Assembly (NCBI RefSeq): GCF_030651755.1
Contig: NZ_JAUSBZ010000022.1
Coordinates: forward strand, 1 to 33,614
Length of the DNA: 33,614 nt
Source of the DNA: Phenylobacterium sp.
GTDB taxonomy: Bacteria; Pseudomonadota; Alphaproteobacteria; Caulobacterales; Caulobacteraceae
Direction: 5' to 3'
Made by a program: the position numbers and the translations under genes. Shown here piece by piece: positions 1 to 33,614 of this stretch. Position 1 is the first letter of the stretch. Every line of letters starts with the position of its first letter. Under the pieces are notes generated by a model, which made no database searches, had not been told where the DNA came from, and saw only the letters and a list, made by a program, of their open reading frames with translations.

Positions 1-1304
1 CGGAAGTTGGGGTTGCGGGCGAACACCTCGCTGACCGCGCTCATGAAGGGATAGTCCGAGAAGGGCGAGGCCGGGCCCTCGGCATAGCGCCAGCCGGCGG
101 TCACCGGGCTTCGAGTGCTGTAGTCGCCCAGGTCCCCCACCTTCAGGGTGTCACGGGCATAAACCTCGAAGGCGGCGATCAGCGCCTCGGGCAGGACCCG
201 CGAGGGATCCGCCGCCCGTTGGCCAGGGGGGGCGGACGGACCCGTATAGCGGGCGTCGGCCATGCCTAGGGTCAGGCCCTGATCTTTCAGCAGCTCGACC
301 CGGAAGCGCTCCTTGGTGATCCGCAGGTTGTTCTCGACGTAGAAGGCCGCCGGGATGCCGCTATAGGCTTCAAGCTTCTGGGCGATGGCGGCCCGGGCCG
401 CGGGGTCCAGATCATCGCCCTGGGCCAGGGCGGTCAGGTATTCGGTGCGCGCAAAGACACGCATCTCGGCCATCCAGGGCTCGAAGTCCTGGCCCTTCAG
501 GTCGGCCTTGCCATGCCACCAGGCGGTGGCCGCCAGGGTCGGCAAAGACACCACATAGCTGATGATGTTCTGCGGGCGCTGGACGTACTCGACGATGTTC
601 ATGGCCTGGCCCATGAAGATTGCGCCGCGCAGGTTCTGGTCCTGCGGCAAATCCTGAATCTGGCGGGCGGCCACCGCCGCGCGGATGGTGCCATAGCTCT
701 CGCCAAACAGGTGCTTGGGCGAGGCGGTCCGGCCATTGGCCGCAGACCAGGCGACCACGAAGTCGGTGAACTGTCGGGCGTCGGCCTCGACGGAGAAATA
801 GGCCTCGGGATCGACGCCCTCGGCGAAGCGGCTGAACCCCGTCCCGGCGGGATCGAAGAACACCAGGTCGGCGACATCGAGGACGGTGTAGGGATTGTCG
901 ACGATAGCGAAGCTGGCCGGATCGGCGCTGAGATCGTCGGGAACCGCCAGGCGGCGAGGCCCAAATGCGCCCATGTGCAGATAGGGCGAGGGCGAGATCG
1001 GGCCGCCGTTGAACACGAAGATCACGGGCCGCTCAACGCGGGCCAGGTCCCCGGTCGCCAGATAGGCGGTGGTGATCAGGCGCACGCCGGGCGCGCCATC
1101 TTGGCCAGGCAGGTCCAGGGCCTCGACCTTAGCGCGATAGGTCACCGGCTGATTGTTGAAGACCCCCTGATGAGTCGTGACCACCGGGGCGCTCAGGGCC
1201 ACGGGCCTGAGGCTCGGCGAAGGGGCGGACTGTGCGTGGGCCTGGCCCAGGGCCAGCGTCGCGCAGACGCCGATCAGACCTAGACCTCTTCCGACAAACC
1301 CCAT
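1..1304 (-). CDS. S10 family serine carboxypeptidase, exported, C-terminus cut by window edge
   Basis: Read from an ATG at 1304 to the window edge, giving 434 codons without the C-terminus. An AGGAGG ribosome site lies just upstream of the start. The N-terminus is a signal peptide ending near residue 24 (AHA|QS). FNGGP (about residues 98-102) and GESYGT with the probable nucleophile Ser203 are S10 carboxypeptidase signatures; the Asp and His of the triad would lie in the missing part or near the edge. The family removes C-terminal residues from peptides; here it would act in the periplasm. It resembles the complete S10 gene at 17042-18490 along its length (shared FNGGP, GAFGP, DP.GTG, SYGT, NPxF/R segments). 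The oxyanion-loop sequence is FNGGPISPS rather than the usual FNGGPG. Family call is secure; the substrate is unknown. Confidence 0.88.
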   Translation of the reverse strand, partial: MGFVGRGLGLIGVCATLALGQAHAQSAPSPSLRPVALSAPVVTTHQGVFNNQPVTYRAKVEALDLPGQDGAPGVRLITTAYLATGDLARVERPVIFVFNGGPISPSPYLHMGAFGPRRLAVPDDLSADPASFAIVDNPYTVLDVADLVFFDPAGTGFSRFAEGVDPEAYFSVEADARQFTDFVVAWSAANGRTASPKHLFGESYGTIRAAVAARQIQDLPQDQNLRGAIFMGQAMNIVEYVQRPQNIISYVVSLPTLAATAWWHGKADLKGQDFEPWMAEMRVFARTEYLTALAQGDDLDPAARAAIAQKLEAYSGIPAAFYVENNLRITKERFRVELLKDQGLTLGMADARYTGPSAPPGQRAADPSRVLPEALIAAFEVYARDTLKVGDLGDYSTRSPVTAGWRYAEGPASPFSDYPFMSAVSEVFARNPNF

Positions 1305-1457
1305 GGCCCGGTTCCTCCTGAGTTTGAGGTGAGCCTAGCTGCGGATGGCGGGATTTTCTTCCCATTGTGCGCAACAGCCCGCGGCCGGCTTGGATAGGCT
1401 ATGCGTCTTGCTGGTCTCCCGGATTTGCGCGTGTTTCTCCCGGCAGCCGTCTCCCGC

Positions 1458-1940
1458 CTATCGGAACTGGCGATGGCGCAGGGGCACCGCAGTGGTGGCT
1501 TTGGACTCCGACAGGGTGACGATGGAGCGCACGTCCACCACGCCGGGCAGCTTGAGGATCGTGGAGAAGATGAAGTCCTGGTACCAGTTCACGTCAGGCG
1601 CCAGAACCTTCATCATGCAGTCCATCTCGCCGAACACCGCGTAGCATTCGAGGATTTCCGGGATCTCGTGGATCGCCTTGAAGAAGCCTTCGCGCTCCTG
1701 GTCGGTCAGGGTGTTCATCTTCACCTGCGCGAAGACCTGCATCTTGAACCCCAGCATCTCACGATCGAGGATCGCCACGGTGCCCTTGATATAGCCTTCG
1801 TCCTTGAGGCGCTGGATGCGCCGCCAGCAGGGCGACTGGGACAGGCCCACCCGTTCGGCCATCTCCGCCGTGGAGAGCGAGGCGTCCTTCTGCATCAGGT
1901 CGAGAATCTTGATGTCGATCGCGTCCAGAGCCGACGGCAT
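1458..1940 (-). CDS. Lrp/AsnC family transcriptional regulator
   Basis: 160-residue protein of typical Lrp/AsnC length. Residues about 5-60 form the N-terminal helix-turn-helix (LSTAEMAERVGLSQSPCWRR). The rest fits the RAM/AsnC ligand-binding fold with the FGEMDCMMKV segment. Such proteins are octameric or dimeric DNA binders that sense amino acids and often control a neighbouring amino-acid gene. It is divergent from an aminotransferase with about 105 bases between the two starts, so that gene is the most likely target (inference). The ATG at 1940 is used because the HTH begins immediately after it. The S10 gene lies downstream on the same strand after about 150 bases. Confidence 0.93.
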   Translation of the reverse strand: MPSALDAIDIKILDLMQKDASLSTAEMAERVGLSQSPCWRRIQRLKDEGYIKGTVAILDREMLGFKMQVFAQVKMNTLTDQEREGFFKAIHEIPEILECYAVFGEMDCMMKVLAPDVNWYQDFIFSTILKLPGVVDVRSIVTLSESKATTAVPLRHRQFR

Positions 1941-2045
1941 ATCTTATGTCTCCGTATCTCTCAGTGAGCATAGCGGATGCGGACATGGCCGCTGTCAAGG
2001 AACACAAAGGCAAGAAAAACCACAGTCCGTAACTAGGATCACTTC

Positions 2046-3269
2046 GTGGGCGCCCGTCGCTTGTGTGGCGGGGCAAGGAGTGCGGGCCATGGGGATGCGG
2101 CCTTGAATTCATCGAGCGTGCGACTGAGCCTCGCCCTCGAGCAGGGGCTGAAGTCGGGAGCCGTGGGCGGTTACACCGCCTGGGTGCGCGAGGTGATGCG
2201 CGCCGTGGCCGCCGAGCCGCGGGCCGTGGTTCTTTTTGACTCAACCATCCGCGAGCCCACCGATCTCCTGGCCGGTCTTGTGCGCCGCGCCTTCCAGGAT
2301 GGTGTGACCGACCGCTATGAAAGCACCTTCGCCGGGGGCAATCGCTTCGTGTCGGCCGCGGTGGCGGCGCGCCATGGGGTCGACCTCGACCAGGTGATCT
2401 GCACCACCGGCGCCACCAGCGCCATGGCCATGGCCATGCGCGCCTTTGTGAGGCCGGGGGACCATGTGATTGTCGAGGCGCCCGCCTTCGACCTGCTTCC
2501 GGCCCTGGCGCAGGAGGCGAAGGCGCAGATCACCCCGCTGCCGCGCCGCGCGCCGGATTTCGCCATCGACCTCGACGAGCTGGCCGGACTGGTCCGGCCC
2601 GACACCAAACTGATCCTCCTGACCCAGGTGCATAATCCTTCCGGAGCGGTGCTGGACCCCTCGGCGCTGCGCGCCATTGGCGCGATCGCCGAGCGGGTGG
2701 GGGCCCGGGTGCTGATCGACGAAGTCTATGCCGACTTCGCCGGGCTGGGATCAGCCGTGGGCCTGTCTGACGCCTTTGTCAGCGCCGGAAGCCTCACCAA
2801 GGTGCAAGGCCTGTTTGCATTGAAGTGCGGCTGGGCGGTGGGCTCCAAGGCCAATATCGCCGCCATGCAGGCCGCCAATCCCCAGGGCGATCTCGGGGTC
2901 TCCAAATTGTCCCACGCCATCGGCGCCCTGGCCCTGGAGGACATGGCGCCCTTTGACGCCCATTGGCGTGGCGTTCTGGCGGCCGCCCGACCGGTTCTAC
3001 AGTCCCATGCCGCCGCCATGATCGCCGATGGCTTGATTGAGGGGGGGCCGCCGGCCGTGGGCTGCATGTATTTTCCAAAGGTCGTGGGTGTGAGCGACAC
3101 CCTCCAACTGGCCTCCTGGCTATGGGAGGCCGACCAGATCGTGGTCGCCCCAGGCGAATTCTTTGGTCAGTCTGGCCATATCCGCATCGGCTTTGGCGGC
3201 GACGCCGAGGGCCTCGATGTGGGCCTGAGCCGGCTGCACGCCGCCTTGCGCCGCCGGAGTGTGACTTGA
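2046..3269 (+). CDS. PLP-dependent aminotransferase, class I/II (fold type I)
   Basis: Up to 407 residues. Visible family landmarks, numbered from the GTG at 2046: HNPSG with Asn197, IDEVYADF with Asp225 and Tyr228, SLTK with the Schiff-base Lys252, and the carboxylate-binding Arg in GHIRIGFG near residue 376. It would transfer amino groups between amino acids and 2-oxo acids in the cytoplasm. The start is uncertain: GTG at 2046 has AGGA about 8 bases upstream, while TTG at 2103 and GTG at 2115 are in frame and would drop an unconserved leader. Odd point: the conserved Arg of the S-K-x-x-G-x4-R-x-G-W motif is Lys260 here (ALKCGW). It is divergent from the Lrp gene, which suggests joint regulation. 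Substrate not predictable. Confidence 0.9.
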   Translation: MGARRLCGGARSAGHGDAALNSSSVRLSLALEQGLKSGAVGGYTAWVREVMRAVAAEPRAVVLFDSTIREPTDLLAGLVRRAFQDGVTDRYESTFAGGNRFVSAAVAARHGVDLDQVICTTGATSAMAMAMRAFVRPGDHVIVEAPAFDLLPALAQEAKAQITPLPRRAPDFAIDLDELAGLVRPDTKLILLTQVHNPSGAVLDPSALRAIGAIAERVGARVLIDEVYADFAGLGSAVGLSDAFVSAGSLTKVQGLFALKCGWAVGSKANIAAMQAANPQGDLGVSKLSHAIGALALEDMAPFDAHWRGVLAAARPVLQSHAAAMIADGLIEGGPPAVGCMYFPKVVGVSDTLQLASWLWEADQIVVAPGEFFGQSGHIRIGFGGDAEGLDVGLSRLHAALRRRSVT

Positions 3270-3557
3270 AGAGCCGTCGACCCACGTCCTGGCGCGTCTG
3301 CTTAGATGCGACATTCCGCCTTTCGCAGGCCTCGGCATTCAGCATGCAGAGTGACTTGGTTCGTTGCATAAACGATTTGCGACGGGGCCATGACGCTGGA
3401 GCTTTCGAAAAGAAAAACCGCGTTTCGCGGGCTAGCTTTGAATTGACTGCAATCGCTTGTCTTCAGCTTCGGCGAGCGCACCCAAACTGAGAAATATGGG
3501 GCGTTTCGGCTGGAGTTCTGGGGATTTTGGGGGCCGTTCCGGCCGTTGGGGGATGCT

Positions 3558-6503
3558 ATGAGCTATCAGACGATCCGGGGGCGCCTGCTCGCCACCACCA
3601 TGCTAGGGGCGGCCATGGCCGCCGCCCTGTCAGCGGCGCCCGCCGTGGCGCAGGCGACCGACGCGACGCAGATCCAGGAAATCATCGTGACCGGATCGCG
3701 GATCCGGCGGGTCGACACCGAAACGGCCGCCCCCGTCCTGACCGTGGATCAGCAGTCCTTCACCGACCGCGGCGTGGTCCAGGTGGGCGATCTGATGAAC
3801 CAGATCAGCTCCAACATCCCCAACTATCCGATCGCCGCGGGCTCCGGTACAGCCGCCGGCGCCGGCCAGCAATTTCCGAACCTGTTTGGCCTCGGCCCCG
3901 GCCGCACCCTGACCCTGGTCAATGGCCGACGCTTCGTGGCCTCGTCCAACGGTCTCGCGGGCTCCTCGGTGGACACCAACATGATCCCGCTCGGCCTGCT
4001 GGACCGGGTCGAGGTGGTGCAGGGCGGCGGCGCGGCCGTCTATGGCTCCGACGCCATCGCCGGGGTGATCAACTATGTGCTGAAGACCAATTTCGAGGGG
4101 ATCGAGCTCGACGCCCAGACCGGCATTTCCTCGCGGAGCGACTATCCGGTCCACGCCCTGCGCGGGACCTTCGGCAAGAACTTCCTGGACGCCCGGGGCA
4201 ATGTGGCCCTGAACCTGGAATGGTCGCAGAACGACTCCCTGCTCGACTATGACCGTCCGCGCAGCAATCTGGGCCGGATCACCGTGCCGAACCCGGCCAA
4301 CACCTCCAACACCGACGGCATTCCCTCGGTGAAGGAAATCTTCGACGCCCGGTTCTGGGAGTTCAATCCCAATGGCGTCATCTTCACCACGCCTGCGCCC
4401 GTGCCTGGCTTCCTGCTCGGCCAGCAGTTCACCTCGGCCGGAGGGATCGCAGCCTATAATCCCGGCTCGATCCAGGGCGTCCCCTTCGCCAGCGGCGGCG
4501 AGGGCCAGACCTATCGCGAGCTGGCCGCCCTGCGCACCGGCGTCGAGCGCTTCAGCGCCAACGCCATCGGCCATTTCGACCTGACCGACCGGGTCCGCCT
4601 GACTGGCGAACTGCTCTATGGCCGCACTGAGGGGACCGACCCCTATGCGGCGCAGTCGAGCTACACGGTCCTGAACAACGCCGCCTCAGGCGCCGGCGTC
4701 ATCACTTTCACCCGCACCAATCCCTTCCTGTCCCCGGCGACGGTGGCCCAGCTCACCGCGCTGCGTCCGGCGTTCGGGGCGGGCGCGCCGCTGTTCCTGT
4801 CCAAGTGGTTCGACGACCTCCTGCCGACCCGCGAAGGCAGCCAGGTGACCGAGAGCTACCGCGCCCTGGCCGGCCTGGAAGGCGACTTCGACTTCGCCGA
4901 GCGGAACTTCTACTGGAGCGCGACGGCGAGCCGTGGCGTGACCGAAGGCCGCCAGGAAGCCTGGGGCGTCGACACCGCGCGCTTCAACAACGCCATCAAC
5001 GCTGTGCGCAACAGCGCCGGGACCATCGTCTGCGCCATCAACGCCGACGCCAGCACCGCCAATGACGACGCCGCCTGCGCGCCGATCAATCCCTTCGGCA
5101 ATGGCAATGTCTCGCCGGAGGCCCGTGCCTACGCCACCGTCCAGACGGGCCAGGAATTCTACAATGTTCAGGACAACTTCCTGGCCACAGTCGGCGGGGA
5201 CCTGTTCACCCTGCCGGCCGGCCCGGCCAAGTTCTCCCTGGCCTACGAATATCGTCGCGAAAGCGCCAAGTTCGTACCCCTTGAGGCCTCCCAGCGGGGT
5301 CTGACCGGCTCGCGGGTGCCCACCGTGGCCACCCGCGGCGAGTACGACACCAACGAATACTCGGCCGAACTGCTGGTCCCCATCCTTGGCGGCGATGTGA
5401 CTCTGCCCTTCGCCCGGTCGGTCGAGTTCGAAGGCGCCTTCCGGCGGGTGAAGAACTCCCTGGCCGGCAGCGAGGACGTCTGGGGCGCTGGACTTCGCTG
5501 GGAGGTCTTCGATGGCCTGACCCTGCGCGGATCGCGCAGCCGCAACTTCCGCGCGCCGACCCTGGAGCAGCTGCTGGCGCCGTCCCGCACCGCCCTGGCC
5601 AGCGTCGGCCAGGACCCCTGTGACGCAGACCGCATCAGCGGCGGTCCGGCCCCGGCCACGCGCCTGGCCAACTGCCAGGCCCTGTTCGCCGCCAATCCCA
5701 GCTACGGCCCACTGGCCACCTTCCAGAACCCCGCGGAGAATTTCGCCGCGGCCCTGGTGACCACCGGCGGCAACCCCGACCTGCGCAACGAAATCTCCGA
5801 CACCACCACCATCGGCTTCATCTTCCAGCCGACCTTCGCGCCGGGCCTGACCATCGTGGTCGACCGGATCGAGGTGGACCTGACCGATGGTCTGTCGCCC
5901 TTCACGCCGCAGAACTTCATGGAGACCTGCTACGACTCCAGTCCGCAGCCGGCCGACATCTGCAGCCGCTTCACCCGCGACGCCACCGGCGCCACGGCGA
6001 CGGCCCAGACGACCACCTTCAACGCCGGTGAGGTCACCTATCGCGGCGAGACCTATTTCGTCGGCTACACCTTTGCGCCGGGTCGCTTCTTCGGCGACGC
6101 CGACTGGGGCAATCTCGACCTGTCCATCGAGGCCACTCACACCGCCAAGCTGGAGACCTCGGTCACCGGTTTCGACCGCAGCCGGCTGGAAGGCACGGTG
6201 GCCAATCCCGACTGGACCACGCGCTTCGACGCCCGCCACGTTCGCGGGCCCGTCCGCCTGACCTACTCGATGATCTACCTGCCGGAGGTGAAGGCGACCC
6301 CGACGGCGACCATCGAGAACAACCCCAACCCGATCATCGAGCGCAACATCCGCCACAGCGTCTCGGGCCAATATGATTTCGGCAAGTACACGGTGCGGGC
6401 CGGCGTCATCAACCTGACGGACGAAGAGCCGTCCTATCCGACCCGGAACTATGGCGACATCCTGGGTCGCCAGTACTATGTCGGCCTGAACGCCCGCTTC
6501 TAG
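3558..6503 (+). CDS. TonB-dependent outer-membrane receptor
   Basis: 981 residues from the ATG at 3558, preceded by a G-rich ribosome site; the open frame extends 4 codons upstream to a TTG but the signal peptide fits the ATG. The signal peptide ends near residue 33 (AVAQA). It is followed by a TonB-box/plug start EIIVTGSRIRR and plug motifs RTLTLVNGRRF and AAVYGSDAIAGVINYVLK (about residues 110-180). The rest is a beta-barrel ending in a terminal Phe (GLNARF), the usual outer-membrane sorting signal. The family imports ligands using TonB/ExbB/ExbD energy. The ligand is not evident, but the setting among peptidases, OCD proteins and an amino-acid permease suggests peptides. The 288-base gap before it has no promoter I can place with confidence. 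Confidence 0.95.
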   Translation: MSYQTIRGRLLATTMLGAAMAAALSAAPAVAQATDATQIQEIIVTGSRIRRVDTETAAPVLTVDQQSFTDRGVVQVGDLMNQISSNIPNYPIAAGSGTAAGAGQQFPNLFGLGPGRTLTLVNGRRFVASSNGLAGSSVDTNMIPLGLLDRVEVVQGGGAAVYGSDAIAGVINYVLKTNFEGIELDAQTGISSRSDYPVHALRGTFGKNFLDARGNVALNLEWSQNDSLLDYDRPRSNLGRITVPNPANTSNTDGIPSVKEIFDARFWEFNPNGVIFTTPAPVPGFLLGQQFTSAGGIAAYNPGSIQGVPFASGGEGQTYRELAALRTGVERFSANAIGHFDLTDRVRLTGELLYGRTEGTDPYAAQSSYTVLNNAASGAGVITFTRTNPFLSPATVAQLTALRPAFGAGAPLFLSKWFDDLLPTREGSQVTESYRALAGLEGDFDFAERNFYWSATASRGVTEGRQEAWGVDTARFNNAINAVRNSAGTIVCAINADASTANDDAACAPINPFGNGNVSPEARAYATVQTGQEFYNVQDNFLATVGGDLFTLPAGPAKFSLAYEYRRESAKFVPLEASQRGLTGSRVPTVATRGEYDTNEYSAELLVPILGGDVTLPFARSVEFEGAFRRVKNSLAGSEDVWGAGLRWEVFDGLTLRGSRSRNFRAPTLEQLLAPSRTALASVGQDPCDADRISGGPAPATRLANCQALFAANPSYGPLATFQNPAENFAAALVTTGGNPDLRNEISDTTTIGFIFQPTFAPGLTIVVDRIEVDLTDGLSPFTPQNFMETCYDSSPQPADICSRFTRDATGATATAQTTTFNAGEVTYRGETYFVGYTFAPGRFFGDADWGNLDLSIEATHTAKLETSVTGFDRSRLEGTVANPDWTTRFDARHVRGPVRLTYSMIYLPEVKATPTATIENNPNPIIERNIRHSVSGQYDFGKYTVRAGVINLTDEEPSYPTRNYGDILGRQYYVGLNARF

Positions 6504-6519
6504 GGCGGACCAGGAAAGC

Positions 6520-6544
6520 GCCGGGCTGCGCTCAGCAGCCCGGC
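6520..6544 (+). terminator. Perfect 10-bp hairpin after the TonB receptor gene
   Basis: GCCGGGCTGC at 6520-6529 pairs perfectly with GCAGCCCGGC at 6535-6544 across a 5-base loop. It lies 17 bases after the receptor stop. No T-run follows, so it may terminate weakly, act with Rho, or stabilise the 3' end of the receptor mRNA while allowing some read-through into the OCD-permease genes. Confidence 0.6.
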
Positions 6545-6616
6545 CGACCTGCGGGGGCGGCGCGGTGACCCCACCATCGCCCGCCCCCGTCTCCATCTTC
6601 GAGGGAGGCTCGCCGC

Positions 6617-7555
6617 ATGGCCACGCAGGCCGCCGATCCCATCGTCATCGACGCCGCCGGTGTGCGCGAGAGCCTGACCTACGCCGCGGCGATCCCCGTG
6701 GTGCGCGAGGCGATGGTCGCGCTCTCCGATGGCCGGGTGCGCCAGCATCTGCGCAGTTTCATCGGCCTGGGGGAGGGCCGCACCTTCGCCATCATGCCCG
6801 CGGCCCTGTCGGCTGACGGCGTCTTTGGCGCCAAGCTGGTCAGCGTCTTTCATGACGGAACCGGCCGCAAAGCCCATGAGGGCCTGGTGGTGATCTTTGA
6901 CGGCGCCACCGGGTCGCCGGTCTGCCTGGCCGATGCGGCCGAGGTCACCGCCATCCGCACCGCCGCCGCCAGCGCCGTGGCCACCGACGCCCTGGCCGCC
7001 CCGGGCGCGCGCAGCCTGGCCATACTGGGCCTGGGCAAGCAGGCCCTGGCGCATCTGGAGGCCCTGAGGCTCGTTCGCCCGCTGGACGACATCCGGGTCT
7101 GGGGCCGGGACTATGCCCGCGCCCGGGGTTTCGCCGAGCGCCATGGCCTGCGCGCCTGCGCGACGGTGGGCGAGGCGGTGGACGGCGCAGAGATCATCTG
7201 CACGGTGACCGGGGCGGTCGATCCGATCCTGGAGGGGCGTCTGGTCTCGCCCGGCGCCCACGTCAACGCCGTCGGCTCCAGCGGGCCTGGACAGGCGGAG
7301 ATCGACACCGACCTGGTGACCCGGTCCCGCTTCATCGTCGACCACCGCGAGCATGTGCTGGCCCATGGGGGCGAGTTCCTGCGTTCGGGTCTTCCCGCCG
7401 ATCACATCGCCGCCGAGATCGGCGAGGTGCTGGCGGGCGCAAGGCCTGGCCGCACCGCCGCCGACCAGATCACCATCTACAAGTCCCTGGGTCATGCGGC
7501 CCAGGACCTGGCGGTCACAGACTGGCTCTATCGCCAGAAGGACAAGCGACCATGA
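6617..7555 (+). CDS. Ornithine cyclodeaminase / mu-crystallin family protein (first copy)
   Basis: 312 residues, usual for the family. Visible: Lys73 in FGAKLVSVF, Arg114 in EVTAIRTAAASAVATDALA, the Rossmann NAD(P) motif ILGLGKQA (about 136-143), GAHVNAVGSS, and the catalytic-type Asp in EIDTDLV. The C-terminal IYKSLGHAAQDLA is also typical. Members include ornithine cyclodeaminase, alanine dehydrogenase and cyclic-imino-acid reductases, all cytoplasmic, so the exact reaction cannot be chosen. The start is the ATG at 6617 after a GAGGGAGG ribosome site. Its stop overlaps the permease start by 4 bases (ATGA), and a paralogue follows the permease. Family assignment is firm, substrate open. Confidence 0.92.
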   Translation: MATQAADPIVIDAAGVRESLTYAAAIPVVREAMVALSDGRVRQHLRSFIGLGEGRTFAIMPAALSADGVFGAKLVSVFHDGTGRKAHEGLVVIFDGATGSPVCLADAAEVTAIRTAAASAVATDALAAPGARSLAILGLGKQALAHLEALRLVRPLDDIRVWGRDYARARGFAERHGLRACATVGEAVDGAEIICTVTGAVDPILEGRLVSPGAHVNAVGSSGPGQAEIDTDLVTRSRFIVDHREHVLAHGGEFLRSGLPADHIAAEIGEVLAGARPGRTAADQITIYKSLGHAAQDLAVTDWLYRQKDKRP

Positions 7556-8877
7556 GCGAGCCTGCGCCGCCTGCCTCCGATACGACCGGAATGCTCCACA
7601 GGGGCGTCGATCTCTGGGCGGTGATCTCGCTTGGCCTGGGGACGGCGGTGGGGGTGGCCATCTTCTCGGTGATCGCCCCGGCCACGGCGCTGGCGGGACC
7701 CGGCATGCTGCTGGCGGTGCTGATCGCCGCCGTGCCGATGTTCGTCATCGCCGTCACCTACGCCTTCATGGGCTCAGCCCTGCCGACCTCGGGCGCCTCG
7801 TTCGAGTGGTCGCGGCGGTTCGTCAGCCCCTTCCTCGGCTTCATGATCGCCTGGCTGCGCATCGTCTCCAATCTCGGCGCCATCCTGGTCCTGGCCCTGG
7901 TGCTGATCCGCTATCTGAACATGGTGGTCCCGCTGCCCACCAAGCCGGCCATGTTCGTGGTCTTCGTCATCTTCTGGGCGGTGAATATGATCGGGGTCGG
8001 CGTGGCCGGCCGCCTGCAGGTCTTGATGATCGCGGCCATGATCGGCCTGTTCGTCCTGTTCGCCGCCTGGGGGGCGCCGTCAATCGCCCCGCAGGCCTAT
8101 GAGCCGCTGCTGCCCCAGGGCTGGGCCGGGGTCTTCGCCGCCATCCCGCTGCTGATCGGCCTGTTCTTCGGCATCGAATCTTCCACCGAGATCGGCGATG
8201 AGGTGAAGAACCCCCGTCGCACCATCCCGCTGGGCCTCGCCCTGTCGATCCTGACCGCAGTCGCCCTCTATCTGATGGTGGCCGGGGTGACGATGGGGGT
8301 CTTGGGGGCAAGCGCCCTGGGGGCCAGCGACACCCCGCTGCTGGACGCCGCGGAGGTCTTCATGGGGCCGCTGGCCAAGCCGCTGATCGTCACCGCCGCC
8401 GTCGTGGCCATCGGCACCTCGATCAATTCGCTGTTCCTCGGGTTTTCGCGCAACCTCTTCGCCATGGCCCGGGCCGGCATGCTGCCAGCGGCGATGATGA
8501 AGGTGCACGCCCGCACCGGCGCGCCCTATGTCGCCCTGACCGTCATCCTGGTCGGCGCGACCCTGGGCCTGGCCGCGCCGATGAACCTGACCGCCCTGTT
8601 CCTGGCGGTGAATATCCCGACCCTGATCAAGTACGCCGGGGTCAACTTCGCCGCCGCCGTGGTGGTGCGCCGGCACCCGGAGATCTATGAGGCGGCCACC
8701 TTCCGCCTGTCCAAGCGGGCCACCCTGTTCTGGGCCTATGCCGGCACGGTGATGGCGGTGATTGTCGCCCTGTTGGGCCTGGGCGCCGACTGGACTCCGT
8801 ATGCGGCCCTGGGCGTCTGGGCGGTGTTGGGGACCGGCTACTACGTGGCCTTCGTCCGCAAGCGCGAGGTCGCCTGA
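7552..8877 (+). CDS. APC-family amino-acid permease
   Basis: 441 residues with about 12 hydrophobic segments. The first helix carries the Gly-rich GLGTAVGVAIFS motif typical of APC-superfamily amino-acid/polyamine transporters, and the EVKNPRRTIPLGL loop is also characteristic. It would bring an amino acid or related amine across the inner membrane. Start and stop overlap the neighbouring OCD genes (ATGA at 7552 and TGATG at 8875-8879), so the three are probably translationally coupled. This implies that transporter and OCD enzymes handle the same or related compounds. Confidence 0.93.
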   Translation: MSEPAPPASDTTGMLHRGVDLWAVISLGLGTAVGVAIFSVIAPATALAGPGMLLAVLIAAVPMFVIAVTYAFMGSALPTSGASFEWSRRFVSPFLGFMIAWLRIVSNLGAILVLALVLIRYLNMVVPLPTKPAMFVVFVIFWAVNMIGVGVAGRLQVLMIAAMIGLFVLFAAWGAPSIAPQAYEPLLPQGWAGVFAAIPLLIGLFFGIESSTEIGDEVKNPRRTIPLGLALSILTAVALYLMVAGVTMGVLGASALGASDTPLLDAAEVFMGPLAKPLIVTAAVVAIGTSINSLFLGFSRNLFAMARAGMLPAAMMKVHARTGAPYVALTVILVGATLGLAAPMNLTALFLAVNIPTLIKYAGVNFAAAVVVRRHPEIYEAATFRLSKRATLFWAYAGTVMAVIVALLGLGADWTPYAALGVWAVLGTGYYVAFVRKREVA

Positions 8878-9815
8878 TGCGGGTCATCGGCCAGGAGGAG
8901 GTCCGCGCGCGTCTGACCTACGAGGTCTGCATCCCTATCGTGCGAGCGGCCATGATTGCGCTCTCTCGTGGCGAGACCCGCCAGCTGCTGCGCTCGATCA
9001 TCCCCCTGGCCCAGGGACACATGTTCGGGGTCATGCCCGGCGCGCTGGGGGAACGGGCCTGTTTCGGGGCAAAGCTGGTCAGTGTGTTTCCGGAGAACTT
9101 CGCCCAGGGCCGCCAGTCCCACCAGGGTGTGGTGGTGCTGTTCGACGGGGAGAGCGGCGCCTCGATCTGCGTCGCCCATGCCGGCGAGATCACCGCCATC
9201 CGTACGGCGGCGGCCAGCGCCGTGGCCACTGACGCCCTGGCCCGTCCCGAGGCTCATCGGCTGGCTATTCTGGGCTATGGCGAACAGGCCAGAACCCATC
9301 TCCGGGCCATTTCCAGAGTGCGGCGACTGACCGACGTCCGGGTCTGGGGCAGGGACCTCGCCCGCGCGGACGCCTTCGCCGAGGCGATGTCCGCCGAGAC
9401 CGGCCTGGCCGTGCGGGCCTTGGCCGGGGCGCGAGCGGCGGTGCAGGACGCCGACATCATCTGCACCCTCACCAGTTCGAAGACCCCCGTGCTGCACGGC
9501 GCCTGGGTGGAGGCCGGCGCCCACGTCAATCTGGTCGGGTCGAGCTATGCCGGCCCTGTGGAGGTTGATCACGATCTGGTGGTCCGCGCCCGCCTGATCG
9601 CCGACAGCCGCGAGGGAGTCCTGGCCCAGGGCGCCGAGGTGCTGGCCGCCAAGGCCGCCGGGCTGATCGATGACAGCCACGTGGTCGGCGAGATCGGCGA
9701 GGTGCTCGATGGCCGCCTGGCCGGCCGGCAGTCCCCCGACCAGGTCACCGCCTACAAGTCCCTGGGACACATCGTACAGGACCTGGCCAGCGCCCAGGCC
9801 CTGATGGAGCTCTAG
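8877..9815 (+). CDS. Ornithine cyclodeaminase / mu-crystallin family protein (second copy)
   Basis: 312 residues, clearly paralogous to the copy at 6617-7555. Shared segments include FGAKLVSVF, AIRTAAASAVATDALA, RVWGRD, GAHVN.VGSS and YKSLGH..QDLA. NAD(P) binding is indicated by AILGYGEQA, and the acidic residue is kept in VEVDHDL. It starts inside the stop of the permease gene and ends 9 bases before the M61-like peptidase gene, so it sits in one operon with both. Two equal-length copies flanking a permease could form a hetero-oligomer, act on two substrates, or catalyse consecutive steps; the sequence does not decide. Confidence 0.92.
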   Translation: MRVIGQEEVRARLTYEVCIPIVRAAMIALSRGETRQLLRSIIPLAQGHMFGVMPGALGERACFGAKLVSVFPENFAQGRQSHQGVVVLFDGESGASICVAHAGEITAIRTAAASAVATDALARPEAHRLAILGYGEQARTHLRAISRVRRLTDVRVWGRDLARADAFAEAMSAETGLAVRALAGARAAVQDADIICTLTSSKTPVLHGAWVEAGAHVNLVGSSYAGPVEVDHDLVVRARLIADSREGVLAQGAEVLAAKAAGLIDDSHVVGEIGEVLDGRLAGRQSPDQVTAYKSLGHIVQDLASAQALMEL

Positions 9816-9824
9816 ACCCCCCTC

Positions 9825-11522
9825 ATGAACGCCAAGTCCCTGATCCTTGCCGCCGCCCTGTGCCTGGGCGGCCTTCCCGCCGCCGCAGCCGAGCCAGCGG
9901 CGCTCACCGTCCGCATCGCGCCGGGCCAGATGGATGAGGCCCGGGGCCTCGGTCATGTGGACATCACCTTGACGCTGTCGGACGTCGACGCCGCGGCGGG
10001 CGAGGTTCTGGTCAGCCTGCCCATCGTCATCGCCAATACCGAGACCGCAGCCGAACATCTGATCGGGCTGACCGCCCGGGACGATCAGGGGCGCGTTCCC
10101 CTGCAGGTGCGCGATGATCCCGAGGCCCTGGTCTATTCGCGCCACTGGCTGGCCGGCCGACCGGTGAAGGGCGAACTGGTGGTCAGCTATCGCGCCCCCA
10201 TCGACAACACCCCGCCGCGGCGGGGATCAGGTCCGCCCTATCAGCTGCGGACAGAGGGCGGGGGCTTCTCGGCCGTGGGCAACACCTTCCTCCTGACGCC
10301 CCAGGGCGGCCGTGACTATCGCGTCGCCATCGACTGGGATCTCAGCGCCATGGGGCCAGGCGCCTCGGCCACCTCCAGCTGGGGGGAGGGCGATGCGGTC
10401 CTGCCCGGGGCCGGCCCGGCTGAACGCCTGTGGTCGGGGGTCTTCATGGCGGGGCCCATGAAGCGCTATCCGGCCGAGCCCCAGAACAACGGCTTCTCCG
10501 CCGCCTGGCTGGGCGAGCCGCCCTTTGATCCGGCGCCGCTCATGGCATGGACCGAGACCCTTCACACCTGGATGAGCGGTTTCTTCCAGGAGACCGAGGA
10601 GCCGCCCTACCGGGTCCTCCTGCGGTTCAACCCGATCAACGCCGGCGGCGGGGCGGCCCTGACCAACTCCTTCCTCACCACCTACGGCCAGGCCACGACG
10701 GCCGAGAGCATCAAGGGCACGCTCGCCCACGAGATGATCCACACCTGGACCTCGCTGGGTCCTGGCCAATGGTACTCCGAGGGTAATGCGGTCTTCTATC
10801 AGGCCCAGCTGCCCTGGCGGGCGGGGCTGATCTCCACCGAAGACTATCTGCAGGACATCAACGACACCGCCCGGCGCTATTACACCAACGCCCTCAACGA
10901 CACGCCCAACGACCAGATCGCCGCCCGCTTCTGGGAGGACACCCGGGTCCGGACCCTGCCTTACGACCGGGGCGGCCTGTACTTCGCGGTGCTGAACGAT
11001 CGCATCCGCAAAGCCTCCGCCGGTCAGCGATCGGTGGATGACCTGATCCTGGCCATGATCGCGCGGCGCCGGGCGGGCCTGCCGGTGAGCGAGGCTGACT
11101 GGCAGGACCTGGTGGTCGCCGAGCTGGGGGAGGCGGGCGGCCAGCTCACCGCCGACATGTTGGCGGGCGGTCTGATGCTGCCGGAATCGGACGCATTTAG
11201 CCCCTGTTTTGCGCGCATAACCCGCCCTTTTCGCCGCTTTGAGCTGGGGTTTGAACCCCGGTCCCTGGTCGGTCACGTCAAGACCATCGCCGGTCTTATG
11301 CCGGGCTCAGAGGCCGAGAAGGCCGGCCTGAGAAACGGCGATGTGGTGACCTATGCGGTGGCTATGGATTCGGTGCAGGGCGATCCCGACCGCACCCTGA
11401 CCCTGCAGGTGACCCGGGACGGCGAGACCTTTCCCATCACCTATCTGCCCCGCGGCGACTGGGTGGAGGCCTACCAGTGGGTCCGCAAACCCGAGGTTCC
11501 CGAGGCCGCCTGTCGGCCGTGA
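9825..11522 (+). CDS. M61-like exported metallopeptidase with C-terminal PDZ-like domain
   Basis: 565 residues with a signal peptide ending near residue 22 (AAA|EP). The zinc motif is HEMIH (His302, Glu303, His306) with Glu319 in WYSEG as the likely third ligand, the gluzincin arrangement found in M61 peptidases. The N-terminal ~200 residues look like the beta-rich M61 N-domain. Residues about 470-545 resemble a PDZ domain (GLMPGSEAEKAGLRNGDVV). M61 enzymes are aminopeptidases, so a periplasmic aminopeptidase role is inferred. It follows OCD copy 2 by 9 bases and is probably the last gene of that operon. A shorter paralogue lies at 15258-16793. Confidence 0.83.
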   Translation: MNAKSLILAAALCLGGLPAAAAEPAALTVRIAPGQMDEARGLGHVDITLTLSDVDAAAGEVLVSLPIVIANTETAAEHLIGLTARDDQGRVPLQVRDDPEALVYSRHWLAGRPVKGELVVSYRAPIDNTPPRRGSGPPYQLRTEGGGFSAVGNTFLLTPQGGRDYRVAIDWDLSAMGPGASATSSWGEGDAVLPGAGPAERLWSGVFMAGPMKRYPAEPQNNGFSAAWLGEPPFDPAPLMAWTETLHTWMSGFFQETEEPPYRVLLRFNPINAGGGAALTNSFLTTYGQATTAESIKGTLAHEMIHTWTSLGPGQWYSEGNAVFYQAQLPWRAGLISTEDYLQDINDTARRYYTNALNDTPNDQIAARFWEDTRVRTLPYDRGGLYFAVLNDRIRKASAGQRSVDDLILAMIARRRAGLPVSEADWQDLVVAELGEAGGQLTADMLAGGLMLPESDAFSPCFARITRPFRRFELGFEPRSLVGHVKTIAGLMPGSEAEKAGLRNGDVVTYAVAMDSVQGDPDRTLTLQVTRDGETFPITYLPRGDWVEAYQWVRKPEVPEAACRP

Positions 11523-11527
11523 GGGAC
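11507..11527. repeat. 21-bp direct repeat, left copy
   Basis: Perfectly identical to 12435-12455. It begins CGCCTGTCGG, ends GTGAGGGAC, and contains the last codons and the TGA stop of the M61-like gene. With the right copy it brackets the prlF-yhaV module and its promoter. Flanking bases differ on both sides of the two copies. Confidence 0.9.
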
Positions 11528-11542
11528 GGCCGCCGACCTGGG

Positions 11543-12031
11543 CTAAGCTGGTCTGACTGATGCTGCGCCCAGACGCTTCTGGGCTTCCGGTTCGCTCGCG
11601 GCTGCAAGGAGCGCCGCCCAGTCATCTGGCGGATCGCCCTTGTCGAGCATCTTGCGGAACACCGCATAGGCGTCCGACTTTGAACCATAGGTGCGCAGCG
11701 TGGTCTCGTCGTTCACCCAGACATAGAGGATGATCTTCGAACGCGTGCTGTAGCGGAAGAAGAGGCGGAACCGACCCGCGCCGAACTTCGCTCTGAACCA
11801 GTTCTTCCGGTCACGGCCCCGGGTTCCGCCCTGCCGATATTCAGGTCGGGTTGGGTCCTGTGGGATGACTTCGAATACAAGGTGACGCAGGGCCGCGAGC
11901 AGCTTCGCATTGGCTGACCCGCGCCAGCCCTCAGGATCTGTTTCTCGTTGGCGTTCGACGGCGTTCGCGAGCCTCTCGAACTGATCGAGAAACAGCGGGT
12001 GAGTCACCAACTGCCACCCGTTGACGACCAT
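11543..12031 (-). CDS. yhaV: YhaV-type ribonuclease toxin
   Basis: 162 residues from the ATG at 12031 (MVVNGWQL), which matches the start of YhaV toxins (E. coli YhaV is of similar length). Landmarks are HPLFLDQFERL, PTRPEYRQGG, WFRAKFGAGRFRLFFRY and YVWVNDETTLRTYGSKSDAY, the RelE-like RNase core. In known systems YhaV cleaves mRNA on or near the ribosome and is neutralised by PrlF. An in-frame upstream ATG at 12067 would overlap the antitoxin gene and is less likely. The start lies 1 base after the antitoxin stop, so translation is coupled. It converges on the M61-like gene with a 20-base gap. Confidence 0.93.
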   Translation of the reverse strand: MVVNGWQLVTHPLFLDQFERLANAVERQRETDPEGWRGSANAKLLAALRHLVFEVIPQDPTRPEYRQGGTRGRDRKNWFRAKFGAGRFRLFFRYSTRSKIILYVWVNDETTLRTYGSKSDAYAVFRKMLDKGDPPDDWAALLAAASEPEAQKRLGAASVRPA

Positions 12032-12032
12032 T

Positions 12033-12359
12033 CTAGAGATCGACCGCGCCGTCGATCGGCGCATCAAGATCGACCTCAGTATCCCCCGCCAGCGCAGTGA
12101 GCCGTGCGGCGAGTTCCGGAGAGAGTTCGGAGAGTCGCTCGGGCCGATGGACGATGTCTTCGGCCAGGAAGGTCAGAAAGCCGCTGATCGCTTCGTCGTC
12201 ATGTTCGACATCAACCCGATGCACTGAAACCCCCCGCTCATCCACACGAAAGGAAATCTTGTCGCCGTAGTCTACGCCGAGCGCTTGGCGAACGGACTTC
12301 GGAATGGTCGTCTGACCCTTGGCGGTGATGGTGCTGACTTCTTCGAGCAGTGTGGACAT
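12033..12359 (-). CDS. prlF: PrlF (SohA) family antitoxin
   Basis: 108 residues from the ATG at 12359, with GAGGAG about 7 bases upstream. The N-terminal AbrB/MazE-like swapped-hairpin DNA-binding domain is clear (STITAKGQTTIPKSVRQALGV...GDKISF). The acidic C-terminal half (EHDDEAISGFLTFLAEDI) would bind and block the toxin. In the E. coli system PrlF and the PrlF-YhaV complex repress their own promoter; here a palindrome lies inside the promoter. A longer open frame extends to 12467 but runs through the promoter and repeat, so the internal ATG is chosen. Confidence 0.93.
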   Translation of the reverse strand: MSTLLEEVSTITAKGQTTIPKSVRQALGVDYGDKISFRVDERGVSVHRVDVEHDDEAISGFLTFLAEDIVHRPERLSELSPELAARLTALAGDTEVDLDAPIDGAVDL

Positions 12360-12380
12360 GGTGGGGCTCCTCAATCGGCA

Positions 12381-12412
12381 ATATAAGTAAGGAATATGCC
12401 TTACCTGGTCAA
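12381..12412 (-). promoter_or_regulatory. prlF-yhaV promoter with internal operator palindrome
   Basis: On the minus strand, TTGACC (12412-12407) is followed after 17 bases by TACTTA (12389-12384), with TATA-rich sequence just beyond. The palindrome GTAAGG-6-CCTTAC occupies 12387-12404, filling the spacer and touching the -10. This is the expected position for autorepression by PrlF or the PrlF-YhaV complex. Confidence 0.6.
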
Positions 12413-12434
12413 GGCGCGGGGCGCCTGGCCTTGA

Positions 12435-12455
12435 CGCCTGTCGGCCGTGAGGGAC
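12435..12455. repeat. 21-bp direct repeat, right copy
   Basis: Perfect copy of 11507-11527, 907 bases of intervening sequence later. Here it is not part of a recognisable gene; it carries a stranded copy of the M61-like gene's stop region, upstream of yceI. Confidence 0.9.
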
Positions 12456-12557
12456 CCATGGCGCCACAGGCTTCGACCTTGGCGCGGGCGACCTCTATGC
12501 TTACCTCCGCAAGCTGGCCGCCGAAGGCGCCGGCCAAGCAACATTGAGAGGTCGATC
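12456..12557. other. Short region between right repeat and yceI, possible gene remnant
   Basis: A plus-strand frame runs from after the TGA in the repeat (about 12453) to a stop overlapping the yceI start. It has protein-like composition (GFDLGAGDLYAYLRKLAAEG) but no start codon of its own. It could be the tail of a lost gene or chance coding in GC-rich DNA. It also holds the yceI ribosome site GAGAGG. Confidence 0.3.
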
Positions 12558-13175
12558 ATGAAATCCCACCTGTTGGCCGCCGTGGCGGCGATTGTCCTGG
12601 CCTCGCCTGTCATGGCTCAGGCGCCGGCCATGCCGGGCCAGCCGGAAGCCTCCCGCGTCGTGGCTGGCAGCTACAAGGTCGACACCAACCACACCCAGGT
12701 GGTCTGGTCGGTGGATCATATGGGCTTCTCCACCCTCTACGGCATGGTCGGTGAGATGACCGGGACCCTGAACCTGGATCCCGCCAACCTGGCGGCCGCC
12801 AGCCTGTCGATCGACATTCCCCTGTCGGGCCTGACCGTCACCTCGGAAGGCTTTGCGAAGCACCTGGCCTCGGCCGACTTCTTCGAGGTGGAGACGTTCC
12901 CCACCGCCAAGTTCGTGTCGACCTCGGTGGTCGCCAACGGCAATGAAGCGAAGATCACCGGCGACCTCACCCTGCACGGCGTCACCAAGCCGGTGGTGCT
13001 GGACGCCAAGCTGATGGGGGCCGGCGCCAATCCGATGAGCAAGGCCCAGACCGTGGGCTTCACGGCCACCTCGACGCTCAAGCGCAGCGACTTCGGCCTG
13101 GGCTACGCCGCCCCCGTCGTCTCTGACGAAGTGAAGCTGAAGATCACCGCGGCCTTCGAACTGGCCGCTTCCTAA
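12558..13175 (+). CDS. YceI family exported lipid-binding-type protein
   Basis: 205 residues from the ATG at 12558 (GAGAGG ribosome site). The signal peptide ends near residue 21 (VMAQA). The body is a YceI lipocalin-like barrel: YKVDTNHTQVVWSVDHMGFSTLYG at the start, then ASADFFEVETFPTAKF, GDLTLHGVTKPV and the S-x-L-KRSDFGLGY stretch, all family hallmarks. YceI proteins bind polyprenoid or amide lipids in the periplasm. It appears to stand alone, between the toxin-antitoxin module and a convergent amidohydrolase, with a strong hairpin after it. Confidence 0.94.
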   Translation: MKSHLLAAVAAIVLASPVMAQAPAMPGQPEASRVVAGSYKVDTNHTQVVWSVDHMGFSTLYGMVGEMTGTLNLDPANLAAASLSIDIPLSGLTVTSEGFAKHLASADFFEVETFPTAKFVSTSVVANGNEAKITGDLTLHGVTKPVVLDAKLMGAGANPMSKAQTVGFTATSTLKRSDFGLGYAAPVVSDEVKLKITAAFELAAS

Positions 13176-13184
13176 AGGACGCAG

Positions 13185-13212
13185 CCCGGCCGTCCCACCA
13201 AGGGCGGCCGGG
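13185..13212. terminator. Hairpin between convergent yceI and amidohydrolase genes
   Basis: CCCGGCCG (13185-13192) pairs with CGGCCGGG (13205-13212). The stem can be extended inward by CCC/GGG with one bulged T, leaving a 5-base loop. It lies 9 bases after the yceI stop and 10 before the amidohydrolase stop. No T-run on either strand; probably a bidirectional terminator. Confidence 0.65.
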
Positions 13213-13222
13213 CGTCTGCCGG

Positions 13223-15247
13223 CTAAGGCGCCGGCGTGACCGGTGGCGGGGCTGCGAACGGCTTCACATTGAGGTGGTCGTAGATTTCGGCCGGGTAGTA
13301 GACCACCCCGCCGACCATGGTCATGCGCACCTTGCGGATGTCGCTGATATTGGTGGTGGGGTCGCCGTCCACCAGGATCAGGTCGGCGAGCTTGCCCCGG
13401 GCGATGGAGCCCAGCTCGTGATCGCGGCCGAAATAGCGCTCGGCGTCCAGGGTGGCCAGACGCAGGGTCTTGGCCGGCGAAATCCCCGCCATCACATAGA
13501 CTTCCAGCTCCCGGTGCACCGAGAACCCCGTGCCGTCGTCGGTGCCGGGCAGCAGCTGGATATTGTTGTCATCCAGCAGCTTGAGCACCTCCAGCACCTT
13601 GCCGAAGCCGGCCTGATAGGCCGCGTCGGTCTCGTACTGGCCCTCGCCCAGGGTGACGAAGGAGCGCTTGCGATAGCGCTGATAGGCCACCGGCACATGG
13701 TCGAAATAGGGGGCGTCGGCGGGATGGACCTGGCCTGAGCGGCTGAGCATCAGCCGCTCCAGGATCATGGCGGTGGTGTCCAGCGCCTTGCCGTTCTCGC
13801 GCATGTGGCGGACCGTAGAGGCGACCCGCTCCGAGGTCAGGTCGAGGTCGGCGGCCCGCGCCATGCCCGTCAGGCGAAGGGGCGTGCGGGTGTCTTCTTC
13901 CGGATCGAGGATCCAGCCCAGCATCAGCTGATTGATGTGGGCGATGTCGTCATAGCCGTCCAGCAGGACCCGGTCGGGGCTGGAAAAGGCCGGCACATGC
14001 CCCGTAACGCCCATGCCCAGGCGCCGGGCCTCGGCGGCCAGGGGGGCCACCCAGTCGGGGTTCATGGAGTTATAGATCTTGATCTGCCAGTAGCCGCGCT
14101 CGGCGTACCAGCGGACGTTTTCCAGGCCCTCTTCCAGGGTTTCCGGGATGAAGCCGTGGCGAGCGGAATAGGGGCTGCGGCCTTCCAGGAAGCCATTGCG
14201 CACGATGCGCGGACCGGCCAGTTCGCCGGTCTCCAGCCCCTCCACCATGCCCATCAGCCGGTCATTGTCATTGCCCTGGTCCCGCGTCCCGGTGACGCCG
14301 GCGGCCAGGTAGAAGAGGTTGGAGGAGAGCGAGGTGTGGGAGTGCATGTCGTGCAGGCCCGGCATCAGGGTCCCGCCCTGTCCGTCGATCACCACCTGAC
14401 CTTCCGGCGCCGGGGCGTCGGTCTCGGGCTGGATGCTGGTGATCCGATCGCGGAAGACGACCACGGTTGAAGGGCCGCTGCGGGTCATGGTCTCCGGATC
14501 GAACACCCGGACATTGCGGATGCGCACGGGCGTGTCGAAACGGTGGGCGAGCTTGGCCTGGGCGGCCTTGGCCCGCTCCAGAGTGATATCCTGGGCCAGG
14601 GCGCCCAGGGCTTCAAGGTGGCCCTCATAGCCCTCGCGGATCAGGCCGCCGCCCAGAATCCCGAACATGTCGCCGCGGGCGTCGACCATCACATAGCTGG
14701 GGGTGAGATCGACGCCCGACAGCTCATAGACCGTCAGCTTCACCGCCCGGCCGCCTTCGCCCAGGGTGATCTTGCGGACCTCCTGCAGGCGCATGGTTCC
14801 CGACGGCAGGGCCGGCAGGGTCTGGCCCGGCGCCTTGAGCAGGGCCTTGACGTATTGACCGAGGATCCAGGGGCTGCCGTCATTGGGCACATAGAGGGTG
14901 GGACCAGAGACCGTCGCCTGGCCCTCATCGGCCTGGCTGACCCACCGGGCGGCGTCGCCCTGGCGGCTGAAGCTCTCCTGCACCGGGCTGCCGAACAGGG
15001 AGGAGCCTTCGATGGTCCAGGTCACCGGGGCGCCGGATGCGTCGACCGTGATCTGTTCGCGGGCCTTGGGGCCCCGGCCGTTGTTGTCGATGGCGAAGTC
15101 GACCGACGCGGTGCGGCCCTCCACCTCGGCGACCAGGTGGCCGACCTTTTCCCCGCCGGCCATGGCGACGTACCGGTGAGTCGCGGCTTCCGCGGCGCCG
15201 GCGAAGGCCATCAGGGCGGCCAGGAGGAGGGGGCGAACAAGCATCAT
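13223..15247 (-). CDS. Exported amidohydrolase with long N-terminal extension
   Basis: 674 residues with a signal peptide ending near residue 21 (AEA|AT). Residues about 240-660 are an amidohydrolase-superfamily barrel: HxH at His302/His304 (LHDMHSHTS), Lys390 in QIKIYNS (candidate bridging carboxylated Lys), His417 (TGHVPA), His437 (DDIAHIN), Asp570 (PGTDDG), and the C-terminal GSIARGKLADLILVDGDPTTNI. Relatives include imidazolonepropionase-like and Xaa-Pro/Xaa-Arg dipeptidases. The first ~220 residues do not belong to the barrel and look beta-rich. The start has two adjacent ATGs (15247 and 15244). It lies 10 bases downstream of an M61-like peptidase on the same strand, so the two are probably co-transcribed. 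A periplasmic dipeptidase role is inferred. Confidence 0.88.
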   Translation of the reverse strand: MMLVRPLLLAALMAFAGAAEAATHRYVAMAGGEKVGHLVAEVEGRTASVDFAIDNNGRGPKAREQITVDASGAPVTWTIEGSSLFGSPVQESFSRQGDAARWVSQADEGQATVSGPTLYVPNDGSPWILGQYVKALLKAPGQTLPALPSGTMRLQEVRKITLGEGGRAVKLTVYELSGVDLTPSYVMVDARGDMFGILGGGLIREGYEGHLEALGALAQDITLERAKAAQAKLAHRFDTPVRIRNVRVFDPETMTRSGPSTVVVFRDRITSIQPETDAPAPEGQVVIDGQGGTLMPGLHDMHSHTSLSSNLFYLAAGVTGTRDQGNDNDRLMGMVEGLETGELAGPRIVRNGFLEGRSPYSARHGFIPETLEEGLENVRWYAERGYWQIKIYNSMNPDWVAPLAAEARRLGMGVTGHVPAFSSPDRVLLDGYDDIAHINQLMLGWILDPEEDTRTPLRLTGMARAADLDLTSERVASTVRHMRENGKALDTTAMILERLMLSRSGQVHPADAPYFDHVPVAYQRYRKRSFVTLGEGQYETDAAYQAGFGKVLEVLKLLDDNNIQLLPGTDDGTGFSVHRELEVYVMAGISPAKTLRLATLDAERYFGRDHELGSIARGKLADLILVDGDPTTNISDIRKVRMTMVGGVVYYPAEIYDHLNVKPFAAPPPVTPAP

Positions 15248-15257
15248 CTTTAAAGTC

Positions 15258-16793
15258 CTACCAGTTGCGGCAGAGGTCGTCGGGGACGTTGGTCAAACGC
15301 ACCCATTCATAGCGATCGACGGGGCCGCGGCCCTCGATCTCATAGGTCTTGTCGCGACGGGCGAAGCAGGGCCCGAATGCGTTGGGATGGGGGGCGAAGG
15401 CTTCGCCGCGCAGGATACGCGCCTCGAACTCGGCTTGAGCGGCCGGACCGATTTCGGCGCTGACCAGGGTGATCCAGGCGGCGTGGTCGAAGATCTCGCC
15501 GGCCTGGCGGGCTTCAAACATCGGGCGCAGCACGGTGTCGAGGGTGCGGGTCCCGCCAGACTGCTCGCGGATGCGGGCGTCCAGGTCTGCGAAATAGAAG
15601 GCGCCGCGGTGATAGGGGATGTGCCGGATATCCCCATCGGCGAAACCCACCGCGACGATCTCCTGTGCGGTCATGTCCTGGGCCGCCAGGCCATACAGGG
15701 CTTGCGCCGAGTTGTTGATGTGCGCCCCATAGGCGTCCACGGAGTCCAGCCCGCCGCGCAGCATCATCAGGCGGGTATAGTGGGTGGTCAGGCCTTCGGT
15801 GAACCAGCTGGTCACCCCCTGCGGCCCCACGATCCCGCCGACCCACATATGGACCATCTCGTGAATCAGGGTCTCGCGCGGCGAGGGCGCGGTCTCACCC
15901 TCCGCCAGGGCGCAGCGGGCGTACATGAAGGAGGCGCCGAGCGCCGTGCCGCCGCCGCAGGGCGCGCCGTCGACAAAGCGCATGAAGACCCGATAGGGCG
16001 GCACGGGATCGAGATAGCCGAAGGCCTTGCCCAGATAGGCGTAGGCGTCCGCCGCCCAGGCCATTTCCGCCGCGGCGTCGAAGGGCGCCCGGCCGAGCCA
16101 GGCGGCGTTGAAGCCGGCGCTGTCTCCGGCGCCTTCGTAGTGTCCAAAGGGGCCGGCCATGTACCAGCCCTGCATCAGCCGCGACGGCGGGCCGTCGATC
16201 TGCACATCGCCATCGCCGAAGGTGGTGCGTGCGCCCGATCCACCGGGCAGGTCGGCGAGGTCCCAGCTCAGATGTGAGCGGCTTGTCGCCGCGCCCCTGG
16301 GCAGCAGGAGGAAGCCTGAGCCGGCCCCGCTGAGGCCGCCACCCGAGGCCCGCAGGTCGAAGGGCGGGCCGCCCCGGCCGCCTGGGCTTCGCGCCCGGGC
16401 CACATAGGCCACCTCAACCTCGCCACTGACGGGCCGCTCGGCCGTCCAGTGGCGGAAATGGGGAAAGCCGCCAGGATGCGGCGGGTCATCTCTGAGGGTG
16501 AAGGTGATGGGGCCGGACCCGTCGCGGGCCGACAGGCTCTCGATGCGGTCAGCCACGCCCTCGACCCCGGCGTAGGTGATGGGGGCGGTGAGGTCGAAGT
16601 CTGATCCGGCCGGCAGGTCTAGGGTCCAACGGACCTCCAGTGCGTCCGCCTGCGGTTTGCTCCCGGTCACGGGCTTGATGTGGATCTGGAACGTGGCGGG
16701 CTCCGCCGCCGTGACGGGTTTGGCGCAGGCGGCCAGGGTCAGGATCGCCAGGGCGGTGGCGCCACAGCGCCGCCAGACTTGCATGCTGTTCAT
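15258..16793 (-). CDS. M61-like metallopeptidase, predicted lipoprotein, no PDZ segment
   Basis: 511 residues from the ATG at 16793, chosen because GGAGGGG precedes it by 3 bases and it gives a lipoprotein signal with lipobox LAAC (Cys23). The open frame runs on to 16910 but without signal-like sequence. The zinc motif is HEMVHMW with WFTEG downstream as the third-ligand Glu. It is paralogous to 9825-11522 (GGG.S..G..FLL.P, FNAAWLG..PFD, PPYRV..RF, CFAR). Where the paralogue has a PDZ-like domain this protein goes almost directly from FGPCFARR to YEWVRLTNVP. It would be anchored to a membrane facing the periplasm. Operon with the amidohydrolase; divergent from the S10 gene at 17042. Confidence 0.83.
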   Translation of the reverse strand: MNSMQVWRRCGATALAILTLAACAKPVTAAEPATFQIHIKPVTGSKPQADALEVRWTLDLPAGSDFDLTAPITYAGVEGVADRIESLSARDGSGPITFTLRDDPPHPGGFPHFRHWTAERPVSGEVEVAYVARARSPGGRGGPPFDLRASGGGLSGAGSGFLLLPRGAATSRSHLSWDLADLPGGSGARTTFGDGDVQIDGPPSRLMQGWYMAGPFGHYEGAGDSAGFNAAWLGRAPFDAAAEMAWAADAYAYLGKAFGYLDPVPPYRVFMRFVDGAPCGGGTALGASFMYARCALAEGETAPSPRETLIHEMVHMWVGGIVGPQGVTSWFTEGLTTHYTRLMMLRGGLDSVDAYGAHINNSAQALYGLAAQDMTAQEIVAVGFADGDIRHIPYHRGAFYFADLDARIREQSGGTRTLDTVLRPMFEARQAGEIFDHAAWITLVSAEIGPAAQAEFEARILRGEAFAPHPNAFGPCFARRDKTYEIEGRGPVDRYEWVRLTNVPDDLCRNW

Positions 16794-17041
16794 TCGCCCC
16801 TCCATCGCCAGCCCAGGGTCCTCAGGGGTGAACTCTAGCCGCAAGTCGTCGCATAGTGCTTGCGTTGTCCCCCCGCGCCCGGCAGCCAGCGCATAGTTCA
16901 TGCGCCGCAAGCGCTGGCCCCCGACGGACTGCCGCGGATTGACGCCCGATCATCCGCACAACGAAATGCTTTTCTCCAGGGCGACGCATAGGCTGATCCC
17001 CATAGCGTCCGTTCTTAGATCACCCATCGCGCGAGGCCCGC

Positions 17042-18490
17042 ATGCTGCGACATCTCCTGGTCACCCTCGCCCTCGCAGCCAGCCTGGCGAGCGCAGCTCA
17101 GGCGCAGGCGCCGGCGGCCCCTCCCGCTGCGGCGATCACCACCCATAGCGGCCTCTTCAATGGTCAGCCTGTCACCTACCGCGCGGCCGTGGAGGCCTGG
17201 CGCGTCAGTCCAGGCGAGGGGGCGGCCAGCGGCCAGATCATCACCACCAGCTATGTGCGGACGGATCCGCCGGCGGGCCCGCGGCCGGTCATCTTCCTGT
17301 TCAATGGCGGCCCGGGCGCCTCGACCACGCCCCTCCACTTCGGGGCGTTCGGGCCCAAACGACGGCTGGGTGAGGGGGCGGCCCAGCAGATGGTCGACAA
17401 TCCCGACAGCCCGCTGGACGCCGCGGACCTCGTGTTCATCGATCCGGTGGGGACGGGCTACAGCCGTCCGCTTAACCCGGATGACGGCCAGGCCTTCTGG
17501 ACGCCCACCGGCGACGCCCTTTCGGTCAAGGCGGTGATCGCCGACTGGCTTAGCGCCCACGGCCGCGAGACCTCGCCGCGCTACGTGCTGGGCCAGAGCT
17601 ATGGCACCACCCGGGCGGCCCTGATCGCTCATCATGGCGCGGACCTGAACCTGGACGGGGTGCTGCTGTTCGCCCTGGTGGCCCGGCCGCCGGGCTTCGA
17701 GATGCCCTATGTCACCAGCCTGCCCAGCTTCGCCGCCAGCGCCTGGAGCCACGGCCGCATCCCGCGAGAGGGACGCTCGGCCCAGGACGTCTATGACCAG
17801 GCCGTCCAGTTCGCCCGCACCGACTATGTCAGCGCGCTGATCGCCGGGGCGAGCCTGCCCCCGGCGGAGATGGCGGCGGTGGCCCAGGCCATGTCGGCCC
17901 TGATCGGCCTGCCCACGGACCTGATCCTGGAGAAGAACCTCCGGCTCGGCCGCGCCGACTTCTATCTCAACCTGCTGAAGGATCAGGGCCTGCGCACCGG
18001 CCAGTTGGACGCCCGTGCCACCCGGCCCCTGGACGCCCCGGCTCAGCGGCCGCCCTATGATGATCCGGGCCTCAGCTATACGCCGCCGCGCCCGCCTGGC
18101 GAGGTTACGGGCGCGCTGCCAGTTTCGGCCGCCGGCCTGAGCGCGGTGGAGTCCTATTTCAAAGAGCACCTGGGCTTCGCCACGGCCGAGATCTACGAGT
18201 CCCTGAACCTGGAGGTTAACGCCGCCTGGACCTGGGGGCAGGGGGAGGACGAGGCCAATCAGCGGCTGGCCGAGGCCATGGCCGCAAACCCCAGACTGCG
18301 GGTCTTCTGGGCCGCAGGGCTGTTTGATCTCAGCACGCCCGCCTATGCGGGCCGCTACATGCTCGATCAGGCCGGCGTGCCGGCCGAGCGGCTGACCGCG
18401 GCCCTGTTCGCCAGCGGCCACTCCGTCTTCGTCGATCCCAAGGGCCTGACGCGGCTGAGCGCGGCGGTGCGGAGCTTTGTCGCCCCCTGA
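17042..18490 (+). CDS. S10 family serine carboxypeptidase, exported
   Basis: 482 residues with a signal peptide ending near residue 22 (AQA|QA). Full catalytic triad visible: Ser186 in GQSYGT, Asp429 in AGLFDLSTP, His460 in ASGHSVF. The oxyanion segment FNGGPGAST (about 87-95) is standard. It would remove C-terminal residues from peptides in the periplasm. It is a paralogue of the partial gene at 1-1304, from which it differs by a normal FNGGPG loop. It is divergent from the M61-like lipoprotein gene, with 248 bases between them in which I see no clear promoter. A different transcription unit probably starts after it, 82 bases on. Confidence 0.93.
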   Translation: MLRHLLVTLALAASLASAAQAQAPAAPPAAAITTHSGLFNGQPVTYRAAVEAWRVSPGEGAASGQIITTSYVRTDPPAGPRPVIFLFNGGPGASTTPLHFGAFGPKRRLGEGAAQQMVDNPDSPLDAADLVFIDPVGTGYSRPLNPDDGQAFWTPTGDALSVKAVIADWLSAHGRETSPRYVLGQSYGTTRAALIAHHGADLNLDGVLLFALVARPPGFEMPYVTSLPSFAASAWSHGRIPREGRSAQDVYDQAVQFARTDYVSALIAGASLPPAEMAAVAQAMSALIGLPTDLILEKNLRLGRADFYLNLLKDQGLRTGQLDARATRPLDAPAQRPPYDDPGLSYTPPRPPGEVTGALPVSAAGLSAVESYFKEHLGFATAEIYESLNLEVNAAWTWGQGEDEANQRLAEAMAANPRLRVFWAAGLFDLSTPAYAGRYMLDQAGVPAERLTAALFASGHSVFVDPKGLTRLSAAVRSFVAP

Positions 18491-18572
18491 ACGTCCGGCG
18501 TTTCTGTCGAATGGCTTGACGGACGCAGGGGCGCCCTGGGGAAGGTTCTTCCAAAGACGACGGGAGGACGCC

Positions 18573-19355
18573 ATGGCCTACGACTTCATCTCCGTAGAGC
18601 GGGACGGGCCGGTGACGGTGGTCACGCTGAACCGGCCCGAGGTGATGAACGCCCTGCATTCGCCGGCCCACCACGAGTTGCATGCGGCCTTTGACGCCTT
18701 CGCCGCCGATCCTGACCAGTGGGTGGCCATTGTCACCGGGGCGGGCGAGCGGGCCTTTTCGGCCGGCAACGATCTCAAGCATCAGGCCACCGGCGGGGGC
18801 ATGGGCCTGCCGGCCTCAGGATTTGCGGGCCTCACCGAGCGGTTCGACCTGACCAAGCCGCTGATCGCCGCAGTCAATGGCGTGGCCATGGGCGGCGGCT
18901 TCGAGATTGCGCTGGCCTGTGACCTGATCATCGCCGCCGAGACCGCCACTTTCGCCCTGCCCGAGCCCCGCGTCGGCCTGGCCGCCCTGGCCGGAGGCCT
19001 GCACCGCCTGCCGCGCCAGATCGGCGAGAAGCAGGCCATGGGCATGATCCTCACCGGTCGGCGGGTCAGCGCCGCGGAGGGCCGCGAACTGGGCTTCGTC
19101 AACGAGGTGGTCCCGGCCGCCGAGCTGATGACCGCGGCCAGACGCTGGGCCACACAGATCTGCGAGCTGTCGCCCATGTCGATCCGCGCCTCCAAGGAGG
19201 CGGTGTTCAAGGGGCTGGATGAGCCGAGTCTGCAGGCGGCCATGGCCGCGCAGATGCGCTATCCGGCGATTTCAGCCATGTTGCGGTCCGAGGACTTCAA
19301 GGAGGGGCCGATGGCCTTCGCCCAGAAACGTCCGCCGCAATGGAAGGGCCGCTAG
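18573..19355 (+). CDS. Enoyl-CoA hydratase/isomerase family protein
   Basis: 260 residues from the ATG at 18573 (GGGAGG ribosome site); an upstream in-frame start at 18477 overlaps the S10 gene and lacks support. Crotonase landmarks: the oxyanion-hole segments AFSAGNDLK and NGVAMGGGFE, the first acidic residue in GGGFEIALACD and the second in LPEPRVGLAALAGG, then LTGRRVSAAEGRELGFVNEVV. The family hydrates or isomerises enoyl-CoA thioesters. The LPEPRVGL...GG..RLPR pattern is closer to CaiD-like hydratases than to the classic fatty-acid enzyme (weak inference). First gene of a probable operon with a GMC oxidoreductase 59 bases downstream. Confidence 0.92.
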   Translation: MAYDFISVERDGPVTVVTLNRPEVMNALHSPAHHELHAAFDAFAADPDQWVAIVTGAGERAFSAGNDLKHQATGGGMGLPASGFAGLTERFDLTKPLIAAVNGVAMGGGFEIALACDLIIAAETATFALPEPRVGLAALAGGLHRLPRQIGEKQAMGMILTGRRVSAAEGRELGFVNEVVPAAELMTAARRWATQICELSPMSIRASKEAVFKGLDEPSLQAAMAAQMRYPAISAMLRSEDFKEGPMAFAQKRPPQWKGR

Positions 19356-19414
19356 GTCCGAGATTTCAAGTCAGGGCGTAAGCCCGAAGAAGACGCGTTT
19401 TGGGGAGGGCGGTC

Positions 19415-21073
19415 ATGGACCGGTACGACTACATCATCATCGGCGCAGGCTCGGCGGGCTGCGTGCTCGCCAACCGGCTCAGCGAGAACCCGGCCACCAA
19501 GGTCCTGTTGCTTGAGGCTGGCGGCCGCGACAACTCCATCATGGTCAAGATGCCGGCCGGTGTCGGCGGGCTGATCGGCAAGGAGGGGCCGCACAACTGG
19601 GGCTTCTGGACCGAAGCCGAGCCGAACCTGAATGACCGCAAGCTCTGGTGGCCCCGGGGCCGTGGCTGGGGCGGCTCGTCCTCGATCAACGGCATGATCT
19701 ATATCCGCGGCCATGCGCGGGACTATGACCAGTGGCGCCAGATGGGCCTGGCCGGCTGGTCCTATGCCGAGGTTCTGCCCTACTTCAAACGCTCCGAGGC
19801 CCTGGAGGGCGGCGGCGACGCCTGGCACGGGGGCGATGGCCCGCTGAAGGTGTCCAAGGCGTCCTCGCCCAATCCGATCTATGCGGCGACCATCGAGGCG
19901 GGCCGTCAGGCGGGCCACCCGATCACCAAGGATTTCAATGGCTTCCAGCAGGAAGGCTGGGGTCCCTATCAGCTGACGATCCATGACGGCCAGCGCTGGA
20001 GCGCCGCGCGGGGTTACCTGCACCCGGCCCTGAAGCGGCCGAACCTGACCTGCCTGACCGGCGCGCGCACCACCCGCATCGTCATCGAGAACGGTCGCGC
20101 GGTCGGCGTCGAGTACATGGACGACAAGACCAAGGCCAAGACCATCGTCCACGCTGACGCCGAGGTTCTGCTCTGCGCCGGCGCCGTGCAGTCGCCGCAG
20201 ATCCTGCAGCTGTCGGGCATCGGCGATTCCGAGGAACTGGCCGCCCATGGCATCGCCACCGTACATGAGCTGAAAGGGGTCGGCGCCAATCTGCAGGACC
20301 ACCTGGACGTGACCCTGTCCTGGGAATGCCCCCTGCCGATCACCGCCTTCTCCATGCGCAAGGGTCTGATCAAGACCCTGGGCGTGGGCATGAACTATGT
20401 GTTCTTCAACAAGGGGCCTGGCCGCCAGCAGTTCCTGGAATCGGGCGCCTTTCTGCGCTCGCGCCCGGACCTCGACCGGCCCGACCTGCAGATCCACTGC
20501 GTCCTGGCCATCATGCAGGACCATGGCAAGGTGGCGGTGGCCAAGGACGGCTTCACCTTCCATGTCTGCCAGCTGCGTCCGGAAAGCCGTGGGCGGGTGG
20601 GGCTGCGCTCGGCCGATCCGATGGACCATCCGGCCATCTTCGCCAACTACCTGGCCACCGAGGAGGACCGCCGCGCCATTCGCGAGGGGGTCAAGATGAT
20701 GCGCGAGGTCGCCCGCCAGAGCGCCCTCGATCCCTATCGCGGTCCGGAATTCTCGCCAGGCGAGGCGGTGCAGACCGATGAGGAGATCGACGCCTGGATC
20801 CGTCGGACGTCCGAAACCATCTACCACCCGGTGGGCACCTGTAAGATGGGCGCCGATGGGGACGCCATGGCCGTGGTCGACGCCGAGCTGAAGGTCCGGG
20901 GCTTGAGTGGACTGCGGGTCATCGACGCCTCGGTGATGCCGACCCTGGTGGGGGGCAACACCAATGCGCCCACCATCATGATCGCGGAGAAGGCTTCGGA
21001 TATGATCCTCGGGCGTCCGGCCCTGCCGGCCGACGAGGCGCCGGTCTATGCGGACGGTCAGCAGGCCGCCTGA
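19415..21073 (+). CDS. GMC-family FAD-dependent alcohol/choline dehydrogenase-like oxidoreductase
   Basis: 552 residues from the ATG at 19415 after GGGGAGGG. N-terminal FAD-binding IIIGAGSAGCVLANRLSE with the Glu of LLLEAGG; GMC signature 1 in GRGWGGSSSINGMIYIRGH; signature 2 in GAVQSPQILQLSGIG; the catalytic His in YHPVGTCKMG and Asn in NTNAPTIMIAEKAS. The family oxidises primary alcohols such as choline, aliphatic alcohols or polyethylene glycol to aldehydes, passing electrons to oxygen or an acceptor. No signal peptide is seen, so it is probably cytoplasmic. Placed between enoyl-CoA hydratase and aldo/keto reductase genes, it suggests a small alcohol/acyl catabolic unit. Confidence 0.94.
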   Translation: MDRYDYIIIGAGSAGCVLANRLSENPATKVLLLEAGGRDNSIMVKMPAGVGGLIGKEGPHNWGFWTEAEPNLNDRKLWWPRGRGWGGSSSINGMIYIRGHARDYDQWRQMGLAGWSYAEVLPYFKRSEALEGGGDAWHGGDGPLKVSKASSPNPIYAATIEAGRQAGHPITKDFNGFQQEGWGPYQLTIHDGQRWSAARGYLHPALKRPNLTCLTGARTTRIVIENGRAVGVEYMDDKTKAKTIVHADAEVLLCAGAVQSPQILQLSGIGDSEELAAHGIATVHELKGVGANLQDHLDVTLSWECPLPITAFSMRKGLIKTLGVGMNYVFFNKGPGRQQFLESGAFLRSRPDLDRPDLQIHCVLAIMQDHGKVAVAKDGFTFHVCQLRPESRGRVGLRSADPMDHPAIFANYLATEEDRRAIREGVKMMREVARQSALDPYRGPEFSPGEAVQTDEEIDAWIRRTSETIYHPVGTCKMGADGDAMAVVDAELKVRGLSGLRVIDASVMPTLVGGNTNAPTIMIAEKASDMILGRPALPADEAPVYADGQQAA

Positions 21074-21100
21074 TCACGGGAAACGAGAGGGAGGCCGCTC

Positions 21101-22051
21101 ATGGAGCTGCGCAGACTGGGACGCTCGGACCTGAAGATCGCCCCGCTGATGCTGGGGACCAACGTCTTTGGCTGGACGGCCGATGAGAAGACCTCCTTCT
21201 CGATCCTCGACGCCTTTGTGGACGCGGGCTTCAACGCCGTCGACACCGCTGATGTCTATTCCCGCTGGTCTCCGGCCGGCGCCGGAGCCTCGGAGACGGT
21301 CATCGGAAACTGGCTGGCCCAGGGCGGCCGGCGCGACAGGATCGTGCTGGCCACCAAGGTCGGCTCCGAGATGGGCGAGGGGATGAAGGGCCTCTCGGCC
21401 GCCTATATCGAACAGGCGGTGGAGGCCTCGCTCAAGCGGCTGAAGACCGACGTCATCGACCTTTATCAGTCCCATCGGGACGATCCGAACACCCCCCAGG
21501 ATGAAACCGCTGAAGCCTATGCCCGGCTGATCAAGGCCGGCAAGGTCCGGGCGGTGGGCTCGTCCAACTTCTCAGCCGAGCGGCTGAAGTCGGCGGTCGA
21601 GGCCGCAGCAGGCGTTGGCGCGCCGCGCTATGAGAGCGAGCAGCCCCTCTACAACCTCTATGACCGGGCGGGGTTCGAGGGGGCGCTGCAGCAGCTCTGC
21701 CTCGACGAAGAGATCGGCGTCATCCCCTTCTACGGGCTGGCCAGCGGCTTCCTGACGGGCAAGTACCGCACGGAGGCCGATCTCGGAAAAAGCCCCCGGG
21801 GCGGCGGGGCCAAGAAGTACATGACCCCGCGCGGCATGCAGATCCTGGGCGCCCTGGACGAGGTGGCCGGCGGTCATGGGGCGACGCCGGCCCAGGTGGC
21901 CCTGGCCTGGGTCATGGCGCAGCCGGGCCTCACCGCCACCATCGCCAGCGCCACCAGCGTGGCCCAACTGCAGGAGCTGATGGGTGCGGCCGAGCTCTCG
22001 TTGAGCGCCGAGGACCTCAAGGCGCTGGACGCCGCGAGCGCGCCGGACTGA
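21101..22051 (+). CDS. Aldo/keto reductase
   Basis: 316 residues, with GAGGGAGG upstream of the ATG at 21101. The AKR tetrad is visible: Asp in NAVDTADVYS with Tyr four residues on, Lys in LATKVGSEMG, His in YQSHRDD. The C-terminal NADPH-binding stretch (TIASATSVAQLQELMGAAELSLS) fits. It resembles the YajO/YghZ-like group of AKRs. It would reduce aldehydes or ketones with NADPH, or run in reverse. It follows the GMC gene by 27 bases, so probably the same operon; substrate unknown. Confidence 0.93.
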   Translation: MELRRLGRSDLKIAPLMLGTNVFGWTADEKTSFSILDAFVDAGFNAVDTADVYSRWSPAGAGASETVIGNWLAQGGRRDRIVLATKVGSEMGEGMKGLSAAYIEQAVEASLKRLKTDVIDLYQSHRDDPNTPQDETAEAYARLIKAGKVRAVGSSNFSAERLKSAVEAAAGVGAPRYESEQPLYNLYDRAGFEGALQQLCLDEEIGVIPFYGLASGFLTGKYRTEADLGKSPRGGGAKKYMTPRGMQILGALDEVAGGHGATPAQVALAWVMAQPGLTATIASATSVAQLQELMGAAELSLSAEDLKALDAASAPD

Positions 22052-22273
22052 GCCTCGGTTGACTTCATCGGGGCTTGATGGGCTTGCTGGCCTATGCTGA
22101 GCGCACGCGCAAATCGGATCCGGATCCGGGGGAAGGACCTCGCGGCAGGCTTCCCGCCCCGGGCCTGTGCTGTGCGCCAGCCGAGTCCGGGGACATTTCC
22201 GCACCGCTGAAATCCGGAACGAGCGTCAGGCCGTTTCGGCCGCCTGCTCCCTTTGTTGTTCTGGACGTTCTCA

Positions 22274-22699
22274 ATGCCGGCTTCGTCTCTGGCCGCCGCG
22301 CGGCCCAATATCATCCTCAGTGAAACCGATGCGGACCGCATCACCGACCTGGCGCTGGGCGCCCGGCAGAGGGCGCCCGACGTCGCCCGCCTGCTGCTGG
22401 AAGAGGTCGAGCGCGCCGAGGTGCGCCCGGACGCCGAGACGCCGGCCGATATCGCCGGCATGGGCGCGCGGGTCGAATTCGTCGATCAGACCCACGGGGA
22501 GGCCCGCGCCGTGACCCTGGTCTACCCGGCCGAGGCCGACATCGCTGCGGGGCGGATCTCGATCCTCACCCCCGTGGGCGCGGGGCTGCTGGGCCTTCGG
22601 CCTGGCCAGGCGATCCAGTGGCCGGACCGGGACGGACACGAGCGGGAACTGCGGGTCGTGAGCGTACGACGGGCCGGTCCCATGACGTCCCAGACATGA
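22274..22699 (+). CDS. Rnk / GreA-GreB C-terminal domain protein
   Basis: 141 residues from the ATG at 22274. The N-terminal helical part (IILSETDADRITDLALGAR...DVARLLLEEVERAE) is followed by the GreA/GreB C-terminal fold (GARVEFVDQTHGEARAVTLVYPAEAD...ISILTPVGAGLLGLRPGQAIQW). This is the layout of Rnk, regulator of nucleoside diphosphate kinase, which binds RNA polymerase like a Gre factor but lacks the long coiled coil. The ribosome site is weak, and an in-frame TTG 7 codons upstream is possible. The 222 bases before it contain no gene I can support. TauE/SafE follows 12 bases after its stop. Confidence 0.85.
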   Translation: MPASSLAAARPNIILSETDADRITDLALGARQRAPDVARLLLEEVERAEVRPDAETPADIAGMGARVEFVDQTHGEARAVTLVYPAEADIAAGRISILTPVGAGLLGLRPGQAIQWPDRDGHERELRVVSVRRAGPMTSQT

Positions 22700-22711
22700 G
22701 CTGAACCGCCG

Positions 22712-23464
22712 GTGCTGACCGATCCGCTTTTCTACGCCCTGGCCATTCCGGCCGTGATCCTGCTGGGCCTGGCCAAGGGCGGGTTCGCCGGCGTGGGCGC
22801 CATCTCCCTGCCGCTGCTCGCCCTGGCCATCTCGCCGGTGCAGGCCGCCGCCATCCTGTTGCCGGTGCTGATCCTGCAGGATGTGGTTGGCGTCTGGGCC
22901 TTCCGGCGCAGCTGGGACCGCAGCATCCTGATGTTGATGATCCCCTCGGCGGCGGTGGGGATCGGCCTGGGCTATCTGCTGGCCGCCCGGGTCTCGGCCA
23001 CCGCCGTGCTGGCGGTCCTGGGGGCCATCAGCATCGTCTTCGCTTTGCACCGGCTGTGGCTGGTCCGGGGCGGCGGGGTGCAGGCGCCCAAGAATGCGCC
23101 CCTGGCGCTGGGCGCCCTGCTGGGGGCGGCGTCGGGCTTCACCAGCCAGATCGCCCATGCCGGTCAGCCGCCGTTCCAGATGTGGGTTTTGCCGAAGAAC
23201 CTGCCGCCGCCGGTTCTGGTGGGGACGACCGCGATCTTCTTTGCGGTGATCAACTGGATCAAGGTCCCGGCCTATCTGGCGCTCGGCCAGTTCACGGCCC
23301 AGAACCTGATGACGGCGGCGGTGCTCGCGCCGCTGGCCATCGTCTCGACCTTCGCCGGCGTCTGGCTGGTGCGGCGGATCAAGGCCGAGCAGTTCTACAC
23401 CGCCATCTATGTCCTGATGATCCTGGTGGGCGCCCAACTGCTGTGGAAGGCCCTGGCGGGCTGA
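22712..23464 (+). CDS. TauE/SafE family sulfite/sulfonate-type membrane permease
   Basis: 250 residues with about eight hydrophobic segments and the family's duplicated pattern: LGLAKGGFAGVGAISLPLLAL near the N-terminus and GAASGFTSQIAHAGQPPFQMWVLP in the second half. Relatives move sulfite, sulfoacetate or similar organic anions across the inner membrane. The start is GTG at 22712 with no good ribosome site, so it may depend on the Rnk-like gene just upstream. It converges with the PAS protein gene; the two stop codons are 7 bases apart. Confidence 0.9.
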   Translation: MLTDPLFYALAIPAVILLGLAKGGFAGVGAISLPLLALAISPVQAAAILLPVLILQDVVGVWAFRRSWDRSILMLMIPSAAVGIGLGYLLAARVSATAVLAVLGAISIVFALHRLWLVRGGGVQAPKNAPLALGALLGAASGFTSQIAHAGQPPFQMWVLPKNLPPPVLVGTTAIFFAVINWIKVPAYLALGQFTAQNLMTAAVLAPLAIVSTFAGVWLVRRIKAEQFYTAIYVLMILVGAQLLWKALAG

Positions 23465-23471
23465 GGCGCGC

Positions 23472-24023
23472 TCAGGCGATCCGGCGGCCGTCGATGGCCG
23501 CCAGCCGCAGGCGAGGGGCCTCCTCGTTGGCGGGGCCGCCCTTACGTATGTCTTCGAGTGAAAAGCTCAGGACGGGCTTCTCACGGAGGCGGGCCACCAT
23601 GGCGAGCGGCTGATAGAGGCCCAGGAACCGGTCGGGTCCATTCTCCGGTCCGGCCAGGGGCGCGAACAGCATCTCCATGCCGATGGCCACGCCCTCCGCA
23701 TGGGCCTTGGCCGTCACGACGATGGGCTCGGGTCGACGTCGCGCCATCTCCAGGGCGGTCTGCAGATCCATGCGGTCCTTGGCGCCAAACAGCGACAGCG
23801 CGTTCTGCTGGCGCAGGTCGCGCTGGTGCAGCTCGGTGACAAGACCGCCGGCCAGACGGATCGGATAGATACCCGAACACACCCGGCCCAGCATGACGAC
23901 CTGGGGCAGGAGGTCAGCGAAATCGGCAGGACTGATGGAGGTGCGCGGCGGCGGCGCGCCGGGCCGGGCGCGCGTTCGCCAATAGTCTATCAACCGTTCC
24001 GTGTTTGGATGGCACATCGACAT
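23472..24023 (-). CDS. PAS-type sensor-domain protein
   Basis: 183 residues from the ATG at 24023 (24017 is the alternative). Layout NTERLIDYWR near the start, then a PAS-like body (SGIYPIRLAGGLVTELHQRDLRQQNALSLFGAKDR...EPIVVTAKAHAEG...MLFAPLAGPENGPDRFLGLYQPL). It matches the single-domain PAS proteins common in Caulobacter, Phenylobacterium and Sphingomonas (established from general family knowledge, not searched). No output domain is visible, so it would bind a ligand or partner in the cytoplasm. The frame stays open to 24416 but that part is a shadow of the divergent gene. 168 bases separate its start from the divergent exported Cys/Pro protein. Confidence 0.8.
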   Translation of the reverse strand: MSMCHPNTERLIDYWRTRARPGAPPPRTSISPADFADLLPQVVMLGRVCSGIYPIRLAGGLVTELHQRDLRQQNALSLFGAKDRMDLQTALEMARRRPEPIVVTAKAHAEGVAIGMEMLFAPLAGPENGPDRFLGLYQPLAMVARLREKPVLSFSLEDIRKGGPANEEAPRLRLAAIDGRRIA

Positions 24024-24191
24024 CGCTGCGCGGCTCCCATCGCGGCCGAGATTGACCGCATGGGGCTTGCAGAAGGATTCGGGCCAGGCCGCCGTTGTCC
24101 CCATCCGGGACATCCTGGCCGCAGACCCCTCGAGACGGGGATTTGCGGCCTGAAATTTGCAGGGCTCGTCAGTAGAGAGTTGGAGGCCGGA

Positions 24192-25097
24192 ATGGCGCCG
24201 CATAAGACCCTGCTTGGCTTGACCCTCGGGCTTGGCCTGTTCCTGCTTGCAGGGGCTGTCCCCGAACGCGCCGAGGCTGGGGGCGGAGGCGGCGGCCATG
24301 GCTGCTGCGCGCCCCCTCCGCCACCCTGCTGCGAACCGCCGCCCCCGCCCTGCTGCAAGCCGCCCCCGCCGCCTCCGCCGCCGTCCAATCCGCCCTGCTG
24401 CGCGCCGCCGGGCCATGGGGTGAAGGTCCCGGGCGTCAATGTGGTGGTCGCCCCTACAGTGGTGGTCAACGCCAGCGCCAGCGCCACAGTCAACGCCTCA
24501 GCGCGCGCCGGAGCCGGCGGCGGCTCGGTCGTCTATTATGGCGGCGGCGGCGGTGGCGGCGGCTATTCGCCCCCCGTGGCCACCGGTCTCATCCAGGGCC
24601 TCAATGTGGAAGGCGCGCGTCGGATGAAGCGCACCGCCTATCAGGCCACTCGCTCGGCCACCCGCCGTGTGGTCATCCAGGCCGTCTGCATCGACGATCG
24701 CCAGACCCCCCATCCCGCCGCCCAGCTGTTTCCCGAGCGGGATGTCCGCGACATCTATGACGGCGAACTCTATCGCTGCCTGGCCGGCGCCCGGCTGCAG
24801 GTGACCATCGCCGAATTCTCCGGCCAGGTGGACTTCTCCGGCGGCCAGACCCTGGTCTGCGCCAAGGGCGAGGCCCTCTATCACGCCCCGGGCGGCCAGG
24901 TGACCTGCCGGCCGCAGAAGGGCGCGCGCGACTGCAATGAGCGGTCTCTGCTGCGTCGCTTCGGCGCCGGGGTGAAGATCCTGACCATGGTCTCGACCGA
25001 GACCTACACCGCCTATCGCGAAGAAGAGGAATACACCGAATCCTCCTCCTCCATGGCGCTCAGCCTGGACGGCGGGGTGGGCGGTACGGTCTACTAG
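24192..25097 (+). CDS. Exported protein with Cys-Cys/polyproline repeats, function unknown
   Basis: 301 residues from the ATG at 24192, with GGAGG 5 bases upstream. Signal peptide residues 1-29 (ERAEA|GG). Residues 38-73 carry four Cys-Cys pairs (38-39, 46-47, 54-55, 69-70) separated by Pro runs of 5 to 8. Then comes an Ala/Val/Ser-rich stretch (about 80-107), Gly runs (108-124), and a conserved-looking C-terminal domain (130-260) with five single Cys (156, 176, 203, 219, 228). The tail is acidic and Ser-rich (REEEEYTESSSS). I do not recognise the family. The composition suggests an envelope-exposed, disulfide-linked or metal-binding protein. A hairpin overlaps its stop. Reality of the gene is supported by signal peptide, ribosome site and codon bias. 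Confidence 0.8.
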   Translation: MAPHKTLLGLTLGLGLFLLAGAVPERAEAGGGGGGHGCCAPPPPPCCEPPPPPCCKPPPPPPPPSNPPCCAPPGHGVKVPGVNVVVAPTVVVNASASATVNASARAGAGGGSVVYYGGGGGGGGYSPPVATGLIQGLNVEGARRMKRTAYQATRSATRRVVIQAVCIDDRQTPHPAAQLFPERDVRDIYDGELYRCLAGARLQVTIAEFSGQVDFSGGQTLVCAKGEALYHAPGGQVTCRPQKGARDCNERSLLRRFGAGVKILTMVSTETYTAYREEEEYTESSSSMALSLDGGVGGTVY

Positions 25098-25119
25098 GCG
25101 CTGTGGACACAGCGCCTAG
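25094..25119. terminator. Perfect 12-bp hairpin overlapping the stop codon
   Basis: CTAGGCGCTGTG (25094-25105) pairs with CACAGCGCCTAG (25108-25119). With a realistic loop this is an 11-bp stem and 4-base loop. It includes the TAG stop of the Cys/Pro-rich protein gene and sits 52 bases from the convergent M16 stop. No T-run; probably a bidirectional terminator. Confidence 0.7.
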
Positions 25120-25170
25120 GGGGCGGTCTGATCGTTCTCATCCGATGGGCGGACGCCACGAAAACACCGC

Positions 25171-28080
25171 CTAGTCCTCCGGCACGACCTCGATCTTCCA
25201 GGCTGCGTCCGGACGCAGTATGCGCTGGGCCGCCTTCTGGACATCTTCGGCGGTCACCCGTTCCGCCCCTGGGATCACCGAGCGAATGGCGTCAAGGCGT
25301 CTAGGATCGACCTGGCCGCCAGCGAGTTCACTCAGCCAATAGTCGTTGGTGACCCGGGCCCGCGCAATGCGCTCCAGTCGGGGCTGGCGCGCACGTTCCA
25401 GCTCATCGCGCTCCACCAGTTTCTCGCGCAGGTCATCCGTGATCTCCGCCACGTCACGGAAGAAGGCTTCAAGCCCCTCGGGGGGAATCTCGACGCTGGC
25501 TGACATGTAACCCCAGCCCGCCCAGACGAAGGAATGGTTGTAGTTGACCGACGGGGAGTAGGTCGCGCCCTGGCTCTCCCGCAGTTCCTCCACCAGCCGC
25601 AGCCGCAGAATCTCGCCCAGAATGGCGGCCTCCCGGGCCCCCTGCGGATCTGCGAAGAAGTCGGTGCTGGGCCAGGCGACATAGCCGATGGACTGATCGG
25701 CGCGCCCCTTGTGTGTGCGGCGCAGGGGCTGGGCTGTCGGTTCGGGGAAGGCGACCCCGGCGGCGCTGGACGGCCCTGCCGGCTCAGCGCGTGGGGGAAG
25801 GGCGCCCAGGGTGCGGGCCACGGCGTCGGTCGCCTTTTCCACAGTGGTGTCGCCCACGATCACCACCTCAATGGGCGCACTGCTCAAGGGTGGGGCGAGC
25901 TGCGCCTTCAGATCCTCCAGGCCCGCCTGCGCGATCTCCTCCTTGGACGGGAAGGTCCAGCGGCGGTCGCCGGAGTGCAGCAGGCCGGCCAGGTCCCGGG
26001 ACAGGACCCCGCTGGCGGTGGCCTCATACTGTTCGTGGATGGTGGCGCCTGCCGCCTGGATGCGGGCGAAGGCCTCGCCACGCCAAGCCGGTTCCGCCAG
26101 ATAGGCGCCCAGCACCTGCATCTGGATGTCCAGGTCCTCAGGCCGGGTGGAGCCTGAGAGGGTGAAGGCCTCATCGCTGACCTGCAGGCGCGCCCCATAG
26201 ACCCGCGAGGCCAGAACACGCTCCATGTCTTCGGCGGTGATCTGACTCAGCCCCCCTTCGGTGAAGGCCTGCGTGGCCCACGCCAGGCTCTGCGCGTCCT
26301 TCGGCAGGCTCTGTCGACCACTCCCCACATTGACCGCCACGAGGATTTCATCGTCCTGGAACCGGGTGGGCTTGATCGTCAGCCGGACACCGTTCTCGAA
26401 GCGGACGAAGACCGTATCCAAGTCCGTGACCTCACGGCTCTCGGCCACCTTTCCGGGGGGACCGAAGGCGGTGTAGGGCCATTCCAGCTGGGACAGGGCC
26501 AGGGGCTCGCTGACGGGGGCGTTTCGCGAGGTTTCGTAAGCGGCGATCACGGCGGACTCGCCGCCCTCCACCGGAACAGGGCTCGCCAGGAAGATCAGCG
26601 GCCCCTGTCCCTGGAAGGCGTCCTGAAGGGCTCGGGTGACCGTGGCCGGCTCCAGGTTCTCCACTGCGGCTTCGAAGTGGGCGAGGTCCTGGGCGGGGCT
26701 GGTCACGACGCGGTCGCGTCCGGTGGCGCCGAGGATCTGCTGGGCCAGGGTCGAGGGGCGCCGGGTGGCCGCGCCAGCGGCGTTGGCCCGATAACGGGCG
26801 CGAAACTCGGCGATCTCCCGGTCCAGCTCGTCCTGCCGCACCCCATGTTGCACCGCGCGGCGTTGCTCGGTCTCAATGGCGGTGAGCGCCTCACGCCAGC
26901 GGCCCTGCTGCGCATTGGCCAGGATGCTGGTGGTCTCGGCGGCGCCGAACTCGTCATTTACGAAGGCGGCTGCGCCCAGGAAGGGGGGATCGGAGGCCCG
27001 CGACAACACCGACAGGCGACGGTTCAACACCGAGAAGCCCAGCTGTTTGATCAGGTCTGATCGCCGGCGGGCGCTGGAATCGGCGCTCAGGTCCGGATCG
27101 CGGACCCAGGCCATCTGCAGGGCCGCCTGCACCCCCGGCTCTACGGCCACCTTGGCTTCCAGACCGCGAGGGCGCACCGGACCAAGATCGGGGTCGGCGC
27201 CGGCGGCGCCCTCGACGCGCCAGCCGTCGAAGGCCTCAATGATCTGGGCCTCCATGGCGTCGACATCGAAATCGCCGGCGGCCACCAGCAGGGTGCGCTC
27301 GGGGCGGTAATAGGCCTGGTAGAAGTCCCGTATCCGCGACGCCGGCGCCTGGCGCAGGATGTCCACGTCGCCGATGGGATAGCGGTCGTTCAGCCGCTGA
27401 TCCTTGAGCAGGAAGGCCAGGCGGCTCTTGTAGATCCGGTAGGGCGGGGTGTCCCTGGCCCGCTCCTCCGACAGGACAATGCCCCGTTCGCGGTCGACGG
27501 CGTCCTGGGCGATCAGCAGGTTCATCGCCGTTTCGCGCAGCAGCATCAGGCTGGTGGACACGGTTTCGGCGTCGGTGCGTGGCAGGTCGAGCTTGTAGAT
27601 GGTCTCGTCAAAGCCGGTGGACGCGTTGGTGTCGGCGCCAAACGCCAGGCCCAGCCGCTCCAGAATCTTGATCATCTCGCCTTCAGGCACCGCCTCCGAT
27701 CCGTTGAAGGCCATGTGCTCCAGGAAGTGGGCCAGACCCTTCTGGTCGTCAGACTCCATCAGCGAGCCGGCGTCGATGCGCAGGCGCAGGGCGGCCTGAC
27801 CCTCGGGAATCGTCTGGCGCCGGATCGCATAGCGCATCCCATTGGCCAGGGCGCCGAAGCGGATATCGGGATCAGGCGCGATGTCGGCCCTGGCCTGAGG
27901 CCATTGGCCGGGCGCCAGGGGCGCGGCTGCCAGGGTGGCCGCGGTCCCGCTGGCCGTCGTGTCAGTCGTTGTGAGGCCGATGCCGACGAACGAAGCGGGA
28001 TAGGGTTCAGCCGCGCTGGCGTGGCCGAAGAGGGCGAGGGCGGCGGAAAGCGCAAGCGCCCCTCGCAGGAAACCGATCAT
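25171..28080 (-). CDS. Secreted M16 family (insulinase-type) zinc protease
   Basis: 969 residues with a signal peptide ending near residue 24 (ASA|AE). The inverted zinc motif HxxEH is His118-Phe-Leu-Glu121-His122, followed by Glu198 (VDRERG) 77 residues on, as in active M16 enzymes. Four M16 lobes fit the length; the second half (IAFVEV.VGDTTVEKATDAVART) and SIGYVAWPS...GAREAAILGEIL belong to the inactive half. Such proteins degrade small peptides and are periplasmic here. The upstream gene on this strand is hfaD, about 100 bases away across a large inverted repeat, so M16 is probably a separate unit. Confidence 0.94.
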   Translation of the reverse strand: MIGFLRGALALSAALALFGHASAAEPYPASFVGIGLTTTDTTASGTAATLAAAPLAPGQWPQARADIAPDPDIRFGALANGMRYAIRRQTIPEGQAALRLRIDAGSLMESDDQKGLAHFLEHMAFNGSEAVPEGEMIKILERLGLAFGADTNASTGFDETIYKLDLPRTDAETVSTSLMLLRETAMNLLIAQDAVDRERGIVLSEERARDTPPYRIYKSRLAFLLKDQRLNDRYPIGDVDILRQAPASRIRDFYQAYYRPERTLLVAAGDFDVDAMEAQIIEAFDGWRVEGAAGADPDLGPVRPRGLEAKVAVEPGVQAALQMAWVRDPDLSADSSARRRSDLIKQLGFSVLNRRLSVLSRASDPPFLGAAAFVNDEFGAAETTSILANAQQGRWREALTAIETEQRRAVQHGVRQDELDREIAEFRARYRANAAGAATRRPSTLAQQILGATGRDRVVTSPAQDLAHFEAAVENLEPATVTRALQDAFQGQGPLIFLASPVPVEGGESAVIAAYETSRNAPVSEPLALSQLEWPYTAFGPPGKVAESREVTDLDTVFVRFENGVRLTIKPTRFQDDEILVAVNVGSGRQSLPKDAQSLAWATQAFTEGGLSQITAEDMERVLASRVYGARLQVSDEAFTLSGSTRPEDLDIQMQVLGAYLAEPAWRGEAFARIQAAGATIHEQYEATASGVLSRDLAGLLHSGDRRWTFPSKEEIAQAGLEDLKAQLAPPLSSAPIEVVIVGDTTVEKATDAVARTLGALPPRAEPAGPSSAAGVAFPEPTAQPLRRTHKGRADQSIGYVAWPSTDFFADPQGAREAAILGEILRLRLVEELRESQGATYSPSVNYNHSFVWAGWGYMSASVEIPPEGLEAFFRDVAEITDDLREKLVERDELERARQPRLERIARARVTNDYWLSELAGGQVDPRRLDAIRSVIPGAERVTAEDVQKAAQRILRPDAAWKIEVVPED

Positions 28081-28102
28081 TGAGACGTCCGCAGTTCACC
28101 AA

Positions 28103-28162
28103 GACAGCCGCCACCATCGCTGTGAGATGGGGCGAGGGCAAGGCGTGATGGCGGCGGCTGTC
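28103..28162 (-). terminator. 16-bp inverted repeat after the hfaABD operon
   Basis: Arms 28103-28118 and 28147-28162 pair over 15 of 16 positions (GACAGCCGCC with GGCGGCTGTC, then one A/C mismatch, then CCATC with GATGG), with a 28-base loop. It lies 22 bases beyond the hfaD stop and before the M16 start. Likely terminator or mRNA-stabilising structure for hfaABD; it could instead be a regulatory site for the M16 gene. Confidence 0.5.
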
Positions 28163-28183
28163 GCAGCGGCGACCTGTATCGCC

Positions 28184-29422
28184 TCAGTGGCCGGTCGGAC
28201 GGCTCACATAGTAGGTGGCCGTATTGCCCACCGCCGTGGCCACGCCGGTGGCCGAGCGGGCGTAGCCGGTCACATGCACCGAGGTGGCGGCGGTTACGTC
28301 CGTGTTGTTGACCTGCTGGCTGGTGGCGATCAGGCGTCCGTCGCAGTCGCTGCAGACATAGCCCGTGGCGGCGTTGCCGATGGCTGTGGCATGGGCGGAG
28401 GCGTCGTACCCTTCGGCGCCGGTGAAGTCGGCGATGACCTCGACGCCGCCGCCGTCATTCAGCTGGACGGCGTCAATGATGGTTTCGGAGCCGAAATTGC
28501 CCGCCAGGAAAGAATTGCCCACCCCATAGGAGATGCTGGAGGCCGAACCGAACTGGTAGGCCGAAGCCCCCGTCTGGGCGCGGATATAGGCCTGGTTGTG
28601 CTGATTGCTGGTCACGTCCAGCAGGCCGCCCTCGTTATAGAGGTTGATATTGTCGCCGCTGGCCGTGGCGCTGGTGGTGCTGAGATAGGCGGAGCCGTGG
28701 GCGGTGAACTGGCTGGCCTGGGTCAGGGCCGCCGAATTGGTCTGATTGATGATGTAGCGTTCGCCTGAGCCGCCGGCCCCGGAGCTGGTGACATTCGTCC
28801 CCGTCGCCGCGCCCACGAAGGTGGCCGAACCCTCGACATAGCGATAGGTCCCGCCGCCGTCGGCGACCACATCGGCCTGGTTGGTCTGGTTGACCCGCGC
28901 GCCGACCACGCTGTAACTGACGCCAAAGCCCTGGCTGACGCCCACGGCCTGGGTTGAGGCTGTGACATCGCCCACCTCGGCGTCGGGGGCCTCCACATGG
29001 CTGTGGCCATAGATCAGGCCAGGCCCGGTCCGCTGGTTGTAGACCCCGGTCAGCGTGCCTCCGTAAATGTTCGACTCCGAGGTGACGCCCGTCGCCGCCG
29101 TGGTCAGGGCTGTGGTGGCGCCGGAACTCACCGCCGCATCCAGCCGGGTGTCGGCGGTGACATTGGCCTGCAGGTTCTGGTTGGCGCGGATGTCCAGGGT
29201 GACGTCCTCGCCTGAGCCGTTGAAGGCCGCGCCGGTCGCCGTGGTGACCGCCGTGGTTGTCTCGGTGATCTCGACCACATTCAGGGTTTGGCCAGCGAAG
29301 ATGTCGCCGGTCTGGACCTGGTCGCTGACAATGACGCTGTCGTAGGTCTGGCTAGTAGCGACCGCGGACGTCAGGATCGCGATTGACGTTCCAGCGATTA
29401 GGGTCTTGGCGAGTCTGCGCAT
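28184..29422 (-). CDS. hfaD: Holdfast attachment protein HfaD
   Basis: 412 residues from the ATG at 29422 (GGGGA seven bases upstream). The signal peptide ends near residue 24 (ATS|QT). The mature protein is rich in Asn, Gln, Thr, Ala and Gly with imperfect repeats centred on NQxN or QxNN motifs (NQNLQANV, VNQTNQADVVA, INQTNSAALTQ, SNQHNQAYIRA, QQVNNTDVTAA). Each is followed by small residues and A-T-A-x-G-N. This suggests a surface beta-helical fibre. In Caulobacter HfaA, HfaB and HfaD anchor the adhesive holdfast to the stalk tip. Gene order hfaA-hfaB-hfaD is conserved here. Its start lies inside hfaB, 71 bases before the hfaB stop. Confidence 0.88.
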   Translation of the reverse strand: MRRLAKTLIAGTSIAILTSAVATSQTYDSVIVSDQVQTGDIFAGQTLNVVEITETTTAVTTATGAAFNGSGEDVTLDIRANQNLQANVTADTRLDAAVSSGATTALTTAATGVTSESNIYGGTLTGVYNQRTGPGLIYGHSHVEAPDAEVGDVTASTQAVGVSQGFGVSYSVVGARVNQTNQADVVADGGGTYRYVEGSATFVGAATGTNVTSSGAGGSGERYIINQTNSAALTQASQFTAHGSAYLSTTSATASGDNINLYNEGGLLDVTSNQHNQAYIRAQTGASAYQFGSASSISYGVGNSFLAGNFGSETIIDAVQLNDGGGVEVIADFTGAEGYDASAHATAIGNAATGYVCSDCDGRLIATSQQVNNTDVTAATSVHVTGYARSATGVATAVGNTATYYVSRPTGH

Positions 29423-30356
29423 TGTTGGTCCCCAGATTGTTGTAGGCCGGGACGTAGGCGCCGGTGGTTCCCACCGTGCCGCCGCCCAGGGGGTCGGACG
29501 ACAGGCACGCCTGAGGACCTGGCATGCCATAGAGGTTGGCGCTCATCTCGATCACGGCCCGCTCCACCAGGGAGCGCACCGCCAGTTGCATGGGCTCAAG
29601 GGCGCCCGTACCCGCCGAGACGTCGAAGACGTTGCCGCCCAGGAAATCGAACAGGCCCACGCCCACTTCCCGGCCGATCACCTGCTTCTGGTAGGAGATG
29701 ACATCAACCACCTCCAGGGTCCGGGTGTTGATCAGGCGCAGGTCCAGGCCGATGTTCATGATGAACAGCCGGCCGCGGATATTGCCCTTCAGGTCCCGGG
29801 GGTCCGGATCGCCGGCGCCGATGTCGAAGCCTGAGGAGCGGATGTTGAAATTCAGCTCGGTCAGGCCGCCGGCCACATAGAAGTCCGAACCGGGCACCTG
29901 GCCCGCCAGGATTCGCCGATATTCGGCCGGCATGTTGGGGGCCGGATTGGGCTGGTCGGAGATCAGCTTGTTGTTGGCGTATTTCAGCTCCAGCTCCGAC
30001 ACCGAGGTGTCGAATCGCTCGACCAGCGGCATGCCCGCCTTGGCGAAGGCCGACATGGCCATGAGCGAGGCGCCCTGGGTGATCTTGCGGCCGCTGCCGT
30101 CGGATTCGGTCTTGCCCGTATAGTCGGCGATGCGGCCGATCGCGATCCGCGGGGCCGTCAGATTGTGGGTGCGGGCGTAGCCGGCCATGCACACCAGGGC
30201 GGTGGAGTAGGGGGTCGGGTTGGCGGTCACCGGGGCGCTGCCGATGGGACGGCTATAGTTGCCGCCCGGCCCAGCCACCGGAGTCGCGCAGGCGGCGAGG
30301 GCCATGGCCGCGGCGCTCAATGCGCCGCCCAGGCGAAGTTGAGACCTATTGCGCAT
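29352..30356 (-). CDS. hfaB: Holdfast anchoring lipoprotein HfaB (CsgG family)
   Basis: 334 residues. Lipoprotein signal with lipobox LAAC (Cys23). The body shows the CsgG-type outer-membrane pore pattern: RIAIGRIADYTGK, ITQGASLMAMSAFAKAGMPLVERFDTS, YVAGGLTELNFNIRSSG, RTLEVVDVISYQKQVIGREV and the C-terminal ERAVIEMSANLYG. CsgG exports curli subunits; HfaB is its Caulobacter counterpart, needed for stable HfaA and HfaD at the cell surface. Translation is coupled: the ATG at 30356 overlaps the end of hfaA by 11 bases. The Asn/Gln-rich tail after the CsgG domain is coded in the region shared with hfaD. Confidence 0.93.
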   Translation of the reverse strand: MRNRSQLRLGGALSAAAMALAACATPVAGPGGNYSRPIGSAPVTANPTPYSTALVCMAGYARTHNLTAPRIAIGRIADYTGKTESDGSGRKITQGASLMAMSAFAKAGMPLVERFDTSVSELELKYANNKLISDQPNPAPNMPAEYRRILAGQVPGSDFYVAGGLTELNFNIRSSGFDIGAGDPDPRDLKGNIRGRLFIMNIGLDLRLINTRTLEVVDVISYQKQVIGREVGVGLFDFLGGNVFDVSAGTGALEPMQLAVRSLVERAVIEMSANLYGMPGPQACLSSDPLGGGTVGTTGAYVPAYNNLGTNNAQTRQDPNRWNVNRDPDVRGRY

Positions 30357-30783
30357 CGCCGACGCCCCCCGAGTTCATCTGCGTGCCGGCCGATATGTTC
30401 CCGTTGTTCACCTGGTTCGAGTTGACGATCACCGTGTTGTAATTGCCCTGGGTGACCACCACGAGGTTGTTGCCGATGGCGCTCGACCCGCCTGTGCTGG
30501 CGCCCACGCCCGCATAGGCGTCCCCAGATCCCCAGGAGCGGCTGAAGGAGGATTGATCCTGACCGGTCAGGATCAGCCCATCGACGATGATGCGGTTTCC
30601 GTTGGCGTCGCGGGTGGAGACGTCCACTGGACGGTTCTCACTGCCCGCATAGCGTCCCCAACCGGCGTTGAAATCGGCGGAGTTGGTGGTCATTTGCTGC
30701 GCCTGGGCGGCGCTGGCGTAGGCGGCGATGGCGAGGGTCGCTGCGAGCCAGGCGGCGGGCTTTGCGGGGATGACGAGGGCCAT
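30346..30783 (-). CDS. hfaA: Holdfast attachment protein HfaA (curlin-like)
   Basis: 145 residues from the ATG at 30783 (an ATG 10 codons upstream at 30813 is possible but gives a worse signal peptide). Signal peptide cleaved near residue 28 (AQA|QQ). Mature region: NSADFNAGWGRYAG...NRPVDVSTRDANGNRIIVDGLILTGQDQS, then a curlin-like tail GNYNTVIVNSNQVNNGNISAGTQMNSG. Curlin-type repeats favour amyloid assembly, in line with the holdfast anchor role. First gene of hfaABD, divergent from the rhomboid gene with about 150 bases between starts. Promoter region checked for paired TTAA CtrA half-sites; single TTAA elements exist but not at the expected spacing. Confidence 0.9.
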   Translation of the reverse strand: MALVIPAKPAAWLAATLAIAAYASAAQAQQMTTNSADFNAGWGRYAGSENRPVDVSTRDANGNRIIVDGLILTGQDQSSFSRSWGSGDAYAGVGASTGGSSAIGNNLVVVTQGNYNTVIVNSNQVNNGNISAGTQMNSGGVGDAQ

Positions 30784-30932
30784 GACTTGGCGGACTCCGG
30801 GGACAGGGCGCATGGCCTGTTAAGCAAACCACGTGCCAGACTTGGACACTGGCCTGCATCTAGGGGGCCTAACCCTCGCGATTTCGTTAAGGCTGAAGCC
30901 GCAACACACTAAACGCCCCAGGAGGACGACGA

Positions 30933-31598
30933 TTGCCCGAACCCCGTGAGCCGATCTTCAAGGCGCCGTGGCCGGCCATGATGATGGTCGGCGCCATACT
31001 GGGCGCCTATGCCCTGCAGGTCTTTGTACTGGGGGATGACGCCTATCGTCGGTTCGGCTTCTCCCCGGCCGGCTATGAGGCCGGGGGGCGGATTGGCCTG
31101 GTCAGCGCGCTCTTTATACATGGCGGCTTTGTTCATGCGGCGATGAACGCGGCGGGCGCCTTGGCCTTCGGCAGCCCGGTCGCACGTTTGTTTGGTCTGG
31201 CGCCCCGGGGCGCGGCTGTCTTCCTAGCCTACTATCTGGCCTGTGGCGTCCTGGCCAATCTCGCCTTCGCCCGGTTGCATCCTGGGGAGGATATCCTGCT
31301 GGTCGGCGCCTCCGGGGCGGTGTTCGGCCTCATAGGGGCGGCGACCCGTATCCTGGCCGGCGGCGGCCGTCTGGCGCCCCTGTTCAACCCCCGCGTCCTG
31401 TTCATGAGCGCAGCCTGGATCGGCCTGAACCTGGTGGTCGCGGTTTTGGGCTTTGCGCCGGGACTGGAGGGCGCCGTGGCCTGGGAGGCCCATATTGCAG
31501 GCTTTTTGGCGGGGCTTCTCCTGGCCGGGCCGGCCGCATGGCTGGCGGGCGTGCGCCCCCCGGCCCCTGCGCGTCCGGTCGAGTCGCAAGATATCTGA
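30933..31598 (+). CDS. Rhomboid family intramembrane serine protease
   Basis: 221 residues, about six membrane segments. Catalytic Ser127 in GASG and His187 in WEAHIAGFLAG form the rhomboid dyad; HGGFVHAAMN (His63, His68, Asn72) gives the oxyanion-stabilising residues. Start is TTG at 30933, chosen because AGGAGG lies 7 bases upstream. It cleaves membrane proteins within the bilayer. It is divergent from hfaA; whether it acts on holdfast proteins is unknown. CBS and GNAT genes follow on the same strand and may be co-transcribed. Confidence 0.93.
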   Translation: MPEPREPIFKAPWPAMMMVGAILGAYALQVFVLGDDAYRRFGFSPAGYEAGGRIGLVSALFIHGGFVHAAMNAAGALAFGSPVARLFGLAPRGAAVFLAYYLACGVLANLAFARLHPGEDILLVGASGAVFGLIGAATRILAGGGRLAPLFNPRVLFMSAAWIGLNLVVAVLGFAPGLEGAVAWEAHIAGFLAGLLLAGPAAWLAGVRPPAPARPVESQDI

Positions 31599-31664
31599 GC
31601 GATTGCCAGGACCGTCGTTATGCGACAGGCTGGCGGCCTAGGGGATAAGGGAGAATAACGACCT

Positions 31665-32093
31665 ATGCTTGTGTCCCAGATCCTGAAGACCAAGGGGGAC
31701 CTGGTCTTCACCGTCACCCCCAATGACACGGTGAGCGCGGTGTCGGCCCTTCTGCATGCCCGTCGGGTCGGCGCCCTGGTGGTCGTCGATGGCGGTCGGG
31801 TGGCTGGGATCGTCTCCGAGCGCGACGTGGTGCGCATTCTGGCGGAACTGGGAGCCTCGGCCCTGGACCGTCCGATCTCGGGCTGCATGACCAGTGATGT
31901 TCTGTTCGCCGCGCCAGGGGAGACCGTCGACACCCTGCTGGAGCGAATGACCGATCGCCGGGTGCGGCACCTGCCGGTCTGCCAGGATGACAAGTTGCTC
32001 GGTATCGTCTCGATCGGCGACCTCGTGAAGCACAAGATTTCCGAAGTGGTCGCCGAGGCCGATGGGCTGAAAGCCTATATCGCCGCCGGCTGA
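31665..32093 (+). CDS. CBS-domain-pair protein
   Basis: 142 residues made of two CBS domains (about 8-60 and 72-130): DTVSAVSALLHARRVGALVVVDGGRVAGIVSERDVVR and ETVDTLLERMTDRRVRHLPVCQDDKLLGIVSIGDLVKHKI. Stand-alone CBS pairs bind adenine nucleotides and are thought to be cytoplasmic energy sensors. The start is the ATG at 31665, with AGGGAG upstream. 66 bases after the rhomboid gene and 4 before the GNAT gene. Confidence 0.94.
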   Translation: MLVSQILKTKGDLVFTVTPNDTVSAVSALLHARRVGALVVVDGGRVAGIVSERDVVRILAELGASALDRPISGCMTSDVLFAAPGETVDTLLERMTDRRVRHLPVCQDDKLLGIVSIGDLVKHKISEVVAEADGLKAYIAAG

Positions 32094-32097
32094 CCGA

Positions 32098-32673
32098 GTG
32101 ACCGTTCCACCTCTGATCGGAAAAGGCGTGAGCCTGCGCGCCCTTACGCCGGGCGACCTGGAGGCCTGTCACGCCCTCTATCAAGACATCGGCTGGAATG
32201 ACGCGACTTTGAGCGAGGCCGAGAACCTCGCCCGGCGGAGGGGCTGGCTGGACTGGGCGATCAGCAATGAGCGGCAGCTGGCGGCGCTTCATCAGCCGCC
32301 CTATGGGGACCGGGTGATCTGCGACGGGGCAGGGCGGTTCGCGGGCCTCATAGGTATCGTCCCGCGGCTGGAGCCTTTTGGCCGCCTGCCCGGACTAGGG
32401 GATGACCCAGGGGCTCGCAACCGGCCGGAGATCGGACTGTTCTGGGCTGTCCATCCCGCCTGGCAGGGACGCGGCCTGGCTACCGGCGCAGCGCGGCTGC
32501 TCAGCGACTGGATGTTTGCGGCCCTGGGTCTTGAGCGGATCCTGGCCGGGACCGAGCGAGACAACCTCGCCTCCATCGGGGTGATGCGCCGGCTGGGCAT
32601 GCGGATCGTGTTCAACCCAGATCCCGACCCGCCCTGGTTGCAGGTCACCGGGCTCCTTGAGGCCCCCTCATAG
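32098..32673 (+). CDS. GNAT family N-acetyltransferase
   Basis: 191 residues from the GTG at 32098, 4 bases after the CBS stop, so translation is probably coupled. GNAT motif A is EIGLFWAVHPAWQGRGLATGAARLLSDWMF with the acetyl-CoA-binding Q-G-R-G-L-A loop; motif B is NLASIGVMRRLGMR. RimJ/RimL-type layout. Transfers an acetyl group from acetyl-CoA to an amine; substrate not predictable. Converges with the Rrf2 gene, 23 bases away. Confidence 0.92.
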   Translation: MTVPPLIGKGVSLRALTPGDLEACHALYQDIGWNDATLSEAENLARRRGWLDWAISNERQLAALHQPPYGDRVICDGAGRFAGLIGIVPRLEPFGRLPGLGDDPGARNRPEIGLFWAVHPAWQGRGLATGAARLLSDWMFAALGLERILAGTERDNLASIGVMRRLGMRIVFNPDPDPPWLQVTGLLEAPS

Positions 32674-32696
32674 GGCCGGGTCTGCCGAAGCGGTCT

Positions 32697-33155
32697 TCAG
32701 ATCTGGAGCGGGCCTTGAGGCGGGGACGGGAGAATTTCCCCGCCGGTCCCGGCGGCGGCGTCGGCCAGGCTGTAGGCTTCCAGGACCTGGGCGGTGGCGT
32801 CCCGCGCCCGCAGCAGCGCTTCACGCAGGGTGCAGGTCGCCAGATCGGTGCAGTCATCGCACTTTCGAAACGCTGTCCGGCTGACGCATGGGGCCAGGGC
32901 CAGCGGCCCCTCCATCACCCGAATGACTTCGGCGAAGGCGATGTCCGTCGCCGGTTTGGCCAGGGTGTAGCCCCCGAACTTGCCCCGACGGCTGACCACG
33001 AGGCGGTGGCGGGACAGCTCCAGGAGGATGGCTTCGAGAAACTTGCGCGGGGCGTCCGCGCGCAGGGCGAGTTCGCCGGAGGTCAGCTGGCCGCCCTCCA
33101 CCCGGGCCAGTTCCACAAGCGCCCGCAGGGCGTATCTGGTCTTCTGCGAGAGCAT
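32697..33155 (-). CDS. Rrf2 family regulator with a four-cysteine motif
   Basis: 152 residues from the ATG at 33155; an AAGGAGG lies 11 bases upstream, inside a longer frame that begins at 33185, so the internal ATG is preferred. Winged helix: KTRYALRALVELARVEGG, APRKFLEAILLELSRHRLVVSRRGKFGGYTLAKP. Then Cys90, Cys99, Cys102 and Cys108 (C-x8-C-x2-C-x5-C). IscR-type members bind a [2Fe-2S] cluster with three Cys; four is seen in other Rrf2 groups. Likely senses Fe-S or redox state. Upstream is the rRNA promoter region, transcribed away from it. Confidence 0.91.
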   Translation of the reverse strand: MLSQKTRYALRALVELARVEGGQLTSGELALRADAPRKFLEAILLELSRHRLVVSRRGKFGGYTLAKPATDIAFAEVIRVMEGPLALAPCVSRTAFRKCDDCTDLATCTLREALLRARDATAQVLEAYSLADAAAGTGGEILPSPPQGPLQI

Positions 33156-33333
33156 GGGGTTCTGCGCCTCCTTCGCGCAGGACACTCATAGGGAGTTCAC
33201 CGCGCCTGGGGCAAGCGGCGCGCCCGTGGGAGCTAAGACCACGGCGGCGCCTATTGACTCGGCAGGCGTCGCTCCCTAAATCCCTCCTCCTGGACGCAAC
33301 GCCGGGCGGAAACAGTTGATAGCCGAAAGGCTC

Positions 33334-33362
33334 TTGACCTTTTCTTCATCGGTGGTTAGCTT
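33334..33362 (+). promoter_or_regulatory. Candidate upstream rRNA promoter (P1)
   Basis: TTGACC at 33334-33339, then 17 bases, then TAGCTT at 33357-33362. The -35 is good, the -10 is weak. Its placement about 145 bases upstream of the strong promoter fits the tandem promoters usual for rRNA operons. Confidence 0.35.
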
Positions 33363-33423
33363 CCGGTCCTTCAATCGAATCGCTGCGGACAAATGAGGGC
33401 AGCCCCTCGGCGGCCCGAAGTGA

Positions 33424-33461
33424 TCTTTGCGCCAAATTCCAGTCGGAAGATGACGCAAAGA
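33424..33461. promoter_or_regulatory. Inverted repeat upstream of the rRNA promoter
   Basis: TCTTTGCG at 33424-33431 is perfectly repeated inverted as CGCAAAGA at 33454-33461, with two further pairs inside. The right arm ends 17 bases before the -35 of P2. It may be a regulator site or a hairpin acting on P1 transcripts. Confidence 0.45.
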
Positions 33462-33478
33462 AAGTCCGACAGGATCGA

Positions 33479-33507
33479 TTGACACTCTCGGGGGTGGCGA
33501 CTAGATA
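33479..33507 (+). promoter_or_regulatory. rRNA operon promoter (P2), near-consensus
   Basis: TTGACA at 33479-33484, exactly 17 bases, TAGATA at 33502-33507. Initiation is expected near 33513-33515. It is the best sigma-70-type promoter I see in the window, as expected for rrn, and lies about 50 bases upstream of boxA. Confidence 0.85.
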
Positions 33508-33512
33508 CGCCG

Positions 33513-33614
33513 CTCCTCGCCGCCGACGGACTGGTTGGCGGGGCTGGCGGAATCCGGTTTGGTCTTTGACATTGTTGAATTGGAAAGAGAAACGCAGGCG
33601 GCGTTGTTCTGGCG
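33513..33614 (+). other. 16S rRNA leader, partial (rRNA operon begins here)
   Basis: The segment TGGTCTTTGACATTGTTGAA and following AAAGAGAAACGCAGGCGGCG is the characteristic alphaproteobacterial leader just before the 16S gene. It runs off the window. The mature 16S itself is not seen. Transcription is away from the Rrf2 gene. Confidence 0.8.
33560..33571 (+). promoter_or_regulatory. boxA antitermination element of rrn leader
   Basis: TGGTCTTTGACA matches the E. coli rrn boxA TGCTCTTTAACA at 10 of 12 positions, in the leader where boxA recruits NusB/NusE for rRNA antitermination. Confidence 0.75.

Follow-up and report, generated by a model that had tools for sequence, protein, structure and literature searches.

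Restriction-modification (RM) systems have been described as inserting into genomes with a long and variable target duplication, of the order of 100 bp (PMC3874152, Mruk & Kobayashi 2013; PMC3031569), a mode for which both articles, in their available portions, cite Nobusato et al. 2000 and Furuta et al. 2010. The same portion of PMC3874152 ascribes this mode of insertion to RM systems, and places toxin-antitoxin (TA) systems on mobile elements or at regular chromosomal positions. No account of a TA module with duplications of this kind was recognised in the literature surveyed, as represented by listings and the beginnings of abstracts. The locus described here bears on a standing question, namely how chromosomal TA modules spread without a carrier mobile element. 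It lies in a 33,614 bp stretch of Phenylobacterium sp. DNA (the window), in which a bare PrlF-YhaV operon of foreign origin has very probably inserted at the stop codon of an M61-like peptidase gene with the duplication of 21 bp of target sequence, as one case of a recurring, recombinase-free process.

The features of the locus are listed in Table 1. The two copies of the direct repeat, CGCCTGTCGGCCGTGAGGGAC, are identical at 21/21 positions and start 928 bp apart, and the letters directly flanking them differ. Scanning the window for this sequence, with up to three mismatches allowed, identified no sites other than these, whereas shuffled sequences gave a mean of 0.01. A 1,071 bp stretch matched the 3.24 Mb source assembly once, at its own place, although a lone 21 bp copy elsewhere would escape a query of this size. 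The left copy contains the last codons and the stop codon of the M61-like gene, whilst the right copy is detached from any gene, lying 102 bp before a yceI-type gene, the start of which we set at 12558 in an open reading frame (ORF) that is listed from 12447. Between them, the insert runs from 15 bp past the toxin stop codon to 75 bp upstream of the antitoxin start, and consists of the PrlF-YhaV operon and its upstream region, and nothing else. It is foreign-looking in composition, with a G+C content of 0.61 relative to 0.67-0.69 in the flanks. Folding energies at the junctions were no stronger than those of shuffled sequence.

Given the matches to both families, the two genes of the insert are a predicted PrlF-YhaV type II TA system. 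The toxin matches PF11663 over positions 2-137 of 138 (E = 3.9e-54; 182.9 bits, with a cut-off of 35) and the antitoxin matches PF15937 (E = 6.3e-23; 81.3 bits, with a cut-off of 32). The antitoxin gene is just upstream of the toxin gene on the same strand; we placed the toxin start at 12031, beside the antitoxin stop codon and 1 bp from it, within a full ORF extending from 11543 to 12067. The near-palindrome GTAAGGAATATGCCTTAC is likely to be the operator of the antitoxin, a putative function. No Pfam match to a transposase or recombinase family was found in the 26 window ORFs scanned, which included the toxin and antitoxin (47 window ORFs of 180 aa or more were listed, and the scan was mainly of ORFs in this size range). 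Hence the original prediction, which described a perfect 21 bp repeat differing just outside its copies, attached to a gene end with its stop codon on the left and to no gene on the right, and enclosing a toxin, an antitoxin and their upstream region with neither integrase nor transposase, holds in each of these respects.

Table 1. Features of the window locus, and the tight direct repeats flanking prlF-yhaV modules in five other genomes
Feature	Position in window	Strand	Repeat length and identity	Evidence and remarks
M61-like peptidase gene, 3' end and stop codon forming the target	9825..11522	+		ORF; PF05299, E = 6e-5
Left copy of 21-bp target duplication	11507..11527			Joined to M61-like gene end; repeat search and window scan
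907-bp insert	11528..12434			Missing from L002-L005; alignment and composition
YhaV-family toxin	11543..12031	-		ATG at 12031, stop codon TAG at 11543-11545; PF11663
PrlF-family antitoxin, 108 aa	12033..12359	-		ORF; PF15937
18-bp near-palindrome	12387..12404			Upstream of antitoxin, inside insert
Right copy of 21-bp target duplication	12435..12455			Detached from any gene; repeat search and window scan
YceI-family gene	12558..13175	+		PF04264, E = 1.7e-44; also the right neighbour in L002-L005
G702 repeat			88 bp at 96.6%	Close to the 3' end of a presumed pabB-like gene
G509 repeat			48 bp, exact	Over stop codon
G540 repeat			203 bp at 88%	Over stop codon
G1080 repeat			29 bp at 90%	Over stop codon
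G939 repeat			31 bp at 87%	

A scan with the M61-like protein returned 26 loci, and nucleotide matches were inspected for nine of these (L002-L010). In all four in which both sides align (L002-L005; two named Phenylobacterium and two Caulobacteraceae, at 88-92% identity), the end of the M61-like gene is contiguous with the yceI side, the two sharing one copy of the target. This is the empty site that had been anticipated, with one copy linking the peptidase gene to the sequence at 12456, and it agrees with the proposed insertion at the 3' end of that gene with duplication of the target. The single copies differ from that of the window at four, four and three bases in L002, L004 and L005 respectively, and at more in L003. 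In the more distant L006, neither the insert nor yceI is matched at the corresponding position; the alignment of L007 stops inside the M61-like gene, and L008-L010 match only more distantly. The other possibility raised originally, capture of the module through recombination between pre-existing repeats, is disfavoured because L002-L005 hold just one copy. We favour one recent gain of the module in the window lineage, a direction that we infer from the single copies, the composition of the insert and the rarity of PF11663, which is present in 8/101 genomes of the genus and 9/398 of the order (overlapping samples). Precise loss of the module by recombination between the 21 bp copies is plausible.

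The same arrangement had been proposed for a search at other prlF-yhaV loci, and it was found there, with single-copy sites at three more of them (G702, G540 and G1080). Samples at the level of genus, order, class and phylum provided 53 PF11663 loci, two matches below the cut-off being omitted. Once four loci at contig edges were omitted, a close direct repeat surrounded the module in 6 of 49: the window, G702, G540, G509, G1080 and G939. Using larger flanks and excluding the window, tight repeats were present at 5 of 45 loci (7 of the 53 having been left out), whereas random placement of an equally sized module in the same regions gave an expected 0.13, a value that is slightly low because placements near the real module were scored as misses. 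The corresponding Poisson probability of about 3e-7 is optimistic, as the limits defining 'tight' were set after the first hits had been seen. The background in 22 loci was 2 comparable repeats per 256,889 start positions, both in L013. On a toxin tree of 48 rows, the six with tight repeats require six label changes, and are therefore scattered. The repeat lengths (21, ~29, ~31, 48, ~88 and ~203 bp) cover an approximately tenfold range and, by inspection, the repeated sequences at the six loci differ from each other. The inserts span 877 to 1,096 bp.

A number of further candidates were set aside. Repeats of 71 bp at L046 and 119 bp at L069 were artefacts of overlapping search windows and contig-edge coordinates, respectively; those at L082, with an R gap of 724-801, may be local repetitive sequence, and those at L072, L086 and L100 were weak or loose. 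A repeat of 137 bp at 91% identity, including a gene stop codon, was kept out of the tight count at L055 (G437), where the insert is about 1.6 kb.

Two control toxin families judged by the same criterion each gave one match, PemK in 1/29 loci (L200) and ParE in 1/29 (L143); both were counted, the flank of L200 having a further related copy. Between 6/49 and 2/58 there is no significant difference by Fisher's test (p = 0.09, or 0.15 when the window is excluded), and therefore the tight-repeat signature may belong to TA modules at large. Such a repeat is missing from 43 of the 49 prlF-yhaV loci, and from 8/8 plasmid loci fetched, out of 191 plasmid records with a match. Old insertions, portions of larger elements and modules that came in by other routes may account for these repeat-free loci. 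The insert had no match in a phage collection, and nothing was found by searching viral contigs for an operator pattern.

Amongst five genomes of the same genus as G702, G1181 aligns straight through the site with one copy of the repeat; G515 and G830 also have one copy, and in these the right flank picks up again at some distance. In G622 the module is at the same place, with one copy seen, and in G1182 the locus is cut by a contig edge. The two G702 copies differ at three sites, at two of which the gene copy has the base found in the relatives and the detached copy is changed, whilst at the third the relatives carry yet another base. Hence the repeat is copied from the host's own target. Of six other genomes compared with G540, three have no match. 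A single copy is present in G1189, which aligns to both the left and the right, and in G785, where it lies on the gene and the right side does not align; in G1188, two copies enclose the module. In G540 and G1188, the copies within each genome are more alike (0.88-0.89) than are the two right copies (0.79), a pattern that hints at gene conversion between copies, or at repeated events, complicating the history of the locus. At G1080, one copy was present in both (2/2) of the viral loci returned, where two successive genes overlap by the stop codon of the first and the start of the second; this overlap is kept in each G1080 copy, and the left gene there is reduced to a short end. No single-copy site corresponding to G509 was found among eight other genomes of the family, and it is by geometry only that the G509 and G939 repeats are classed as target duplications. 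Hence the lengths accompanied by single-copy sites are 21, ~29, ~88 and ~203 bp, and those assigned on geometry are ~31 and 48 bp.

The duplication often falls on the end of a gene, leaving the neighbouring genes whole, or nearly so. In four cases, namely the window, G509, G540 and G1080, the repeat extends over a stop codon; in G702, the gene now continues into the insert, closing with a short tail unlike the original one. This bias towards gene ends may reflect selection, not target choice, since insertions that keep neighbouring genes working are likely to survive.

We propose that a PrlF-YhaV operon of foreign origin entered the window lineage at the stop codon of the M61-like gene, with 21 bp of target being duplicated on insertion, and that such units, of about 0.9-1.1 kb, enter genomes bare, lacking a recombinase of their own and generating duplications of variable length. 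The case for recurrence is built on the six loci with tight repeats, four of which have single-copy sites in relatives. The most likely route would be either a non-homologous event at two offset breaks, or a switch of the replication template to the donor and back behind the point of exit, which would copy the intervening 21-200 bp twice. From the known biology of TA systems, addiction would then be expected to select against loss of the module. No donor close enough for junction microhomology to be read was found; at 76% identity, L062 is the nearest in DNA sequence of the loci compared. On comparison of these sequences, the PrlF-YhaV insertions fit 'insertion with long and variable target duplication', over a fixed-length transposon or att-site integration: the tenfold range in length, the unshared ends and the differing targets argue against both a transposase that makes fixed duplications and integration at an att site. 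The early suspicion that the mechanism might be unusual is in keeping with repeats of 21 to about 203 bp around inserts that do not share their ends.

A TA-bearing fragment might instead have been caught by Ku/LigD end joining at a staggered double-strand break, the overhangs then being filled in, which would suit a variable duplication length. The search for Ku, made in 44 genomes, found it in 17; the window genome (G000) encodes it, whereas none was detected in G702, G509, G540, G1080 or G939, although it may have been present there in the past. As a general route, this is therefore unlikely, and classical Ku-dependent joining is not generally required, given that Ku was not found in the five other genomes with tight repeats. 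A circular molecule that carried the TA operon together with a short homology to a gene end might also have integrated through a single crossover, leaving direct repeats, but this is rather unlikely. It would yield repeats of variable length and intact gene ends, and recombination between existing repeats would be expected to form circles too; however, the G702 copies are 96.6% alike, whereas the matching stretch is 82% in G515 and 74% in G830, so that the second copy derives from the host gene, and a foreign molecule bearing just the host's gene end would be improbable at six unrelated targets.

There is little to recommend mobilisation of the module, as a non-autonomous element, by a transposase acting in trans. 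A target duplication around a cleanly inserted unit that has no transposase within it would be in line with this, but no shared end motif or terminal inverted repeats were found among the six inserts (the terminal inverted repeat score was 4 for the window insert, relative to a null mean of 5.0, and 4-5 for the five others), and the repeat length is not fixed, ranging from 21 to about 203 bp. Equally improbable is that the module was ancestral and has been lost from the relatives by recombination between direct repeats. Such a loss would leave exactly one copy, and the tree of the M61 region, the branching of which is unresolved, is compatible with one loss; against this, PF11663 is found in only 8/101 genomes of the genus, the more distant L006 also lacks a match to the insert, the window copies are identical whilst the single copies of relatives differ by 3-4 bases or more, and the G+C content of the insert is low. 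Tyrosine-recombinase islands typically duplicate a gene 3' end, and the 3' end of the M61-like gene could likewise have contained an att site used for site-specific integration, the integrase part being deleted later; yet this is very improbable, as the six loci have repeats of different lengths and, by inspection, sequences, no integrase was found among the 26 window ORFs scanned, and no tRNA gene was found in the window. An assembly artefact can be dismissed almost entirely: 21 is a common assembler word size and a usual smallest k, and the genome is in 164 contigs, but for this the true source of the TA segment would have to carry an identical 21-mer at each end, and longer, imperfect repeats elsewhere, along with relatives sharing the insert (G622 and G1188), indicate that the pattern is real at other loci.

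The window therefore represents a recent-looking event with intact footprints, and the recurring pattern suggests that gene pairs of this kind can be mobile in the absence of the enzymes that normally move DNA. More tentatively, and with rather less than an even chance of being right, type II TA operons such as PrlF-YhaV may themselves be the unit of mobility, sharing a recombinase-free, Ku-independent and gene-sparing form of insertion at gene junctions, with target duplications of variable length. If this were true, TA operons would be mobile elements without an integrase, parallel to RM systems. The event itself extends the insertion mode of RM systems to a TA family. The signature, tight direct repeats of variable length accompanied by single-copy sites in relatives, can be counted across genomes, and the mechanism is open to test, since junctions, duplication lengths and the gene-sparing bias could be compared with those in repair-deficient hosts.

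A chromosomal TA module that is present or absent between conserved genes is also exemplified by ccdO157 of E. coli, which presumably sits in the folA-apaH spacer; the window locus resembles it in this respect, and we know of no target duplication reported at ccdO157. This module is named in the available part of PMC2654758. The PrlF-YhaV pair of E. coli K-12 has the same gene order as the window, antitoxin first, but, unlike it, no flanking repeat. A garD-prlF-yhaV-agaR query was covered over at least 80% of its length in 5,074/5,426 E. coli genomes and, in E. coli PMV-1, where the module is absent, the spacer is different and no repeat is visible; the E. coli locus therefore tells us little. 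The inserts in the window and elsewhere differ from DNA transposons and MITEs in having neither terminal inverted repeats nor a duplication of fixed length, and from tyrosine-recombinase elements in that no integrase is found among the 26 ORFs scanned, and there is no conserved att core, as the repeats differ between loci. With RM insertions, as represented in the available portions of the accounts cited above, they share a selfish unit unlinked to any known mobile element, a variable duplication and recognition through genome comparison. They are distinguished by their cargo, which is a type II TA operon, the two genes of the insert being PrlF and YhaV and not RM genes, by duplications as short as 21 bp, and by their recurrence in several alphaproteobacterial and other proteobacterial genomes.

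The larger prlF-yhaV insert in genome G437, of around 1.6 kb, is flanked on both sides by a 137 bp duplicate (91%), which corresponds to the 3' end of a gene, including the stop codon. In two other genomes carrying the toxin-antitoxin operon, G540 and G1188, the copies of the approximately 203 bp repeat within each genome are more alike than are the right copies across the genomes, which suggests either gene conversion between the repeats or repeated insertion. The same kind of repeat-flanked insertion has possibly occurred in another toxin-antitoxin family, as a ParE module in G492 has a direct repeat of 27 bp (93%) on both sides.

To the right of the insert in the window, the sequence between the detached repeat copy and yceI (12456-12557) is conserved in the alignment with the four relatives' single-copy sites (L002-L005). 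Inspected by eye, it resembles a short protein tail, GFDLGAGDLYAYLRKLAAEGAG, perhaps representing a gene relic or a small open reading frame. Elsewhere in the window, an amino acid permease gene lies between two ornithine cyclodeaminase/mu-crystallin family genes.

Coordinates of the G437 insert region and of the paired window genes
Feature	Sequence	Position
Region of the repeat-bracketed prlF-yhaV insert	L055 (G437)	643-2494 (reverse-complement coordinates)
Ornithine cyclodeaminase/mu-crystallin family gene, first of two	Window	6617-7555
Ornithine cyclodeaminase/mu-crystallin family gene, second of two	Window	8877-9815

Compared with E. coli K-12, E. coli PMV-1 lacks prlF-yhaV between garD and agaR; the PMV-1 spacer is a different sequence from that of K-12, hence the difference between these two alleles is one of replacement and not of an insert flanked by repeats.
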